This document shows positions 1 to 64,000 of a DNA stretch of 64,000 nt, piece by piece. The translations under genes were made by a program, and so were the position numbers. The stretch is from Acidomonas methanolica (lineage in GTDB: Bacteria; Pseudomonadota; Alphaproteobacteria; Acetobacterales; Acetobacteraceae), in contig NZ_SLZN01000004.1 of assembly GCF_004346035.1 (NCBI RefSeq), positions 62,001-126,000 of the forward strand, given 5' to 3'. The notes beneath the pieces were generated by a model that was not told the origin of the DNA, did not search any database, and was given only the letters and a program-made list of their open reading frames with translations. The first letter of the stretch is position 1. Each line of letters opens with the position of its first letter.

Positions 1-598
1 GCATGGCGGGATCGAGCCGGTTGCGGGCGCGAAGCTGGGCGGCGAGGCATTCGGCGAGGCTGCACGCGAAGCAGCCCGGCGGGTCGAAGAGCATCATCGC
101 GGCCCGGATGCGTTCGACCTCGCTGAGCGCCACGCCGAGCGCGGCCGCGAGTTCGGCGGGCGTGCCGTCCAGGCGTCCGGCCGGGTCGAGCATCGCCAGA
201 AGGGCGGCGCCGATCAGCGTTCCGGCGGGGCCGAAGGCGGAGAGGCGGAGCTGCTCGTCCAGCCTTTCGCGCAGGGAGGGAGTCCGGGCGCGCTCGAACG
301 GGCCGTCCCCGTCCTCGGGGATGATTCCGCCGCTGTCCTCGTCATGACGCAGCGTGTCGAGGGGAGCATCGCCAAGCCAGTCCTCGAGGCGGTCGGCCAC
401 GCCGTCGGGCGTGTCGGCGGGATCGACGGCGACGCTGCCGAAGCCGTCGAGTTCCACCAGCGGATTGGTCTCAACCTCCTGAATCAGCCATTCCGCCGTC
501 TCCAGGTTGCTTCGCTGGAGCAGGGCGATGGATTGCTGGAGGCGCGGCGTCATCGCGAGCGCCCCAGTTTGCCGCTGAAGGAAGCCGGGCGCCTGCAT
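1..598 (-). CDS. rpoN: RNA polymerase sigma-54 factor RpoN, N-terminal part (cut by left edge)
   Basis: Sigma-54 directs RNA polymerase to -24/-12 promoters, which need enhancer-binding activators. The reading frame is open from ATG at 598 to the window edge, about 199 residues. It begins with a Gln/Leu-rich region I (MTPRLQQSIALLQRSN from about residue 16), then EWLIQEVETNPLVE and an acidic linker, the usual start of this family. The core-binding part follows; the DNA-binding RpoN box lies outside the window. It starts 8 bp after the lptB stop on the same strand, the usual alphaproteobacterial order lptC-lptA-lptB-rpoN. ATG at 553 is an alternative start, but starting there would remove part of region I. 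Confidence 0.9.
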   Translation of the reverse strand, partial: MQAPGFLQRQTGALAMTPRLQQSIALLQRSNLETAEWLIQEVETNPLVELDGFGSVAVDPADTPDGVADRLEDWLGDAPLDTLRHDEDSGGIIPEDGDGPFERARTPSLRERLDEQLRLSAFGPAGTLIGAALLAMLDPAGRLDGTPAELAAALGVALSEVERIRAAMMLFDPPGCFACSLAECLAAQLRARNRLDPAM

Positions 599-606
599 GG
601 AGGGGG

Positions 607-1395
607 CTAGAGCGAGAAATTTTCCCCGAGATAGACGCGCCGCACGTCCTCGTTGGCGACGATCTCCTCGGGCGTGCCTTCCATCAGCACCTGTCCGCCA
701 TGCATGATGTAGGCGCGGTCGATGACTTCGAGCGTCTCGCGGACATTGTGGTCCGTGATGAGCACGCCGATGCCGCGATCCTTCAGATGCGAGACGAGAT
801 CGCGGATCTCGCCCACGGCGATCGGGTCGATGCCCGCCAGCGGCTCGTCCAGCAGGATGTAGTTCGGCTGGCTGGCGAGCGCGCGGGCGATCTCCAGCCT
901 GCGCCGCTCGCCGCCGGAGAGCGCGAGCGACGGGGAGCGGCGGAGATGGGAGATGCCGAATTCCGCCAGCAATCCGTCCAGCATGGTTTCGCGCCGGGCG
1001 AAATCGGGCTCGACCACTTCCAGCGCGGCGAGGATGTTCTGCTCGACGTTCAGGCCGCGGAAGATGCTGGCTTCCTGCGGCAGGTAGCCGATGCCCAGCC
1101 GCGCGCGGCGATACATGGGCAACTGGGTGATGTCCGCGCCGTCCAGCGTGATCGCTCCGGTATCCGGCTGAACGAGGCCGACGATCATGTAGAAGCTGGT
1201 GGTCTTTCCCGCGCCGTTGGGACCCAGGAGGCCGACCGCCTCGCCGCGCTGGACGGAGAGCGAGACGTTCCGCACCACCGGGCGCTTCTTGTAGCTCTTG
1301 CCGATGCCGTGGGCGACCAGTCCGGGCAGGCTGGGGGCGGGCTGGGCGGTCAGGGTCTCCGCCTCGGGGTGGAGAATGGTCTCGATGTCGCTCAT
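607..1395 (-). CDS. lptB: LPS export ABC transporter ATP-binding protein LptB
   Basis: Cytoplasmic ATPase of the Lpt machine, which extracts LPS from the inner membrane together with LptFG and passes it to LptC-LptA-LptDE. The 262-residue protein has Walker A GPNGAGKT (58-65), a Q-loop (LPQEAS), the signature LSGGE (159-163), Walker B YILLDEP (179-185) and the H-loop His216, plus the C-terminal VYLGENF typical of LptB. About 20 extra residues precede the ABC domain. The start overlaps the lptA stop by 4 bp (ATGA), indicating translational coupling. lptF and lptG are not in the window. Confidence 0.96.
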   Translation of the reverse strand: MSDIETILHPEAETLTAQPAPSLPGLVAHGIGKSYKKRPVVRNVSLSVQRGEAVGLLGPNGAGKTTSFYMIVGLVQPDTGAITLDGADITQLPMYRRARLGIGYLPQEASIFRGLNVEQNILAALEVVEPDFARRETMLDGLLAEFGISHLRRSPSLALSGGERRRLEIARALASQPNYILLDEPLAGIDPIAVGEIRDLVSHLKDRGIGVLITDHNVRETLEVIDRAYIMHGGQVLMEGTPEEIVANEDVRRVYLGENFSL

Positions 1396-2417
1396 GGCGT
1401 GGCGCTCTTGCCGGTGCCCGCGCTTTTACCCGTGCGCGGGGGGGCGCTGCTGCCGGCCTCGTTGGGGATGACCAGGCCCTCGATGCGCTGGCCGGCGGGC
1501 GGATTCATGACGGCCACGCCTGTCTTCATGTTCACGATCGCGGAGGCGCCGTTGTTCTGGTTCTGCCCGCTGGTGACATGGACATGGCCGATGAGCCGCG
1601 CGATCTGGGTCTTGAACATATAGACGCCGCGATCCCCCGTGGCGATCTCGTTGGGGGTGCGGAGCAGGACATGGCCCCAGCCATAGGCGCGGTCCAGCTT
1701 GGAGGTGCTTCCCAGCGGACCGTTATTATCGCCTCCCCCTTCCGCGCCGCCGCCCTTCGGCGCGGATGCGGGCGAGTCCGGCTCGCTGAAGGCGACCAGC
1801 ACGTCGGCGCGGACGCGCTTGCCGTCATTGGTGGTGACGGTGGCGTCGCCGCGTCCGACGGACATGTGTTCCTTCGAGTGATATTCCAGCACGTCGCGGG
1901 CGGTCATCACGTCGTTGGGCGTGGTGATCTTCAGCCCCTTGCCGGTCATGACCATGACGCCCTGATCCATGTCGTAGAGCGCCTTGTCGCCCCAGGCCTG
2001 ATCGGTCGTCGTATAGATATGGACATGGCCGAGCGCCTCGATGCGGTACAGCTCCATGTTGCCGCCCATCGTGCCGTTGCCGCCAGAATCCTGTTGAGAG
2101 TCTTGCTGGGCGTCCTGTTGAGTGTCCGGCTTGGGGGGCGCGTCGCCGGGGGCGGGGGCCTTCTTGCGCAGGAAGCCGATCAACTGATCCGCATCCACCG
2201 TGACGTCGCCGCGCACCGCGCGGGCGTGGTCGAGCATGGTGACGGTCTGGGCGTTGCGGTCATAGGTCTGCGGCCCGGCGGAACTCAGGAAGATCTGCTG
2301 GCCGTGGGACTGGTCCGCCGCCCCGGCGGGCGTCGCGGTTCCCGCCGGGGCGGCCAGAACCGCCGGAGCGGCGAGAAGCGGGAGGGCGGCAAGTAAGGCG
2401 TGGCTCCGGCGCATCAT
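1392..2417 (-). CDS. lptA: LPS export periplasmic bridge protein LptA
   Basis: Periplasmic OstA/LptA-fold protein that forms the beta-jellyroll bridge carrying LPS from LptC to LptD. It opens with an Ala/Leu signal peptide (MMRRSHALLAALPLLAAPAVLAA) and continues with the repeated beta-strand pattern of the family (DHARAVRGDVTVDADQLI, then YDMDQGVMVMTGKGLKI). At 341 residues it is much longer than the roughly 185 of E. coli LptA. The extra length includes a QQD-type repeat near residues 97-111, a Gly-rich insert (GGGAEGGGDNNG) and a GTGKSA-repeat tail. It overlaps lptB and lptC by 4 bp each. Confidence 0.9.
   Translation of the reverse strand: MMRRSHALLAALPLLAAPAVLAAPAGTATPAGAADQSHGQQIFLSSAGPQTYDRNAQTVTMLDHARAVRGDVTVDADQLIGFLRKKAPAPGDAPPKPDTQQDAQQDSQQDSGGNGTMGGNMELYRIEALGHVHIYTTTDQAWGDKALYDMDQGVMVMTGKGLKITTPNDVMTARDVLEYHSKEHMSVGRGDATVTTNDGKRVRADVLVAFSEPDSPASAPKGGGAEGGGDNNGPLGSTSKLDRAYGWGHVLLRTPNEIATGDRGVYMFKTQIARLIGHVHVTSGQNQNNGASAIVNMKTGVAVMNPPAGQRIEGLVIPNEAGSSAPPRTGKSAGTGKSATP
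2087..2127. repeat. Short tandem repeat inside lptA (QQD units)
   Basis: About four imperfect 12-bp units encode QQD followed by T, A or S within LptA, next to a Gly-rich stretch. This is a low-complexity linker between beta-strand segments and a likely site of length variation by slippage. No function is implied by the sequence. Confidence 0.6.
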
Positions 2418-3169
2418 GGCGTGTGGGATTTCGGCGTGCGGGAGCCGGAATCGGCGCTGTCGTCGTTGCGTATCACCCGTTGCGGTCCCGTGAACTGGAG
2501 AATGCCTGCATGCTGATCGAGAAAATAGCCTTGCGCGTCCAGAATGCCAAACGGTCCTTCGGCATGGACGCCGTCATCCGACGCGACGACACTGCGCTTG
2601 AGGTCGATATCGGCGGTCGAGCCGTTCATCAGCGTGCCGTCATCGCGATAGAGCACGACATGGCCCCAGAGATTGAGCGTCTGTTCATGCTGCATGTACA
2701 CGCCGTGATCGGCGCGGATATCGGCCCAGCCCGAGGCGCCGAGGAAGATATCGGCCTCGGGATCGGTGAGATCGACGCGGTCGGGCCCGGTCTGGTGCGT
2801 GAGGCGGGCGGTGATCATGTACGGTCGGCCATGCGTGTCCACCCCGCGATAGACCGCGCCCTCCATGTTCCCGCTTTCCACTTTCGTCCGTGCCATTTCC
2901 CGCAGGGCGGCGCGATTCTCGTTCATCAGCCGGGAGAGTTCCGGCCAGACGGCGATGGAGCCGAGCAGGAGCAGCGCAAGCCCGGGCAGCACCCATTTCG
3001 CCGCGTCGAGCAGCGAGCGGCGGCGGGCGAGATCGGCGGCGCTGGGCACGGGGCGGCTGTGCGCCCGCTCCTGAATCGCCTCGCGGATGGCGGCGAGGCG
3101 GGCGGGATCGCGCGCGAAATCCTCGCGTTGCGGCCGGGGCGGTGGCGCGTGGTCCCCGCCGTCCGTCAC
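2414..3169 (-). CDS. lptC: LPS export inner-membrane protein LptC
   Basis: Bitopic inner-membrane protein that receives LPS from LptB2FG and hands it to LptA. The 251-residue sequence has a Pro/Arg-rich cytoplasmic N-terminus of about 55 residues, one transmembrane helix (about 57-76, WVLPGLALLLLGSIAVW) and a periplasmic LptC beta fold (VDLTDPEADIFLGASGWADI, GHVVLYRDDG). The cytoplasmic N-terminus is longer than in E. coli LptC. It overlaps lptA downstream and kdsD upstream by 4 bp each, so kdsD-lptC-lptA-lptB probably form one transcript. Assignment is by fold pattern and gene order, because the family is weakly conserved. Confidence 0.9.
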   Translation of the reverse strand: MTDGGDHAPPPRPQREDFARDPARLAAIREAIQERAHSRPVPSAADLARRRSLLDAAKWVLPGLALLLLGSIAVWPELSRLMNENRAALREMARTKVESGNMEGAVYRGVDTHGRPYMITARLTHQTGPDRVDLTDPEADIFLGASGWADIRADHGVYMQHEQTLNLWGHVVLYRDDGTLMNGSTADIDLKRSVVASDDGVHAEGPFGILDAQGYFLDQHAGILQFTGPQRVIRNDDSADSGSRTPKSHTP

Positions 3170-4200
3170 GTCACGCCCGCGCGCAGGAGGTCGTGGATGT
3201 GCAGGATGCCGAGGGGGCGGCCCGACTCGTCGAGCACGAACAGGCTCGTGACGGGGCGGGGGCGGGCGTTCATGACGCGCAGGGCCTCCTGCGCCAGCAT
3301 GTCCGGGCCGATGGTCAGGGGATGCGGGTTCATCACCGCATCGGCGCGCGTGGTGGCGAGATCGCGATGCAGGGCGGGGCGGAGGTCGCCGTCGGAGATG
3401 AGCCCGACCATGCGTCCCGCCTCGTCCACCACGCCCATGCAGCCGAACGCCTTGCGCGTCATCTCCAGGATGACGCTGGAAAGGGGGGTCGCCAGACCGC
3501 CCAGCGGCATCGCATCGCCCGCATGCATCAGTGTGTGGACCGGGCGGAGCAGCTGGCCGAGGCGGCCGCCGGGATGGAAGATGCCGAAATCATTCGCCGT
3601 GAAGCCGCGCTGTTCGAGCAGGGCGACGGCGAGCGCGTCGCCGAGCGCCATCTGCATGAGCGTGCTGGTGGTCGGGGCGAGGCCCATCGGGCAGGCTTCC
3701 GGCGCGCGCGGCAGGACCAGCGTGATGCGGCTGGCGCGGGCGAGGGTCGACTCGGGCGCGGCGGTGAGACCGATCACGGCGAGATCGTGCCGGGCGGCAT
3801 ATTCGAGCAGCGCGACGAGTTCGCTCGTCTCGCCGGAATGGGAGAGCACGATCAGCACGTCATCCGGGCCGATCATGCCGAGATCGCCATGCGCCGCCTC
3901 GGCGGGGTGGATATAGAGGCTCGGCGTGCCGGTGGAGGCCAGCGTGGCCTGGATCTTGCGCGCGACATGGCCGGACTTGCCGATGCCCGTCAGAATGACG
4001 CGGCCCCGGCAATGCAGCACGCGCTCGACCACGGCGACGAAGGCATGGCCCAGCGGCGTCTTCTCCGCCAGCGCTTCCGTCAGCGCGCCAAGCCCGTGTC
4101 GCTCGGCGGCCAGGGCGCGCGCCGCGCTGGCGAGAATTCCGGCGGCATGAGGCGTCGGACCGCTGGAGGGGCAAGAGGCAGGCGGCGTCAACTCGGTCAT
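3166..4200 (-). CDS. kdsD: Arabinose-5-phosphate isomerase KdsD (KpsF/GutQ family)
   Basis: Interconverts ribulose 5-phosphate and arabinose 5-phosphate, the first committed step to the LPS sugar Kdo. The N-terminal SIS domain contains ILTGIGKSGHVARK (69-82), the active-site stretch AEAAHGDLGM (100-109) and SHSGET (120-125). Two CBS domains fill the C-terminal third. I chose ATG at 4200 (344 residues) because it gives a normal family length. The frame stays open to 4440, but that extension is low-complexity and includes a 15-bp tandem repeat. kdsC, often next in such operons, is absent here: lptC follows with a 4-bp overlap. Confidence 0.92.
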   Translation of the reverse strand: MTELTPPASCPSSGPTPHAAGILASAARALAAERHGLGALTEALAEKTPLGHAFVAVVERVLHCRGRVILTGIGKSGHVARKIQATLASTGTPSLYIHPAEAAHGDLGMIGPDDVLIVLSHSGETSELVALLEYAARHDLAVIGLTAAPESTLARASRITLVLPRAPEACPMGLAPTTSTLMQMALGDALAVALLEQRGFTANDFGIFHPGGRLGQLLRPVHTLMHAGDAMPLGGLATPLSSVILEMTRKAFGCMGVVDEAGRMVGLISDGDLRPALHRDLATTRADAVMNPHPLTIGPDMLAQEALRVMNARPRPVTSLFVLDESGRPLGILHIHDLLRAGVT

Positions 4201-4236
4201 GCCGGTGTCATCCCGCTTTATGACCGTGCGGTCAAT

Positions 4237-4281
4237 CATTTGCGGCACTGGCATTTGCGATACGGGCATTTGTGGCACGGG
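4237..4281. repeat. Three tandem 15-bp units upstream of kdsD
   Basis: Three adjacent imperfect copies of a unit close to CATTTGCGGCACGGG occupy 4237-4251, 4252-4266 and 4267-4281, directly upstream of the chosen kdsD start. Read in the kdsD frame they would encode a PQMPV-type repeat. Because the period is a multiple of three they keep that frame open. They may sit in the 5' leader of the operon. Confidence 0.7.
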
Positions 4282-4683
4282 AGATTTCTTCTTTTTCCGA
4301 AGTTGCCCAGCGGCTCGCGAAGAAACGGGCCCTGTCGTGCGGGGGGATGCCACTTGCGGCTTCCTGGCGGCCCGGATGCAGGGCCTTAATACCGCCTCGC
4401 CGCTCATCTGCGGGGCGTCGGACGTGCGGTGAAACTCCATGGCGCGCGGAACCCGGCGTTACGCGAGCATTATTTTCCCGCAATGTCGGGTCCTGCGTCG
4501 GTGCGAAGCGTGTCGGGTTCTGCCCCGGACCCGCAGGATTCTGGACCTCACCCGTTGAAAGTCAAGGGTTTCAAGGGGGCGAGTCGCCGGGGCACGATCA
4601 TCGGCGACACAAGGATGACGCTTTCATGGCAATCGCCTATACTCCGAAGATTCGGGCAACTTCGCAGGGAAACTCACACGCCG

Positions 4684-6675
4684 ATGTTGATCTATTCCGA
4701 TGTTCTGGATCAGCCTGCCGCGTCGACGCCGCCAGATCCGGCGGCGGCTGACGCGTCGCGGGTGGCGCGGGCGGTGGACTCAGCCCATGCCGCTCTGGCC
4801 CGGCGCCAGAATGAGGATGGGCACTGGGTCTTCGAGCTCGAGGCGGACGCGACCATTCCCGCGGAATATGTGTTGCTGGAGCATTATCTGGACCGGATCG
4901 AGGATGCGCTGGAGCAGCGGATCGGCGTCTATCTGCGGCGGATTCAGGGCGATCACGGCGGCTGGCCGCTCTATCACGGCGGCGGTTTCGACATGTCGGC
5001 CTCGGTGAAGGCGTATTTCGCGCTCAAGGCGATCGGCGACGATATCGACGCGCCGCATATGAAGCGGGCGCGCGAGGCGATTCTGGATCGTGGGGGGGCG
5101 GCGCGGACGAACGTGTTCACCCGCATCCAGTTGGCGCTGTTCGGCGAGGTGCCATGGCGGGCGGTGCCGGTCATGCCGGTCGAGCTGATGCTGATGCCCA
5201 AGGCGGCGTTCTTCTCGATGTGGAACATGTCCTACTGGTCGCGCACGGTGGTGGCTCCGCTGCTGGTGCTGCGCGCCATGGAGCCGCGGGCGATCAACCC
5301 GCGCGGCGTTCATGTCCGGGAGCTTTTCGTGACGCCGCCCGAGGAGGTGACGGACTGGATTCGTGGACCCTATCGCTCGGTCTGGGGGCGGGTGTTCAAG
5401 CATCTGGACACGGTCCTGCGTCCGATCGAGCCGCATTTCCCCAAGGCTGTGCGGGAGAGAGCCATCAGGACGGCGATCGAGTTCATCGAGCCGCGCCTGA
5501 GCGAGGGCGGACTCGGCGCGATCTATCCCGCCATGGCCAATGTCGTGATGATGTATCGGGCGCTGGGCGTGCCGGATGACGATCCGCGCGCGGCGCAGGC
5601 CTGGCGGGGGGTCCGGGATCTGCTCGTGCATAATGGCGACGAGACCTATTGCCAGCCCTGCGTCTCTCCCGTCTGGGACACGGGACTGTCCGGTCTGGCC
5701 ATGGCGGAGGCGTCCTCCGGCCCGGCGGGAACGGCGCGGGAGGAGACGCGGGCGATGCTGCGCAAGAGCATGGCGTGGCTGCGCGACCGGCAGATTCTCG
5801 ACGTGAAGGGCGACTGGGCGATCAACTGCCCGGATGTGCGTCCCGGCGGCTGGGCGTTCCAGTACGAGAACGATCATTACCCGGACGTGGACGATACGGC
5901 GGTGGTCGGGATGCTGATGCATCGCGAGGACCCGGAGGGCAACGCCGAGGCGATCGAGCGGGCGCGCGAATGGGTCATCGGCATGCAGAGCCGTGGCGGC
6001 GGCTGGGGCGCGTTCGATATCGACAACGATCTGGAGGCGCTGAACCACATCCCCTTCGCCGATCACGGGGCGTTGCTCGATCCGCCGACGGCGGACGTGT
6101 CGGCGCGGTGCGTGTCCTTCCTCGCGCAGCTCGGGCGTCCCGAGGATCGTCCGGTGATCGAGCGCGGGCTGGAATATCTGCGCCGGGAACAGGAGCCGGA
6201 GGGATGCTGGTTCGGACGCTGGGGGACGAATTACATCTACGGCACCTGGTCCGTGCTGTGCGCGTTCAATGTGGCAGGGGTGCCGCATGACGATCCGGCG
6301 GTGAAGCGCGCGGTCGCCTGGCTGGAGGAGACGCAGCGGGCGGATGGCGGCTGGGGCGAGGATTGCGCCTCCTATGAAGGGGCCGATCCGGGGGTGTACA
6401 AGGAGAGTCTGCCGTCCCAGACGGCCTGGGCGGTGCTCGGGCTGATGGCGGTCGGCCGGCGCGACACCGAGGCGGTCCGCCGGGGGATCGCCTATCTCGT
6501 CACCATGCAGGACGAGGTGGGGGAATGGCATGAGCAACCCTATAACGCCGTCGGATTCCCGAAGGTCTTCTATCTCCGCTACCACGGGTACAAGCAGTTT
6601 TTCCCGCTGATGGCGCTTTCGCGCTATCGCAATCTGGGGCTGAGCAATACCGGCCGCGTCGAACACGGTTTCTGA
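4684..6675 (+). CDS. shc: Squalene-hopene cyclase
   Basis: Membrane-associated triterpene cyclase converting squalene to hopene/hopanol, the core step of hopanoid synthesis. The 663-residue protein carries the catalytic DVDD (401-404) in HYPDVDDTA and several QW-type repeats, for example GHWVFELE (47-54), GGWPLYHGG, GGGWGAFD and GGWGEDCASY. ATG at 4684 starts a normal N-terminus; the open frame further upstream lacks family features. hpnG follows after 1 bp and a thioesterase gene overlaps hpnG, so the three look like an operon. Other hopanoid genes (hpnCDE, hpnH) are not in the window. Hopanoids are abundant in acetic acid bacteria and support acid and ethanol tolerance. Confidence 0.97.
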   Translation: MLIYSDVLDQPAASTPPDPAAADASRVARAVDSAHAALARRQNEDGHWVFELEADATIPAEYVLLEHYLDRIEDALEQRIGVYLRRIQGDHGGWPLYHGGGFDMSASVKAYFALKAIGDDIDAPHMKRAREAILDRGGAARTNVFTRIQLALFGEVPWRAVPVMPVELMLMPKAAFFSMWNMSYWSRTVVAPLLVLRAMEPRAINPRGVHVRELFVTPPEEVTDWIRGPYRSVWGRVFKHLDTVLRPIEPHFPKAVRERAIRTAIEFIEPRLSEGGLGAIYPAMANVVMMYRALGVPDDDPRAAQAWRGVRDLLVHNGDETYCQPCVSPVWDTGLSGLAMAEASSGPAGTAREETRAMLRKSMAWLRDRQILDVKGDWAINCPDVRPGGWAFQYENDHYPDVDDTAVVGMLMHREDPEGNAEAIERAREWVIGMQSRGGGWGAFDIDNDLEALNHIPFADHGALLDPPTADVSARCVSFLAQLGRPEDRPVIERGLEYLRREQEPEGCWFGRWGTNYIYGTWSVLCAFNVAGVPHDDPAVKRAVAWLEETQRADGGWGEDCASYEGADPGVYKESLPSQTAWAVLGLMAVGRRDTEAVRRGIAYLVTMQDEVGEWHEQPYNAVGFPKVFYLRYHGYKQFFPLMALSRYRNLGLSNTGRVEHGF

Positions 6676-6676
6676 G

Positions 6677-7336
6677 ATGCTGGGTGCGCTGGTCGGGCTG
6701 ACCGCGGAAGCGAAGATTCTCCGGGACGTCTTTCCCGCCATGCCGGTCGCCGTCAGCGGCGCGACGGAGGCGGGTGCGCGGAAAGGGGTCGCGGCGCTGC
6801 GGCGCAACGGGGCGACGGCGTTGCTGTCGTTCGGCTGCGCGGCGGGGTTGAAGCCGGAGCTGGGACCGGGCGCGATTCTCGTGCCGGAATGGGTGGAGAG
6901 CGGCGGGCGTCGCCATGAGGCCGATCCCGGGCTGCGGCGGCGCTTCGGGGCGGGACGGCCCGGCGTCGTTGGCGGCGGGATGGTGCATAGTCCGGTGATC
7001 GTCGCGACCGCCGCGGAAAAGGCGGCGCTGGCGCTGCGGTCCGGTGGCGCGGCCGTCGATATGGAGAGCGGCGTGGTGGCGGAGAGCGGACTGCCTTTCG
7101 GCGTGTTGCGCGTGGTCTGCGACGATGCGGCGCGCGATCTGCCGCCTGTCGCGCGCGACGTGCTGGCGGGCGGGCGGATCTCGCCTTGGCGGCTGATGGC
7201 CGGGCTGGCGCGTGCGCCGGGGCAGATCGGCGGCCTGATCGCCCTGGGCCGCGACGCCGCGAGGGCGCGGCGGGAGATCGCGCGGTTTCTGCGGTCCGTC
7301 GAGATGGATTCAAATCGGGATATTGCTGGAGGATGA
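6677..7336 (+). CDS. hpnG: Adenosylhopane phosphorylase/nucleosidase HpnG
   Basis: Nucleoside phosphorylase-family enzyme that removes adenine from adenosylhopane on the way to ribosylhopane and bacteriohopanetetrol. The 219-residue protein has the family features: N-terminal GALVGLTAEAKIL, the nucleobase-binding region LLSFGCAAGL, and AVDMESGVVAES, which matches the conserved M-E of purine nucleoside phosphorylases that binds ribose. Its position 1 bp after shc supports the hopanoid role over a general methylthioadenosine nucleosidase. Its stop overlaps the next start (ATGA). Confidence 0.9.
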   Translation: MLGALVGLTAEAKILRDVFPAMPVAVSGATEAGARKGVAALRRNGATALLSFGCAAGLKPELGPGAILVPEWVESGGRRHEADPGLRRRFGAGRPGVVGGGMVHSPVIVATAAEKAALALRSGGAAVDMESGVVAESGLPFGVLRVVCDDAARDLPPVARDVLAGGRISPWRLMAGLARAPGQIGGLIALGRDAARARREIARFLRSVEMDSNRDIAGG

Positions 7337-7743
7337 GCGGGATGTCGGAACAGGAGCCAGGTCAGCGGACAGTGCCGGAGGGGATATTGTCCCTGCGGAC
7401 CATGGCGATGCCGGGTGACACGAATGCCCATGGCACGATTTTCGGCGGCTGGATTCTGGCGCGGATGGATCAGGCGGCCAGCATCGCGGGGTCTCAGCGC
7501 GCGCGGGGCCGCTGCATGACGGTGGCGCTGAACGACATGCGGTTCATCAGGACGGTGCATGTCGGGAACGATGTCGAGATCTATTGTTCCCTGCTGAAGG
7601 TCGGACGGAGCTCGATGCAGTTCCACACCGCGCTTTGGGTGCATGCGCAGCAGGACGACACCCATGTGCTCTGCGCGGAAGGCGTGTTCGTGATGGTCGC
7701 GATCGACGAGGACGGGCAGCCCCGTCCCGTTCCGGAGGTTTAA
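7333..7743 (+). CDS. Acyl-CoA thioesterase, YciA-type hotdog fold
   Basis: The 136-residue single hotdog-domain protein matches YciA-type acyl-CoA thioesterases, which hydrolyse acyl-CoA to free acid. Key parts are the conserved MPGDTNAHGTIFGGWILARMDQAA, with the catalytic Asp/Asn-Gly-Gly environment, and the second strand block VGNDVEIYCSLLKVGRSSM. ATG at 7333 overlaps the hpnG stop; ATG at 7342 is an alternative. Coupling to the hopanoid genes hints at lipid turnover, but no specific hopanoid reaction can be inferred. Confidence 0.85.
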   Translation: MSGMSEQEPGQRTVPEGILSLRTMAMPGDTNAHGTIFGGWILARMDQAASIAGSQRARGRCMTVALNDMRFIRTVHVGNDVEIYCSLLKVGRSSMQFHTALWVHAQQDDTHVLCAEGVFVMVAIDEDGQPRPVPEV

Positions 7744-7789
7744 AGACCGCCCGCCGCCGGCGAACCGATACGCGGAATGTCTCGCGGGG

Positions 7790-9223
7790 TCAGGGTCTAA
7801 GGCGCTTCCGGCGGAAATCTGTGAGCGCCCCTGCCGCGAGGCCGCCCAGCGCTCCGGCCGGGACGAGCCATGAGAAGGCGATCGGGCGGCCACCGAGTCG
7901 CACCATGGACAGGCAGGCGAGCAGGAGGATCGCGCACCAGAAACCGAGCCGCGCCGCGCGGGAGGTGGCGTGGGGGCGTGTCATCGCGAGCAGGAAGACG
8001 CCCAGCACAGCGCCGTAGCTGTAGGCCGTGATGGAGAAGGCGAAGAGCACGGCGGAACGGTTCGAGCCGCTGAAGGCGAGGGTCGCGCCCGTCAGCGCGC
8101 AGGCCCAGAAGCCGGTCACGATTCGGGAAAGAACGCGCGGGGAGAGGCGCGAGCGGGCGAGGATCGGCGCGAAATCGCCCATCACCGCGCCGGTCATCGC
8201 GTTCAGCGCGCTGGAGAGGGAGCCCATGGTGGCGGCGAGGATTCCCGCCACGAGGAGGCCCGAGAGGGCGGGCGGCAAGGTCAGGATGAAATCGGGGAAG
8301 AGGCGGTCCGGCGCGGCGAGGGGGGCGTCATGGTCGCGGGCGGCGAGCAGGACGCCGATCGCGGAAAGGCTCGCGAACAGCACGCCGACGAGCAGGGCGC
8401 TGCCGATCATCGCCGCCTGTGCGCCGCGCAGGGAGCGGGCGGCGAGGCAACGCTGGATCATGAGCTGGTCCGTGCCGTGGGAGGCGAGGGTGAGCAGCGC
8501 GCCACCGATCACGGCGGCGGCGAAGGTGAACGGGTCGGTGAAGGCCGGCTTGCCGCTGCTGAAGAGATGGGCATGGGCGAAGGCGGCGTGGAGCGTCGCG
8601 GGGGGAAGCCGGTGGAGCAGTGTTGCGATGCAGGCGAACGCGCCGGTCAGATAGAGCACGAGCTGGATCGAGTCCGACCAGATCACGGCGCGCAGGCCGC
8701 CGATGACGGTGTAGCTCAGCGTCAGCGCCATGAGGATTGCGAGAAGCAGGAGGCGTCCCGCCGGGCTTGCGATGTCCGGCAGGAAGCTGGCGGCGCAGAG
8801 GGCGGTGATGGGCAGCAGGCCCGCGAAGAGGCGCACCGCTTCCGCCAGCAGGCGCGAGATCAGGAAGGTGGCGGAGACGATGCGCTGGACGCCGGAGCCG
8901 AAGCGTCTCCCGAGGATTTCGTAGGCGCTGACGATGCTCCGGTCGCGGAACAGCGGGAGGAAGGCGGCGGCGACGATGACGCGACCGAGCAGATAGCCGC
9001 AGGCGAGGCCGACGAAGACGAAGGACTGGCCATAGGCGACGCCGGGGACGCTGACGACGGTCAGGGTCGAGGTCTCGGTGGCGACGATCGACAGGCAGAT
9101 CGCCCAGGCGGGAAGATCGTGATGAGGGGCCGCGGGATCGCCGCCCTGGCGCCGGGAAAGGGCGATCGACACGAGCGGCAGCAGGAGGAGATAGGCAAGG
9201 ATGACGGCGAAGGCGATCGGCAT
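7790..9223 (-). CDS. Sodium:solute symporter (SSS family)
   Basis: Inner-membrane symporter of the SSS/LeuT-fold superfamily. From ATG at 9223 the protein is 477 residues with about 13 hydrophobic helices. Family marks are ATETSTLTVVSVPGVAYG early on and the stretch SYTVIGGLRAVIWSDSIQLVLYLTGA, typical of SSS helix 5-6, followed later by HGTDQLMIQRCLA. The frame stays open 40 codons upstream, but MPIAFAVILAYLLLLPL is the first plausible membrane start. The substrate cannot be told. It is convergent with the thioesterase gene and has no obvious operon partner. Confidence 0.87.
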   Translation of the reverse strand: MPIAFAVILAYLLLLPLVSIALSRRQGGDPAAPHHDLPAWAICLSIVATETSTLTVVSVPGVAYGQSFVFVGLACGYLLGRVIVAAAFLPLFRDRSIVSAYEILGRRFGSGVQRIVSATFLISRLLAEAVRLFAGLLPITALCAASFLPDIASPAGRLLLLAILMALTLSYTVIGGLRAVIWSDSIQLVLYLTGAFACIATLLHRLPPATLHAAFAHAHLFSSGKPAFTDPFTFAAAVIGGALLTLASHGTDQLMIQRCLAARSLRGAQAAMIGSALLVGVLFASLSAIGVLLAARDHDAPLAAPDRLFPDFILTLPPALSGLLVAGILAATMGSLSSALNAMTGAVMGDFAPILARSRLSPRVLSRIVTGFWACALTGATLAFSGSNRSAVLFAFSITAYSYGAVLGVFLLAMTRPHATSRAARLGFWCAILLLACLSMVRLGGRPIAFSWLVPAGALGGLAAGALTDFRRKRLRP

Positions 9224-9371
9224 GAAGCATGGGTAGCGCGACGCGCGGAAGGTGAAAACGGCTGTCGTTCCCGGTGCCAGGCTCCGACGCTCTTTTTTGG
9301 GAAAAAAACGTCGATCCGGCAGCGACGTATCCCGACGAGACACCGCCGTTAAAGTATCAAAAGTCTTTTTG

Positions 9372-9395
9372 CTTCTTTTTCTTCAGAAAAAGAAG
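9372..9395. repeat. T/A-rich inverted repeat upstream of the serine hydrolase gene
   Basis: A perfect 11-bp inverted repeat, CTTCTTTTTCT and AGAAAAAGAAG with a 2-nt loop, lies between the divergent symporter and serine hydrolase genes. Related T-rich motifs with TTCTTCAGAAAA or GTTCTTT/AAAGAAC arms lie near 11400 and at 16744-16766. In this GC-rich DNA they stand out and may be remnants of a dispersed intergenic element or terminators. Confidence 0.55.
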
Positions 9396-9477
9396 AAGAC
9401 CCACCCTGGTTGCAGGACAAGGCCAGGAGTGCCCGAGCCTATTGTTTCCATGCACGGATCGTTTCAGAATGGAACGC

Positions 9478-10671
9478 ATGAGTGTTGATCGGATGTGGCC
9501 GGGCCGCCGGGCCGTTCTGGCGGGGTTGCCTCTCCTGGTCGCGGGATGCGCGGCGCGGGGGCGGGAGGATCGGTTCGCGGCGATCGGCGCGCGGGTGCGG
9601 CGCGCCGTGGCCGAGGGGAAGACGCCGGGCGCGGTGGTCGCGGTGGGGCATGGCGGCGCACTGGTCTATCAGGGGGCGTTCGGCTCGCGCGCGCTGGTGC
9701 CCGAGCGGTTGCCGATGCGCTGGGACACGGAATTCGACATGGCGTCGCTGACCAAGGTGCTTGTCACCGCGCCCTGCGTGATGCGCCTGTGGGAGGAAGG
9801 GTTCTTCCGGCTGGACGATCCTGTGGCGCGCTACTGGCCGGAATTCGGGGCGAACGGCAAGAGCGGCGTCACCATCCGGATGCTGCTGACGCATTATTCC
9901 GGGCTGCCGCCGGATCTCGATCTGAAGGAGGCGTGGTCGGGGAAGGCGGCGGCGCTGGACCGCGTGGCGGCGTCAGGGCTCGATCACGCCCCCGGCACGC
10001 GCTTCGTCTACAGCGACATCAATTTCATCACGCTCGGCGTGCTGGTGGAGCGGTTCAGCGGCCAGCCCTTGCAGGACTATGCGCGCGAAATGCTCTTCGC
10101 GCCGATGAGACTGAGCCGGACACGCTTCCTGCCTCCCGATGCGTGGAAGCCGACGATCGCGCCGACGCAATATGACGAGCGGGGCGTGCTGTTGCAGGGC
10201 GTGGTGCATGATCCGACGGCGCGGCGCATGGGCGGGGTGGCCGGTCATGCGGGGCTGTTCTCGGACATGCACGATGTCTGCGTGTATGCGCAGGCGCTAC
10301 TGGACCGGCTGGCGGGGCGGCCTTCGCCATATCCTTTGCGGCAGGCCACGCTGAAGCTCATGACGACGCCGCAGCAGCCTCTGGCCGGGGCGCAGGATCT
10401 GCGCGGGCTCGGCTGGGACATCGCCACCCATTATTCCTCGCCGCGCGGGACGGTGTTTCCGGTAGGGTCGTTCGGCCATACCGGCTTTACCGGGACGTCG
10501 CTGTGGTTCGATCCCGGCTCGGGGAGTTTCGTTGCGATCCTGACCAATCGCGTGCATCCGGACGGGAAGGGCAATGTGATCGCCCTGCGGCGGGACGTGG
10601 CGACGCTGGCGGGCGAGGCGTTGAGGGAGTCGGAGGCCGGCGTTTCCAGGCCCGAAGCGCTGGACAGGTGA
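9478..10671 (+). CDS. Serine hydrolase (class C beta-lactamase-like) lipoprotein
   Basis: Penicillin-binding/beta-lactamase-fold serine hydrolase, probably an esterase or a peptidoglycan peptidase rather than a true beta-lactamase. The N-terminus RRAVLAGLPLLVAGCAARG is a lipoprotein signal with lipobox VAGC. Catalytic motifs are the SxxK serine in MASLTKV, a YxN-like YSDIN, and HTG in FGHTGFTG. It is 397 residues from ATG 9478, which has GGAA 5 nt upstream; ATG at 9469 and 9493 are alternatives. Membrane-anchored on the periplasmic side. The gene stands alone. Confidence 0.85.
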   Translation: MSVDRMWPGRRAVLAGLPLLVAGCAARGREDRFAAIGARVRRAVAEGKTPGAVVAVGHGGALVYQGAFGSRALVPERLPMRWDTEFDMASLTKVLVTAPCVMRLWEEGFFRLDDPVARYWPEFGANGKSGVTIRMLLTHYSGLPPDLDLKEAWSGKAAALDRVAASGLDHAPGTRFVYSDINFITLGVLVERFSGQPLQDYAREMLFAPMRLSRTRFLPPDAWKPTIAPTQYDERGVLLQGVVHDPTARRMGGVAGHAGLFSDMHDVCVYAQALLDRLAGRPSPYPLRQATLKLMTTPQQPLAGAQDLRGLGWDIATHYSSPRGTVFPVGSFGHTGFTGTSLWFDPGSGSFVAILTNRVHPDGKGNVIALRRDVATLAGEALRESEAGVSRPEALDR

Positions 10672-10812
10672 CTGAAGCAGGACGATCTTGCGGATCCTGA
10701 CCCTATGAGATAGGGCATCGGTTCGGAGTTCTGCCCGAGTCCTTTGCCCGGGTCCGTTAAGTGATTTCGTGGCATTGTGCCTTCTGGCGCGGCCGATCTG
10801 GATCTCCGCTCA

Positions 10813-11340
10813 ATGCCTCTTGAAGACCTCGCGCCACGTATCTGCATCATGGGGCCGTCCAATAGCGGCAAATCCACGCTGGCCGACGCCATCGGCCGCG
10901 CGCGCGGCTTGCCGATCATACATCTCGATCAGCTTTTTCATCGGCCGGGCACCGATTGGCAACCCCGCCCGGCGCCTGAGTTCATCGCGCTGCATGACGA
11001 GGCGATCAAGGGGGAGCGGTGGGTGATGGAGGGCAACTACTCGCGCTGCCTGCCGCAGCGACTGCAACGTGCAACGGGCTTCATCCTTCTCGACGTTCCC
11101 ACCATGACGAGCCTTTTTCGCTATTTTCGTCGGTCATGGTTCGAATCGGACCGGCGAGGGGCGCTCGACGGGGGGCGCGACAGTGTGAAATGGGAGATGA
11201 TCCGCCATATTGCGGTCGCCACGCGTGCAAATCGGCGACGCTATCAGGAGATGTTCGATCACCTTGACCTGCCCAAGGTCAAGCTGACGACGGTGCGGGA
11301 GCAGGCACGCTTTTACCGCGCGGCCGGTCTCCGCCGTTAG
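10813..11340 (+). CDS. P-loop NTPase, adenylate kinase-like (FlaR/topology-modulation family)
   Basis: Small cytoplasmic P-loop protein of the adenylate kinase-like group often annotated as topology modulation protein. Walker A is GPSNSGKST (14-22); LPIIHLDQLFHRPGTDWQ and WVMEGNYSR are characteristic of the family. It is 175 residues from ATG 10813; GTG at 10777 gives 12 more residues and neither start has a good ribosome site. The substrate is unknown. The upstream gap (10672-10812) holds only a short hairpin at 10701-10715. Confidence 0.75.
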   Translation: MPLEDLAPRICIMGPSNSGKSTLADAIGRARGLPIIHLDQLFHRPGTDWQPRPAPEFIALHDEAIKGERWVMEGNYSRCLPQRLQRATGFILLDVPTMTSLFRYFRRSWFESDRRGALDGGRDSVKWEMIRHIAVATRANRRRYQEMFDHLDLPKVKLTTVREQARFYRAAGLRR

Positions 11341-11478
11341 CCTCGACCTTGCCTCGCGCGAGGAGGCCGGTTGCCGGACGGCACTATTTTGCTCCGGTGG
11401 TTTTTTGTTCTTCAGAAAAGGAGAGGCTTGCATCGGGGTCTGGTTTGATCTAGGTTTATGGCATATTGCCACTGACGG

Positions 11479-11507
11479 GCGTCCGGATTTTTCCGGGCGC
11501 TTTTTTT
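11479..11507 (+). terminator. Intrinsic terminator just ahead of the lysis-like cassette
   Basis: A 9-bp stem (GCGTCCGGA and TCCGGGCGC, one G-T pair), a TTTT loop and seven T residues form a textbook rho-independent terminator. It ends only 17 nt before the start of the holin-like gene at 11525. It may end transcription from the P-loop gene, end a small RNA from the 11400-11478 leader, or act as an attenuator or antitermination point for the two downstream genes. Confidence 0.85.
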
Positions 11508-11524
11508 ATGCGGAACGTGATTTG

Positions 11525-11875
11525 ATGACGGCTGAATCCATGATTGCCATCGGTGAGCCCGAGACCGGCGCGCGGCCCATGATCCGCCAGCTCGAGGATC
11601 GTGTGCTGCGGCTGGAGACGCTGGCGCGCATGCTGGGCGAACAGCAGGAGGCCCTTCGGGCGGAGATGCGTCAGGAGACGCTGTGCCTGCGCGACCAGAT
11701 GAAGGCGCTGGAGAACAAGGTCGACGACTGGAACCGGCTGGTGAACACCAAGCTGGACCGGCTGATCGGCGGACGGACGGTCGTGACGGGGCTGATCACG
11801 CTCGTCACCTCGATTCTGGGAACGGGAATGGTGCATGTGGTGCTGTCGCTCGGCGCGGCGGGAGGGCCGCACTGA
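11525..11875 (+). CDS. Small coiled-coil membrane protein, holin-like
   Basis: The 116-residue protein has a predicted coiled coil over about residues 20-80 (MIRQLEDRVLRLETLARML, ALENKVDDWNRLVNTKL) followed by one hydrophobic helix (about 84-109, TVVTGLITLVTSILGTGMVHVVLSL) and a short tail. I do not recognise the family by name, but the architecture and direct coupling to a lysozyme-like gene (stop and start share TGATG) resemble phage holin or spanin-like proteins. It might instead anchor or regulate the adjacent enzyme. The start at 11525 has GGAA about 9 nt upstream. Confidence 0.6.
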   Translation: MTAESMIAIGEPETGARPMIRQLEDRVLRLETLARMLGEQQEALRAEMRQETLCLRDQMKALENKVDDWNRLVNTKLDRLIGGRTVVTGLITLVTSILGTGMVHVVLSLGAAGGPH

Positions 11876-12354
11876 TGGCCGGACTCGATATCGGGCAGCT
11901 CAAGCATATGGTGGTGGCGCCGATGCTCGCTTCCATGGGCCTGGACGGCGCGGCCGCGGTGAATCTGCTCACCGGAACGGCGCTCGTGGAGAGCGGGGCG
12001 ATGTGGCTGCGGCAGAAGGCGGGTGGTCCGGCGCTTGGGCTCTGGCAGATGGAGCCCGCGACGCATGACGATTGCTGGGTCAATTTCCTCGACTGGCGGC
12101 GCGGTTCGCATCTGTATGAGGCGGTTCTCGCGTCGCTGGGCGGCGATATCGCCCGGTGCGGGCAGTTGGTGAGCAATCTGCGTTATGCCTGCGCGATGGC
12201 GCGGGTGAAATATTACCGTGCGCCGCCGCCGCTGCCCCAATGGGATGATCCGGTCGGGCAGGCGCTGTATCACAAGAGCTGGTACAATACGGCCCTCGGC
12301 GCGGCGGATGCGACGGCGAATGTGCCGCTGTTCCTCCAGGCGATCCGGGCCTGA
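11875..12354 (+). CDS. Phage-type lysozyme/transglycosylase-like protein
   Basis: The 159-residue protein resembles small muralytic (SLT-like) proteins found in phages of alphaproteobacteria. A candidate catalytic Glu lies in TALVESGAMWLRQ, followed by GPALGLWQMEPATHDD, a pattern common in these proteins. No signal peptide is visible, so export would need a holin or another route; the preceding gene encodes a coiled-coil membrane protein. No capsid, tail or integrase genes are nearby, so this is either a prophage remnant or a domesticated lysis/secretion cassette. Family assignment is by motif and from memory of similar proteins. Confidence 0.65.
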   Translation: MAGLDIGQLKHMVVAPMLASMGLDGAAAVNLLTGTALVESGAMWLRQKAGGPALGLWQMEPATHDDCWVNFLDWRRGSHLYEAVLASLGGDIARCGQLVSNLRYACAMARVKYYRAPPPLPQWDDPVGQALYHKSWYNTALGAADATANVPLFLQAIRA

Positions 12355-12381
12355 CGGCGGGGGCTGACCATGAGGAATGGT

Positions 12382-12425
12382 GAGCGGCGCCGGGGACTTG
12401 TTGCATCACGCTCCCGGCACCGCTC
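12382..12425. repeat. Large inverted repeat after the lysozyme-like gene
   Basis: Arms GAGCGGCGCCGGG (12382-12394) and CCCGGCACCGCTC (12413-12425) pair with one mismatch around an 18-nt loop. There is no T run. It lies between the convergent lysozyme-like and priA genes and may act as a bidirectional transcription barrier. Confidence 0.6.
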
Positions 12426-12515
12426 GGACTGTTAACGCGGGATTTGCGTCAAAATAGAGGCGGAGGCCTGAACTTGATGGATATTCATCTATGAACAAGG
12501 CCGGGAAACGGGCGG

Positions 12516-14768
12516 TCAGAGAAAGGAGACGGGGTCGATGTCGATCTCCACGCGCTCCTGTGCGCCGAGGCGCAACCCGGTGAGCCAGTGCCGCAGGATC
12601 GGCTGGAGCGCGATGGCGCGTGGGGCGCGGAGCAGCAGGCGGCGGCGATGGCGGCCGCGCAGCAGGGCGAGCGGAGCGGGAGCGGGACCGAGGATCTCCA
12701 CGCCGGGCAGATGTGGGGCGTGAGCGCCGATGGCGCGCGCCAGCGCGTCGGCGGCCTCGGCGGTGTTCGCGCTGATGATCAGCGCCGCCAGACGGCCATA
12801 GGGTGGCCAGAAACCGGGGCGGCGCTGGGCGGCTTCCCGCGCCATGAAGGCGCGGTAATCGCCCGAGACGAGTGCTTGCATCACCGGGTGCTCGCCCACA
12901 TAGGATTGCAGCAGCACCGTGCCCGGCGCATCCGCGCGTCCGGCGCGTCCGGCGACCTGATGGAGAAGCTGGACGGTGCGCTCGGCGGCGCGCAGGTCGC
13001 CGCCGCCCAGGCCCAGATCGGCGTCCACCACCCCGACCAGCGTGAGATGGGGGAAATGCCAGCCCTTCGCGACGATCTGCGTGCCGATGATGAGATCGAC
13101 CTCGCGATGCGAGATGCGGCGGACGGCGTCGGCGGTGGCCTGCGGCGAACCCAGCGTGTCCGAGGCCATGACGAGGAGTCGCGCCTCGGGGAAGCGCGCG
13201 CGGCATTCCTCGAAGATGCGCTCGATGCCCGGCCCGATGGGCACGAGGCTCGAGTCCGCGCCGCAATGCGGGCAACTCGGCGGAATCGGCTCCGTATGAC
13301 CGCAATGATGGCAGGCCAGTTCCTTCCGGGCGCGATGCTCCACCAGCCAGGCGGTGCAGTTCGGGCATTCCATGCGGAAGCCGCAGGCGCGGCAGAGCGT
13401 CAGGGGCGCATAGCCGCGGCGGTTGAGGAAGAGCATGACCTGCTCGCCGCGCGCGAACCGTTCTTCCATGGCCTCGGTGAGCAGTGGGGAGAGAAACAGC
13501 CCGCGCTCCGGCGGATGGGCGCGCATGTCGATCAGCGCGACATGGGGCAGCGTCGCCGCGCCGTGCCGCGCCGCGAGGGTCAGGTGGCCGTAGCGCCCGG
13601 CCTCGACATTGGCCAGGGTTTCGAGGCTTGGCGTGGCGGAGACGAGGACGACCGGAGCCCCGGCGATGCGGGCGCGGAGCACCGCCATGTCACGGCCATG
13701 ATAGGTGACGCCGTCCTCCTGCTTGAAGGCAGTGTCGTGCTCCTCGTCGACGATGCAAAGGCCGAGATCGGGAAAGGGCAGGAACAGCGCCGAGCGCGCG
13801 CCCACCACGACGCGCGCCTGCCCGTCCAGCACGGCGCGCCAGGTGATCTTGCGGCGTTTCGAGCCGAGGGCGGAATGCCAGATGGCGGCCTGCGCGCCGA
13901 AGCGGCGGGCGAATCGCTCCGTCCATTGCGCGGACAGCGCGATCTCCGGCAGCAGCACCAGAACCTGACGCCCGAGGCGCAGCGCCTCGGCGACCGCCTC
14001 CAGATACACCTCCGTCTTGCCCGATCCGGTGACGCCTTCGAGCAGCGTGGCGCTGTAGGCACGGGCGCGGACGGCGGCGCGCAGGGTCTCGGCGGCGTGG
14101 TCCTGCTCGTCCGACAGGGTCACGCGGTGGAAATCGGGGTCCAGCGTGGCGAAGGGGGTCTCGGCGGGAATCGGAGCCGCCTCCAGCAGCCCGGCATCGG
14201 CCATGGCGCGGATCACGGCGGGGCTCGCGCCTGAGGCGGCGGAGAGATCGGCGGTGCCGTGCGGCGCGTTGCCGAGGGCGGCGAGCACGCGCAGCCGGGC
14301 GGGCGTCATGCGCAGGGATGCTGTGTCGGCGGAGCCGCGAACCCAGCCCAGGGCGGGTTTGCGTGGCTCGGTCCCGGCCGCGCGCAGGGCCATGGCGAGG
14401 ACGAGGCCGGGCGGCGTCAGCGTATAGGCGGCGAGCCAGTCGATGAAGCGGCGCAGCGTGACCGGCAGCGGCGGGAGGTCGAGCGCGCCGCGCACCGGCC
14501 GGAGGCGCGCGGATGCGACGGGCGATTCCGGCGGCGGCGCGAAATCCGCCGGAACCGTGCTGTCGCGGTCCCAGACGCAACCGATTTCCTCCCGCCGCCC
14601 GAGGGGGACGCGCACGAGCTGGCCGGGCGGCGGCGTTTCCGGCGGCGGGGGGGCGAGATAGTCGAGCGGGCCGGGGAAAGGCAGGGTCAGGAGCACCGGG
14701 AGGCGAGCGCGATCGTCCCGCGCGGTCTCGCTTTCGCCATCAGGAACGTCTAGCGTCGGTTCGGCCAT
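12516..14768 (-). CDS. priA: Primosomal protein N' / replication restart helicase PriA
   Basis: 3'-to-5' DNA helicase that reloads the replisome at collapsed forks. From ATG at 14768 it is 750 residues: N-terminal 3'-binding and winged-helix domains, helicase motif I LLEGVTGSGKTEVYLEAV, the DEEH box (IVDEEHDTAFKQ) and motif III SATPS. A zinc-binding cysteine block follows, with CRACGF, CPNCTAWLV, CHHCGH and CPHCG, then motif V/VI (GTQIVAKGWHFP, HQVAGRAGRA). All expected parts are present. The frame stays open far upstream, antisense to xerC, but those codons are not part of the gene. It is divergent from xerC with only 12 bp between starts. Confidence 0.96.
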   Translation of the reverse strand: MAEPTLDVPDGESETARDDRARLPVLLTLPFPGPLDYLAPPPPETPPPGQLVRVPLGRREEIGCVWDRDSTVPADFAPPPESPVASARLRPVRGALDLPPLPVTLRRFIDWLAAYTLTPPGLVLAMALRAAGTEPRKPALGWVRGSADTASLRMTPARLRVLAALGNAPHGTADLSAASGASPAVIRAMADAGLLEAAPIPAETPFATLDPDFHRVTLSDEQDHAAETLRAAVRARAYSATLLEGVTGSGKTEVYLEAVAEALRLGRQVLVLLPEIALSAQWTERFARRFGAQAAIWHSALGSKRRKITWRAVLDGQARVVVGARSALFLPFPDLGLCIVDEEHDTAFKQEDGVTYHGRDMAVLRARIAGAPVVLVSATPSLETLANVEAGRYGHLTLAARHGAATLPHVALIDMRAHPPERGLFLSPLLTEAMEERFARGEQVMLFLNRRGYAPLTLCRACGFRMECPNCTAWLVEHRARKELACHHCGHTEPIPPSCPHCGADSSLVPIGPGIERIFEECRARFPEARLLVMASDTLGSPQATADAVRRISHREVDLIIGTQIVAKGWHFPHLTLVGVVDADLGLGGGDLRAAERTVQLLHQVAGRAGRADAPGTVLLQSYVGEHPVMQALVSGDYRAFMAREAAQRRPGFWPPYGRLAALIISANTAEAADALARAIGAHAPHLPGVEILGPAPAPLALLRGRHRRRLLLRAPRAIALQPILRHWLTGLRLGAQERVEIDIDPVSFL

Positions 14769-14780
14769 GATCCCTGCCGA

Positions 14781-15773
14781 ATGCCCCCTCCCTTGCCGCA
14801 AGTCCAGCCCGTGCGTGTCATGAGCGCGCGGGAGGCGGCGGCCCGCTGGCTCGACTGGCTGGCGAAGGAGCGCCGGGCCAGCCCGCGCACGGTCGCCGCC
14901 TATGGCGCGGATCTGGGTCTGGCGCTCGATTTCCTGACCGATCATCTGGGCGGCCCGCCCGATCTGGCGGCGCTGTCCGCGTTGACCCTGGCGGATTTCC
15001 GGGCGTGGCTGGCGCATGAAACGCGACGGGCGGAGATCAAGGCCGAGCGGGGGGGGCGCGGAGATCATGACGGGCGGGCGCGCTCGCGGGCGCGTCGCGT
15101 TTCCGCCCTGCGGTCCTTTTTCCGCTATCTCGCCGAGCGGGAGGGGGTGGAGACGCCGGTCCCGGCGCTGCTCGTCGCCCCGCGAGTGAAAAAGAAGTTG
15201 CCGCGTCCCCTTGCGCGCGATCAGGCTGTGGCCGCGCCGGAGGAGATCGGCGCGCTGGCGCGTGACGGCATGGCGGAGGCGCGGGATGTTGCGCTGTTCA
15301 CCCTGCTTTACGGCGCGGGACTGCGAATCGGCGAGGCGCTGGCGCTGGATGTCCGCGATGTGGGGACGGGCGGCGGCATGCTGCGCGTGACGGGCAAGGG
15401 CGGGCGAAGTCGGATGGTGCCGCTGCTTCCCGTCGTATCCGAGGCGCTCGCGCGCTGGACGCGGGTGCATCCCGCGCCCGCGCCGGACGCGCCGCTCTTC
15501 GTCGGCATGCGCGGCGGGCGGCTGGACGCGGCGGTGGCGCGGCGCTCCATTCGCCTCTGGCGCGAGTTGAGCGGCCTGCCCGACAGCGTCACGCCGCATG
15601 CGCTGCGCCATTCCTTCGCGACGCACATGCTGGAAGGCGGCGCCGATCTGCGCACGATCCAGGAATTGCTGGGGCATGCCAGCCTCTCCACCACCCAGAC
15701 CTACACGCTGGCGAACGAGCGGCATTTGCTGGCAGTCTGGACGGCCGCCCATCCACGAGCCGGAACATCGTGA
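14781..15773 (+). CDS. xerC: Tyrosine recombinase XerC
   Basis: Site-specific recombinase that, with XerD at dif, resolves chromosome dimers. The 330-residue protein has an N-terminal SAM-like domain (about 14-120) and a catalytic domain with Arg182 (GAGLRIGEAL), Lys206 (TGKGGRSR), His273/Arg276 (HALRHSFATH), His299 (LLGHASLST) and the nucleophile Tyr308. There is an insert rich in Arg, Gly and Asp (about 83-104) before the VSALRSFFRYL helix compared with enteric XerC. ATG at 14820 is an alternative start. Proximity to the lysis-like cassette is noted, but this is a housekeeping recombinase, not a phage integrase. Confidence 0.92.
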   Translation: MPPPLPQVQPVRVMSAREAAARWLDWLAKERRASPRTVAAYGADLGLALDFLTDHLGGPPDLAALSALTLADFRAWLAHETRRAEIKAERGGRGDHDGRARSRARRVSALRSFFRYLAEREGVETPVPALLVAPRVKKKLPRPLARDQAVAAPEEIGALARDGMAEARDVALFTLLYGAGLRIGEALALDVRDVGTGGGMLRVTGKGGRSRMVPLLPVVSEALARWTRVHPAPAPDAPLFVGMRGGRLDAAVARRSIRLWRELSGLPDSVTPHALRHSFATHMLEGGADLRTIQELLGHASLSTTQTYTLANERHLLAVWTAAHPRAGTS

Positions 15774-16657
15774 GCCGTCTGTTTTTCCTCATCCTCCTTC
15801 TGTTCTCGACCGTGGCCCGGGCCGAGACCTGTCGGCCCCATCTCGTGATGGAGGCGCCGTTGCGGCTGGACGCCCTGTTCTTCTCCGTGCCGGTGATGCT
15901 TGACGGGCATGAGGCGAGCATGCTGCTCGACACCGGCTCCGAAGGCAGTCTCGTCACGCCGGAGGGGGCGGGATTGTTGAAGCTGCCGCAGGATCGGCGG
16001 CATCTGACCATGCTCGAAGGCGGCAGCGGTCGCGGAACGCTTTCGCCCAATCTGATCGTCTCGTCCTTGCGGATCGGAACGCTTGATCTCGGCGCGCAGA
16101 GCATGCCGCTGGGGGCGTTGCCGGGTCTTCCGCTCATCACGCCGCCCATTCTGGGATTGCTGGGCGGGAATATCTGGCGGGGGTTGGACCTCGAACTCGA
16201 TGCGCCGCATCATGTCGTGCGATTCTGGTCCACTCCGGCCGGGTGTGCGGACGCGCCGGACTGGGCGGGGGCTTTCACCACTCTTCCGGCGCGCCGGATC
16301 GGGGACCGGCTGCTGGTTCCGTTCGTGCTGGACGGGGTGCGGGGGATGGCGCTGGTGGATAGCGGCGCGCGGTCGCACATCGTTTCGCGCGATTTCGCCC
16401 ATCGGCTGGGCGTATCGGACGCCGTGCTGGCGCGCGATCCCGGCGGCGTGACGAGTGGTGTCGATCTTCATGCGCGGCTCTATGCCTGGCATCGATTCGG
16501 CCAGTTGCGGCTCGGGAACGAGGTCTGGGACAAGCCCGTATTGACCGTCTCCATGATCCAGGACGGCGTGGACATGTTGCTGGGCGCGGACTGGTTCGCC
16601 CGGCGCGACGTATGGCTCGCCTATGCATCCGGGCGTGTTTTTGTGCGCGGCGAATGA
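15770..16657 (+). CDS. Secreted retropepsin-like aspartic protease with two active-site motifs
   Basis: The 295-residue protein begins with a signal peptide (MSRLFFLILLLFSTVARAE) and carries two copies of the aspartic-protease motif: LLDTGSEGSLV with Asp54 and LVDSGARSHIV with Asp197. Each is followed about 75 residues later by the hydrophobic strand/loop seen in retropepsins (ILGLLGGNIWRGLDLELD and MLLGADWFARRDVWL). It therefore looks like two retropepsin lobes in one chain, pepsin-like in arrangement. Bacterial Asp_protease_2-type proteins are known, but substrates are mostly unknown. GTG at 15770 overlaps the xerC stop. Either motif could be inactive; that is not decided here. Confidence 0.82.
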   Translation: MSRLFFLILLLFSTVARAETCRPHLVMEAPLRLDALFFSVPVMLDGHEASMLLDTGSEGSLVTPEGAGLLKLPQDRRHLTMLEGGSGRGTLSPNLIVSSLRIGTLDLGAQSMPLGALPGLPLITPPILGLLGGNIWRGLDLELDAPHHVVRFWSTPAGCADAPDWAGAFTTLPARRIGDRLLVPFVLDGVRGMALVDSGARSHIVSRDFAHRLGVSDAVLARDPGGVTSGVDLHARLYAWHRFGQLRLGNEVWDKPVLTVSMIQDGVDMLLGADWFARRDVWLAYASGRVFVRGE

Positions 16658-16743
16658 CGAAGATCCGGCTCGTCGAGGATATTGACCGCTGCGCTTTGGA
16701 GGCTCGCGAAGAGACTCCATCGCCAAGTCGAGAAGAGTCTGTG

Positions 16744-16766
16744 GTTCTTTCTTTCAAGTAAAGAAC
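16744..16766. repeat. Inverted repeat between convergent genes
   Basis: Arms GTTCTTT and AAAGAAC surround a 9-nt loop in the gap between the aspartic-protease gene and the minus-strand glycosyltransferase gene. It probably works as a terminator from one or both sides and resembles the T/A-rich repeat at 9372-9395. Confidence 0.45.
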
Positions 16767-16791
16767 GCGCCGACCGCCATGCAGTATGACC

Positions 16792-19677
16792 TTATGTACG
16801 TTGACGCGCTTCCGTGGCGACGAGGCGAATCCAGGGATGGCGTTGCGTGACAAGCTCCACGACGCGCGCCTTGTGGCGGGCGCGTTCGGTCAGGCTGTTG
16901 GTCATCGAATCGTGGTGCGTGCGATAGTCGGCGAGGATTTCGGGGATGTGACGCCCGGTGATGCCCAGCTCCGCGAGGCTGCACCAGAGATCGTAATCCT
17001 CCCACCCCATGGCGTCGCGCGCGACGTAATAGCCCCCGGCGGCGGCCCAGGCCCATTTGGCGAGCATGGCCATGGCATCGACATGGTTGCCGCCGAGCAG
17101 CCGGGCGGGAGCGAAGGGGATATCGCCCAGCAGGGCGGGCTTCGTCGCGCCGTCGGGGTCGTCCGAGGTTGCCTTGCCCATGAGCGGGCCGTCCGCGCCG
17201 ATCATGTGCAGAATCGGATAGGAGTAGCCGGTCTGATCGTCCGCCATCGCGTCCAGCAGCCGCGCGCAGGCTTCGGGCCTGAGGCGGTTATCGGCGTCGA
17301 GCTGCATGACGAAGGGCGTCTCGGCCGCGTCCATTCCGACATTCCGCGCGCCGCCGAGTCCGGCATTCTCCGCCGTCCGCAGCAGGATCAGCCGGTTGAA
17401 GCGATCGGCATGGCGCTCCATCCAGAGACGGGCGAGCGGGACGGACTCGTCGGTGGACCCGTCATCGACGACGATCAGATCCAGCGTGTCCAGCGTCTGG
17501 TCGCGCACCGAGTCCAGCGCGTCGAGAATATAGGCTGCATAATTATAGAGCGTGACGACGACCGTGACGCGCGCCGCGTCGAACCGATCCTGATGGAAGA
17601 GCGTCGTGCTGGCGGGAATGACGGGCAGGTCGCGGGGGCGGCGCGCCGCGCGGGCCAGGGCGGTTTCGGTGGAGAGCGCAGCCTGGATCTCGCGGTCCGG
17701 GCCGATGCCGTCGAGAATGCGCCGCAGACGGTGCGCCTGCGCCTGGGGACCGAAAGGCCAGAGCACGTCGTGATACGCGTCCCGCGCCATGATGCGGCGG
17801 CGTTCGGGATCGTCGATGAGGGCGAGCAGCGCGGCGCGCCACTCGTCCCGTGTCCCGGCCAGCAGCCCCGTGACGCCATGACGTACCACGCGGCGGAACG
17901 GAGCGGTCGGGGAGGCGATGCAGGCGGCTCCGGCGAGGGCGGGCTCGATATATTTGATTTCCGACTTCGCCTCGCAGAAGACATTCCCGGTTTCCAGCGG
18001 GGCGATCGAGATGTCGAATCGTGCGAATTCGTCCGGCAGCCGGTCGAGCGGCACCATGTCGCGCCATTCGATCTGCGCAGCGACGGGGGCGAGTTCGGGA
18101 AATTCTTCCATCAGCAGCACCGGGCGCTTGTTGCCGGCTTCCCGGAACAGGACGAGTCGCAGGGCCGGGCGGCTGAGCAGGAGTTCCGCGACGATCGGGC
18201 TGATCAGGGCGAAATCCCGCTGATGCGTGCGCGATCCGGTCGCGTAGCCGATGCGGATCAGGCCGTCCTGCTCCGCCGTCCATCGTCGCCGGGCAAGCCG
18301 GGCGCGGGCGAGGCTTGCGCTGTCGTAACTGTTGGGGACGAGTTCGGTATGGGTGAGCGTGACGCGCATGGCGTCGGCGAGTTCGAGCGTCGTGGCGAAG
18401 CCGAGATCGCAGCGCAGCATGGTGCGGCGCATGTCGGCGAAGGTGCGTTCGATGCGGTCTTCCGTCGCGCCGATGGAGCGGATGCCGTCGATGATGTCGG
18501 TTCGCGCCAGATGCGGGATGAAGACGAGATCATCCGCGTCGAAGATCAGCGTCGCGTTCTTCTCCTTGGCGAGGCGTATGAGAATATCGACATGCCCGCT
18601 GAATTCGACGCGCCAGAGATGCAGGATATCCGCCCACATCACGTCGTCGCCGCCGATCGCCGCGCAGGGCATCACGCGCGCCTCGTAGCCTGCGGCGCGG
18701 GCGGCGTCGGCGAGGCGGGTGCAGCGATACGCCATGCCGGGCGTCTCGGGCTCGCCCGCCACGAAGAGGATTCGGCGGGCGACGGGCGCTTCCGCCGGGA
18801 CGCTACCGGATGCTTCGTTTGACGGCGCGTCTGGGACGTGAGGCGTCGCCGCCGGGAGGAGAGGCTGTTGCGGCCTGAAGAAGAGGCGTCGACCGATACG
18901 GTAGACCAGCCCGGGGCGGAGGGCGGCGAATCGTGCGGCGAGCGCGTCACGTGCCGCGGCGGCTTCGGCGAGGCTGCGCGCCAGGGCGTCGCGTTCCGCC
19001 GTGATGTCCGCCAGTTCCTGCGTACGGGCGCTCAGCGCGTGGGCGAGGGAGCTGTATTCATCGCGTTTCCGTTGCAGCTTCGCACTGAGATCCCGCAGGT
19101 CGAGCGTGGTGCGCCGCCCGGCTTCGAGCGCGCGTCGGGCCGTCTGGAGGTCGCGCCGCGCGGCGAAGGCAGCGTCGGCTTCACGCAGCCTGTCGCGAAA
19201 GACCTGACGCAGCAGGGTCTCCGCCGGGTCGAAGACGGCCTCCAGCACGCCCGTCGCGGCGGAATGCGGAGTGGCGAGCCAGCGTGTGGCGTCGAGGGGG
19301 AAGAGATGGGCCCCGTCAATGGCCGGAGCAAACTGGGCGCCGGCAAGGCCGAGCGTGAGACAGGCGGTTTCCCCGCCGCGCCGGAAACGGAGTCGCGCGC
19401 GGTGATCGGGCGTTGCGTCCGTCTGGACGTCGATCTCTCCGCCCGGCAAGTGCGCTCCCGCGAGCAGCAGCCGGGTGGGCCCGAGGAGCATGTGCAGGCG
19501 CTCGGGCAGCGTCACGGTCAAGGGGGCGTTGTCGCCCGCGCGGCCCAGCAGGCGGGCGAGGTAGAGGACGAGAGGCAGCGTGTCGGCGTCCGGCAGGGAA
19601 ATCAAGGCGGAGGGCAGATCCGTCGAGCAATCTGTCACGGCATCTGTCGCCATCTCTCTGGCGTCGGGGTCAGTCAT
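16792..19677 (-). CDS. Large bifunctional glycosyltransferase (GT4-like plus GT2)
   Basis: A 961-residue cytoplasmic, probably membrane-associated enzyme with three parts. Residues about 1-190 form an unknown N-terminal domain; about 190-270 form a coiled coil (TARRALEAGRRTTLDLRDLS onward). Residues about 300-640 are a GT4-like (GT-B) domain starting RRILFVAGEPETPGMAYR and containing the nucleotide-sugar region FDISIAPLETGNVFCEAKSE. From about 700 to the end is a GT2 (GT-A) domain with VTVVVTLYNYAAYILDALDS, IVVDDGSTDESV and QLDADNRL. Such proteins build surface polysaccharide or glycosylate surface proteins. It lies divergent to a secreted repeat protein, with a second giant glycosyltransferase beyond that. 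Confidence 0.88.
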   Translation of the reverse strand: MTDPDAREMATDAVTDCSTDLPSALISLPDADTLPLVLYLARLLGRAGDNAPLTVTLPERLHMLLGPTRLLLAGAHLPGGEIDVQTDATPDHRARLRFRRGGETACLTLGLAGAQFAPAIDGAHLFPLDATRWLATPHSAATGVLEAVFDPAETLLRQVFRDRLREADAAFAARRDLQTARRALEAGRRTTLDLRDLSAKLQRKRDEYSSLAHALSARTQELADITAERDALARSLAEAAAARDALAARFAALRPGLVYRIGRRLFFRPQQPLLPAATPHVPDAPSNEASGSVPAEAPVARRILFVAGEPETPGMAYRCTRLADAARAAGYEARVMPCAAIGGDDVMWADILHLWRVEFSGHVDILIRLAKEKNATLIFDADDLVFIPHLARTDIIDGIRSIGATEDRIERTFADMRRTMLRCDLGFATTLELADAMRVTLTHTELVPNSYDSASLARARLARRRWTAEQDGLIRIGYATGSRTHQRDFALISPIVAELLLSRPALRLVLFREAGNKRPVLLMEEFPELAPVAAQIEWRDMVPLDRLPDEFARFDISIAPLETGNVFCEAKSEIKYIEPALAGAACIASPTAPFRRVVRHGVTGLLAGTRDEWRAALLALIDDPERRRIMARDAYHDVLWPFGPQAQAHRLRRILDGIGPDREIQAALSTETALARAARRPRDLPVIPASTTLFHQDRFDAARVTVVVTLYNYAAYILDALDSVRDQTLDTLDLIVVDDGSTDESVPLARLWMERHADRFNRLILLRTAENAGLGGARNVGMDAAETPFVMQLDADNRLRPEACARLLDAMADDQTGYSYPILHMIGADGPLMGKATSDDPDGATKPALLGDIPFAPARLLGGNHVDAMAMLAKWAWAAAGGYYVARDAMGWEDYDLWCSLAELGITGRHIPEILADYRTHHDSMTNSLTERARHKARVVELVTQRHPWIRLVATEARQRT

Positions 19678-19808
19678 GGAGGTCGGCGCTTCGCAAGAAT
19701 TCTGGACACGACTCCGTTGTCATGGAGCGGCACGTGGTTATCTATGCGCCCTGGCAATGAAACGGGATAGAGGCGAAATGGACGCAGGAACAGGGTTGTT
19801 ATTAAATG

Positions 19809-19822
19809 TGTTATATATAACA
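19809..19822. promoter_or_regulatory. 14-bp perfect palindrome, candidate operator
   Basis: TGTTATATATAACA is perfectly self-complementary and sits roughly 200 bp upstream of the promoter of the repeat-protein gene. Such dyads bind many dimeric regulators; I cannot name one. Confidence 0.4.
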
Positions 19823-20003
19823 ATAGAAGTAATTATGGCTAAAAACGATCAACACTCTGAACGTTGATGATAATTTAACGTATTTTTAACGATAAAATGA
19901 ATGTTCTCTCTTAGAAAACATAATTCTGTGGTATAGGCGCGTGAACTACATGACGACGGGATGAATAAATCTGTCTTGATTGATCGAATCCGATGAAAAT
20001 CTG

Positions 20004-20032
20004 TTGCTATCCCGTCCAAGTATTAATATAGC
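20004..20032 (+). promoter_or_regulatory. Sigma-70-like promoter of the repeat-protein gene
   Basis: A -35-like TTGCTA (20004-20009) and -10-like TATAGC (20027-20032) are separated by exactly 17 bp. Transcription would start near 20040 and give a leader of about 70 nt, ending in the ribosome site AGGAG about 8 nt before the ATG at 20110. Confidence 0.55.
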
Positions 20033-20109
20033 TCATTGTGACAAGAGGCGGTGTGACGCCATGTCGTCTCATACGGGGTCTGTTCGGCAGACGAAGAGGA
20101 GCTTGGTTT

Positions 20110-21438
20110 ATGGCGATCATCACGGTTGTCGGCGCATCGGGTGTTGCCGTTCAGGTTACGGTCGATGGCGGGACGTCGCAGCGTTTCGCTGAGGCGTATC
20201 AAAGCAGCGTGCTTTCCAGCTACAAGGGCGGCAATCTGACCGGGCTCACGCTGACCCCGGGCAGCAATGATGTGCCGAGCAGCGTCGCGGGGACGGTCCA
20301 GGGGATCGTAACCGTCGGCGGCGCATATTCCGTCACCGGAAGCATGTCGAACATCGTGGTGGGCTCGCTCGATACCGCCTCGTCCAGCGGCACTCCGCTC
20401 AACGCGCAGGTCACGGTCAACGCGGCGGGCAACACGGCCACCAACCTCTCGATCCTGAACGGCAATGCCGGCTCCAGCACCTTCGCCTTCGACACGGCGT
20501 CGGGCCAGTATATCGCGACGGCCGGCAGCAGCACGGCGGACGGGTCCAAGACCAGCGGGGAATGGAACTACGTCACCGGCTACAGCACCGCCAACGTGCT
20601 TGAGCTCGGGTCGGGCACCAACTACGTCGTGTCCGAGGGGCAGGACACCATTTCCGGCCTTTCGGGCACCGACACCGTCACCCTTCTCGGCGCCAGTTCG
20701 ATGGCGACGCTCGGCTATGGCGCGGTGGTGGTGGATCTCGGTTCCACCAACGCCATTACCGTGGGCGACCAGAGCACGGTGTTCGGCGGCAATGGCAGCC
20801 AGGTGTCGTACGGTTCCGGCGCAGGCACGATCGTCGGCTCCCTGAGCGACACCATCTCCGCAGCCGGCAACCTCCAGGTCGTTCACGGCACGAGCAACGA
20901 TATCGCGGCCAGCGGCGCCCTCACCTTCCTCAACGGCACGGGCACCACGACGATTTCCGCCGGTCAGGCGACGATCTTCGGCGCGGCCGGGCTGAATGCG
21001 ATCGTTTCCACTTCTTCCGATACGGCTCTCGTGGTCGCGGGCGGCGGAGCCGAGACCATCAACGGCGCCTCGGCGTCCCAGGCGCTGCATGTCTTCGCCG
21101 GCACGGGTAACGACACCATTATCGGCGGCAGCGCGGCCAACACGCTGGTCGGCGGTACGGGCAACGCGACGCTGGTCGGCGGTTCCGGGGCGTCCAATCT
21201 CTTCGCGATCACCGATGGCGTCGCCGGCGGCAACTATACCATCGAGAATTTCGGCAGTGCGGCGGGCAACGTCATGGCTCTGTATGGCTATGGCTTGCAG
21301 AACAGCAGCGGCCTCCAGAACGTGCTGGACAACGCGACGGTGAGCGGCGGCAACACGACCATCGCGCTCAATGACGGGTCCAAGATCACTTTCGTCGGCG
21401 TGACCGATCTGAATCCGTCGAATTTCAATCTGAGCTGA
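20110..21438 (+). CDS. Gly/Ser/Thr-rich repeat surface protein, RTX/beta-solenoid-like
   Basis: The 442-residue protein is made of short beta-strand repeats rich in Gly, Ser, Thr, Ala, Asn and Val. It has no cysteine, only three lysines and few charged residues. Repeats near residues 330-365 (HVFAGTGNDTIIGGSAAN, TLVGGTGNATLVGGSGASN) resemble the RTX/hemolysin-type calcium-binding nonapeptide GGxGxDxxx. There is no N-terminal signal peptide, which suggests C-terminal type I secretion, though no transporter genes are in the window. It is flanked by large glycosyltransferases that could decorate its many Ser/Thr residues. The start at 20110 has AGGAG upstream. A role as adhesin or surface-layer component is inference. 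Confidence 0.75.
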   Translation: MAIITVVGASGVAVQVTVDGGTSQRFAEAYQSSVLSSYKGGNLTGLTLTPGSNDVPSSVAGTVQGIVTVGGAYSVTGSMSNIVVGSLDTASSSGTPLNAQVTVNAAGNTATNLSILNGNAGSSTFAFDTASGQYIATAGSSTADGSKTSGEWNYVTGYSTANVLELGSGTNYVVSEGQDTISGLSGTDTVTLLGASSMATLGYGAVVVDLGSTNAITVGDQSTVFGGNGSQVSYGSGAGTIVGSLSDTISAAGNLQVVHGTSNDIAASGALTFLNGTGTTTISAGQATIFGAAGLNAIVSTSSDTALVVAGGGAETINGASASQALHVFAGTGNDTIIGGSAANTLVGGTGNATLVGGSGASNLFAITDGVAGGNYTIENFGSAAGNVMALYGYGLQNSSGLQNVLDNATVSGGNTTIALNDGSKITFVGVTDLNPSNFNLS

Positions 21439-21471
21439 CACGACGTCCCGTCGTTCCGATTGTCATTTCAG

Positions 21472-21500
21472 AAAAGGCCGGTTCATTGAACCGGCCTTTT
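21472..21500 (+). terminator. Strong intrinsic terminator after the repeat-protein gene
   Basis: Arms AAAAGGCCGGTTCA and TGAACCGGCCTTTT pair perfectly with a minimal loop, followed by a pyrimidine/T-rich run (CTTTCTTCCCC). It isolates the repeat-protein transcript from the glycosyltransferase gene that starts at 21586. Confidence 0.92.
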
Positions 21501-21585
21501 CTTTCTTCCCCCTGAGAGAAAGCGCTTTTGCTCTTTGACGGGCGAGTGATTTGGTCGGCGGCGAATTGGGTGAATTGCCCCAGGC

Positions 21586-24300
21586 ATGAAGCGTTTCAGC
21601 ACTCGTCCCGAAGATGATGGCCGCCGCTCTGTCGTCGAAAGCGGCGATCTCGACGCCAGCTATCGCGCCGGTTCGATTATGGCGGGATTGCGCACGGCAG
21701 GTCTCCGTGCCGAAATCGACGATCTGCGCCATTTGATGATGTTGCGTGAGCGTTCCCTGTCCTGGCGGATCACCGCGCCGTTGCGATGGGTCCGTTCCGC
21801 CAGCCTGGGGCGTCTGCCATCGGGCCGTCCCTTGCGCGAAGCGCCTTCCCGCCTGGTGGCCCTGCTGCGGCAAGGCGGAATCGCGGCGCTCCCCGGTCTG
21901 CGGCATTTCAGGGGGCGGGCGAAGAGACGCCTCGCCGCCTCGACCGAAGATCTGACGACACGTCTCTATGGCGCCGCGGTCGCGCCACAAAAGTCGCTGC
22001 TCTCGCCGCATGTCGTCATCATCGCGGAACTCAGCCTGCCGCAATGCGCGAAATATCGCGTCTGGCAAAAGCGCGATTTTCTCGAATCGCTCGGCTGGCG
22101 GGTCTCGGTGGTCGATTGGCGGCAGATGGATGTCGGCTGGGCCGCACTGCAATGCGCGACGGAGGTGGTGTTCTACCGGACGCCCGCCTTCGATTCGGTC
22201 GCGATGTTGGTGGCGGAGGCGCATCGGCTCGGGTTACGGCCCCGCTGGGAGGTCGATGATCTCATCTTCGACGCAAGCGAGTATCGGCAGAACGGGAATA
22301 TCGCCTCCCTGCCGGACGAGGAGCGCGATCTTCTTCTCTTCGGCGTGCGGCTCTTCCGTGCATGCCTGCTCGCCTGTGGACGTGGCATCGCCTCGACTCC
22401 CGCTCTGGCGGACGCCATGCGGGCGGAAGGCGTCGTCGACGTCGCGGTGATCGAGAACGCACTGGACGGTCAGACCATAGATTTCGCCGAAGAGGCACGC
22501 CGCGCCGCACGCAGGGACGGCGGCGTGGACCGCGATCGGGTCTGGGTCTGTTACGGCTCGGGGACCAATACGCATGACGCGGATTTCCTCCAGGCGGTTC
22601 CGGGGTTGCTGGAGGCGATGGCGCATCATCCGGCATTGTGCCTGCGCGTCTTCGGCGAGGTCACCGTGCCCGCCGCTTTCGAGAGATTCGGCGACCGGGT
22701 CGAACGGCGGACCGGACTCGATTACCGCCGTTATCTTCACGCCCTGGCCGAAACGGATATCGCCATTGCGCCGCTCGAAGCGACGACATTCAACGACGCG
22801 AAGAGCAATATCAAATATCTCGAAGCCTCTATTCTCGGCCTGCCGTCCGTCTGCTCGCCGCGCGCTGCATTCCGCGTCATCCTGACGCATGAGGAAAACG
22901 GATATTTCGCGGAGACCGATCGGGATTGGGCCAAGGCTCTGGGACGCCTCGCCGTAGACGCCGACCTGCGCCGCTCCATGGGCGAGCGGGCGCGTCGGGA
23001 CGTTCTCGCCCGCTATGCGCCGGACGCCGTGGCGGCGCGGCAGGTGCTCCCCGTCTTCGGGCCGCCCGGCGTGTTTCCGCCGGAGCCGGAGCGGCTGCGC
23101 GTCGCGATGGTAAACGTCTATTTCAAGCCGCGATCCTTCGGCGGCGCGACCATTATCGTCGAGGAGATGAGCCGCCGCCTGCGCGACCGGAGCGTGACTC
23201 TCGCGGTGTTCACCGCCGCCGCGTCCGGGAGGGATGGCGAGACGAGGCCGTGCCGGTATCGTGTTGACGGCATCGACGTCATGGCCGTCCCCGCCGCGCC
23301 GGATCGTGATGCACTCGGGGAACTCGACAACCCCGACGCGGCGAACGCCTTCGCCGAATGGGTGGAGGCGTTCCGTCCGGATCTGGTGCATCTCCATGCG
23401 GCGCAGGGGTTGGGCGCGGGCCTGTTGCGCGTGTGCGAGGAGCGCGGCATCCCGTATGTGGTGACGGTGCATGACGCCTGGTGGCTATGCGACCGGCAGT
23501 TCATGGTGCGTGCGGATGGGCGGTATTGCTTCCAGACAACCATCGACCCGCGCATCTGCCAGCAATGCGAGCCTTTCGCGCGCCATCTGACGCAGCGGGC
23601 GGCCATCATGGGCCATGCCCTGCGGCGGGCGGCGCTGATTCTCAGCCCGTCCGAAACGCACCGGCAGCTTTATCTCGCGAATGGCGTGCCGCCGGAAAGG
23701 ATCGTGGTCAACCGCAACGGTTTCCGCTGGCCGGAACGGGTGCGCGCGCCACGCCCTTTGGGCGCGCCGCTGCGCTTCGGCTTCGTCGGCGGGACGGAGA
23801 ACATCAAGGGATACCAGTTCCTGCGTCAGGCGGTCGCGCGTCTCGACCGTGCCGACTGGTCGTTGGCGATCGTCGATAACAAGCTCAATCTCGGCATCCG
23901 GTCGATCGACCCCGGGGACTGGCGGATCAGCGGAACATTGCAGGTTCTTCCCGCCTATACGCAGGAAACGATGGACGATTTTTACGACGGCATCGACGTG
24001 CTGCTCTTTCCGTCGCAATGGAAGGAGAGCTTCGGCCTGACGGTGCGCGAGGCGCTGGCGCGCGATGTCTGGGTGATCGCCACCGCGCCGGGCGGGCAGG
24101 CGGAGCCGATCGAGGACGGGGTGAACGGCACGCTGATCCCGCTCGATGCGTCGCCCGAGGCGCTGACGGCGGCGATGACGGCGCTTCTGGAGCAGGCCGC
24201 GCGGTTCGAACACTATCGCAACCCGCTGAAGGACCGGCTCTCCGATTATGAGACACAAGCGGATGAGTTGCTGGAGATCTATCGCCGCATCCTGAACTGA
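21586..24300 (+). CDS. Large glycosyltransferase with two tandem GT4-like domains
   Basis: A 904-residue enzyme. Its N-terminus contains EIDDLRHLMMLRERSLSWRI and then TAPLRWV, a coiled-coil/SWR-type linker common in big surface-glycan transferases. The first GT-B domain spans about 140-485 (HVVIIAELSLPQCAKYRVWQ; later IAIAPLEATTFNDAKSNIKY). The second spans about 500-890, with a Gly-rich acceptor loop VNVYFKPRSFGGATIIVEEM, the donor-site region FVGGTENIKGYQF and LFPSQWKESFGLTVREALA, whose E(x7)E motif is typical of GT4. It shares its first-domain style with the 961-residue protein at 16792-19677. Its end overlaps the convergent RgpF-like gene by 22 bp. Confidence 0.9.
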   Translation: MKRFSTRPEDDGRRSVVESGDLDASYRAGSIMAGLRTAGLRAEIDDLRHLMMLRERSLSWRITAPLRWVRSASLGRLPSGRPLREAPSRLVALLRQGGIAALPGLRHFRGRAKRRLAASTEDLTTRLYGAAVAPQKSLLSPHVVIIAELSLPQCAKYRVWQKRDFLESLGWRVSVVDWRQMDVGWAALQCATEVVFYRTPAFDSVAMLVAEAHRLGLRPRWEVDDLIFDASEYRQNGNIASLPDEERDLLLFGVRLFRACLLACGRGIASTPALADAMRAEGVVDVAVIENALDGQTIDFAEEARRAARRDGGVDRDRVWVCYGSGTNTHDADFLQAVPGLLEAMAHHPALCLRVFGEVTVPAAFERFGDRVERRTGLDYRRYLHALAETDIAIAPLEATTFNDAKSNIKYLEASILGLPSVCSPRAAFRVILTHEENGYFAETDRDWAKALGRLAVDADLRRSMGERARRDVLARYAPDAVAARQVLPVFGPPGVFPPEPERLRVAMVNVYFKPRSFGGATIIVEEMSRRLRDRSVTLAVFTAAASGRDGETRPCRYRVDGIDVMAVPAAPDRDALGELDNPDAANAFAEWVEAFRPDLVHLHAAQGLGAGLLRVCEERGIPYVVTVHDAWWLCDRQFMVRADGRYCFQTTIDPRICQQCEPFARHLTQRAAIMGHALRRAALILSPSETHRQLYLANGVPPERIVVNRNGFRWPERVRAPRPLGAPLRFGFVGGTENIKGYQFLRQAVARLDRADWSLAIVDNKLNLGIRSIDPGDWRISGTLQVLPAYTQETMDDFYDGIDVLLFPSQWKESFGLTVREALARDVWVIATAPGGQAEPIEDGVNGTLIPLDASPEALTAAMTALLEQAARFEHYRNPLKDRLSDYETQADELLEIYRRILN

Positions 24301-25178
24301 CCGGCCGCGAGCCGCGTCAGGGCGAAGACGCGGTCCTCCGAGGCCAGCGCCTGCACCAGCTTGCCCCGCCAGGTGGCGCGGCGTGCGGACGGGCGGCTCG
24401 GATGGGCTGCGAGATACGCTTCGATCCAGTCGGGATCGAAGAATGCCGGATCGGGGATCATCGCGCGCCAGCCCTCGACCCCCTGGATGGCGCTCGGATT
24501 GTCGCGCAGCAACTCGGTCTTGATGAAGGGCGCGTGACCGGAGCGCAGCACGCTCCGCCAGTCCGTATGCATGGGATTGGTTGCGATCAGCCGGGCGAAG
24601 CCGCGCGTGCCTGACCAGCTCGCGCCCTTTCTCAGCCCGGCGGCGGTGATCGCCAGCCCCAGCCCGAGTTCGCCATGCAGGACGATTTCATCCTTGCTCA
24701 TCGCGTTGAATGGCTGGGCGAAGATCCGGATGATGGCGGGATGACGGAAGGCGGCGCCGGTGAAGTTGACGAACCAGGACTGGAGATGGTCCACCACCGC
24801 GCGGGAATGAACCATGCCCCAGACATCGTAATCGCCGCCGCGCATGTGTTGCACGATCGGCGCGAGCGGCTGGAGCGGGCCGAACACGCTGTCATTGGCG
24901 AGCAGGATTTCATCGGCCGTGTCTGTGATGCCCCGCATGACGAGGAATTGCCAGGCGCCGAAATCGAGGCCGCCATTCGGGCGTGCGTGGAACTGGACGG
25001 GCAGGTTTTCGATTCCCGCGCGCAGTTGGGTAAGGGTGGCGACATCCGGCGTCTCGCGTCCGGACAGGGCGACGTGGATGGTGTAGCCGCAGGCGGCGAG
25101 TTGACGCAGATAATGGCGCGTCTGGGGCGGCAGGCCCGGAGCGGGATCGTATTGTGCGAAAAGGCAGATGCGTTTCAC
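24279..25178 (-). CDS. RgpF-like (rhamnan synthesis protein F family) protein
   Basis: The 299-residue protein resembles the rhamnan synthesis F family. Evidence is N-terminal KRICLFAQYDPAPGLPPQTRHYLRQL, the diagnostic ARPNGGLDFGAWQFLVMRG and EILLANDSVFGP, and the later DYDVWGMVHSR with LQSWFVNF. Family members take part in building cell-surface rhamnose-containing polysaccharides, but the exact reaction is not established for most. No transmembrane segment is seen. It lies tail-to-tail with the preceding glycosyltransferase gene and shares 22 bp, so the two are transcribed from opposite ends of the island. Confidence 0.82.
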   Translation of the reverse strand: MKRICLFAQYDPAPGLPPQTRHYLRQLAACGYTIHVALSGRETPDVATLTQLRAGIENLPVQFHARPNGGLDFGAWQFLVMRGITDTADEILLANDSVFGPLQPLAPIVQHMRGGDYDVWGMVHSRAVVDHLQSWFVNFTGAAFRHPAIIRIFAQPFNAMSKDEIVLHGELGLGLAITAAGLRKGASWSGTRGFARLIATNPMHTDWRSVLRSGHAPFIKTELLRDNPSAIQGVEGWRAMIPDPAFFDPDWIEAYLAAHPSRPSARRATWRGKLVQALASEDRVFALTRLAAGQFRMRR

Positions 25179-25292
25179 GATGCGCGCCGTGCGAAAAGAT
25201 GTTTTATTCTGATTTCATAACAGATCGAACGATCCGTTGTGATCCGCCGGTGCGTCGGCGGAAAGAAGCACATGATCTGCACGGGAGTTTTC

Positions 25293-25562
25293 ATGAGCAA
25301 GGCTTTCATCGCGTCTGTCATCCAGGAATCCATGCACTGCACCGGGGTGGCGGCCAATCGGGCCGCTGGCGATCTGATCGCCGCGATTGTGGCGGAATTG
25401 AAGAGGGAAGGCGGGTTCACCCTTCCCTCATTCGGCACGTTCACGGTTCACAAGCTGAAGGCGCGCAAGGCGTTGAATCCGCGCACCGGCGAGCCGGTGA
25501 AGGTCAAGGCGAGAAAGACCGTTCGCTTCAAGGCGAGCCCGAACCTGCGGAAATCCGTCTGA
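25293..25562 (+). CDS. HU-family DNA-binding protein
   Basis: An 89-residue nucleoid protein of the HU/IHF family that bends DNA as a dimer. It has the family order: N-terminal helices (SKAFIASVIQESMHCTGVAANRAAGDL), the GGFTLPSFGTFTVHKLKARK beta region, and the arm NPRTGEPVKVKARKTVRFKAS. The Asn-Pro at the arm tip, which intercalates DNA, is present. ATG 25293 follows a GGGAG site. The N-terminus is atypical compared with standard HU (no MNK start and an unusual Cys), so this may be an HU paralogue. Confidence 0.93.
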   Translation: MSKAFIASVIQESMHCTGVAANRAAGDLIAAIVAELKREGGFTLPSFGTFTVHKLKARKALNPRTGEPVKVKARKTVRFKASPNLRKSV

Positions 25563-25629
25563 CTTTCATGTCGCGTCCGGGCGTGATTTTCGAGCGCGGT
25601 CCGGGCCCGCAAGCCCCGCATGGCGATTG

Positions 25630-27144
25630 TCAGACGTCGTGGACGGTGTCGAGATCGCCGAAGCGGGTGAACTCGCCCTCGAAATACAGCGGAATGGTGC
25701 CGGTGGGCCCGTGACGCTGCTTTTCGAGGATCAGCTCGGCCTTGTTATGGACGAGCGCCATCTTGCGGTGCCATTCCTCCAGCGCGGTCTGGTATTTGTC
25801 CATGCTGTCAAAGGCGCTGTCCTTGGGCATGCGCTGCTGGAGATAATATTCGTCTCGATAGACGAACATTACGGCATCGGCATCCTGTTCGATCGAGCCC
25901 GATTCGCGCAGATCCGACAGCATCGGGCGCTTGTCCTCGCGGCTCTCGACCTGGCGGGAAAGCTGCGACAGCGCAATGACCGGCACTTCGAATTCCTTGG
26001 CGATCGCCTTCAGCCCCTGCGTGATCATGGAGATTTCCAGCACGCGGCTTTCCGGACGGGTGCCGAGCGCGGGGCGCATGAGCTGGAGATAGTCCACCAC
26101 CACCAGCGCGAGCCCCCGCGTGCGTTTGAGCCGGCGGCAGCGCGTCCGCATGGCGGAGAGGGAGAGGGCGGGGGTGTCGTCGATATGCAGTGGCAGCGTC
26201 GCGAGTTCGCGCGAGACGCGGACGAAGCGGTCGAACTCCTTCTGCCCGATATCGCCACGGCGGATTCGCTCGCCGGAGACCTCGGCCTGTTCGGAGAGGA
26301 TACGGGTGGCGAGCTGCTCTGCGGACATTTCGAGCGAGAAGATCGCGACCGCCCCGCGCGGCTTCTCGCCCTTTTCCCCCGCCTCGCGCTGGATCGCGCG
26401 GGCGGCGGAGAAGGCGATCTTCGTGGCCAGCGCCGTCTTGCCCATGGCGGGACGTCCGGCGAGGATCAGCAGGTCGGACGGATGCAGCCCGCCGGTCTTC
26501 TTGTCGAAATCGCGCAGGCCGGAGGTCAGGCCGCTGACCTCGCCCGTGCGGTGGAACGCCTGCTCGGCGACTTCCAGCGCGCCGGTCAGGGCCTGTTCGA
26601 AGGTGACGAAGCCGCCATCCTGCCCCTTGTCGGTGGCCAGCCTGAACAGGGTCTCCTCGGCGAGGCTGATCTGGGTCGGGCCGTCGGTGCCGTCCGCCAT
26701 GCCGTAGGCGTTGTTGACGATAGTCTCGCCGATCTCGATGAGCTGGCGGCGCACCCAGGCGTCATGGATCGCGCGGCCGTAATCGCCCGCATTGACGATG
26801 CCCACCATCGCGGTGAGCAGGCGCACCAGATATTCGGTGCCGCCCAGCTCGTCGAGCAGGCCGGTATGCTCGAATTCCGCGCGCATGGTCACGGGATCGG
26901 CCAGCATGCCGCGATCGATCCGGCGGGCGATGGCTTCGTAGATCCGTCCGTTGAGCGGGCTGGCGAAATGGGCGGGACTCAGGAAGTCCGAGACGCGCTC
27001 ATAGGCCTTGTTGTTGGTCAGCAGCGCGCCCAGCAGCGCCTGCTCCGCCTCGCTGTTGGCGGGAGGGCTCCGCCGCAGCAGGGCAGTCAGCGCGCCGCCC
27101 TCTTCCGGAGGGGCGGCGGAGGCAGGGGAGGAAAGATCGTTCAT
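25630..27144 (-). CDS. dnaB: Replicative DNA helicase DnaB
   Basis: Hexameric 5'-to-3' helicase of the replication fork. The 504-residue protein has a DnaB N-terminal domain (EQALLGALLTNNKAYERVSDF), a linker, and a RecA-like C-terminal domain with Walker A GRPAMGKTA (about 230-238). Further motifs are IFSLEMSAEQLATRIL, LVVVDYLQLM and LSQLSRQVESREDKRPMLSDL. ATG 27144 is preferred: GGGAGG lies about 10 nt upstream and GTG at 27150 is too close. No intein or insertion is apparent. The gene stands alone. Confidence 0.97.
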   Translation of the reverse strand: MNDLSSPASAAPPEEGGALTALLRRSPPANSEAEQALLGALLTNNKAYERVSDFLSPAHFASPLNGRIYEAIARRIDRGMLADPVTMRAEFEHTGLLDELGGTEYLVRLLTAMVGIVNAGDYGRAIHDAWVRRQLIEIGETIVNNAYGMADGTDGPTQISLAEETLFRLATDKGQDGGFVTFEQALTGALEVAEQAFHRTGEVSGLTSGLRDFDKKTGGLHPSDLLILAGRPAMGKTALATKIAFSAARAIQREAGEKGEKPRGAVAIFSLEMSAEQLATRILSEQAEVSGERIRRGDIGQKEFDRFVRVSRELATLPLHIDDTPALSLSAMRTRCRRLKRTRGLALVVVDYLQLMRPALGTRPESRVLEISMITQGLKAIAKEFEVPVIALSQLSRQVESREDKRPMLSDLRESGSIEQDADAVMFVYRDEYYLQQRMPKDSAFDSMDKYQTALEEWHRKMALVHNKAELILEKQRHGPTGTIPLYFEGEFTRFGDLDTVHDV

Positions 27145-27280
27145 GGTCACGTCGCCTCCCTATCACGCCGCGGGGCGGCTTGAGAACAGAGCGAATGGGT
27201 CCAGCCGTTCATCCGACCCCGCGATCGCCAGAGCGCGGCCACTTTCAGACGGGCGCAGGGCGGAACACGGCGACACGGCG

Positions 27281-28078
27281 ATGAAAAGACGCAAGCTGAC
27301 ACGTGCGACGGTTGCGCGGGCGGGCGGCTTTGGGCAGGGTGAAGGTCCTCAAAGCCCGGAGCCTGAACGCGTGATCCCCGAGCCCGACCATTCCGTTCTC
27401 TCGCCTCTTCTGCTGCAGGGCCGCCATTTCGACGCGTTCCTGTTCGATATGGACGGCACGATTCTGACCTCCATCATCGCCGCCGAGCGCGTCTGGGGCG
27501 CGTGGGCGCGCCGTCATGGCCTCGATGTCGAGCGCTTCCTGCCCACCATCCACGGCGTGCGCACCGAGGAAACCATCCGCCGCAACCGCCCCGATCTGGA
27601 TGCCGGGGCGGAGGCGCGCTGGATCACGGAGCGGGAGATCGAGGATGTGGAAGGGATCGACGAGATTCCCGGCGCGGTACGCCTGCTGCGCGCCCTGCCG
27701 CCCGAACGCTGGGCCATCGTCACCTCCGCGCCCCGCGCCCTGGCCGAGCGCCGCATCGCGGTCGCGGGCCTGCCGATGCCGCGCATTCTGATCGCGGCGG
27801 AGGATGTCAGCCGTGGCAAACCCGCGCCCGACCCGTTTCTGCTCGCCGCGCGGAAGCTTGGCGTGGACCCCGCGCGCTGCCTGGTGTTCGAGGACGCCCC
27901 GGCGGGTGTCGCCAGCGCCGAGGCCGCCGGCGCGACGGTGGTGGTCGTGACCCATACGCACCAGCATCCGATTCATATCCTGAGCGGCGCGGACCACGCC
28001 TCCATCCCGCATTACCGGGATCTCGACGTCGTGGTGAGCGCGGATGGCACGCTGGGGCTCGAGGCGCGCACTCCATGA
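27281..28078 (+). CDS. HAD-family phosphatase (sugar-phosphatase-like)
   Basis: HAD superfamily hydrolase with motif I DMDGTILTS, cap domain of the beta-phosphoglucomutase/YfbT type, motif II IVTSAP, motif III around GKPAPDPF and motif IV VFEDAPAGVASAEAAGA. Such enzymes dephosphorylate small sugar phosphates. ATG 27281 gives 265 residues with about 45 low-complexity residues before the fold; GTG 27371 is a possible shorter start. Divergent from dnaB and followed by the lipid-remodelling pair, with no evident link to it. Confidence 0.82.
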   Translation: MKRRKLTRATVARAGGFGQGEGPQSPEPERVIPEPDHSVLSPLLLQGRHFDAFLFDMDGTILTSIIAAERVWGAWARRHGLDVERFLPTIHGVRTEETIRRNRPDLDAGAEARWITEREIEDVEGIDEIPGAVRLLRALPPERWAIVTSAPRALAERRIAVAGLPMPRILIAAEDVSRGKPAPDPFLLAARKLGVDPARCLVFEDAPAGVASAEAAGATVVVVTHTHQHPIHILSGADHASIPHYRDLDVVVSADGTLGLEARTP

Positions 28079-28083
28079 CCCGC

Positions 28084-28127
28084 GTGTCATAAAACTTCGC
28101 CAGAAGTTACATCAAACTATCACACCG
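28084..28127 (+). promoter_or_regulatory. Pho-box-like repeats upstream of the plcP-like gene
   Basis: Four consecutive 11-bp units (GTGTCATAAAA, CTTCGCCAGAA, GTTACATCAAA, CTATCACACCG) follow the 11-bp spacing of PhoB direct repeats. The pair at 28106-28123 matches the 18-bp consensus (CTGTCAT, four A/T, CTGTCAC) at about 13 positions. It lies about 80 bp before the plcP start. A short dyad, AACTTC and GAAGTT, overlaps the first two units. This is a by-eye match, not a scored search. Confidence 0.55.
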
Positions 28128-28205
28128 TTCATGAAGCCGATCCTCTAGAAACGGCCTGTATCCTTCCGATCACGGGTTTTCACCGACGATCACGAGGCCG
28201 GCACC

Positions 28206-29093
28206 ATGGACTACGAGCCTTCCGCTTCCGGTGTGACACGCTACCGCGCCCTGTTCATCTCCGACGTGCATCTGGGAACGCGCGACAGCAAGGCGGCGCT
28301 GTTGCGCGACTTCCTCGCCAGTTCACGCTGCGAGACTCTCTACCTCGTGGGAGACATCATCGACGGCTGGCGTCTGCGGCGGTCCTGGTTCTGGAACGAC
28401 GATCATGACTCTCTGCTGCGGCTGATCCTCCAGATGGCGGCGTCCGGCACCGAGGTCATCTATATTCCCGGCAATCACGACGAGATGTTCCGCTCCTGGC
28501 TGCCGCTGGGGCTGAAAATCGCCTCCATCCGCATGCAGGAACGGGCGATCCATGAAGCAGCGGACGGCCGGCGCTTCGTCGTGCTGCATGGCGATGAATT
28601 CGACAGCGTGGTGCGCTGCGCGCCGATGCTGGCCCATCTCGGCGACTGGGCCTACGCGCTGGCCCTGTGGCTCAACCGCTATCTCGCCGCGATCCGCCGC
28701 CGCCTCGGCCTGCCCTATCGCTCCTTCTCCGCCTGGGCGAAGCGCCATGTGAAGGAGGCCGTCAAGGCCGTGGACCGCTTCGAGGAGGCCCTGGCGCAGG
28801 AAGCGAAGCGCTGCGGCGCGGCGGGCGTTATCTGCGGTCATATCCACACGCCGGAGATCAGGACGATCGACGGCAGCCTCTACATGAACACGGGCGACTG
28901 GGTGGAAAGCTGCTCCGGCCTCGCCGAGACCATGGACGGGCGCTTCATCCTCGTCAGCGGGCTGGAGGAGCAGCGTCATCCCGGCGCGCTTCCCTTCCGC
29001 CGCGCGCCGCGCTCCCGTTCCGGCGAAGCGTTCGCCGATGAGTCCGTTCCCGGCGATCCCTGGCCCCGCCCGGCCCTGACGCCCGCGGCCTGA
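28206..29093 (+). CDS. plcP: PlcP-like metallophosphoesterase (lipid-remodelling phospholipase C)
   Basis: Calcineurin-fold metallophosphoesterase with all metal-binding motifs: ISDVHLG, LVGDIIDGW, PGNHDE, VLHGDEFD and GHIHTPE. The family is often labelled UDP-2,3-diacylglucosamine hydrolase (LpxH-like). However, the 295-residue length and, above all, a following GT4 gene match PlcP of Sinorhizobium and marine alphaproteobacteria. PlcP cleaves phospholipid head groups to diacylglycerol during phosphate starvation. Pho-box-like repeats upstream support this. It would act at the inner face of the inner membrane. The LpxH function in Kdo-lipid A synthesis is the main alternative. Confidence 0.75.
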   Translation: MDYEPSASGVTRYRALFISDVHLGTRDSKAALLRDFLASSRCETLYLVGDIIDGWRLRRSWFWNDDHDSLLRLILQMAASGTEVIYIPGNHDEMFRSWLPLGLKIASIRMQERAIHEAADGRRFVVLHGDEFDSVVRCAPMLAHLGDWAYALALWLNRYLAAIRRRLGLPYRSFSAWAKRHVKEAVKAVDRFEEALAQEAKRCGAAGVICGHIHTPEIRTIDGSLYMNTGDWVESCSGLAETMDGRFILVSGLEEQRHPGALPFRRAPRSRSGEAFADESVPGDPWPRPALTPAA

Positions 29094-29118
29094 TCCTTCT
29101 CCGGAGTCCAGGGTTTCG

Positions 29119-30201
29119 ATGCTTCCATCCTCGTCGCGCCGCATCCTCATCGCCACCGACGCGTGGCTGCCTCAGGTCAACGGCGTGGTCAGGACCATGA
29201 CGACCGTCATCGACGGGCTGCGCCGTCGCGGTCATGACGTCCGCCTCGTGCATCCGGGCGATTTCCGCTCCGTGCCGTGCCCCGGCTATAGCGAGATCCG
29301 CCTCGCCTATGATGCCGCCTTCCGTTTCGCCCGCCTCGCCGACGCGTTCGATCCCGAGATCGTCCATATCGTGACGGAAGGCCCGGTCGGCATGGCCGCG
29401 CGACGCTGGGCGCGCAAACGCGGCTATCCGTTCACCACCTCCTATCACACGCGCTTCCCCGAATATCTGCACACGCGCACGCGCCTGCCGCTCTCCCTGT
29501 CCTATGGCGTGCTGCGCCGCTTCCACAACGCGTCCGTCGGCACGATGGCGGCGACGCAGACGCTGATGGACGATCTGCGCGGGCGCGGCTTCCGCCATGT
29601 CATTCCCTGGACGCGCGGCGTGGACATCAGCCGCTTCTCGCCCGGCGCGCGCCGCGACCTGACGGCGGAACTCGGCGTCGAAGGGCCGATCTGGATGAAT
29701 GTGGGGCGCGTGGCGGTCGAGAAGAATCTGGAGGCGTTCCTCTCGCTCGATCTGCCGGGCACCAAGGTCGTGGTGGGGGACGGACCGCATCTGCCGCATC
29801 TCAAGGCCCGATTTCCGGCAGCCGTGTTTCTCGGCCGCCTGGACGACCGCGATCTCGGCCGCACCTATGCGGCGGCCGACGTGTTCGTCTTCCCCAGCCT
29901 GACGGACACGTTCGGGCTGGTGATCCTCGAAGCGCTGGCCAGCGGAGTGCCGGTGGCCGCCTATGACGTGATGGGGCCGCGCGACATCCTGGCGGGCGTC
30001 GAGGGCGTCGTCGGGGCGACGGGGCGGGATCTGCGCGCTGCCTGCCTGTCGGCGTTCGGGGCCGACCGCGCCGCCTGTCGCGCCCATGCGGAGCGCTTCA
30101 CCTGGGAAGCCTGCATCGACATGTTCGAGCGCGCGCTCGTGCCGGCCAAGGATAGCCCGAGCCTGCCGGCCGAGCGGGCGAATCGCGCCGACGCGGCCTG
30201 A
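29119..30201 (+). CDS. agt: Agt-like glycosyltransferase (GT4), glycolipid synthesis
   Basis: A 360-residue GT-B enzyme of the GT4 PimB/MgtA type. The N-terminal domain opens ILIATDAWLPQVNGVVRTMTT and includes IVHIVTEGPVGMAARRWA and FTTSYHTRFPEY; the donor domain includes MNVGRVAVEKNLEAFL, GDGPHLPHL and VFVFPSLTDTFGLVILEALA with the E(x7)E motif. Agt homologues transfer glucose or glucuronate to the diacylglycerol made by PlcP, giving phosphorus-free glycolipids. It starts 25 bp after the plcP-like gene, so the pair is probably one transcript. Sugar specificity cannot be read from sequence. Confidence 0.8.
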   Translation: MLPSSSRRILIATDAWLPQVNGVVRTMTTVIDGLRRRGHDVRLVHPGDFRSVPCPGYSEIRLAYDAAFRFARLADAFDPEIVHIVTEGPVGMAARRWARKRGYPFTTSYHTRFPEYLHTRTRLPLSLSYGVLRRFHNASVGTMAATQTLMDDLRGRGFRHVIPWTRGVDISRFSPGARRDLTAELGVEGPIWMNVGRVAVEKNLEAFLSLDLPGTKVVVGDGPHLPHLKARFPAAVFLGRLDDRDLGRTYAAADVFVFPSLTDTFGLVILEALASGVPVAAYDVMGPRDILAGVEGVVGATGRDLRAACLSAFGADRAACRAHAERFTWEACIDMFERALVPAKDSPSLPAERANRADAA

Positions 30202-30208
30202 CGCCGCA

Positions 30209-31504
30209 TCAGCCCATCAGCAGCATCGCGCCCGCCACGAGCGCCATCAGCGCCGTTCCGCCCCAGCCGAGCGCGAGCAGCCAGCCGCGAATGGCGAACG
30301 ACCCCATCACCTTGCGGCTCGCGGCCAGACCCACCACGAGCGCCATGATCGGCACGGCGAGCACGCCGTTGATGACCGCGCTGAGATAGAGCGCCCTTAC
30401 CGGCGAGACGGGCAGCACGTTCATCACCAGGCCCGCGAGAGTGGCGGCGACGATCATGCCATAGAAGGCACGCGCCTCGCGGGGACGCCGGTCCAGCCCC
30501 GTCGGCCAGCGCCGCATCTCCCCGACGGCATAGGCCGCCGATCCGGCCAGAACGGGCACGGCCAGCAGCCCGGTGCCGATGATGCCGAGCGCGAAGGCCG
30601 CGGAAGCGAAGCGACCCGCGAAGGGACGCAGGGCCGAAGCCGCCTCGGCGGAGGTCCGGATGTCGGTGACGCCATGCACATGGAGCGTGGCGGCGGCGGT
30701 GACGAGGATGGCCAGCGCGGTGAGATTGGAGAACCCCATGCCCATCATGGTGTCGATCCCGATCCGGCGGAGCGCGCGCGGCCCCTGGGCCGGGGCGTCC
30801 AGCAGATCGGCGCGGCGGGGAAAGACGTGCAGGTCCTCCACCTCTTCCGACGCCTGCCAGAAGAACATGTAGGGGCTGATCGTGGTGCCGAACACTGCCA
30901 CGACGGCCGTCACCCGCCCCATGTCCCATGGCCCCGCCGGCCAGAGGAGGCCGGTCAGCAGCGTGCGCCAGTCGATCGGGACGCAGAACAGCACGCCCGC
31001 GTAGATCAGCAGCACGGCGGCGAGCCATTTCAGCACGGAGACGTAGCGCGCATAGGCGATGCAGAGTTGCATCAGCACGCAGAGCAGCGCCAGGACCACC
31101 ACGACCGGCGCGCGCGGGACGGGAAGGAGCAGGCCGACGGCGTCGGCCATGGCGCCGAGATCCGCGCCGAGATTGATGGTGTTGGCGACGAGCAGCAGCG
31201 CCACCGCGCCGCCGCCGACCCATGGCGGCGCGTAGTCCGCCAGCGTTCCGGCGACGCCGCGGCCCGTCGTGCGTCCGATCCGGGCGGAAATCTCCTGGAT
31301 CGCCACCATGAACGGGAAGGTCAGCAGCAGCGTCCAGCCCAGCCCGTAGCCGAATTGCGCGCCGACCTGCGCGTAGGTCGCGATGCCGCTCGGATCGTCG
31401 TCCGACGCTCCGGTGATCAGCCCCGGTCCCAGCACGCGCAGAAGACGCGGACGGGACGGTCCGACGACGGGACTCGGTTCCTCGGGGTCCGCCTGAAGGG
31501 TCAT
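30209..31504 (-). CDS. Nramp-related divalent metal transporter with altered metal site
   Basis: A 431-residue inner-membrane protein with about 11 helices and the Nramp fold. It begins LRVLGPGLITGASDDDPSG, where classic Nramp proteins have DPGN in helix 1, and has FGTTISPYMFFWQASEEVE where helix 6 normally carries the metal-binding Met (MPHN). The Asp is kept, but the Asn and Met ligands are replaced. This is a known divergent branch annotated only as divalent metal cation transporter; loss of the Met is thought to relax selectivity against Mg/Ca. ATG 31504 overlaps the SulP stop by 4 bp. The open frame above 31504 is antisense to nothing real and is not coding. Confidence 0.85.
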   Translation of the reverse strand: MTLQADPEEPSPVVGPSRPRLLRVLGPGLITGASDDDPSGIATYAQVGAQFGYGLGWTLLLTFPFMVAIQEISARIGRTTGRGVAGTLADYAPPWVGGGAVALLLVANTINLGADLGAMADAVGLLLPVPRAPVVVVLALLCVLMQLCIAYARYVSVLKWLAAVLLIYAGVLFCVPIDWRTLLTGLLWPAGPWDMGRVTAVVAVFGTTISPYMFFWQASEEVEDLHVFPRRADLLDAPAQGPRALRRIGIDTMMGMGFSNLTALAILVTAAATLHVHGVTDIRTSAEAASALRPFAGRFASAAFALGIIGTGLLAVPVLAGSAAYAVGEMRRWPTGLDRRPREARAFYGMIVAATLAGLVMNVLPVSPVRALYLSAVINGVLAVPIMALVVGLAASRKVMGSFAIRGWLLALGWGGTALMALVAGAMLLMG

Positions 31505-33177
31505 GTCCGGCTCCGGAGACTGGTTTCCGCCGCCGCGATGGCGACGTGCAGCGCGTCGTACAGCGACTCGTCTCCCAGAACCGGAAGAATGCGGTGGCGC
31601 TGCATGTCCGCCCGCAGCCAGACGCTCACCCGCCCGAAATACAGCACGATGCCGTTGTCCCGCAGGCGCGAGACGAGTTCCCTGAGCATGACGGCGGCGC
31701 TGTAGTCGAGATCGGTGATCGCGCTCGCATCGACCACGACCGCGCGCACGGGATGCGGGGCGGAGGCGATCAGCGAGGTCAGATCGGCCTCGAACCTGTC
31801 GCAATTCGCATAGAAGAGATCGGCGCCGAAGCGGTAGATGATCAGCCCCGGCGCGGTGTCCGTCCCGGGCCGGCAGTTCATCGCCTCGTAGCCAAGATGC
31901 GGGCCGCGCGGGACCAGTACCGCCGTATGCGGACGATAGCTGTGCCGCACATGGCGGAAGAGCGACAGCATGATCGCGACCAGCACCCCCTGCTGCACGC
32001 CCACGCCGACGACGACGGCGGCCGTCACGAGCGCGAGCGCGCACTCGCCGGGGCTCTCGCGCCGGATCGCCAGGAGGCTGCGCAGGTCGATCATGTCCAG
32101 GCCGATGACGAAGACGATGCCCGCCAGCACGGCGCGCGGGATGAAATGCAGCGGGGCGGTGGCGAAGAGCAGCACCAGGGCGGTGACGAGCGCGAAGACG
32201 ATCTGCGCCCGCTGGCTGCGCGCGCCGGCGCGCAGGGCGACGGAGGTCTTGGTCGGGCTGCCGTTGACGATGAAGGCCCCGCTGAACGCCGCCGCCGCAT
32301 TGGCGCAGGCGAGGCCCAGCAGGTCGGCATCCTCGTCCAGCGTCTCGTGGAAACGCTGGGCGTAGGCGCGGGCCGTCGCCGCGCTCTGGGCGATGACGAC
32401 GAAGACGCAGGAGGCGGCCACGGGGGCGATGGCCAGCGCGTCCTTCCAGGAGACCAGCGGCAGGACCGGGCGGGGCAAGCCGCCCGCGACCGGGCCGATG
32501 GTCTCGATCCCGCGCGCCGAAAGACCAAACTGCGCCTCCGCCACGATCCCGCCGATCACCAGCAACAGCCCGGCGGGGACGCGCGGCGCATACCGCCCGG
32601 CCAGAAGCAGCAGGACAACGGTGCCGCCGGCCAGCGCGGCGCTCGGCCCGTGCGCCTGCGGGGCATGCATCAGCGCGTCCCGGAGTTGACTCAGCGAGGC
32701 GTTGCTCGTCTGCGGCAGGCGGAGCATGTCATGCAGCATGGCGATGGCCACCTGCACCCCGACCCCGCTCAGGAAGCCGACGAGCACCGTGACGGACAGG
32801 AAATCCGCCAGGAATCCGAGGCGGAACAGCCGCGCGATCAACAGGGACGCGGCGGCCATCACCGTCGTCGCGGCGACCAGTTCGATATAATGCGCGCTCG
32901 CCGGCGGGGCGAAGGGCGCGAGACCGCTGGCGAGAATCGCGGCCGTCGCCGAATCCGCCGCCACCACGAGGTGACGCGAGGAGCCCACGCAGGCGAAGAC
33001 GACGAGCGGGAAAAGGGCGGTATAGAGCCCGGTCACGGCGGGCATGGCCGCGATGCGGCTGTTGCCCACCACCGCCGGCAGATTCATCGAGGCTTCGGAA
33101 ACGCCGGCGAGAGTTTCGCGCCACCACGAAGCGCGGGGCGAATCGGGCGTTCCGGCAGGCGTGGCCGTGTCGGTCAT
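31501..33177 (-). CDS. SulP-family anion transporter with STAS domain
   Basis: The 558-residue protein has a SulP membrane domain of 10-14 helices (GVSEASMNLPAVVGNSRIAAMPAVTGLYTAL; FSGAFIVNGSPTKTSVALRAGA) and a C-terminal STAS domain at about 445-545 (LIIYRFGADLFYANCDRF, VVVDASAITDLDYSAA). SulP proteins carry sulfate, bicarbonate or other small anions, commonly with Na+ or H+. The N-terminal signature is shorter than in classic sulfate permeases. It is translationally coupled to the Nramp-like gene, an unusual partnership that may mean coordinated metal and anion transport. Confidence 0.9.
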   Translation of the reverse strand: MTDTATPAGTPDSPRASWWRETLAGVSEASMNLPAVVGNSRIAAMPAVTGLYTALFPLVVFACVGSSRHLVVAADSATAAILASGLAPFAPPASAHYIELVAATTVMAAASLLIARLFRLGFLADFLSVTVLVGFLSGVGVQVAIAMLHDMLRLPQTSNASLSQLRDALMHAPQAHGPSAALAGGTVVLLLLAGRYAPRVPAGLLLVIGGIVAEAQFGLSARGIETIGPVAGGLPRPVLPLVSWKDALAIAPVAASCVFVVIAQSAATARAYAQRFHETLDEDADLLGLACANAAAAFSGAFIVNGSPTKTSVALRAGARSQRAQIVFALVTALVLLFATAPLHFIPRAVLAGIVFVIGLDMIDLRSLLAIRRESPGECALALVTAAVVVGVGVQQGVLVAIMLSLFRHVRHSYRPHTAVLVPRGPHLGYEAMNCRPGTDTAPGLIIYRFGADLFYANCDRFEADLTSLIASAPHPVRAVVVDASAITDLDYSAAVMLRELVSRLRDNGIVLYFGRVSVWLRADMQRHRILPVLGDESLYDALHVAIAAAETSLRSRT

Positions 33178-33324
33178 GCACTGCTCATAGCGCAGACTCC
33201 GCCTGTCCTGTCATCCCGCCGCGACGCGAATAAAATTTTCCTCATTCCCGAAGAACCGCAAACCCCGCGCTCTTCCATGTCGTTGATGCAACGGTGCACC
33301 CAGAGTTGGACATGAGGAGGTTTC

Positions 33325-33753
33325 ATGCGCAGGACAGTGACTATCAGTGCGGTGGTGGCGCTCGCCGCCCTTGCGGGCTGCGAATCGACGCGGGCGCTCG
33401 TCACGGAGAAGGAGGACCATCTCGCGGCGGCGGGCTTCATGGTGCAACTCGCCAACACGCCGCAGCGCGCCGCCATGCTGAGCCGCCTGCCCGCCCATCA
33501 CTTCCTGCGGCGCGTGCATGGAAACGATCTGCATTATGTCTATGCCGATCCGACCGTCTGCGACTGCCTGTATGTCGGCACCCAGGCGGCCTATGACCGC
33601 TATCGCCAGTATCAGCAGCAACATGCCCTCGCCAGCGAGGAGCAGATGGCGGCGTCGGATTATCAGGATGCGTCGTGGAACTGGGGCATGTGGGGGCCGT
33701 GGGGACCGGGCGACGGCTTCGGCTATGGTCCGGGCTGGGGAATGGGCTGGTAA
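33325..33753 (+). CDS. Small lipoprotein with Gly/Trp-rich tail
   Basis: The 142-residue protein has a lipoprotein signal with lipobox LAGC (VVALAALAGCEST), giving Cys19 as the likely lipidated residue. The middle contains PAHHFLRRVHGNDLHYVYADPTVCDCLYVG with two near-adjacent Cys. The C-terminus is rich in Trp, Gly and Pro (NWGMWGPWGPGDGFGYGP). I do not recognise a functional family; similar short lipoproteins with a YADPTVCxCLYVG-like motif occur in acetic acid bacteria from memory. AGGAGG sits 5 nt before ATG 33325. It is monocistronic, divergent from the SulP gene. Confidence 0.78.
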   Translation: MRRTVTISAVVALAALAGCESTRALVTEKEDHLAAAGFMVQLANTPQRAAMLSRLPAHHFLRRVHGNDLHYVYADPTVCDCLYVGTQAAYDRYRQYQQQHALASEEQMAASDYQDASWNWGMWGPWGPGDGFGYGPGWGMGW

Positions 33754-33839
33754 ATCATCGACCTGCCACGGTGCCTCCCGAATCTCGACACATTCCGGGG
33801 CGACTCTCCGGTCGCTCCGAGAATGGGGAGGGATGACAG

Positions 33840-33902
33840 ATGCGACCGACTGCCTATGCGATCGTCACCATCAGTTGGCTCATTGCCATGGCGATCTTCT
33901 GA
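33840..33902 (+). CDS. Possible 20-residue single-helix membrane peptide
   Basis: A 21-codon frame (ATG 33840 to TGA 33902) encodes a short basic N-terminus and one hydrophobic helix (YAIVTISWLIAMAIF). GGGAGG lies about 8 nt upstream. An overlapping ATG at 33834 opens a less hydrophobic frame. It could be a real small membrane protein or chance. Confidence 0.35.
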   Translation: MRPTAYAIVTISWLIAMAIF

Positions 33903-33932
33903 GAGAGAGAGTTTCGGGCGCGGGTGAGGCGA

Positions 33933-35156
33933 TCACCCGCGCATAAGTCCGGCTTCCGGCGACGAGCGGAAGCCGGGAAAGACCTGCGCCAGCGCCGTGC
34001 GGCCCAGGCCCAGATGATCGCGCAGCACGCCGCATGCGATCGCGCGCAGGTCCGTGGTGGGGGCGAGATCCCGGTTCTCGAAAAGCTGCCCCTGCCGCAA
34101 ACCCGGCCAGGTGCCGCCGACCCGCCCGCCCGCGACGGAGCCGCCCAGCAGGAAGGCGATCGTCGCGGTGCCGTGATCCGTGCCGCCCGTGCCGTTCATC
34201 CGGACCGTGCGGCCGAATTCCGTCATCACGAGCACCACGCTACGTTTCCAGACCGGGCCCAGCGCGTCGCGGAGTGCGGTGATGCCGGAATCGAGCTGGG
34301 ACAAGGGCCCGTTCAGCCGCCCCTTCTGTCCCGCATGCGTGTCCCAGCCGCCGATTTCCAGCGCCGCGACGCGCGGACCCTTCGGATCGGCCAGCAGCCC
34401 GCCCGCCGCATGGGCGAGAATCTCGAAGCTCCCCGGCTTGCGGTTCTTCTGATCGCCCTCCATGCCGGGAAGCGGCGGAACGCCCGCCAGCGTCGCGTCC
34501 GAGAATCCCCGCGCCTTGAGGCCGTTGCGAATCGCCGGGCCGGTCAGCGGGTCGGCGGCGTTGAGTGCTGCGATCCGGGCATAGAGCGCCTCGTCGGGAT
34601 GACGCCCGCCGGCAGGCGCGTAACTGCCCACCCGCGTCGGGCCGCGCAGCAGCAGGGGCACCGTCAGCCCCATGGCGAGGCCGACGCCGTCCGGCCGTCC
34701 GGCGTCGCGTCCCGCACTCGGCATCGCCTGCACGGCGCGATTCAGCCAGCCGCTGGTCAGCCGCTCATCGGCGCCGCTTTCCAGATAATCCTGCGCCTCG
34801 AAATGCGAACGGCTGCGGTAATGCCCCGCCACGGCGTGGATCGGCAGCATCTCGCCCGCGGCATAAAGCCGATGCAGCCCCGGGAGCGCGGGGTGAAGGC
34901 CGTAGAACCCGCCGAGATCGAGCAGGCCGCCTTCGCGTCCCGGCTCGGGCGACAGCAGGCCCTGCCGCCATCCCGCGAGAGCGGGATCACCATAGGGCAC
35001 CACCGCCGCCATTCCGTCCAGCGCTCCACGCAGGATGACGGCGACGAAACGCGGATCGTCGGGACCGGACCCGCGGGTTCCGAGCGCGAGGCTCGACCGT
35101 CCGAGCATCCAGCTCGCGGTCAGTCCGAGAAAGGCGGTACGGCGACGGATCAGCAT
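33933..35156 (-). CDS. DUF1501 family exported protein
   Basis: The 407-residue protein belongs to DUF1501, alkaline-phosphatase-superfamily-like proteins without an assigned reaction. The N-terminus MLIRRRTAFLGLTASWMLG looks like a Tat signal (twin Arg then FLGL). Family motifs are VAVILRGALDGMAAVVPYGD, HAVAGHYRSRSHFEAQDYLESG and VMTEFGRTVRMNGTGGTDHG, the last with metal-ligand-like His and Asp. It follows a DUF1800 gene with one base between stop and start; this pairing is widely conserved in bacteria. Export to the periplasm is likely. Confidence 0.85.
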   Translation of the reverse strand: MLIRRRTAFLGLTASWMLGRSSLALGTRGSGPDDPRFVAVILRGALDGMAAVVPYGDPALAGWRQGLLSPEPGREGGLLDLGGFYGLHPALPGLHRLYAAGEMLPIHAVAGHYRSRSHFEAQDYLESGADERLTSGWLNRAVQAMPSAGRDAGRPDGVGLAMGLTVPLLLRGPTRVGSYAPAGGRHPDEALYARIAALNAADPLTGPAIRNGLKARGFSDATLAGVPPLPGMEGDQKNRKPGSFEILAHAAGGLLADPKGPRVAALEIGGWDTHAGQKGRLNGPLSQLDSGITALRDALGPVWKRSVVLVMTEFGRTVRMNGTGGTDHGTATIAFLLGGSVAGGRVGGTWPGLRQGQLFENRDLAPTTDLRAIACGVLRDHLGLGRTALAQVFPGFRSSPEAGLMRG

Positions 35157-35157
35157 G

Positions 35158-36465
35158 TCAGCGCCTCTGGAATTCGGGTGAGGTGAAGAGCAGGGTCAGC
35201 GCCTCGCGGCGCGACCCCGCATGACGGATCGCTTCAAGCGTGGGCCTGCGCAGGGCCGGCCCCAGCACGTCGCGCGCCAGTTCCGGCGGATCGACCTCGG
35301 GGGCGATCGCGGCCAGCCGATAGGCCCAGTCCACCCGCGCGATCATGTCGGCCGGCGCGGTCCAGTCCGCCGCCTTGTCGCTCCAGCCATTGGGCAGCGG
35401 CGCGGCCCAGAGCGGCTGGCCGAGCGAGGACAGGACGTTGGCGAAGAGCTTCGGCGGCGCGTGCCCGTTCTCCGGCGCGATCGGGCCGAAGCCGAGATCG
35501 AGCGCGCGCAGGGTCGCCGCGCCGTACTCCATCGGCGAACGGAATTTCCGCCCCGGACGCCGCGCCGCCGGCAGATCCCCCAGCGCCAGCGAGGCCGCCT
35601 TCAGATCGCCGCCCGTCTCGTGGAGCACGGCCGTGATTCGCGCCACGTCGGACGGTGCGGGCTCGTCCGCGATGAAATGCGTGACCAGCTTCAGCGCGAT
35701 GTGGCGGTAGGTCGCCGGATGGGTGCCGAGGAACTCAAGCGCCATCAGCCCGCCTTCCTCGCCCTCCGGAAAGCTGCGGCCCATCAGCATCTTCTCCCCC
35801 GGCTCATGGGCGTTGGCGCGGAAGACGAAGCCCGGCCGCGCCGCTTTCATGTCCACGCCCCAGCCGGTGAGAATCGCGGCGAAGCGCGTGACATCCGCCT
35901 GGCTGTATCCGGCGGCGGGCGAGACCGTGTGCAGTTCCAGGCATTCCCGCGCGAGATTCTCGTTCAGCCCTTTGCGGCGCCGGAGCCCGGCGCGGCTGTC
36001 CGGCCCGATGGAGCCCGTATTGTCGAGATACATGAGCATGGCGGGGTGGCGCATGACGGCGCGCAGCATGTCCGCGAAGCGCCCCGTGACGTGCGGGCGG
36101 ATCGCCTCGCGCATATAGGCGCCGATGACGGCCCGCGTCCCGCCCTGCCGGATGCTGACGGTGAAATGGTTCATCCAGAACCAGCACAGGCGGTCGCGGA
36201 AGGGCTGGTCGGTGGTCAGGACGTGGCCGAGCTGACTGGCCACCTCCGCCTGGAAGACCGGCTTGACCAGCGGATCGCCCTGCATCTTCTCCATGCGCTG
36301 CGTCCGCAGGGCGATCAGCCCGTCCGCCGAATCGCCGAGCCCCGGGAAGCGCGCGCCGTCAGGGGCGGCAAGCTGGTCGGCCAGCCACTGGCGCGGGTCG
36401 TCGGGCAATCTCTCGCCCCCGCGGCGGCCCCATCCGAAACCCGCGACAAAGGGTGCACCCAGCAT
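35158..36465 (-). CDS. DUF1800 family protein
   Basis: The 435-residue protein belongs to DUF1800, of unknown reaction. Family marks are RQWLADQLAAPDGARFP, LCWFWMNHFTVSIRQGGTRAVIGAYMREAIRPHVTGRFADMLRAV, HPAMLMYLDNTGSIGPDSRAG and NENLARECLELHTVS. ATG 36465 has GGGGAGATG upstream and starts a sensible N-terminus; the frame is open 33 codons further without support. Operon with DUF1501 directly downstream. These pairs are thought to be secreted or membrane-linked, but no signal peptide is obvious here. Confidence 0.85.
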   Translation of the reverse strand: MLGAPFVAGFGWGRRGGERLPDDPRQWLADQLAAPDGARFPGLGDSADGLIALRTQRMEKMQGDPLVKPVFQAEVASQLGHVLTTDQPFRDRLCWFWMNHFTVSIRQGGTRAVIGAYMREAIRPHVTGRFADMLRAVMRHPAMLMYLDNTGSIGPDSRAGLRRRKGLNENLARECLELHTVSPAAGYSQADVTRFAAILTGWGVDMKAARPGFVFRANAHEPGEKMLMGRSFPEGEEGGLMALEFLGTHPATYRHIALKLVTHFIADEPAPSDVARITAVLHETGGDLKAASLALGDLPAARRPGRKFRSPMEYGAATLRALDLGFGPIAPENGHAPPKLFANVLSSLGQPLWAAPLPNGWSDKAADWTAPADMIARVDWAYRLAAIAPEVDPPELARDVLGPALRRPTLEAIRHAGSRREALTLLFTSPEFQRR

Positions 36466-36635
36466 GGTTTCATCTCCCCGCCTGTCGTCATGGGGGATGA
36501 TAGGGTCGCAAAGGCGGCGGAAGAGGGGCGGAATTGTATCCGAGTTTCGGGAAGTGTCTCGCACTGACTTCCGGCGCTCTGCGCCGCATCCGCCAGAGGG
36601 CGGTCGCCCTTGGGGAAACCCGCGACGTCAGACAG

Positions 36636-36677
36636 GCGAGGCCCGGGAGCCTCAGGCTCCCGGCGGGTTCGGGCGGA
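36636..36677. repeat. Palindromic repeat, copy 1 (3' of glpQ)
   Basis: A perfect 9-bp hairpin (CCGGGAGCC and GGCTCCCGG, loop TCA) is followed by CGGGTTCGGGCGGA. The same layout recurs at 37872-37913 on the other side of glpQ, in the same orientation. This copy is well placed to terminate glpQ. Two further hairpins (GGCGC/GCGCC and AGGGCG/CGCCCT) lie just to its left at about 36570-36615. Confidence 0.75.
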
Positions 36678-36689
36678 GCCGGAACGTCG

Positions 36690-37796
36690 TTACACGCCGT
36701 CGATGGCCTGCCGGCCCAGCGCCGGGTCGTCGGTGAAGAATCCGTCCAGCCCCATATCGAGATAGCGGCGGATCTCGGCGATCATGCCTGCCGGATTGCG
36801 CGCCGCCGGGTCGTCCCCGTTGCGCAACTGGGCCGGCAGGAAATAATTCTCCGGCCGTGCCGTCCAGGAATGAACCAGCAGCCCCGCCGCATGGGCGTCG
36901 GTGATCAGGCGGGTCGGCTCCAGCCACGCGCCGTTCGCATCGCGCGGGATGAGGCTCGTATTGGCGGGGCCGATGACGTCGGCGAAGCGGCGCACCTCCG
37001 CCAGCCCCTTCGGCGTCATGAAATCGCCGAAGGTCGTTGCCTGTCCGGCGGCGGCCAGATCCGGCACGGGCCAGCGCGCTTCGCCCATCAGGAAGAGCAG
37101 CCGGGCCTGCGGGTTGATCGCCAGAATCTTCTCGCGGATGGCGCGCAGGTTGCTCGCCTCGAAGGACTGCACCTCCAGCGGGGCCTGCCGCGTGTGCTCG
37201 TGCGCGGCGATGGTGCGGAGAAAGAGCGCCTCCGGGTCGAAACCCAGACGGTGGAAATGGGTGGAGTTCTTGATCTCCGGGATCAGGCCGAAGACCTTGC
37301 CGCGCGCCGCGGATTCAGCGGCCGCGAAGTCGATGACCTCCTCGAAGGTCGGAACGTCGAAATGCCCGTCATAGCGCGTGTTCTGCGGGCGCAGACGCGC
37401 CAGACGTTCCTTCGCGCGCAGGGTCTTGATCTCGGCTAGGGTGAAGTCGGTGGTGAACCAGCCCGTCTCCGGCCGTCCGTCGATCGTCATGGTGCGGCGG
37501 CGGGCGGCGAATTCGGGATGATCGGCCACATCCGTCGTGTCCGCGATGTTGCTTTCATGGCGGACGATGAGCACGCCGTCTTTCGTCGGCACCAGATCGG
37601 GCTCGATGAAATCCGCGCCGTCCGCCATGGCCTTGGCGTAGGAGGCGAGCGTGTGCTCCGGTCGCAGGGCGGAGGCCCCGCGATGGGCGAAGAGGAGCGG
37701 GCGCGGCGCGAGCGAGGGCGCCGCTCGTCCGGTGCAGGGCGCGGCGAGCATCGCGCCGCCTAGACCCATTGCAAGGCGTCGTGTCAACATTCGCAT
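36690..37796 (-). CDS. glpQ: Periplasmic glycerophosphodiester phosphodiesterase GlpQ
   Basis: Hydrolyses deacylated phospholipids (glycerophosphodiesters) to glycerol 3-phosphate and an alcohol. The 368-residue protein has a signal peptide (RRLAMGLGGAMLAAPCTGRAA) and the GDPD TIM-barrel motifs: LLFAHRGASALRPEHTLASY, DFIEPDLVPTKDGVLIVRHE and GLIPEIKN, with the catalytic HR, the ExD metal site and the second His. Length and layout match periplasmic GlpQ rather than cytoplasmic UgpQ. The receptor gene lies 150 bp upstream on the same strand. It is flanked by two copies of a palindromic repeat. Confidence 0.94.
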   Translation of the reverse strand: MRMLTRRLAMGLGGAMLAAPCTGRAAPSLAPRPLLFAHRGASALRPEHTLASYAKAMADGADFIEPDLVPTKDGVLIVRHESNIADTTDVADHPEFAARRRTMTIDGRPETGWFTTDFTLAEIKTLRAKERLARLRPQNTRYDGHFDVPTFEEVIDFAAAESAARGKVFGLIPEIKNSTHFHRLGFDPEALFLRTIAAHEHTRQAPLEVQSFEASNLRAIREKILAINPQARLLFLMGEARWPVPDLAAAGQATTFGDFMTPKGLAEVRRFADVIGPANTSLIPRDANGAWLEPTRLITDAHAAGLLVHSWTARPENYFLPAQLRNGDDPAARNPAGMIAEIRRYLDMGLDGFFTDDPALGRQAIDGV

Positions 37797-37871
37797 GTCC
37801 TCGGGCGTGTTCCGGTTTGAATTTGACTGCCGAGGGACGACTGTCCCCCGGAGACCTCCTGTCCTGAAAAA

Positions 37872-37913
37872 GCGAGGTCCGGGAGCGTGCGGCTCCGGAC
37901 GGGTTCGGGCGGA
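37872..37913. repeat. Palindromic repeat, copy 2 (5' of glpQ)
   Basis: GCGAGGTCCGGGAGC, a short loop, GGCTCCGGAC and GGGTTCGGGCGGA mirror copy 1 at 36636-36677 at most positions. The stem is 9 bp with one bulged G. It lies between the TonB receptor stop and glpQ and could terminate receptor transcription, so glpQ may need its own promoter. Confidence 0.7.
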
Positions 37914-37946
37914 AGACGGAAATCGAACCGGGACATGATATTCTCT

Positions 37947-40430
37947 TTACCAGCTCGCGCCCAGGGTGAGGAAGAACATGCGCGGGGCGATCGGAAAGGC
38001 GGAGAACTGGCCGGAGTTCTGCGTCGTGCTGACGGTGGACCAGCCCTTCTCGTCCGTCAGGTTGGTGATGTTGCCCTGGACGTGCAGCGCCGGAATATGC
38101 GGGATGCCGTGGATCGTGTAGCCCGCGTTCACGCTGAACAGGGTGTAGGGGTTCGCCCACATGTCGTTGGTGTAAGTGGTGTAGCGCTTGCCGTACGTCT
38201 GGCCGATGAACTGCGCGGTGAAATCGCCCCAATAGGTCGAGCCGACGAATTTCTCCGTCCAGTCCGGCGTGCCGGTGACGTTCATGCCCGCCGTGTGGAC
38301 GACACTCGAGCCGCTGGCGTAATTGTCGTTATAGATCGACTTGTTATACGAGAGCGCGTTGTAGAACGAGAAATGCGGGCCGAACTGCATGGTGAAGGAG
38401 AAATCCATGCCGTCCGTCGAGACCGAGCCCACATTTGCCAGCGTCGTCGCCGAGCCGACGATCCAGGAGAGCGTCTTGGTGGTCGCGATGGCGATCAGGC
38501 GGTTCGAGAAATGGACATGGTAATATTCGATCTGCCCCTGAATGTCGGTGAGCGGGCCGAAATGCAGGTGGTGATGCGAGCGCAATCCGGTCTCGTAGGT
38601 CCATGAGGTCTCGGGCTTGCCGGTCTTCGCGAAGAGGTCGAAGGCCGCCTGGCTCGTGGCGCCCCAGGGCGTGGCATTGCCATACCCCGTCGCCTGGAAG
38701 GCGCGCATGTTCTCCTGGATATTGGCGAACCATTGCTCGTTCGGCGTGATGTTCCACAGCGCGCCGAAGGACGGGAGGAAGGGCCGCACGGCCGCCACCG
38801 TTCCGCCCGGCACGGTCACGGCGCTCTTGGGCGAGAGCGAACCGGGCTTGCCCGCGACGGGCAGCGTGCCGTTCGTATAGACGAGTTCGGACTTGAACCC
38901 GGCGGAGAGGGTGAAATTCTTCGAGACTTTCCAGCTGTCCTGGAGATGCGTCACCCAGGTATTCGTATAGAAATTATTGGTGTACTGGTCGATCAGCGCA
39001 TTCTGCTGGCGGTCATAGGGCGTCGTGGGGTCGCTGAAGCTGAACGGATACCACCGCCGCGCCTGCGTGTTGTTGTTGCGCTCGTACCAGCCGCCCAGTT
39101 CGAGATGATGGTTGCCGAGTTCGTAGCGCAGGGTGGAGATCACGCCGCCCCGGTTGTCCCAGTATTCCGTCGTGCGGGTCGCGAGATTGGAGCCGCCGAA
39201 GACCTGGTTGAGATTCTGGTTCGGGAAATAGGCCGAGAACAGCGTCGGCAGTCCGGCCGCCGTGATCGGACCGGCCACCACGCCCTCGCCGAGATCGTGG
39301 TGATAGTAGAATCTGTTGTCCCAGTGCAGATGGCTGGAGAAATCATGATTCCAGGAGAGATAGGTGAGGTAATCCTCGCGTTGCGCCGCGCTGTAATAGT
39401 TCCGGTAGTTGAGGCCGGACGCGATATAGGCACTTGAGTTGTTGTAATAGCTCTTGGCATAGTTCACGTCCGGATACACGAAGGGACGGACATACGTGCC
39501 GTAGCCGTTCGGCAGAACGATGGAATCTTCATTGGGTTCGACCTTGTTCGACCAGTCGAAGAACCATGTCAGCTTGTCATGGCTGGTCTGGTGCACGAAT
39601 TTGGCGTTGACCTGGTTTCCGCCCTGATGCCCGGCGAAATCCCAGGCCCGCGCATCCTGTCGCGCCCATGAGATGTAGGCCGAGTTGCCGTTGCCGAAAT
39701 CGCCGGTATCGACCCGCGCGAAGGTGCGGAAGGTGGACCAGCTTCCGAAGGTCTGCGCCAGTTGGCCGCCCATCTTGTGCTTGGGGTCGCCGGATTCGAA
39801 CTGGAGCGTGCCGCCGAGATTGGAGGTCGAGGCCGTGCCCAGCGCGCCCGCGCCGGTCGCGACGGAGGCCGAGGCGACGTTCTCGCTGATGATCGCGCGC
39901 TGCGGCGTCAGGCCGTTGTAGTTGCCGTAGGCCTGATCGCCGAGCGGGATGCCGTCCAGCGTGAAACCGAGCTGGTTCTGGTTGAAGCCGTGGATGAAGA
40001 GCGAGGCGTTCTGCTCGTTGTTGCCCCAGGGATCGGCGTCGTTATAGACGACGCCGGGCAGGATCGAGAGCGCCTTGATCGGGTTGATGCCGGGCAGGAT
40101 GCGCTGCATTTCCGCATGGCCGACGCTCTGCTCCGAGCGCGTGCGGCGGGCGGTGGCGATGATCTGTTCGCCGTCGCCGCTGGCTTCCACCGCATCGACG
40201 CGACGGCGCTGCGACGCCGTGCCCGGCCGGGACGCCGCCGGCAGGGCTGTCGCCGGGCGGTTGGAGGCGGTCGGCGTCTGCCGCGCCGCGGTTCCCGACG
40301 CATGGGGTTTGTGATGGCGCGTCGCGGCGACACCCTGCGCGACGAGCATCAGCGTGACGACGGGAGCGGTGGAAAGCAGAAGGGCGGCGCGGCGTTTGGT
40401 GGGAGGGATCATTGGCGCGTCGGGTTCCAT
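37947..40430 (-). CDS. TonB-dependent outer membrane receptor
   Basis: An 827-residue outer-membrane gated channel. It has a signal peptide (RRAALLLSTAPVVTLMLVAQGVAA), a Pro/Ala-rich stretch, a TonB-box-like segment (EQIIATARR), and a plug domain (ALSILPGVVYNDADPWGNNE, LFIHGFNQNQLGFTLDGIPLGD). A long 22-strand barrel ends in MFFLTLGASW with the terminal aromatic residue. The ligand is unknown. Neighbouring glpQ suggests phosphodiester or another phosphorus source, but this is inference. ATG 40430 or 40412 are equally possible starts. The frame is open far upstream only as the antisense of the D-aminopeptidase gene. Confidence 0.9.
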   Translation of the reverse strand: MEPDAPMIPPTKRRAALLLSTAPVVTLMLVAQGVAATRHHKPHASGTAARQTPTASNRPATALPAASRPGTASQRRRVDAVEASGDGEQIIATARRTRSEQSVGHAEMQRILPGINPIKALSILPGVVYNDADPWGNNEQNASLFIHGFNQNQLGFTLDGIPLGDQAYGNYNGLTPQRAIISENVASASVATGAGALGTASTSNLGGTLQFESGDPKHKMGGQLAQTFGSWSTFRTFARVDTGDFGNGNSAYISWARQDARAWDFAGHQGGNQVNAKFVHQTSHDKLTWFFDWSNKVEPNEDSIVLPNGYGTYVRPFVYPDVNYAKSYYNNSSAYIASGLNYRNYYSAAQREDYLTYLSWNHDFSSHLHWDNRFYYHHDLGEGVVAGPITAAGLPTLFSAYFPNQNLNQVFGGSNLATRTTEYWDNRGGVISTLRYELGNHHLELGGWYERNNNTQARRWYPFSFSDPTTPYDRQQNALIDQYTNNFYTNTWVTHLQDSWKVSKNFTLSAGFKSELVYTNGTLPVAGKPGSLSPKSAVTVPGGTVAAVRPFLPSFGALWNITPNEQWFANIQENMRAFQATGYGNATPWGATSQAAFDLFAKTGKPETSWTYETGLRSHHHLHFGPLTDIQGQIEYYHVHFSNRLIAIATTKTLSWIVGSATTLANVGSVSTDGMDFSFTMQFGPHFSFYNALSYNKSIYNDNYASGSSVVHTAGMNVTGTPDWTEKFVGSTYWGDFTAQFIGQTYGKRYTTYTNDMWANPYTLFSVNAGYTIHGIPHIPALHVQGNITNLTDEKGWSTVSTTQNSGQFSAFPIAPRMFFLTLGASW

Positions 40431-40484
40431 ATGTCGGGTTCGAAATGAGAAACCGGAAACTAGGGGCGCGCCTCCCTGTTGTGT

Positions 40485-40502
40485 GTGAAGCTTGAATGAA
40501 AC
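40485..40502 (-). promoter_or_regulatory. Weak Pho-box-like site upstream of the TonB receptor
   Basis: Read on the minus strand the site is GTTTCAT, TCAA, GCTTCAC, the 7-4-7 layout of a PhoB direct repeat, with 5/7 and 4/7 matches to the half-site consensus. It lies about 55 bp upstream of the receptor start in the 195-bp divergent gap. The match is poor and could be chance. Confidence 0.25.
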
Positions 40503-40625
40503 AAATAATTCGTTTTCGTTGCAAAAGAGGGGCCGCGAAACGGGAACTGGAGGCACGGGTTTGACGTGTCGCGCCGGAGTGCGCTCTGATCGGCGGATGT
40601 CAATCTCCACAGGAACGAAACGCTT

Positions 40626-42173
40626 ATGACCGCGCTTGACGCCGCCCTCGCCAGCCTTCCCGAACGGTATCCCGGACCCGGCGGCGCGGCGGCGGTCATC
40701 CATGAGGGCCATGTGATCGAGGCGCGGTGCTGGGGTTACGCCAATGCGGAAACGCGCCGTCCCTTCACGCGCGGCACGCTGTTCCGCATGTGCTCGATCA
40801 CCAAACAGTTCACCTGCACCCTGCTGCTGGATGCGCTGGACGATCCCGCCGTGCTGGACCCGCTGATCGCCGCGCGGCTGCCCCTGCTGCGCGAGCCGCC
40901 GCCGACCACGCTGCATCTGGCGCATAACCAGTCCGGCCTGCGCGATTACTGGGGGGTGGCGATGCTGCACGGCGCGCCTGCCGAATCCGCTTTCGGCGAT
41001 GTGGAGGCGCGGCGTGTGATCGCGGGCACGCGGACGCTCCAGTTCCGTCCCGGCACGAGCTATTCCTACGTCAACCAGAATTTCCGCCTGATTTCCGACG
41101 CGCTGGAGGAGAAGCTGGGCCGGAGCTTCGGCGAACTCCTGCGGGCGCGGATCTTCGATCGTTTCGGCATGGCGACGGCGTTCCTCGCCGCCGAGACCCG
41201 CGCGATGCCGGATTCGACGGAAGGCTATGAAGGAAGCGAGGCGACAGGCTTCCGTCCCGCCGTGAACAATGTGTACTGGACGGGCGATGCCGGGCTGGGC
41301 GCGAGCCTCGACGACATGATCGCCTGGGAACAGGCCATCGACGCGCAGCGCGACGATCCGGAAGGGTTCTACAACCGCCTCAGCGCGCCGACCGTCTTCG
41401 CGGAGGGCGCTCCGGCGCCGTACGGCTTCGGTCTCGTCCATTCCCGCCTCTTCGAACGGGAGGCGACCAGCCATGGCGGCGCGCTGCGCGGCTGGAGGAG
41501 CCACCGGCTGCACATCCCTTCCGAACGTCTCTCGGTCGTGGTGCTGTTCAACCATATGAGCGAGGCCCATAGCGCGGCGCTCAAGCTCGCCGCCGCCTTT
41601 CTCGATGCGTCGCGCCCCGCCGTCGCCCCGTCTCCCGCCGAGTCCCGGCTGACCGGGACGTTCCTCGAAGAGGAGACCGGCCTCGCCGTGCGCGTCACGC
41701 GCGGCGCGCGCGGGGTGTCGGTTTCCTATCTGTACGGCGCGGAAACGCTGGAGGAGATCGGACCGGACGAGGCGGGACGCGACGCGACCCGGCTGACCCT
41801 GGCCGACGGCGTGGTACGGATGCATCGCCCGCAGGAAAACCGCACCAGCCTGCTGCGCCGCCTGCCCGACGCGCCGAACGCTCGCGACATCGCGGGAGTC
41901 TATCGCTGCGCCGAACTGGAGGCGGATCTGGCCGTCACCGATGCGGGCGGCGCGCTCTATGGCGGATTCTCGGGCATGCTCGGGCTCGGCCGCATGGAGC
42001 GGCTGCAACCGCTGGGCGGCGATGTCTGGCTGTTGCCCTGCCTGCGCGCGCTGGATCACTCCCCGCCGGGACACTGGACGCTCGCCTTCAACCGCGATGC
42101 GTCCGGCGTGGTGACGGGCGCGCGGGTCGGCTGCTGGATCGCCCGGAACCTGCTCTTTGAACGGAGCCCGTGA
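40626..42173 (+). CDS. dap: D-aminopeptidase (DmpB/DAP type, penicillin-binding fold)
   Basis: A 515-residue serine peptidase that removes N-terminal D-amino acids. The catalytic set matches Ochrobactrum DAP in order and spacing: SITK with Ser57/Lys60, YVN with Tyr148, and HGG with His283. The remaining C-terminal part (about 340-515) fits the two eight-stranded antiparallel barrel domains of that enzyme (SRLTGTFLEEETGLAVRV; DIAGVYRCAELEADLAV). No signal peptide, so cytoplasmic. It may help use or detoxify D-amino-acid peptides from peptidoglycan. Divergent from the TonB receptor. Confidence 0.88.
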   Translation: MTALDAALASLPERYPGPGGAAAVIHEGHVIEARCWGYANAETRRPFTRGTLFRMCSITKQFTCTLLLDALDDPAVLDPLIAARLPLLREPPPTTLHLAHNQSGLRDYWGVAMLHGAPAESAFGDVEARRVIAGTRTLQFRPGTSYSYVNQNFRLISDALEEKLGRSFGELLRARIFDRFGMATAFLAAETRAMPDSTEGYEGSEATGFRPAVNNVYWTGDAGLGASLDDMIAWEQAIDAQRDDPEGFYNRLSAPTVFAEGAPAPYGFGLVHSRLFEREATSHGGALRGWRSHRLHIPSERLSVVVLFNHMSEAHSAALKLAAAFLDASRPAVAPSPAESRLTGTFLEEETGLAVRVTRGARGVSVSYLYGAETLEEIGPDEAGRDATRLTLADGVVRMHRPQENRTSLLRRLPDAPNARDIAGVYRCAELEADLAVTDAGGALYGGFSGMLGLGRMERLQPLGGDVWLLPCLRALDHSPPGHWTLAFNRDASGVVTGARVGCWIARNLLFERSP

Positions 42174-42338
42174 CAGGCGCGGCGCGTGCAATGATTTGAC
42201 GGGACCGCCCGAAATTTCGCATCATGCCGGTGCGGACTCTCACACCCCGCCTGCACCTCCGGCCCATGCGTCCGGCGGACGGCAGCGCGGGGTGTTCGCG
42301 TTTCGCGTCGCTGCAACTTCTTTCCGGGCCTTGATGCC

Positions 42339-43532
42339 ATGATTCCCGTCCTGATGCCGACCTTCAAACGCGCCGACCTCGCCTTCGAGCGGGGCGAGGG
42401 CGCCTGGCTGTTCGCGGCGGACGGGCGACGATTCCTGGATTTCGGCGCGGGGATCGCCGTCTCCTCGCTCGGCCATGCCCATCCGGGGCTGATCGCCGCC
42501 ATCGCGGAGCAGGCGGGGCGCGTCATGCATGTCTCCAACCTCTACCGCATTCCGCAGGCGGAGGAGCTGGCGGCCAAGCTCGTCGCGCATTCCTTCGCCG
42601 ACAGCGTGTTCTTCTGCAATTCCGGCGCGGAAGCCAATGAGGGCATGGTGAAGATGATCCGCCGGGACCAGGCCATGCGCGGCCATCCCGAGCGCACGCG
42701 GATCATCTGCTGTGACGGCGCGTTCCACGGGCGCACGCTGGCGATGCTCGCCGCCACCGGCAATCCGGCCTATCTGGAGGGATTCGGCGAACCCGTGCCG
42801 GGATTCGACCATGTGCCGTTCAACAATCTCAACACGCTGCGCGCCGCGATCACGCCGGAGACGGCGGGGATCATGGTGGAGCCCGTGCAGGGGGAGAGCG
42901 GCATCAAGGTCGCCGACCGGCATTTCATGCAGGGGCTGCGGCAGGTCTGCGACGAGTTCGGCCTCGTTCTCGGCTTCGACGAGGTGCAGACCGGCATGGG
43001 CCGCACGGGCAGGCTCTTCGCGCATGAATGGTACGACGTGAAGCCGGACATCATCTCCGTCGCCAAGGGAATCGCGGGCGGTTTCCCGATGGGCGCGATC
43101 CTCGCCACGGAGGAGGTCGCTTCCCACATGACGCCCGGCACGCATGGCACGACGTTCGGCGGCAATCCGCTGGCCTGCGCGGCGGGCAACGTGGTGATGG
43201 ACGAGCTGCTGAGCCCCGGCTTCATGGAGCATGTGCGCCGAACCGGCGAGGCGCTGGGCGGGATGCTGGAGCAACTGGTGCGGGACTGGCCGGAGGTCTT
43301 CTCCGATGCGCGCGGCATCGGGCTGATGCGCGGCCTGCGCTGCGTGCCGCCGCTGGCCGACGTCATGCAGGCCGCGCTGCATGAGGGGCTGCTCGCCGTC
43401 TCGGCGGGCGACAACGTGCTGCGGCTCGTCCCGCCGCTGATCGTCACCGAGGACGAGTGCCGCGACGCCTGCGCCCGCCTCGCCCGCGCCGCCGCGGCGC
43501 TGGCGGACAAGGCGGGAGGCATGGCCGCATGA
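42339..43532 (+). CDS. argD: Acetylornithine aminotransferase ArgD
   Basis: PLP-dependent class III aminotransferase converting N-acetylglutamate semialdehyde to N-acetylornithine in arginine synthesis; it may also serve lysine synthesis as succinyl-DAP aminotransferase. The 397-residue protein has FCNSGAEANEGMVKMIR, CDGAFHGRTLAMLAATG, the Asp of FDEVQTGMGRTG and the PLP lysine in ISVAKGIAGGFPMGA. ATG 42339 is the first start of family length. The argF start overlaps its stop by 4 bp, and hslO overlaps argF, so argD-argF-hslO is one coupled operon. Confidence 0.96.
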   Translation: MIPVLMPTFKRADLAFERGEGAWLFAADGRRFLDFGAGIAVSSLGHAHPGLIAAIAEQAGRVMHVSNLYRIPQAEELAAKLVAHSFADSVFFCNSGAEANEGMVKMIRRDQAMRGHPERTRIICCDGAFHGRTLAMLAATGNPAYLEGFGEPVPGFDHVPFNNLNTLRAAITPETAGIMVEPVQGESGIKVADRHFMQGLRQVCDEFGLVLGFDEVQTGMGRTGRLFAHEWYDVKPDIISVAKGIAGGFPMGAILATEEVASHMTPGTHGTTFGGNPLACAAGNVVMDELLSPGFMEHVRRTGEALGGMLEQLVRDWPEVFSDARGIGLMRGLRCVPPLADVMQAALHEGLLAVSAGDNVLRLVPPLIVTEDECRDACARLARAAAALADKAGGMAA

Positions 43533-44536
43533 GCGCGGCAGCGAAACGCCCCTCCGCCGGCACAAGGGCGGGAGAGCCGATCCGTCATTTTCTGGAAATG
43601 CGGGATATCGACGCGCGGACGTTGCGAGAGATCATCGATGTCGGCGCGGCCGTGAAGCGGATGCAGCACGGGCGCGCCCATCCGCTGCATCCCGCCCGCC
43701 CGCTGGCCGGGCGCGCGCTGGGCGTCATGCTCTCGAAACCCTCGACGCGCACGCGCCTCTCTTTCGAGATCGGGATGAAGCAGCTCGGCGGCGAGGTGGC
43801 CGTGCTCTCGCCGGGGGAGATGCAGCTCGGGCGCGGGGAGAGCCTCGCCGACACGGCGCGCGTGCTGTCGCGTTTCCTGGACGCGCTGGTGATCCGCACG
43901 GGCGACGCGGCGCAGATGAGCGAACTGGCGCGCTGGAGCACGATCCCCGTGATCAACGGGCTGACCCCGCGCTCCCATCCGGTGCAGATTCTCGCCGATG
44001 TCATGACCTATGAGCAGCATCGCGGCCCGGTGGCGGGCACGCGCTGGGCCTGGGCCGGAGACGGCAACAATGTCGCCGCCTCGCTGATCGAGGCCGCCGC
44101 GCGCTTCGGTTTCGCGCTCACGCTCGCCACGCCGGAATCGATGACGCCCGATCCGCAGGTGCTGGCCTGGGCGCGGGCGCAAGGCGCCGACATTGAGGTC
44201 GTGCGCGATCCGAAACGCGCGGTGACGGATGCTGACTGCGTGGTGACGGATACCTGGACCAGCATGTCGGATCAGGAATCCGAAGCCCGGCTGGACGCGC
44301 TGCGCCCCTATCAGGTGAACGCGGCGCTGATGCGGCTTGCCCGCCCCGACGCGCTGTTCATGCATTGCCTGCCCGCCCATATCGGGGAGGAAGTGACGGA
44401 AGACGTGTTCGAGGGCCCGGCGTCCGTCGTGTTCGACGAGGCGGAAAACCGCCTGCACGCGCAGAAGGGACTCCTGCTCTGGGCGCTCGGCGGCGAGGAC
44501 TGGAAAGCCGCGGCGCGCGAGCCGCGGCAGGGATGA
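43529..44536 (+). CDS. argF: Ornithine carbamoyltransferase ArgF
   Basis: Makes citrulline from ornithine and carbamoyl phosphate. The 335-residue protein has the carbamoyl-phosphate motif SKPSTRTRLSFE, the motif HPVQILAD, ornithine-binding DTWTSMSDQ and FMHCLPAHIGEEV. The HPxQ motif carries Val where many homologues have Cys or Thr, and the C-terminal motif reads PAHIGEE instead of the common PAHRGEE; both are probably tolerated variants. About 20 low-complexity residues precede the first conserved helix (HFLEMRDID). Confidence 0.95.
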   Translation: MSAAAKRPSAGTRAGEPIRHFLEMRDIDARTLREIIDVGAAVKRMQHGRAHPLHPARPLAGRALGVMLSKPSTRTRLSFEIGMKQLGGEVAVLSPGEMQLGRGESLADTARVLSRFLDALVIRTGDAAQMSELARWSTIPVINGLTPRSHPVQILADVMTYEQHRGPVAGTRWAWAGDGNNVAASLIEAAARFGFALTLATPESMTPDPQVLAWARAQGADIEVVRDPKRAVTDADCVVTDTWTSMSDQESEARLDALRPYQVNAALMRLARPDALFMHCLPAHIGEEVTEDVFEGPASVVFDEAENRLHAQKGLLLWALGGEDWKAAAREPRQG

Positions 44537-45477
44537 TGATCGAGACGCCCGCCTTTCTGGACACCAGCCGCCCGGACGTGCCGGATCTCGTCGTCTCGCG
44601 CGGCGTCATTCCCTTCCATCTGGCGGGAAGCCCGGTGCGCGGGCGGCTGATCCGCCTCGGGCCGCTCGCCGACGCGCTGCTGTCGCGTCACGATGCGCCT
44701 CAGGCCGCGCTGGCCCTCGCGGGCAAGGCGCTGACCCTGATCGCCGGGATGAGCACGGCGCTGAAATTCCAGGGCTCCTATTCCTTGCAGATCAAGGGGG
44801 ATGGCCCCGTGTCCCAGCTCGTCGCCGACTGCACGGAGCGCGGCGATCTGCGCGTGTATCTGCGCGCGGAGGGGGAGGCGCCGTCCTCCGCCCCGGACGC
44901 CGCTCTCGTGGGCGCGGGCTATCTCGCCTTCACGCTGGATCAGGGGGCGGAGACGGAACGGCATCAGGGCATCGTCGCCATTACGGGTGAGTCGCTGGCC
45001 GAGATGGCCATGCATTATTACGAGACGAGCGAGCAGCATCCCTGCTGGATTGCGCTCCACGCCGCCCGGCGCGACGAGGGGTGGCAGGCGGGCGGTCTGG
45101 TGATCGAGCGCATCGCCGGCGAAGGCGGTCTCACACCGGCCGCCGACGCCGCGCAGGCGGAGGACGACTGGGCCACCGCGCGGATTCTCGCCGCCACCGT
45201 GACGCAGGATGAAATCCTCGACCCCGCCCTGGACGGCATGACGCTCATCAACCGTCTCTTCGGCACGATGGACCCGCGGATCGACCGGCCGCGCGCGCTC
45301 GCGTTCGGCTGCCGCTGCTCCCGCGCCCGGCTCTCCGCCCTGCTGGCCACCTTTCCGCGCGACGATCTCGACCATATGGCGGAAGAGGGAACCATCGTCA
45401 TGACGTGCGAGTTCTGCAACGTGCACTTCCGCTTCTCGCGCGACGAGGTTGCGGGCGCGCCCGGCCCTGCCGCGTGA
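44533..45477 (+). CDS. hslO: Redox-regulated chaperone Hsp33
   Basis: Cytoplasmic holdase activated by oxidative unfolding. The 314-residue protein has the Hsp33 N-terminal domain (GKALTLIAGMSTALKFQGSYSLQIKGDGPVSQLVADC) and the C-terminal zinc switch CxC-x29-CxxC (GCRCSRARL to TCEFCNVHF), inside the canonical 27-32 spacing. All four switch cysteines are present. ATG 44533 overlaps the argF stop; ATG 44536 is next to it. Linkage of argD, argF and hslO is seen in other Acetobacteraceae from memory. Confidence 0.95.
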   Translation: MMIETPAFLDTSRPDVPDLVVSRGVIPFHLAGSPVRGRLIRLGPLADALLSRHDAPQAALALAGKALTLIAGMSTALKFQGSYSLQIKGDGPVSQLVADCTERGDLRVYLRAEGEAPSSAPDAALVGAGYLAFTLDQGAETERHQGIVAITGESLAEMAMHYYETSEQHPCWIALHAARRDEGWQAGGLVIERIAGEGGLTPAADAAQAEDDWATARILAATVTQDEILDPALDGMTLINRLFGTMDPRIDRPRALAFGCRCSRARLSALLATFPRDDLDHMAEEGTIVMTCEFCNVHFRFSRDEVAGAPGPAA

Positions 45478-45504
45478 CCCGTGAACGGCAGCATGGAGTC
45501 GTCG

Positions 45505-46560
45505 ATGACCGCATCCGGCCCCGGAGATGTCCCCTGGGCCCTCCTTGAGGGCGTCACGCGGGACGGCAAGCCCGTCGCGCGGCTGTACGACCAGTGGGAG
45601 CCCGGGCTGGCCGTCCGGATTTCGGGGGAGGCGCTGGGGCTGATTCTCCGCGACCGGGACTCCGGCCGGGAGACCGTCTGGTATCTCGACGAGACCCGCG
45701 CCGTCCGGGGCTGTCATATCGAGGCCCTGGAGGGGATGAGTCTCGACACCGCGATGGGGCCGATCGCCGCCTCGCTGGCGGAGCTTGCAGTGCACAGCCT
45801 CGCGGGCACGCCGCGCCCGCCGCCGCTTTTCCTGCCGGAAGCCGCGACCTGCCTTGCGTCGCAGATCGCCGCCGCATGGAGCGTGCGTCACTTCGCCGGC
45901 ATGACGCTGCGCTCCGTCGCCGAGGCGCGGAGCAGTGACGGGCTCGCCGCCTCCGGCCCCGCTCTCGACACGTCCGCCGTCCGGCGCCTGCTGGAGACGC
46001 GGCCCGGCGCCGCCGCGCGCGTGCTGCTCTCGCCCTTCGACGACACGCCCTTGCGCGCCCAGATCACGATCGCGGTCGAAGGGTTTTCCGTCCATCGCTT
46101 CCATGCCGAGGCGCAGGACGCCGCCTTCTATCTGGCGTGGCCCGAACGCGAGACGGCGCAGCCGTCCGGGCTCGCTCCCGTTTTTTTCTGCCCCGCCGCC
46201 CGGCTGGTCATCGCGGATCACCCCGATGCGGTCATGCTGCCGGGGCGGCTGCTGGGCTGGTATCTGACCCACCCGGCCCATGTCCGGTCGATCGCGGAAG
46301 CCGCGAGCTTCGACGCCAGGGAATACGGGCTCGGCCACGCCTCCGCGCTGGCCTCGCCGCCTTCTCCCGTCGAGGCCGGTCTCTCCGCCGAGGCGAACGG
46401 CCCCTCGCCGATGCAATCGCGCTCCGCCGCGTGGGATTTCCTGCACGAAACCGGCCTTGCCGCCCCGGTCCCCGATTCCGCGATGCCCTCGCCGTCTCGC
46501 CTCGGCCCAACCGGCGTCATGGGCAGGTTGCGCGGGATTTTCAAACGACGACACGACTGA
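45505..46560 (+). CDS. Conserved hypothetical protein
   Basis: I do not recognise this 351-residue protein. It has no signal peptide or membrane segment, and mixes alpha/beta stretches such as WALLEGVTRDGKPVARLYDQ and RETVWYLDETRAVRGCHIEAL with a Pro/Ser-rich linker (about 295-330) and a basic C-terminus (RLRGIFKRRHD). That tail suggests contact with membrane or nucleic acid. ATG 45505 has GGAG 6 nt upstream; GTG 45481 and ATG 45493 are alternatives. It follows hslO by 27 bp and precedes a lipoprotein gene by 55 bp, so it may share the operon. Confidence 0.75.
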   Translation: MTASGPGDVPWALLEGVTRDGKPVARLYDQWEPGLAVRISGEALGLILRDRDSGRETVWYLDETRAVRGCHIEALEGMSLDTAMGPIAASLAELAVHSLAGTPRPPPLFLPEAATCLASQIAAAWSVRHFAGMTLRSVAEARSSDGLAASGPALDTSAVRRLLETRPGAAARVLLSPFDDTPLRAQITIAVEGFSVHRFHAEAQDAAFYLAWPERETAQPSGLAPVFFCPAARLVIADHPDAVMLPGRLLGWYLTHPAHVRSIAEAASFDAREYGLGHASALASPPSPVEAGLSAEANGPSPMQSRSAAWDFLHETGLAAPVPDSAMPSPSRLGPTGVMGRLRGIFKRRHD

Positions 46561-46615
46561 CAGAAGCCGCCTTCAGCCCCCGAACCGCACGCCACGACAG
46601 AGAAGCCCGAGACCC

Positions 46616-47488
46616 ATGCCAGCCCTCACCTTCGCTCCCGCCTTCGTCCGCCGCTGCCGCTTCCTCGTCGCGTGTTGCGCGCTGCTTCTGCCGCTGGGCC
46701 TCGCCTCCTGCGCGGATGACGAGGCGGAGCAGAATTTCCCGCCTCTCACCTATACCTATCTCTCCCAGCTTCATCTCAATGTCGGGCGGATCGGCATCGT
46801 CGACCAGTCGCCGCCCGGCACGGTCCCCGGCGATATTTCCGCCAAGTCGCCGGTCCCGCCGCAACAGGCGCTGGAGGAGATGGCGCGTGACCGGCTGATC
46901 GCGAGCGGCGTGGAAGGGAGCGCCACCTTCACCATCACCCGCGCCTCCATCCTCCATGAACCCGGCGGCACGCTTCAGGGCGATCTCAACGTGCAGGTCT
47001 CCATCCTGACCCCGACGGGCGCGCCTGCCGGCTATGCCGAGGCCCATGTCAGCCGCACCATGAATCCGGGCGACCGCGATCCCGAATCACGCGCCGTTCT
47101 CTATGATTTCACGTCGCAGATGATGCAGGACATGAATGTCGAGCTGGAATACCAGATCAAGAAGACCCTGCATGACTGGCTGGTGGACGCCACCGGCGCG
47201 CCGCTGGACCAGACCATCCAGCAACAATCCCTGACCTCCTCGACCCGGGACGCGGCCGGCGCTTCTCCTGCCGGCGAAACGGCGGCTCCGGTCCCGGCCA
47301 TGCCCGAGGCGACGCCTGCCGAGACCGCCAGACCGGCGGCTTCAGCGCTGCCGGATGCGGTCTTCCCGACCGGCGCGCCCGAAGCCGCCCCGTCCCCGTC
47401 CGACCAGTCCGCGACACAAGATGCGGCGTCCCAGACCGTCGCGCACTCCCCGAAACCCGGTACGCTCGCGCTCCCCGCATCGCATTGA
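46616..47488 (+). CDS. Lipoprotein of unknown function
   Basis: The 290-residue protein starts with a lipoprotein signal (FLVACCALLLPLGLASCADD; lipobox LASC). The globular part (about 35-190) includes LNVGRIGIVDQSPPG, IASGVEGSATFTITRASIL and LNVQVSILTPTGAPAGYAEAHVSRTM, suggesting a beta-rich domain. The last 100 residues are Ala/Pro/Ser/Thr-rich and probably disordered, like a cell-wall-spanning or linker segment. I know no assigned function. The frame is open upstream of 46616 only as an alternative frame of the preceding gene. Confidence 0.8.
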   Translation: MPALTFAPAFVRRCRFLVACCALLLPLGLASCADDEAEQNFPPLTYTYLSQLHLNVGRIGIVDQSPPGTVPGDISAKSPVPPQQALEEMARDRLIASGVEGSATFTITRASILHEPGGTLQGDLNVQVSILTPTGAPAGYAEAHVSRTMNPGDRDPESRAVLYDFTSQMMQDMNVELEYQIKKTLHDWLVDATGAPLDQTIQQQSLTSSTRDAAGASPAGETAAPVPAMPEATPAETARPAASALPDAVFPTGAPEAAPSPSDQSATQDAASQTVAHSPKPGTLALPASH

Positions 47489-47495
47489 CGGCGTC

Positions 47496-48212
47496 TCACC
47501 CGTCCGCATTCAGCCGCCAGTCGGCCTCCTTCACGGCGTCGTCGGCGATCAGCATGGCCAGCAGCCGGTCCAGCCCGGCGGGACCGCCTTCGCGGGGCAG
47601 AAGGGTGGTGCGCAGGGTGCAGTCCATCTCGTCCCGCGTGGTGATGCTGGAGCGCTCCACCTGATGGCCATGCTGGCGCATGGTCGTTTCCACGAGGGCT
47701 GCGATCCGCAGGGCGGCGTCGCGGGTGACGGTGGCGGTGATGAGATAGCCGCTGTCCATGGTCTTCGTCTGGACCGGCAGCCGGTTGATGAAACGCACCA
47801 CCGGGCGCAGGAGCGTGTTGCCCGCGATGACGAAGAAGGTCAGCAGCGTGGCTTCCGCCACCATGTCGCTGCCGGTGCAGGCGCCGACGGCGGCGGAGCA
47901 CCAGAGGGTCGCGGCGGTGTTCATGCCGCGCACGTTGACCCCTTCCTTGATGATCGCCCCCGCGCCGAGGAAGCCGATGCCCGACACGACATAGGCGATG
48001 ACGCGCAGCGATTCGACATCGCCCGCCAGACGCTGGGCGAGATCGACGAAAGCCGCCCCGCCTAGAGCGACCAGAGCGTTCGTCCGCACGCCGGCGGTGC
48101 GCTGGCGGTACTGGCGTTCCGCGCCGATCAGCGTGCCGAAAAGCAGCGCCGTGAACAGACTGACGCAGCTGTCAGCAAAGGAGTGGGGATCGAACGTTTC
48201 GATGAAGCGCAT
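47496..48212 (-). CDS. MgtC/SapB family membrane protein
   Basis: A 238-residue inner-membrane protein with an N-terminal MgtC domain of 4-5 helices (ALLFGTLIGAERQYRQRTAGVRTNALVALGGAAF, SGIGFLGAGAIIKEGVNVRGMNTAATLW) and a C-terminal ACT-like cytoplasmic domain. MgtC proteins help adaptation to low Mg2+ and acid, and in pathogens inhibit the F-ATPase; the role here is unproven. I see no Mg-sensing leader upstream. Convergent with the lipoprotein gene, 7 bp apart. Confidence 0.9.
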   Translation of the reverse strand: MRFIETFDPHSFADSCVSLFTALLFGTLIGAERQYRQRTAGVRTNALVALGGAAFVDLAQRLAGDVESLRVIAYVVSGIGFLGAGAIIKEGVNVRGMNTAATLWCSAAVGACTGSDMVAEATLLTFFVIAGNTLLRPVVRFINRLPVQTKTMDSGYLITATVTRDAALRIAALVETTMRQHGHQVERSSITTRDEMDCTLRTTLLPREGGPAGLDRLLAMLIADDAVKEADWRLNADG

Positions 48213-48445
48213 GAGCGCCTCCCTTCTTGCCGTCGGGAGCAGGGCGGGGTGCGGGGCTTGTCCTTAGCGGCTCGGGTCAACTCTGCCAATTCGATTTTCG
48301 GGCCCTGCGGACTCCGCCGGGCAGGGCGGCGTCCCGCATCAAAACCCCCGCTCCGGAGCCGCCGCCCCTTGACATATGCGCGCCGGGGCTCAACTCCTGC
48401 GCAGGATCAGCGATCTGGTTCCCGTGAAGCTGAAGGGATGCGGCA

Positions 48446-49450
48446 ATGGACCGTTTTGCACCCGTCGAACTCCCGTCGCGGGACGCGCTTTATGCGCCCG
48501 TGGCGTCGATCATGGCGCGGGAGGACTGGGAAGAGCGGTTCGCGGCCGATATCGAGGCGATCCTGCGCCTGAAATGCGAGCGTAACGCGGTGATCCTGGC
48601 GCATAACTACCAGACGCCGGAAATCTTCCATTGCGTGTCCGACATGCGCGGCGACAGTCTGGCGCTGGCCCGCGAGGCGCAGGACACGGAAGCCTCGGTG
48701 ATCGTCATGGCCGGGGTGGAATTCATGGCCGAGACGGCCAAGCTGATGAATCCCGGCAAGACGGTGCTGATCCCCGACGACCGGGCGGGCTGTTCGCTGG
48801 CGGATTCCATCACGGCGGAGAACGTGCGCGCGCTGAAGGCGGCGCATCCGGGCGTTCCCGTCATCACCTATGTCAATTCCTCGGCGGCCGTGAAGGCGGA
48901 GACGGATGTGTGCTGCACCTCCGGCAATGCGCGCAAGGTCGTCGAGACCGTGGCGCGGGAGTGGGGCGTGGATCGCGTCATCATGATTCCGGACGAGTTT
49001 CTGGCGCGCAACGTCCGCAACGAGACCGGGATCGAGATGATCACCTGGCCGGGTCATTGCGAGGTGCATGAGAAGTTCACGCCGCAGGAGATCCGGCAAT
49101 ACCGCCGGATGCATCCGGGCGTCGTGGTGCTGGCCCATCCCGAATGCCCGCCCGAGGTGGTCGCCGAGGCCGATTATTCCGGCTCGACGGCGGGCATGAT
49201 GCAGTTCGTGGCGGAGAAACGGCCCGGCAAGGCGCTGCTGGTCACGGAATGCTCCATGAGCGACAATCTCGCCGCGTTGTTCCCGGCCACGCAGTTCGTG
49301 CGACCCTGCAATCTCTGCCCGCATATGAAGCGCATCACCCTGCCCGCCATCCGGAACGCACTGGAAACCATGACGCGGGCAGTCGAGATTCCGGACGCCC
49401 TGATCCCGGCGGCCCGGCGATCCGTCGAGCGGATGCTGGACATCCGGTGA
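48446..49450 (+). CDS. nadA: Quinolinate synthase A
   Basis: [4Fe-4S] enzyme condensing iminoaspartate with dihydroxyacetone phosphate to quinolinate in NAD synthesis. The 334-residue protein has cluster cysteines at 116 (AGCSLADS), 205 (WPGHCEVHEKF) and 291 (CNLCPHM); the intervals of 89 and 86 residues match known NadA proteins. Other motifs are ILAHNYQTPEI and YVNSSAAVKAETDVCCTSGNA. A ribosome site, AAGGGA, precedes ATG 48446. nadC follows after 152 bp with no nadB between, so iminoaspartate must come from NadB or aspartate dehydrogenase encoded elsewhere. A near-consensus -35 (TTGACA at 48369) lies upstream. Confidence 0.96.
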   Translation: MDRFAPVELPSRDALYAPVASIMAREDWEERFAADIEAILRLKCERNAVILAHNYQTPEIFHCVSDMRGDSLALAREAQDTEASVIVMAGVEFMAETAKLMNPGKTVLIPDDRAGCSLADSITAENVRALKAAHPGVPVITYVNSSAAVKAETDVCCTSGNARKVVETVAREWGVDRVIMIPDEFLARNVRNETGIEMITWPGHCEVHEKFTPQEIRQYRRMHPGVVVLAHPECPPEVVAEADYSGSTAGMMQFVAEKRPGKALLVTECSMSDNLAALFPATQFVRPCNLCPHMKRITLPAIRNALETMTRAVEIPDALIPAARRSVERMLDIR

Positions 49451-49602
49451 CGGGCGCGTGGGCGGGGCCGGGTCTTCTGCTTTTTCCGAGGAAGAACGAC
49501 CGGAGCGCAGGGCAAAAAAGACTTCCGATCATGTGACGGCGGGGCCTCACAAGGAAACGCCGCGCGCTTTCAGTGGCACGATACACACAAAGGACATCCC
49601 CA

Positions 49603-50463
49603 ATGACTTTCGCTCCGTTGCCCGATCTTCTCTGGGAACCGATCGTCCGCACCGGGCTGCTGGAAGATCTCGGCACGGGCGGGGATGTGACGACACAGGC
49701 GCTGGCGCCGCCCGACGCGACGCTGCGGGCGATGTTCCGCGTGCGGCGGGACGGCGTGTTGGCCGGGCTGGCGGCGGCGCGGCTCTCCTTCGCCCTGCTG
49801 GAGCCGGAGGCGCGGTTCGAGGCGTTCGCTGCCGATGGCGACGTGGTGACGGCCGGGCAGGCGATCGCGGTGGTGGAGGCGCGGGCGGAAACCGTGCTGG
49901 CCGGGGAGCGCACGGCGCTGAACCTGCTGTCCCATCTGAGCGGAATCGCCACCGCGACGCGGGAGGTGGTAACGGCGGTGGCGGGCACGCAGGCGCGGGT
50001 GTGCTGCACGCGCAAGACGCTGCCGGGGCTCCGCGCGGCGCAGAAATACGCCGTCCGCGCGGGGGGCGGGAGCAATCACCGCTACCGGCTGGACGACGCG
50101 ATTCTCATCAAGGACAACCACATCGCCCTGTGCGGCGGCGTGCATGCCGCGCTGGCGGCGGCGCGGGCGCGGGCGGGGCATCTGATGGCGGTGGAGCTGG
50201 AGGTCGATACGCTGGAGCAACTCGCGGAGGCGATCGCGGAGAAGGGGGGCGGGGCGGACGCGTATCTGCTCGACAACATGACGCCCCTTCAACTGCGCGA
50301 GGCGGTGCGGATGATCGGCGGCCGTGCGATCGCCGAGGCCTCGGGCGGGATCACGCCCGGAACGGCGCGCGACATCGCCGAGACGGGGGTGGACGTGCTG
50401 TCGCTCGGATGGCTGACCCATAGCGTGACGGCGCTCGATATCGGTCTCGATATCGATCTGTGA
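49603..50463 (+). CDS. nadC: Nicotinate-nucleotide pyrophosphorylase NadC
   Basis: Converts quinolinate and PRPP to nicotinate mononucleotide, CO2 and PPi. The 286-residue protein has LLEDLGTGGDVTTQAL, the catalytic TRKTLPGLRAAQKYAVRAGGG, NHRYRLDDAILIKDNHI and the C-terminal phosphate-binding EASGGITP with GVDVLSLGWLTHS. ATG 49603 follows AAGGACA; the frame is open 10 codons further without support. It lies downstream of nadA with a 152-bp gap, probably cotranscribed. Confidence 0.96.
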   Translation: MTFAPLPDLLWEPIVRTGLLEDLGTGGDVTTQALAPPDATLRAMFRVRRDGVLAGLAAARLSFALLEPEARFEAFAADGDVVTAGQAIAVVEARAETVLAGERTALNLLSHLSGIATATREVVTAVAGTQARVCCTRKTLPGLRAAQKYAVRAGGGSNHRYRLDDAILIKDNHIALCGGVHAALAAARARAGHLMAVELEVDTLEQLAEAIAEKGGGADAYLLDNMTPLQLREAVRMIGGRAIAEASGGITPGTARDIAETGVDVLSLGWLTHSVTALDIGLDIDL

Positions 50464-50604
50464 CGTAGACGCAACGGAATCCGTCATAAAGAAAGCTCTT
50501 CCCCGACTCCGGCTCAGGGGCGGGGATTTGAAAGATGAACCCGAAGCTTACGTCCACGTTACATCGGCATCACGTCCCGATTTCACTTCCAAGGATCAGA
50601 TCCC

Positions 50605-50778
50605 ATGCTGAAGCTGGCGCTGTTCTTCCTCATCATTTCCCTCGTGGCCGGCTTGTTCGGCTTTTCCGGCATTTCGGCCGCTTCCGCCGGAATTGCGAAA
50701 ATCCTGTTCTTCATCGCGATCACGCTCTTCGTGGTGTTCCTCGTCATTGCCCTCTTCATCACCAAGGCCGTGACCTGA
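50605..50778 (+). CDS. Small DUF1328 (YtjA-like) membrane protein
   Basis: A 57-residue protein with two hydrophobic helices ([21 protein letters not shown] and [20 protein letters not shown]) typical of DUF1328. Members are common and often stress-induced, but their role is unknown. GGATCAGATCCC precedes ATG 50605. Upstream, TGAAC (50536-50540), 16 nt, then CGTT (50557-50560) is one base from an EcfG promoter, consistent with general stress control, though weak. A strong terminator follows. Confidence 0.88.
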
Positions 50779-50810
50779 GCGTCCCTGACGGGGGCTGGGA
50801 GCGGTCACGA

Positions 50811-50836
50811 AAAAGGCCCCGAAAGGGGCCTTCTTG
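50811..50836. terminator. Terminator between the DUF1328 and outer-membrane-factor genes
   Basis: AAGGCCCC and GGGGCCTT form a perfect 8-bp stem with a GAAA tetraloop, preceded by A residues and followed by CTTGTT. Its symmetry suits both convergent genes. Confidence 0.88.
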
Positions 50837-50866
50837 TTGCGGCAAGGAAAAAGCGGCAGGCGAAGC

Positions 50867-52408
50867 TTACTGCTTCGTGGGAGAGAGAAATTCCGGGAGC
50901 AGGGGATTGTTGGTCTGGAGCGAAGCCTTGGTCGGCAGGCTGCTGACATTCCAGCCGCCACCGAGATTCTCGATCAGCGTGACATGATCGACGGCGAGCT
51001 GCTCGCGGATCTGCAGCGCCGTGACCTCATATTGCAAGGCGCTTTGCTGGGCGGTGATGACCGTGGTGTAAACCTGCGTCCCGGCGAGGTATTCGTTGCT
51101 GGCCACACGCACGGCTTCCTGCGCCGAGGTCACGGCATCATTTTGCTGCGTGTATTGCTGGGCGAGGATGCGCAGGTTGGAGAACTGGTCCTCGACCCCC
51201 TGCACGGCGGCGAGGACCGTCTGGCGGTAGTTCGCCACCGCATTGTCGTAATCCGCCCTGGCCTGCCGCACCGCGGCCGTGCGCGCGCCGCCCGCGAAGA
51301 GCGTTTCGCTTGAGGATGCGCCGAGCGACCAGAAACGCGTGGCGGCCTGGATCAGCGTCTGGACGGGATCGCCCGAATAGCCGTACTGCGCGCTGAGCGT
51401 GATCGTCGGATAGAAGGCTGCGATCTCATAGCCGATCTCGGCATTGTAGCTCTCCATGTTCCGTTCCGCCTGGGCGATGTCCGGCCGCCGCTGGAGCAGG
51501 TCCGACGGCACGGCGTTGGGCGTCGGCGGCAGCGTGGCCGGGAGATCGCCCTCGGGAATGCTGAGTTCGGCCGGAGCATGGCCTGTCAGCATGGCGATGG
51601 CGTGCTCATATTGCGCGCGCAGCACGCCCGCCTGGGTCTCGGAGGCCTCGGCCGCTTCGAGGACGTATTTCTGCTGGAGCGTCGTGGCCGGGTCCGTCAC
51701 GCCTGCTTTGTACTGATTCTCCACGATCTGATAGGCGCGGCGGTAATAGGCGACATTGCGGGCATAGAGCTTGCGCAGGCTATCCTGATAGCGGAGTTCG
51801 AAATAATCGATGGCGAGCTGCGCCTGATAGGAGAGCCGCGCATTGGCCACCGTCGCGGCGGCGGCCTGGGCGGAGGTGACGTTCTCCTGGATCTGGCGCC
51901 GCACCTTGCCCCAGATGTCGGGTTCCCAGCTCGCGCTCGGCGACGTCGTCCAGGTGTTCTCCGTGACCTGCGTATGATAGGTCACAAGGGTGCCGCCATT
52001 GGCGCTCGTCGATGACGCGCCGCGCGAGTTGCGCGCGAAGGAGGCCGAGCCGGTCAGAGTCGGGTAAAGCGCGGCGCGCGCCTCGTCCACCAGAGCCTCG
52101 GCGCGCCGGAACTGCGCCTCGTATTCCTTGAGGTTCTGGTTGTTCAGCGCCACCTGCTCCTCGAGCCTGTTCAGCTCGGGATCGTGGTAGATCTCCCACC
52201 ATTTCCCCTTTGATATTTCCGCCAGTTGCGGTTGCGCGACCGTCCAGCCCGGCGGCGGCTTGGGCGCTTCCTTGAACTTGGCCGAAATGACGGCGGGGGG
52301 GCGATGATAGTCCGGCCCCACCATGAAGCAGCCGCTGAGGGCGAAGGGGCAGAGGCCGGCCAGCAGAAGGGTGCGTCGCGCGGAGCGGGGGGCAAGGGCG
52401 GCGGTCAT
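50867..52408 (-). CDS. Outer membrane factor of the RND efflux system (NodT/OprM family)
   Basis: A 513-residue TolC-like outer-membrane lipoprotein that forms the exit duct. It has the lipobox ALSGC followed by FMVGPDYHRPP, the conserved start of the NodT/OprM family, and two OEP repeats of long helices (EEQVALNNQNLKEYEAQFRR; VRQARADYDNAVANYRQTVL with AAVQGVEDQFSNLRIL). It closes the operon: its start overlaps the preceding RND gene by 4 bp, so it is the dedicated duct of this pump. Confidence 0.93.
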   Translation of the reverse strand: MTAALAPRSARRTLLLAGLCPFALSGCFMVGPDYHRPPAVISAKFKEAPKPPPGWTVAQPQLAEISKGKWWEIYHDPELNRLEEQVALNNQNLKEYEAQFRRAEALVDEARAALYPTLTGSASFARNSRGASSTSANGGTLVTYHTQVTENTWTTSPSASWEPDIWGKVRRQIQENVTSAQAAAATVANARLSYQAQLAIDYFELRYQDSLRKLYARNVAYYRRAYQIVENQYKAGVTDPATTLQQKYVLEAAEASETQAGVLRAQYEHAIAMLTGHAPAELSIPEGDLPATLPPTPNAVPSDLLQRRPDIAQAERNMESYNAEIGYEIAAFYPTITLSAQYGYSGDPVQTLIQAATRFWSLGASSSETLFAGGARTAAVRQARADYDNAVANYRQTVLAAVQGVEDQFSNLRILAQQYTQQNDAVTSAQEAVRVASNEYLAGTQVYTTVITAQQSALQYEVTALQIREQLAVDHVTLIENLGGGWNVSSLPTKASLQTNNPLLPEFLSPTKQ

Positions 52409-55400
52409 GTCGAGGGAATATCCTGCTGGTGGGGACGGCGGAAGGAGCGGACGGCGCGGTGCGTGGCCTCGCGCGCCCGTTCGAGCATGAGGAAGATGGC
52501 GGGCGTGGTGTAGAGTGTCAGAGCCTGGCTGACGACCAGCCCACCGAGGATGGCGATCCCCAGGGGGCGGCGCAGTTCGGAGCCGTAGCCGTTCGCGACG
52601 ATGAGCGGCACGGCGCCCAGGGCCGCCGCGAGCGACGTCATGATGATCGGCCGGAAGCGCAACAGGCTCGCCTCGTGGATGGCGTCATATGCGGAACTGC
52701 CCGCGCGCTGGGCCTGGAGTGCGAAGTCGATCAGCATGATGGCGTTTTTCTTGACGATGCCGATCAGAAGGATGACGCCGATCATGGCGATGAGCGAGAA
52801 CTCCTCTCTGAAGACCTGCAATGCGAGGATGGCGCCGACACCCGCCGAGGGCAGGGTGGAGAGAATGGTCAGCGGATGGACGAGACTCTCGTAGAGAACG
52901 CCCAGCGTCACATAGACGGTGATCAGCGCGGCGAGGATGATGAGCGGCTCGGCGCTCACCGATTTCTGGAACTGCGCGGCGTTGCCGGCGAAGCCGCCGC
53001 GGATTTCGGTCGGCATGTGCATCTTCACCAGCGCGGCGTTGATCGCGGCGATGGCCGGGCCGAGGGACACGCCGGGACGGAGATTGAAGGACACAGTGGT
53101 GGCGACGGATTGACCCTGGTGGTTGACGCTGAGCGATGTCACGCCGGGCGTGATGCGCGAGACGATGGTGAGCGGCACCATGGTTTCGGCGCTCGTCGTG
53201 ACGGCCGCGCCGCTGGAGGCGTTGCTGCCGCCCGCGAGACTGTTCGCCATCTGGTTCTGGTAGGATTGCGCCGCCTGGGAGGAGGCGCTGCTGGTGGTGT
53301 CGGAGCTGCCTGAACTGGTTGTCGTGGTGAGACGCGCGCGGATGTTGTTCGACGCCGTGCCGCCCGCCGCCGTGCCGCCCGACACGCTGATCCAGGTCTG
53401 GTAGAGCGAATGGGGATCATGCCAGAAGCGGGGCGCGGCCTCCATGATGACGCGATACTGGTTGTTGGACCGATAGATGACCGAGGCCGCGCGCTGTCCG
53501 TAGGCGTCGTAGAGAATGTTGGAGATGAGCTGCGGCGTGATCTGCACGCGCGCGCTCGTCGGGCGCTCGATCCTGACATCCAGCGCCGCGCCGCCTTCGT
53601 CGAGATCGGAGGAGACGTCCATCAGTTCGGGCAGGCGCTGGAAGGCCGCGACGACCTTCGGCGTCCAGGCATAAAGCTCGTCCGCGTCCGGGCCTTGCAG
53701 CGAGTACTGGTACGCGCCGTTGCCGCCGCGCGCGCCCGCGCGGACCGCGCCGGGCTGCATCAGGTAGAACTGCGTGCCCACCATGCCGCGGAAATGACGG
53801 GTGATGCGGACGATGGTCTGGAGCACCGTGTCGTTGCGCTCGGATTTCGGCTTGAGCGAGGAGAACAGATTGGCGGTGTTGGCCTGCCGGCCGCCGACGA
53901 ACCCCACGACGTTCGCGATGTCGCGGTCATGCGCCATGATGCGCGTGCCGAGCTGCGCGCGCTGCGACATCTGACCGAAAGAACTCGTCTCGTCGCCGAC
54001 GAGATGCCCCATCAGGAGGCCGGTATCCTCCGTGGGGAAAAATCCCTTGGGCATCTCCACGAAGAGCGCGCCCGCCAGCACCAGCGTCGCGGGCAGGGAA
54101 AGCACCATCAGCCATTGATGGTGCAGCGACCATTCGAGCGAGGCCGCATAGCCCCGCGTCACGGCGGAGAGGCCGCGCTCGATGGCATGGCTGACGCGGC
54201 CGCGCGTCTCTCCCGACGGCATGGGCTTGAGCAGCAGCGCGCAGATCATGGGGGTCAGGGAGAGGGAGAGCCCCATGGAGATCACCAGGGTCAGCGTGAT
54301 GGTGATGGCGAATTCATGGAAGAGCCGTCCCGGCAGGCCGCCCAGCAACAGGATGGGGATGAACACGGCGATCAGGGAGACGGTGATGGAAATGACCGTG
54401 AACGCCACCTCTCCCGCGCCGCGCAGGGCGGCCGGAACCGGCGCCACGCCCTGTTCCAGATATCGGCTGACATTCTCCAGCACCACGATCGCGTCGTCGA
54501 CCACGAAGCCGGTGGAGATGGTCAGCGCCATGAGCGACATGTTGTCGAGCTGATAGCCCAGCAGCCGCATGGCGCCGAACGTGCCGATGATGGAGGTGGG
54601 CACCACGATGGCCGGAATCATGATCGCCGGCAGCGAGCGCAGGAAGAGCAGCACCACCAGCACCACCAGCACCACGGCGATGATGAGGGTCAGCTTGGTG
54701 TCGTCGAGCGCCGCGCGGATGGTCTGGGAGCGGTCCACGGCGAGGTGGAGTTCGATATCCGGCGGCAGCGCCGCGCGGATGAGGTCGAAACGCTGCTTGA
54801 TCTGGTCGATCGTCTGCACGACATTCGCCCCGGCCTGTGCGAAGACGAGCGCGATGACCGCCCGTTCCCCGTTGAAATAACCGGAGGTGCGGAGGTTCTC
54901 GACACTGTCGCGCACGATCGACACGTCGCTCAGGCGGACGGCCGCGTTGTCGCGATAGGCGATGACGAGGTTGCGATAGGCCTGCGCCTGGGTCGCCTGG
55001 TCGTTGGTGTCCAGCGTGAAGCGCTGCCCGTTCTGCTCGATGAAGCCTTTGGGCGTATGGGCGTTGGCCGAGACGAGCGCGGCGCGCACGTCCTCGAAGC
55101 CGATGCCGAATTTGTAGAGCTTCAGCGGATTGAGTTCGACCCGCACGGCGGGGAGCGCGCCGCCGCCGATCTCCATGCCGCCCACGCCGCGAATTTCGCT
55201 GAGCTGCTGCTGCACGACATTGGTGGTGAAGTCGTAGATCGCCTGCGGCGTGCGCGTCTTCGAGGTGAGGGCGAGGACGAGGATGGGCGCGCCGTTGGGA
55301 TTCGCTTTCTGATAGGTCGGGTTGCTGCGGAGGCTCCCGGCGGGAAGATCCTGTCGCGCCGCCTGCAACGCGGCCTCGACGTCGCGCGCGGCGCCGTTCA

Positions 55401-55701
55401 CGTCGCGCGCGAGATCGAATTGCAGGAGGATGCGGACCTGGTTGACCATGGATTGCGAGGTCATCTCGGTCAGGCCCGCGATCGCGCCGAGATGGCGCTC
55501 CAGCGGTTCGGCGATGGTGCTGGCGATTTCCGAGGGCGAGCCGCCCGGCTGCTGGGCCTGCACCATGATGACGGGCATGTCCACGTTCGGCAGATCCGCG
55601 ACGGGAAGCTGCGAATAGCCGAGCAGCCCGCTGATCACCAGCCCGAGGGTCAGCAGGGTGGTGGCGACGGGGCGGAGGATGAAGGGGCGGGAGAGATTCA
55701 C
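52405..55701 (-). CDS. mdtC: RND efflux pump subunit, MdtC/MuxC-like, with a Ser/Thr-rich insert
   Basis: A 1098-residue inner-membrane proton antiporter with 12 helices and two periplasmic loops. The N-terminus MNLSRPFILRPVATTLLTLGLVISGLLGY and the TM4 region GFVVDDAIVVLENVSRYLEQG with the relay Asp pair are intact. In heterotrimeric pumps of the MdtBC type, two such proteins act with one adaptor. It is about 70 residues longer than E. coli MdtC: residues about 773-841, in the second periplasmic loop, form a Ser/Thr/Gly/Asn-rich insert (TTTTSSGSSDTTSSASSQAA). It overlaps the genes on both sides by 4 bp. Confidence 0.93.
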   Translation of the reverse strand: MNLSRPFILRPVATTLLTLGLVISGLLGYSQLPVADLPNVDMPVIMVQAQQPGGSPSEIASTIAEPLERHLGAIAGLTEMTSQSMVNQVRILLQFDLARDVNGAARDVEAALQAARQDLPAGSLRSNPTYQKANPNGAPILVLALTSKTRTPQAIYDFTTNVVQQQLSEIRGVGGMEIGGGALPAVRVELNPLKLYKFGIGFEDVRAALVSANAHTPKGFIEQNGQRFTLDTNDQATQAQAYRNLVIAYRDNAAVRLSDVSIVRDSVENLRTSGYFNGERAVIALVFAQAGANVVQTIDQIKQRFDLIRAALPPDIELHLAVDRSQTIRAALDDTKLTLIIAVVLVVLVVLLFLRSLPAIMIPAIVVPTSIIGTFGAMRLLGYQLDNMSLMALTISTGFVVDDAIVVLENVSRYLEQGVAPVPAALRGAGEVAFTVISITVSLIAVFIPILLLGGLPGRLFHEFAITITLTLVISMGLSLSLTPMICALLLKPMPSGETRGRVSHAIERGLSAVTRGYAASLEWSLHHQWLMVLSLPATLVLAGALFVEMPKGFFPTEDTGLLMGHLVGDETSSFGQMSQRAQLGTRIMAHDRDIANVVGFVGGRQANTANLFSSLKPKSERNDTVLQTIVRITRHFRGMVGTQFYLMQPGAVRAGARGGNGAYQYSLQGPDADELYAWTPKVVAAFQRLPELMDVSSDLDEGGAALDVRIERPTSARVQITPQLISNILYDAYGQRAASVIYRSNNQYRVIMEAAPRFWHDPHSLYQTWISVSGGTAAGGTASNNIRARLTTTTSSGSSDTTSSASSQAAQSYQNQMANSLAGGSNASSGAAVTTSAETMVPLTIVSRITPGVTSLSVNHQGQSVATTVSFNLRPGVSLGPAIAAINAALVKMHMPTEIRGGFAGNAAQFQKSVSAEPLIILAALITVYVTLGVLYESLVHPLTILSTLPSAGVGAILALQVFREEFSLIAMIGVILLIGIVKKNAIMLIDFALQAQRAGSSAYDAIHEASLLRFRPIIMTSLAAALGAVPLIVANGYGSELRRPLGIAILGGLVVSQALTLYTTPAIFLMLERAREATHRAVRSFRRPHQQDIPST

Positions 55702-58700
55702 TCGCCCGCCTGTTCCGCCGCGCGCGGATGCTGGCCGCGGCCGAAGGCGCGGCGCGCCCGTGCCGCGAGATCATCCATCAGGAGATAGATGACCGGCGTG
55801 GTGAAGAGCGTGATGAGCTGCGAGAGCAGCAGGCCGCCGACGATGGCGACGCCCAGGGGGCGGCGCAGTTCCGACCCGACGCCATGGCCGAGCATCAGGG
55901 GCAGCGCGCTGAAGAAGGCCGCCAGCGTGGTCATGAGGATCGGGCGGAAACGCAGCAGCGCCGCCTGACGGATCGCGTCGATCGGCGTGTGGCCTTCCAC
56001 ACGCTCCGCTTCCAGCGCGAAGTCGATCATCATGATGGCGTTCTTCTTCACGATGCCGATCAGCAGCACGATGCCGATGATGCCCATCACGTCCAGATCC
56101 ATGCCGAAGATCCAGAGCGCGATCAGCGCCCCGATGGCCGCGGACGGGAGGGTGGAGAGGATGGTGATCGGATGGGCGAAGCTCTCATAGAGAATGCCGA
56201 GGATGATATACACCGCCACCAGCGCCGCGATTACGAGATAAAGCTCGTTGCCCAGCGAGGTCTGGAAGGCGGCGGCGGTGCCTTCGAAGGCGGTCTCGAA
56301 GCTGGCGGGCAGTCCGATCGATTTCTCCACCCGCTTGATCGCGTTGGTCGCGGTTCCCAGCGAATATCCCGGCGCCACGTTGAAGGAGACGGTAGTCGCC
56401 GGGAACTGCCCGTAATGCGTGATGAGCAGCGGCGCCGTGCCGCGCGTCACCGACGTCACCTGCGTCAGCGGCACGAGGCCCGAACTCGGAAGGCGCGTCG
56501 GGCCGGAGCTGTCCTGCCCCATATTGCTCGAAATGCCGGGCAGGTAGAGTTGCCGGAGTTGCGTGAGGGACGTCTTGAACCGCGGATCGGCCTCGAGGAT
56601 GACGCGATACTGGCTCGACTGGGTGTAGACGGTCGAAACCTGGCGCTGGCCGAAGCTGTCATAGAGCAGATTGTCGACCGTCTGCGGCGTGATCGAATAG
56701 CGCGCGCCGTTGGAGCGGTCGAGCGTGACATGCGCCACGAGCCCCTCCGCCATGAGGTCGGAGGTCACGTCGCCCAGCGAAGGCTCCTTCCGGAGCATGC
56801 TGATGAATTTCGGAATCCACGTCTTGAAGGCGTCATAGTCCGGATTTTCCAGCATGAACTGGTATTGCGTGGCGGTGACGGTCGAATCCAGCGAGAGATC
56901 CTGCACCGGCTGGAGATAGAGCCGCGCGCCCGAGACCTTGTTCCCCGCAGCCGTCAGCCGCGCGAGAATGGTCTGGAGATCCGCGCTCCGCTGTTCGAGC
57001 GGCTTGAGGTTGATCAGCAGACGCCCCTCGTTCAGCGTCATGTTCTGCCCGTCGATTCCCACGAAGGAGGACAGGCTGGCAACATCGGGGTCGCGCAGGA
57101 TCGCGGCGGCGACGGCCTGCTGGTGCTGCTTCATGCTGTCGAAGGAGATGGTCTGCGCCATCTCCGTGACGCCCTGGATCACGCCCGTGTCCTGCACGGG
57201 GAAGAAGCCCTTGGGGATGTACCAGGCGAGCACGAAGGTCAGCACGAGCGTTCCCGTCGCGACGACCAGCGTGAGCACGCGATGACGCAGCACCACGTCC
57301 AGCCAGCGCCCGTATCCCGTGATGAGGGCCTCGATCCGCTCTTCCGTCCGCGCGGACCAGCGCTGGAAGCGCGAGCCGTGCAGCGGGTCGTGCGGGCGCT
57401 CGGCCAGCATCCGGGCGCACATCATCGGCACCAGCGTGATCGAGATCACTGCGGACAGGACGATGGTGATCGCCAGCGTCATCGCGAATTCGTGGAAGAG
57501 ACGCCCCAGCACGTCGCTCATGAACAGCAGCGGGATGAGCACGGCGATGAGCGAGACGGTCAGCGAGATGATGGTGAAGCCGATCTCCTGCGAGCCCTTC
57601 AGCGCCGCCGTGTAGCGGTCCTCGCCCATCTCGACGTAGCGGGCGATGTTCTCGATCACCACGATGGCGTCGTCCACGACGAAGCCGGTGGCGATGGTCA
57701 GCGCCATCAGGGAGAGGTTGTCGAGGGAGAAGTTCAGCAGATACATGATCGCCAGCGTGCCGATCAGCGAGAGCGGCACGGAGAGGCTGGGGATGATCGT
57801 CGCCGGAACGTTGCGCAGGAAGACGAAGATCACCAGCACGACCAGCACCATCGCGATGGCGAGTTCGAACTCGACATCGGCGACGGAGGCGCGGATGGTC
57901 GTGGTGCGATCGGTCAGCGGGGTGATCTCGATGCCCGAGGGCAGCGTCTTGCGAAGCTGCGGCAGCACCTCCATGATGTTGTCCACCACGGAGATGACGT
58001 TCGCGCCCGGTTGGCGCTGCACGTTGAGGATCAGCCCCGGCCTGCCGTTCGCCCAGGCGGCGAGCTGGTCGTTCTCCGGCCCGATCACGACCTCGCCGAC
58101 ATCCCGCAGGCGGATCGGTCCGGTGTTCTGATAGGCGATCACCTGGTCCATCAGTTGATCGACCGACTTGATCTGCCCGTCGATCCGCAGGGTGGTGGAG
58201 CGGTGCTCGCCGTCGAACGTGCCGGTGGGCGAGTTGACGTTGACGGTGGTGATGATGGTGCGGACTGTGTCCAGCGCGATGCCGTAGGAGGTCAGTTTCG
58301 GCACGTTGATCCGCACGCGGATCGCCTTGCGGTTGCCGCCGGAGAGCGAGACGAGGCCGACGCCGGAGATCTGGCTGATCTTCTGTTGCAGCCGTGTGTT
58401 GACGTAATCCTCCACCTCGGTGAGCGGCAGCGTTGCGGAGGTGATGCCCAATGTCAGGACGGGCGTGTCCGCCGGATTGACCTTGGCGTAGATCGGCGGG
58501 GCGGGAAGGTCCGTCGGCAGGAGCGAGTTCGCCTCGTTGATCGCCGCCTGGACCTCCTGCTCGGCGATGTCCATCGACATGTCGAGACCGAATCGCAGGG
58601 TGATGACCGACGCGCCGCCCGAGGATTGGGAAGTCATCTGGTCCAGCCCCGGCATCTGGCCGAGCTGCGTCTCCAGCGGCGCGGTGACGGAGGTCGCCAT

Positions 58701-58874
58701 CACGTCCGGCCCCGCTCCGGGATAGAAGGTCGAGACGGTGATGGTCGGGTATTCGACTTGCGGCAGGGCGGAGATGGACAGGAAATGATAGCCGAGCAGG
58801 CCGGAGAGGAAGATCGCGACCATCAGCAGGGAGGTCGCGACCGGGCGCTCGATGAAGATGCGCGAAGGATTCAT
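55698..58874 (-). CDS. mdtB: RND efflux pump subunit, MdtB/MuxB-like
   Basis: A 1058-residue RND transporter, partner of the next gene in a two-pump efflux complex. Family features are MNPSRIFIERPVATSLLMVAIFLSGLLGY, the proton-relay helix TGFVVDDAIVVIENIARYVEMG, and the second-half EFAMTLAITIVLSAVISITLVPMMCARML. There is no large insert, in contrast to its partner. It starts 25 bp after the adaptor stop and ends overlapping the next pump gene. Substrates of MdtABC/MuxABC pumps include bile salts, novobiocin and other drugs; the true substrate here is unknown. Confidence 0.94.
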   Translation of the reverse strand: MNPSRIFIERPVATSLLMVAIFLSGLLGYHFLSISALPQVEYPTITVSTFYPGAGPDVMATSVTAPLETQLGQMPGLDQMTSQSSGGASVITLRFGLDMSMDIAEQEVQAAINEANSLLPTDLPAPPIYAKVNPADTPVLTLGITSATLPLTEVEDYVNTRLQQKISQISGVGLVSLSGGNRKAIRVRINVPKLTSYGIALDTVRTIITTVNVNSPTGTFDGEHRSTTLRIDGQIKSVDQLMDQVIAYQNTGPIRLRDVGEVVIGPENDQLAAWANGRPGLILNVQRQPGANVISVVDNIMEVLPQLRKTLPSGIEITPLTDRTTTIRASVADVEFELAIAMVLVVLVIFVFLRNVPATIIPSLSVPLSLIGTLAIMYLLNFSLDNLSLMALTIATGFVVDDAIVVIENIARYVEMGEDRYTAALKGSQEIGFTIISLTVSLIAVLIPLLFMSDVLGRLFHEFAMTLAITIVLSAVISITLVPMMCARMLAERPHDPLHGSRFQRWSARTEERIEALITGYGRWLDVVLRHRVLTLVVATGTLVLTFVLAWYIPKGFFPVQDTGVIQGVTEMAQTISFDSMKQHQQAVAAAILRDPDVASLSSFVGIDGQNMTLNEGRLLINLKPLEQRSADLQTILARLTAAGNKVSGARLYLQPVQDLSLDSTVTATQYQFMLENPDYDAFKTWIPKFISMLRKEPSLGDVTSDLMAEGLVAHVTLDRSNGARYSITPQTVDNLLYDSFGQRQVSTVYTQSSQYRVILEADPRFKTSLTQLRQLYLPGISSNMGQDSSGPTRLPSSGLVPLTQVTSVTRGTAPLLITHYGQFPATTVSFNVAPGYSLGTATNAIKRVEKSIGLPASFETAFEGTAAAFQTSLGNELYLVIAALVAVYIILGILYESFAHPITILSTLPSAAIGALIALWIFGMDLDVMGIIGIVLLIGIVKKNAIMMIDFALEAERVEGHTPIDAIRQAALLRFRPILMTTLAAFFSALPLMLGHGVGSELRRPLGVAIVGGLLLSQLITLFTTPVIYLLMDDLAARARRAFGRGQHPRAAEQAGE

Positions 58875-58899
58875 GTTTCTGCCGCTCCGCCAGGACCCG

Positions 58900-60126
58900 T
58901 TATTGACCGCCGGAAGCGGGCGCCGGGGCGTCGGCTGCGATCGTGACCTTCGCGCCGGGGCGCAGATGGTTGGTGCCGTCCGTCACCACGCGGTCGCCGG
59001 GCTTCACGCCGGACACCACGACGGTCGTGTCGTTGCTGGCGATCCCGATCTTCACGAGATGCACGGCCACGGTGTTGTCCGGCTGGACGACGTAGACGAA
59101 CTGGCCGTTGGGTCCGGTCTGGAGCGCGTTGCTCGGCACGAGCATGACGTTGTGCAGCGTATCGACCATCAGGCGCGCATTGACGAACTGGTTGGGGAAG
59201 AGATGCTCGTCCTCGTTGGGGAAGATGCCGCGCATCCGCACCGTGCCCGTCGCGGTGTCGATCTGGCTGTCGAGCGCCTTGACGGTGCCGTCGGCGATCC
59301 TGTTCTCGTTCGCCGCGTCCCATGCCTGGACGGGGAGCATGCCCACCGCGCTCATCCGGTCGATCACGCGGGGCAGTTCGTTCTGCGGAACGGTGAAGAT
59401 CACGGAAATCGGCTGCATCTGGGTCAGCGTGCCGAGCGTGGTCGAGCCGCCGGTGACGTAGTTGCCCTTGTCCACGCCGCGGATGCCGATGCGGCCGGAG
59501 ACCGGGGCGATGATGTGGCAGTACATCACGTTCAGCCGGGCGGCGTCGAGTTGCGCCTGATCGTATTTGACGGTGCCCTCGTACTGCTTGACCGTATATT
59601 CCTGGTTCACGGCGGTCATGGCGGCGGTCGAGTTCTGCTTGAGCAGCGTCTGGTAGCGGCGGTTGTTGATACGGGCCGCCGCCAGCAGGGCGCTGTCCTG
59701 CGCCAGCGTGCCTTCCCACTGGTCCACGACGACCTGATAGGGGCGCGGATCGATCAGCTCCAGCTCGTCGCCTTGGTTGACGTGCTGGCCTTCCTTGAAG
59801 TTCACCTGCATCAGATAGCCGGTGACGCGCGCTTCCACTGTGACGTTGGTGATCGGCACGACGGTGCCGAGCAGGGTCAGGACGACGGGCATGTCGCCGG
59901 TCTTCACCTGCGCCACGCCCACCGGGGTCGGCTGGTCTCCCGTCTGGGCGTGGCGGCCGGGGCCCGCCATGCCCGTCTTGTGATGCGGGCGCAAAAAGGC
60001 GACCGCGATCAGTGCGATGAAAACGGCCAAAAGACCGATGGCGACCCAGCGTTTTTTTCTGCTTGGCGGCGTGGTCGTCGCGTGGAGCTGGCGGTCCTGC
60101 GAAGGGCGTGCCGTCTGCTCGTCCAT
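58900..60126 (-). CDS. mdtA: RND membrane fusion protein, MdtA-like
   Basis: Periplasmic adaptor linking the two RND pumps to the outer-membrane duct. From ATG 60126 it is 408 residues: a basic cytoplasmic start (PPSRKKR), one inner-membrane anchor (about 28-46, WVAIGLLAVFIALIAVAFL), and a lipoyl half (VTGYLMQVNFKEGQHVNQGDELELIDPRPY). A helical hairpin, the second lipoyl half (IIAPVSGRIGIRGVDKGNYV) and a C-terminal beta barrel (LMVDTLHNVMLVPSNALQTGPNG) follow. A longer start is possible at about 60216. It heads the mdtA-mdtB-mdtC-outer membrane factor operon. Confidence 0.93.
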   Translation of the reverse strand: MDEQTARPSQDRQLHATTTPPSRKKRWVAIGLLAVFIALIAVAFLRPHHKTGMAGPGRHAQTGDQPTPVGVAQVKTGDMPVVLTLLGTVVPITNVTVEARVTGYLMQVNFKEGQHVNQGDELELIDPRPYQVVVDQWEGTLAQDSALLAAARINNRRYQTLLKQNSTAAMTAVNQEYTVKQYEGTVKYDQAQLDAARLNVMYCHIIAPVSGRIGIRGVDKGNYVTGGSTTLGTLTQMQPISVIFTVPQNELPRVIDRMSAVGMLPVQAWDAANENRIADGTVKALDSQIDTATGTVRMRGIFPNEDEHLFPNQFVNARLMVDTLHNVMLVPSNALQTGPNGQFVYVVQPDNTVAVHLVKIGIASNDTTVVVSGVKPGDRVVTDGTNHLRPGAKVTIAADAPAPASGGQ

Positions 60127-60250
60127 ATCGTCTGGTCTTCCATCCTGTAGATTTGCCGCAAGGGGGCGCGATCGCGCGCCGTCTGGTTCATAAAGCAAAT
60201 CCGCAAGCAAAGACATGGCACAAGCTAAATTCTGGTTCAGGTATCGCAAC

Positions 60251-60269
60251 GTTTCATAACAAATGTAAC
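60251..60269. promoter_or_regulatory. 19-bp imperfect dyad in the efflux/csbD divergent region
   Basis: GTTTCAT and ATGTAAC are inverted repeats with one mismatch around AACAA. Such half-sites suit TetR/AcrR- or MarR-type regulators that commonly control RND operons. No regulator gene adjoins it. It lies about 125 bp upstream of mdtA. Confidence 0.4.
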
Positions 60270-60298
60270 TCTCCGTCTCTTTCGTTGCGCTTCCGTGT

Positions 60299-60323
60299 GG
60301 AACTGTCACGTCATGAGGCCGTT
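60299..60323 (+). promoter_or_regulatory. EcfG general-stress promoter of the csbD-like gene
   Basis: GGAAC (60299-60303), exactly 16 nt, then CGTT (60320-60323) is a full match to the alphaproteobacterial EcfG consensus (GGAAC, 16-17 nt, CGTT). Transcription would start near 60331, about 50 nt before the csbD start. Confidence 0.7.
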
Positions 60324-60383
60324 TGTCTTGAGGTGAAGTGAGTGATACCGGATGATCGAGTCCCGACTCACAGGAGGAAGCAG

Positions 60384-60674
60384 ATGGACGATACGACCAA
60401 GGCCAAGGCCGAGGGGCTGTTGGATGAAGCCAAGGGGCGCGTGAAGGACGCGGTGGGCGGCCTGACCGGGGATGCCGGGTTGCAGGCCAGCGGCAAGGTG
60501 GACCAGCTTTCCGGAATGGCGCAGCAGGAATTCGCCGATCTCTACGAGGATGCGGAGAGCCGGCTGGAAATGGCGACGGCCTTCGTGCAGGACCGTCCGC
60601 TTCTCGCTTTGGGGATCGTGGCGGTGATCGGCACGCTGATCGGCGCGCTCCTCTTCGGCCGCCGCGGGAAATAA
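60384..60674 (+). CDS. CsbD-like stress protein with C-terminal membrane helix
   Basis: A 96-residue protein. The first half is CsbD-like (KAKAEGLLDEAKGRVKDAVGGLTGDAGLQASGKVDQLSG), a family of small general-stress proteins. The second half (EDAESRLEMATAFVQDRPLL and then ALGIVAVIGTLIGALLFGRRGK) resembles DUF883/ElaB-type proteins, with a Gly-rich membrane helix. It would sit at the inner membrane with the CsbD part in the cytoplasm. AGGAGG precedes ATG 60384 and an EcfG promoter precedes that, so it is probably induced by the general stress response. Confidence 0.88.
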   Translation: MDDTTKAKAEGLLDEAKGRVKDAVGGLTGDAGLQASGKVDQLSGMAQQEFADLYEDAESRLEMATAFVQDRPLLALGIVAVIGTLIGALLFGRRGK

Positions 60675-60684
60675 GGCGAGGGAA

Positions 60685-60714
60685 AGCCGGATTTCCGCAT
60701 CCCGGCCGTCTTTT
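60685..60714 (+). terminator. Probable terminator after the csbD-like gene
   Basis: GCCGG and CCGGC pair around an 11-nt loop, followed by CGTCTTTTT. The stem is short, but the T run and position 10 bp after the stop fit a weak intrinsic terminator. Confidence 0.45.
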
Positions 60715-60745
60715 TGCGCGTCGCGGACGCCGAAGCATTTGCTTT

Positions 60746-60775
60746 CCGAATCGCTTTGATTCAAAAGCGATTCGG
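60746..60775. promoter_or_regulatory. Inverted repeat with three GANTC sites ahead of rnhB-ccrM
   Basis: Perfect 12-bp arms CCGAATCGCTTT and AAAGCGATTCGG surround the loop GATTCA. GANTC, the CcrM target, occurs three times in 26 bp: 60748-60752, 60758-60762 and 60769-60773. The element lies 45 bp before rnhB, in the leader or promoter of the rnhB-ccrM operon. No TTAA-N7-TTAA CtrA site is visible. It is a candidate methylation-sensitive switch. Confidence 0.6.
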
Positions 60776-60819
60776 GGGGCGTTCCCCGCAGGATGTTCCG
60801 GGGGAGTGCGACAAGGGGA

Positions 60820-61458
60820 ATGCCGGATTTTTCGCTGGAAGCCGCGCTGGGCGCTCCGGATGTCCTCGTCGCCGGGCTGGACGAGGTGGGGCGCGGCCCG
60901 CTCGCGGGGCCGGTGGTCGCGGCGGCGGTGGTCTTCCGCCTGGTTCCGCCCGCAGGGCTGGCCGTCCTGCTCGACGATTCCAAGAAATTGAGCGCCGCCC
61001 GGCGGGAGCGCGCCTTTGTGGCGTTATGCGCCGCGCCGGGGGTGGAACTGGCGCTCGGCGCGGCTTCCGTGCCGGAGATCGAGCGGCTGAATATCGGTCA
61101 GGCGACGCTGCTGGCGATGCGCCGGGCGCTGGCGCGGCTCCGGCTGGTTCCCGCCATGGCGCTGGTCGACGGCAATCGCGCGCCGGATCTCCCTTGTCCG
61201 GTGCGGACTGTCGTGGGAGGAGATGGGCTGAGCCTGTCCATCGCCGCCGCCTCGATCATCGCCAAGGTGGTGCGGGACCGTGCGATGACGCGGCTTTCCC
61301 GCCGCCATGACGCTTATGGCTGGGAGCGGAACGCGGGCTATGGCACGGCGGCGCATCTTTCCGCCTTGCGCAGCATTGGGCTGACGCGGCACCATCGGCG
61401 CGGCTTCGCCCCGGTGCGCGACCAGCTTGCGCTCTTTGCCATGGAGGCCGCGTCGTGA
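60820..61458 (+). CDS. rnhB: Ribonuclease HII
   Basis: Cuts RNA in RNA-DNA hybrids, notably single ribonucleotides in DNA. The 212-residue protein has catalytic Asp21/Glu22 in [33 protein letters not shown] (52-63), Asp117 in ALVDGNRAP, and [22 protein letters not shown] with the fourth acid. ATG 60820 is the best start for family length; 60793 adds nine residues. Its stop overlaps the GTG start of ccrM, so the two are co-translated, an arrangement also seen in other alphaproteobacteria. Confidence 0.95.
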
Positions 61459-62540
61459 GCGAGGACATGCCGAGGGACGCGATTCTTCGCGGCGACTGCG
61501 TCGAGGTGATGCGGAGCCTGCCGGACGGGCAGGTGGACTGCATCTTCGCCGACCCGCCCTATAATCTCCAGCTTCGCGGGGAACTGCGCCGTCCGGACGA
61601 GAGCGTCGTGGACGGGGTGGACGATGCGTGGGACAAGTTCGACGACTACGCCACCTACGATCATTTCACCCGCGCCTGGCTGAGCGAGGCGCGTCGCCTC
61701 CTGCACAAGGACGGCACGATCTGGGTGATCGGCTCCTACCACAACGTGTTCCGCCTCGGCGCGATCCTTCAGGATCTCGGCTTCTGGATCCTGAACGACA
61801 TCATCTGGCGCAAGGCCAATCCGATGCCGAATTTCCGGGGGCGGCGCTTCACCAACGCGCATGAGACGCTGATCTGGGCGGCCCGGGAGCCCCAGAGCAA
61901 ATATCGCTTCAATTATCAGGCGATGAAGACGCTCAACGACGACGTGCAGATGCGCAGCGACTGGTATCTGCCCCTGTGCACGGGAAACGAGCGCCTGCGC
62001 AACCGGCACGGGCTGAAGCTGCATCCGACGCAGAAGCCGGAAAGCCTGCTCTATCGCGTGCTGCTGGCCTCGACCCGGACGGGCGACACGGTGCTCGACC
62101 CCTTCTGCGGCAGCGGCACCACCCCGGCCATGGCCAAGCGCATGGGGCGCCGCTACCTCGCCATCGAGCGCCACCCCGATTACATCGCCGCCGCACAGGA
62201 GCGGATCGACCGCGAGACGCCGCTCGCGGAGGAGCAACTGGCCGTCACGCCCGCGCGGCGCGAAACGCCTCGGATTCCGTTCGGCAGCTTTGTCGAGCGG
62301 GGGGTGTTGCCCGCGGGAACCGAGCTTTTCGACCGCGCGCGCCGCGTCTGCGCCACGGTGGCGCCCGACGGGTCGGTCGTGTCCGGCAGCCAGCGCGGGT
62401 CCATCCACAAGCTGGGTGCGCTGCTGACCAATGCGCCGTCCTGCAACGGGTGGACCTTCTGGCATTTCGAACGGGAGGGCGCGCTGGTGCCGATCGACGT
62501 GCTGCGGACGGAGCCGGACCCGTTGCGCGAAGCGGGGTGA
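61455..62540 (+). CDS. ccrM: Cell-cycle DNA adenine methyltransferase CcrM (GANTC)
   Basis: Beta-class N6-adenine methyltransferase of the Caulobacter CcrM type, which methylates GANTC and couples chromosome replication to transcription. The 361-residue protein has DPPY (33-36), the S-adenosylmethionine motif DPFCGSGTT (215-223), and the CcrM-specific C-terminal domain after residue 260 ([45 protein letters not shown]). GTG 61455 overlaps the rnhB stop. No restriction enzyme accompanies it, as expected for an orphan regulator. Its own operon leader contains three GANTC sites. Confidence 0.96.
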
Positions 62541-62577
62541 CGTCGTTGCGCTGAACGTCTCGCCGGTCGGCGCGCGC

Positions 62578-63189
62578 CTATTTTCCCGAGAAGCCGAGGA
62601 AGCCGATCTCCGGGATCGGCCTGCCGCCGCTCGCGTCGTATTTGGAGGCGAGGGCGAGGGCCGGCTGCTTGACGGTCGCCTTGATCGCCAGATGGCCGTT
62701 GCCCTTCTTGTCCGCATCGACATCCTTGTGTTCCGTGCTCGCCTCCATCGTCCCTTCGGGATTGTAGGTCCGCATGGAGAGCAGCAGGAAGGTGATGTCG
62801 TTACGGTTGAGGTCGATCGCCATGTCGAGCGGCGTCTGGTCCAGCACGTTGCGCGCCCGCATGTCCGCGCCGCGATTGAGCGCTTCCTTGGCGGCATTGA
62901 GGCTGCCGCGATTGATGGCGTCGAAGAGGGCGTCGTTCGGGTTCAGATCGACATTGGCGTGGCCTGATTCCTGCTCCTGCGCTTCCGCGCCGGGGAGGGC
63001 GGAAGGTGGGGCGGCGCGCTTGGCCGCGTTCCGGGCCTCCGCCTTGGCATGCGCCTCCTCCGCTTCCTGTTCGGCTTCCTGCTCGGCCTGCGTCTCCTGC
63101 GCATGGGCGCTGCGCAGGGGCGCGAACAGCAGCGGCGACGCGGCGAGAGAGGTAGTCAGCAGCAGAACAAGGGGGCGGCGCAGGATCAT
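62578..63189 (-). CDS. Secreted ankyrin-repeat protein
   Basis: A 203-residue periplasmic protein with a signal peptide (RPLVLLLTTSLAASPLLFAPLRSAHA), a Glu/Ala-rich coiled stretch (about 31-60), then about two ankyrin repeats (DALFDAINRGSLNAAKEALNRGADMRARNVLDQTPLDMAIDLNRNDITFLLLS). The tail is uncharacterised and ends IPEIGFLGFSGK. Ankyrin repeats bind proteins; the partner is unknown. It is convergent with ccrM, with 37 bp between. Confidence 0.85.
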   Translation of the reverse strand: MILRRPLVLLLTTSLAASPLLFAPLRSAHAQETQAEQEAEQEAEEAHAKAEARNAAKRAAPPSALPGAEAQEQESGHANVDLNPNDALFDAINRGSLNAAKEALNRGADMRARNVLDQTPLDMAIDLNRNDITFLLLSMRTYNPEGTMEASTEHKDVDADKKGNGHLAIKATVKQPALALASKYDASGGRPIPEIGFLGFSGK

Positions 63190-63379
63190 GGAGGCTCTTG
63201 TCGGACAAAGAGGGTAAAACCGATTTTACCTCAATGTGCGCGGCGACGCGACTCCTTCCTTGCCTCGGCGTGTCCCGGTTCGCGTTTCGGGCTCTGTCCG
63301 CCCCGCCGGGCGCCGCGGATTCCTGCGCGGGTGTGTGGAACTTCAGACGGCGACACGACCGCCATCCGGACAGTCCTGA

Positions 63380-64000
63380 TTAGCGCCGCCCCTCGCGCCG
63401 CCAGCCGATGAAGAGCAGGGCGAGTGCTGCCGCCATCGCCGCCCAGGCGGGCAGAAGAGCGGTGGGGCGAAGCTCGGCGGCGGCGCGGGCCATGCGGCGC
63501 GGCAGGCCGATCCATCCCGACCCTCTGACCGCGTCCCCGGCGGCGACCTGACGCAGGGCGGGCGCGTCCGCCGCCGCGCCGATCCAGAGCGGGGCCGAGC
63601 CGCTTGCACGGGCGACGGGACCGAGGCGCTCCGCCGTGGCGCGGAGATCCTGTCGTTCGACCGGGTCGCTCGCCTGCGGCGCGGCGAAGGCGGTGAGATC
63701 GCCGTCGCGCACCGTCCAGATGCCATAGGGCCAGATGCCGGGCGAAAGACCGGAAGAACCGTCGGCACGCAGGACGCCGGTGTACAACCCGTCTCCCCGC
63801 CGCGTCAGGGCCAGCGGCTGATGCGTGCCGTCGGGAGAGGTGACGATGGCGGCCGGCGGCGTCTCCGCTCCGGCGCTCCGCCGCGTCACGGTCAGCGTTC
63901 CGTTCTCGATATCGGCCTGAAGCTGGTTTTCCTCCAGCTCGGGCTCCTTCATCAGCCAGTGCGCGAGGCGGCGGAGCAACTCGGCCTGCGGGCCGCCGCC
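63380..64000 (-). CDS. C-terminal part of a large membrane protein (cut by right edge)
   Basis: The frame is open to the window edge, so the protein starts outside; TTG at 63979 only looks like a start. About 207 C-terminal residues are visible. They include LLRRLAHWLMKEPELEENQL, a beta-rich domain (about 40-150), and one final membrane helix (LLPAWAAMAAALALLFIGW) with a basic tail (RREGRR). This ending is typical of the membrane-anchored glutamine-amidotransferase-like protein that accompanies MoxR, DUF58 and DUF4159 genes in alphaproteobacteria. That identification is from memory of the RLAHWLMKEPELEE motif and is moderate. Confidence 0.65.
   Translation of the reverse strand, partial: GGGPQAELLRRLAHWLMKEPELEENQLQADIENGTLTVTRRSAGAETPPAAIVTSPDGTHQPLALTRRGDGLYTGVLRADGSSGLSPGIWPYGIWTVRDGDLTAFAAPQASDPVERQDLRATAERLGPVARASGSAPLWIGAAADAPALRQVAAGDAVRGSGWIGLPRRMARAAAELRPTALLPAWAAMAAALALLFIGWRREGRR

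Follow-up and report, generated by a model that had tools for sequence, protein, structure and literature searches.

A conserved cluster of predicted CcrM sites before rnhB-ccrM in acetic acid bacteria, a candidate element for ccrM self-control

In Acidomonas methanolica, three GANTC sites are gathered in an inverted repeat just upstream of the rnhB-ccrM operon. This raises the question of whether the arrangement is an accident of one genome or an element by which CcrM could control its own synthesis, and whether such an element would act as DNA, as RNA, or as both. We studied this leader in a window of 64,000 nucleotides (the whole stretch of DNA that was analysed, to which all positions refer) and in related bacteria. 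The features of the locus are as follows.

60686..60715, + strand: terminator-like stem and T tract (TCTTTTT) of the upstream DUF883/CsbD-like gene, read from the sequence
60714..60741, + strand: candidate lax promoter, with an inferred -35 TTGCGC (60714-60719), N16, and -10 CATTTG (60736-60741)
60735..60745, + strand: putative 5' arm of an outer stem (GCATTTGCTTT), 10/11 pairs with 60813-60823 by inspection
60746..60775, + strand: perfect inverted repeat with 12-bp arms and a 6-nt loop; each arm has a GANTC, and a third overlaps the loop
60748..60752, no strand: GANTC site 1, CGAATCG (GAATC), a - strand match to the GcrA consensus YGAKTCK
60757..60774, + strand: ccrM-specific signature TGATTCANAANCGANTCG (sites 2 and 3), single copy per genome
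60758..60762, no strand: GANTC site 2, TGATTCA (GATTC), in the loop
60769..60773, no strand: GANTC site 3, CGATTCG (GATTC), matching YGAKTCK on the + strand
60778..60787, + strand: alternative anti-start segment GGCGTTCCCC, complementary to 60815-60824
60813..60824, + strand: rnhB ribosome-binding site and start region (AAGGGGAATGCC)
60820..61458, + strand: rnhB (RNase HII), conserved start; NF000595, 220 bits, above cut-off
61455..62540, + strand: ccrM; NF050803, 617 bits, E 6e-186, under that model's curated cut-off of 830

The initial annotation had described three GANTC sites in 26 bp, two in the arms and one in the loop of a perfect 12-bp repeat, and the coordinates bear this out: the sites start at 60748, 60758, and 60769, and the arms (60746-60757 and 60764-60775) are 100% complementary with 6 nt between them. 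Its distance of 45 bp before rnhB is consistent with the 44 nt that separate the palindrome from the ATG at 60820. The suggestion that a hairpin could form in RNA also agrees with folding predictions for the RNA strand (z = -4.05 over 66 nt and z = -6.33 over 36 nt), in which 14 pairs are predicted, two of them G-U at the base. The expectation of about one GANTC per 300 bp, on the other hand, was too high. GANTC is depleted in the window, with 172 sites (1 per 372 bp) found vs 323 expected from dinucleotide shuffles, and such rarity is general in Alphaproteobacteria (PMC3973325).

When 172 GANTC are placed randomly, three sites within 26 bp arise in 64 kb with P ~0.2, and perfect inverted repeats of ≥12 bp (loop of 3-12) number 3 in the window vs 0.25 in first-order Markov sequence. 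The rarity of cluster and palindrome inside the window alone is moderate. Across the 3.68-Mb genome, three sites spaced exactly 5 and 6 nt apart are found a single time, at the rnhB-ccrM leader of the window. It is because of conservation that we place the cluster beyond chance, its position in the window alone not being decisive.

The rnhB start is most likely ATG 60820 (ATGCCGGAT..., encoding MPDFSLE...), which matches nearly all relatives, since nearly all leaders end in ATGCC(G/A)GA(T/C). ATG 60793 was rejected as a start, as it is not conserved among relatives. The rnhB stop overlaps the ccrM start via GTGA (61455-61458), an overlap that suggests translational coupling of the two genes. 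Upstream, the promoter region of rnhB is bounded by the terminator-like stem at 60686-60715, a stem that the terminator scan did not call. The gene before it (60342-60674) is a DUF883/CsbD-like stress gene, and coding ends resembling that of the window precede rnhB in other genera (L008, L009), so that the neighbourhood seems conserved. As a side observation, genome G000 gave about 16 further weak CcrM matches, mainly to the C-terminal part of the methylase domain, which correspond to other adenine methyltransferases.

The rnhB-ccrM loci were collected from the family, with three genera sampled in depth. Genus labels follow named loci whose leaders are identical (Brytella acorum L033, Gluconobacter wancherniae L034, Asaia bogorensis L036, and Acetobacter cibinongensis L037). 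Four further groups carry labels that we presume: Komagataeibacter-like (g84), Bombella-like (g33), Gluconacetobacter-like (g66), and Novacetimonas-like (g97). Across 25 genera, leaders average 2.7 GANTC in the 120 bp upstream of rnhB, vs 0.28 predicted from the remainder of the loci; in 77 leaders of more distant relatives, the mean is 0.38. Within the wider clade of the window, site 2 is near-invariant, and the position of site 1 is kept in Brytella and Gluconobacter (as GAGTC) and lost in genomes G025 and G022. We found TGATTCANAANCGANTCG exactly once in 17/22 genomes of this clade, and comparison with ccrM coordinates placed every copy ~0.66-0.72 kb upstream of ccrM; a reversed control pattern gave 0 matches in the 22 genomes searched. 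Within the searched genomes, this clade signature is shown to be ccrM-only. Similarly, three Acetobacter genomes each carry CGANTCG-N11-CGANTCG at rnhB-ccrM and nowhere else, and the CGANTCG form accounts for 152/302 leader sites vs 44/423 in the rest of the loci and 26/172 in the window. These comparisons show that a cluster of predicted CcrM sites is conserved before rnhB-ccrM in acetic acid bacteria. Its density varies: six Acetobacter loci (L156, L157, L230, L231, L277, L278) have five GANTC in ~45 bp before the operon, the densest cluster seen, and a single GANTC is left before rnhB in the Commensalibacter-like loci L194, L196, and L197, from small, AT-rich genomes.

The palindrome itself gave a different picture. 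The Brytella hairpin has 13 pairs and one mismatch, as does that of G025 despite a site 1 that is no longer GANTC; the G022 hairpin is weak, and that of Gluconobacter, with 8 pairs only, is not above shuffles. In a site-locked test, where the GANTC were fixed and the remaining leader sequence was shuffled, the arms were longer than chance only in the window and in most Acetobacter and most Komagataeibacter-like leaders, and no long palindrome was detected in Gluconobacter, Asaia, and Bombella-like leaders. It is thus unnecessary for a function common to all. The Acetobacter and Komagataeibacter-like palindromes differ in sequence while carrying GANTC in both arms at an equivalent position. In Acetobacter they reach 16 bp (TTGGTGCGACTCGGTA/TACCGAGTCGCACCAA), and the layout of two arms with a site in the loop recurs in one group (AAACGACTCGAT-GATTCAT-ATCGAGTCGTTT). 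The flanks of the arm sites form 375 Watson-Crick pairs with their own partners vs 311 with swapped partners in 41 Acetobacter leaders (0/1000 swaps), where G-C, A-T, and T-A alternate at identical positions, and 165 vs 157 in 18 Komagataeibacter-like leaders (0/1000). Counted covariation agrees (2/500 and 1/500, respectively), both tests counting species rather than events, with relatedness uncorrected. Such covariation can alternatively stem from template-switch mutation. The methylation switch put forward in the initial annotation is partly supported by these comparisons: its sites are conserved and ccrM-specific, and its palindrome gave a mixed outcome, as it is near-perfect in Brytella and imperfect though foldable in G025 but weak in G022 and absent in Gluconobacter. 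It is the site cluster that is conserved, whereas a perfect palindrome is specific to lineages yet recurrent. In Gluconobacter leaders (L115-L121, L251-L275), a second hairpin of variable sequence (GGTCACC..GGTGATC, GTCAGTTTATTGAC) was noted between the GANTC triple and rnhB.

Leader folding predicted that, in several genera, the 5' leader pairs with the rnhB Shine-Dalgarno sequence and start codon, enclosing the GANTC hairpin. This outer stem was above shuffled sequence in g33, g84, g97, and g66. In Acetobacter, it reached -17.9 kcal/mol with its own partners vs -15.0 kcal/mol with swapped ones (0/2000, relatedness uncorrected); in Gluconobacter the same comparison gave 41/2000, and no advantage of own over swapped partners was found in the other three groups tested. 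No both-side changes were seen in the Bombella-like outer stem. A universal outer stem was rejected, since in Asaia, the window, Brytella, and others the pairing is no better than in shuffled sequence. In the window, the segment 60735-60745 nevertheless lies where Acetobacter and others have a supported outer stem, and the accessibility of the start is mildly reduced (0.31 vs 0.41). In the two main inner stems, as set by their Watson-Crick arms, G-U exceeds A-C (12 vs 6 columns), a modest excess that leans toward RNA of the + strand. No Rfam family was matched at gathering score in six leaders, the window giving matches at chance level. The leader sequences support a probable RNA role of the hairpin in Acetobacter and the Komagataeibacter-like genus, and because the window pairing is not above chance, such a role is no more than plausible there. 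We also noted a motif, CTTGC-N16-ATGGTTTnC, at constant spacing ~80-115 bp before rnhB (L177, L164, L184, L189, and others), shared by Acetobacter, the Komagataeibacter-like and Gluconacetobacter-like groups, and some deeper genera. The ATGG of this motif pairs with the start region of rnhB, and its CTTGC may be a promoter element. A small upstream reading frame beginning at ATGGTTTTC in Acetobacter and Komagataeibacter-like leaders was rejected, as its ATG is not conserved, several Acetobacter reading AAGTGATTC; start-region pairing better explains the ATGGTTTTC motif.

Which factors could read the sites at the promoter? A strict sigma-70 scan found no promoter in the window leader. A G. oxydans study (PMC5756330) gives a promoter motif of ttGnnn / nAtnnn with a spacer of 16-23. 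The candidate lax promoter at 60714-60741 would start transcription at ~60745-60752, and the palindrome would therefore lie at the extreme 5' end of the transcript. GcrA prefers methylated YGAKTCK (PMC7987155), a consensus that sites 1 and 3 match and site 2 does not. The genome encodes GcrA (PF07750, above cut-off), and the CGANTCG bias of the leaders would be fitting for the preference of this protein. On contig C5 of G000 (197814-198599; L199, L200), a single open frame of 299 aa contains two matches to the GcrA family (profile positions 1-97 and 49-152), a pattern suggestive of an insert or partial duplication within the protein. The window has no CtrA half-site TTAA in the 160 bp upstream of rnhB; the genome encodes a CtrA-like protein with 49% identity to a Caulobacter CtrA query sequence. 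In part of the Rhodospirillales group retaining CcrM and GcrA, the CckA-ChpT-CtrA network is reduced (PMC2877005).

Altogether, we consider it fairly probable, from comparison of sequences, that the cluster is a dedicated methylation-sensing cis-regulatory element of rnhB-ccrM, whose hairpin is probably also active as RNA in some lineages. Passage of the replication fork would leave the sites hemimethylated and so alter how active the promoter is, with GcrA and sigma-70 as the most likely mediators; CcrM would thereby be produced after replication, re-methylate the sites, and reset the promoter. Overlapping GTGA would let rnhB and ccrM be produced jointly, and the palindrome would double as a hairpin, probably in the leader RNA, beside the pairing that masks the rnhB ribosome-binding site. 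We infer methylation autoregulation of ccrM by the cluster on these grounds, and a cluster found once per genome, before rnhB-ccrM, does look like a dedicated switch for CcrM self-control. A bolder proposal is that the GANTC repeats are at once a DNA methylation sensor and an mRNA hairpin controlling rnhB-ccrM translation; in its strongest form, the stem would offer double-stranded GANUC to CcrM, which would bind it and repress its own translation. We hold this to be rather unlikely. It is unlikely too that the element is purely RNA, the palindrome being the inner hairpin of an rnhB leader that masks the ribosome-binding site and GANTC a by-product of stem sequence. Outer and inner stems covary in Acetobacter and the Komagataeibacter-like group, pairing of leader and start exceeds shuffles in the four groups named above, the G025 hairpin persists though its site 1 has lost GANTC, and G-U outnumbers A-C in stems defined by Watson-Crick arms. 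However, that excess is modest (12 vs 6 columns), Gluconobacter, Asaia, and Bombella-like leaders keep GANTC clusters without a long hairpin, and the CGANTCG flank bias together with the once-per-genome signature points to DNA sites.

The arms could instead form a DNA operator, with dimeric GcrA or another methylation-sensitive protein on two sites about two helical turns apart. The starts of the outer sites are indeed 18-21 bp apart in most clades, the arms fit the GcrA consensus, and the window leader has no TTAA half-site for CtrA, but spacings of 16, 18, 19, 20, and 21 bp keep no strict helical register and site orientation differs among genera, which makes such an operator decidedly unlikely in our judgment. 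We find it highly doubtful that the palindrome, as distinct from the cluster, is a mutational by-product in which template switching during replication perfects inverted GANTC quasi-palindromes. This would suit palindrome sequences that differ between lineages and seem to have independent origins, and pairs of CGANTCG sites are self-complementary save at the centre; against it, complementarity of the Acetobacter arms is maintained by a wide variety of pair types, some of the departures are G-U and not A-C, and the hairpin is kept in the nearest relatives. A strong hairpin between two genes might also serve the upstream gene as an intrinsic terminator, or be one copy of a dispersed palindromic repeat, a reading to which we give next to no credence. 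As a terminator it was rejected, as GGGGGG follows in place of a T tract, the + strand scan did not call it, and the terminator-like stem with TCTTTTT is a different one, at 60686-60715; as a dispersed (REP-like) repeat it was rejected, being single-copy in the genome.

The preferred reading, a methylation-sensing element, bears on CcrM timing outside Caulobacter. A conserved, ccrM-only GANTC cluster offers a feedback element open to direct test in bacteria that are of industrial use and amenable to genetics, and co-varying palindromes prompt one to ask if a single sequence can serve as both a DNA methylation switch and an RNA leader. In the literature searched, no paper linked GANTC to Acetobacteraceae, or ccrM to both rnhB and methylation. 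The closest known system is the ccrM promoter of Caulobacter crescentus, which likewise has GANTC upstream of ccrM; it has two such sites, and its hemimethylated state favours expression (PMC10073500, PMC2217572), direct methylation control being called 'most probably' the case (PMC3973325). Unlike in Caulobacter, ccrM here stands second in an operon with rnhB, and the sites number at least three, tightly spaced and often palindromic. Caulobacter ccrM is also activated by CtrA, whereas the window leader is without a TTAA half-site. As in methylated GcrA-sigma70 promoters, CGANTCG fits YGAKTCK and GcrA is encoded in the genome. Those promoters mostly have one site in Caulobacter, more than one upstream site being present at 11/96 starts (PMC4287350), whereas here the cluster lies at or just after the presumed start and GcrA binding is putative. 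Like mRNA leaders that hide ribosome-binding sites, the outer stem would cover the Shine-Dalgarno sequence and start codon in several genera; unlike such leaders in Rfam, it gave no match at gathering score and is weak in the window. The best reading is that the rnhB-ccrM leader is a previously undescribed variant of the known GANTC-bearing ccrM promoter.
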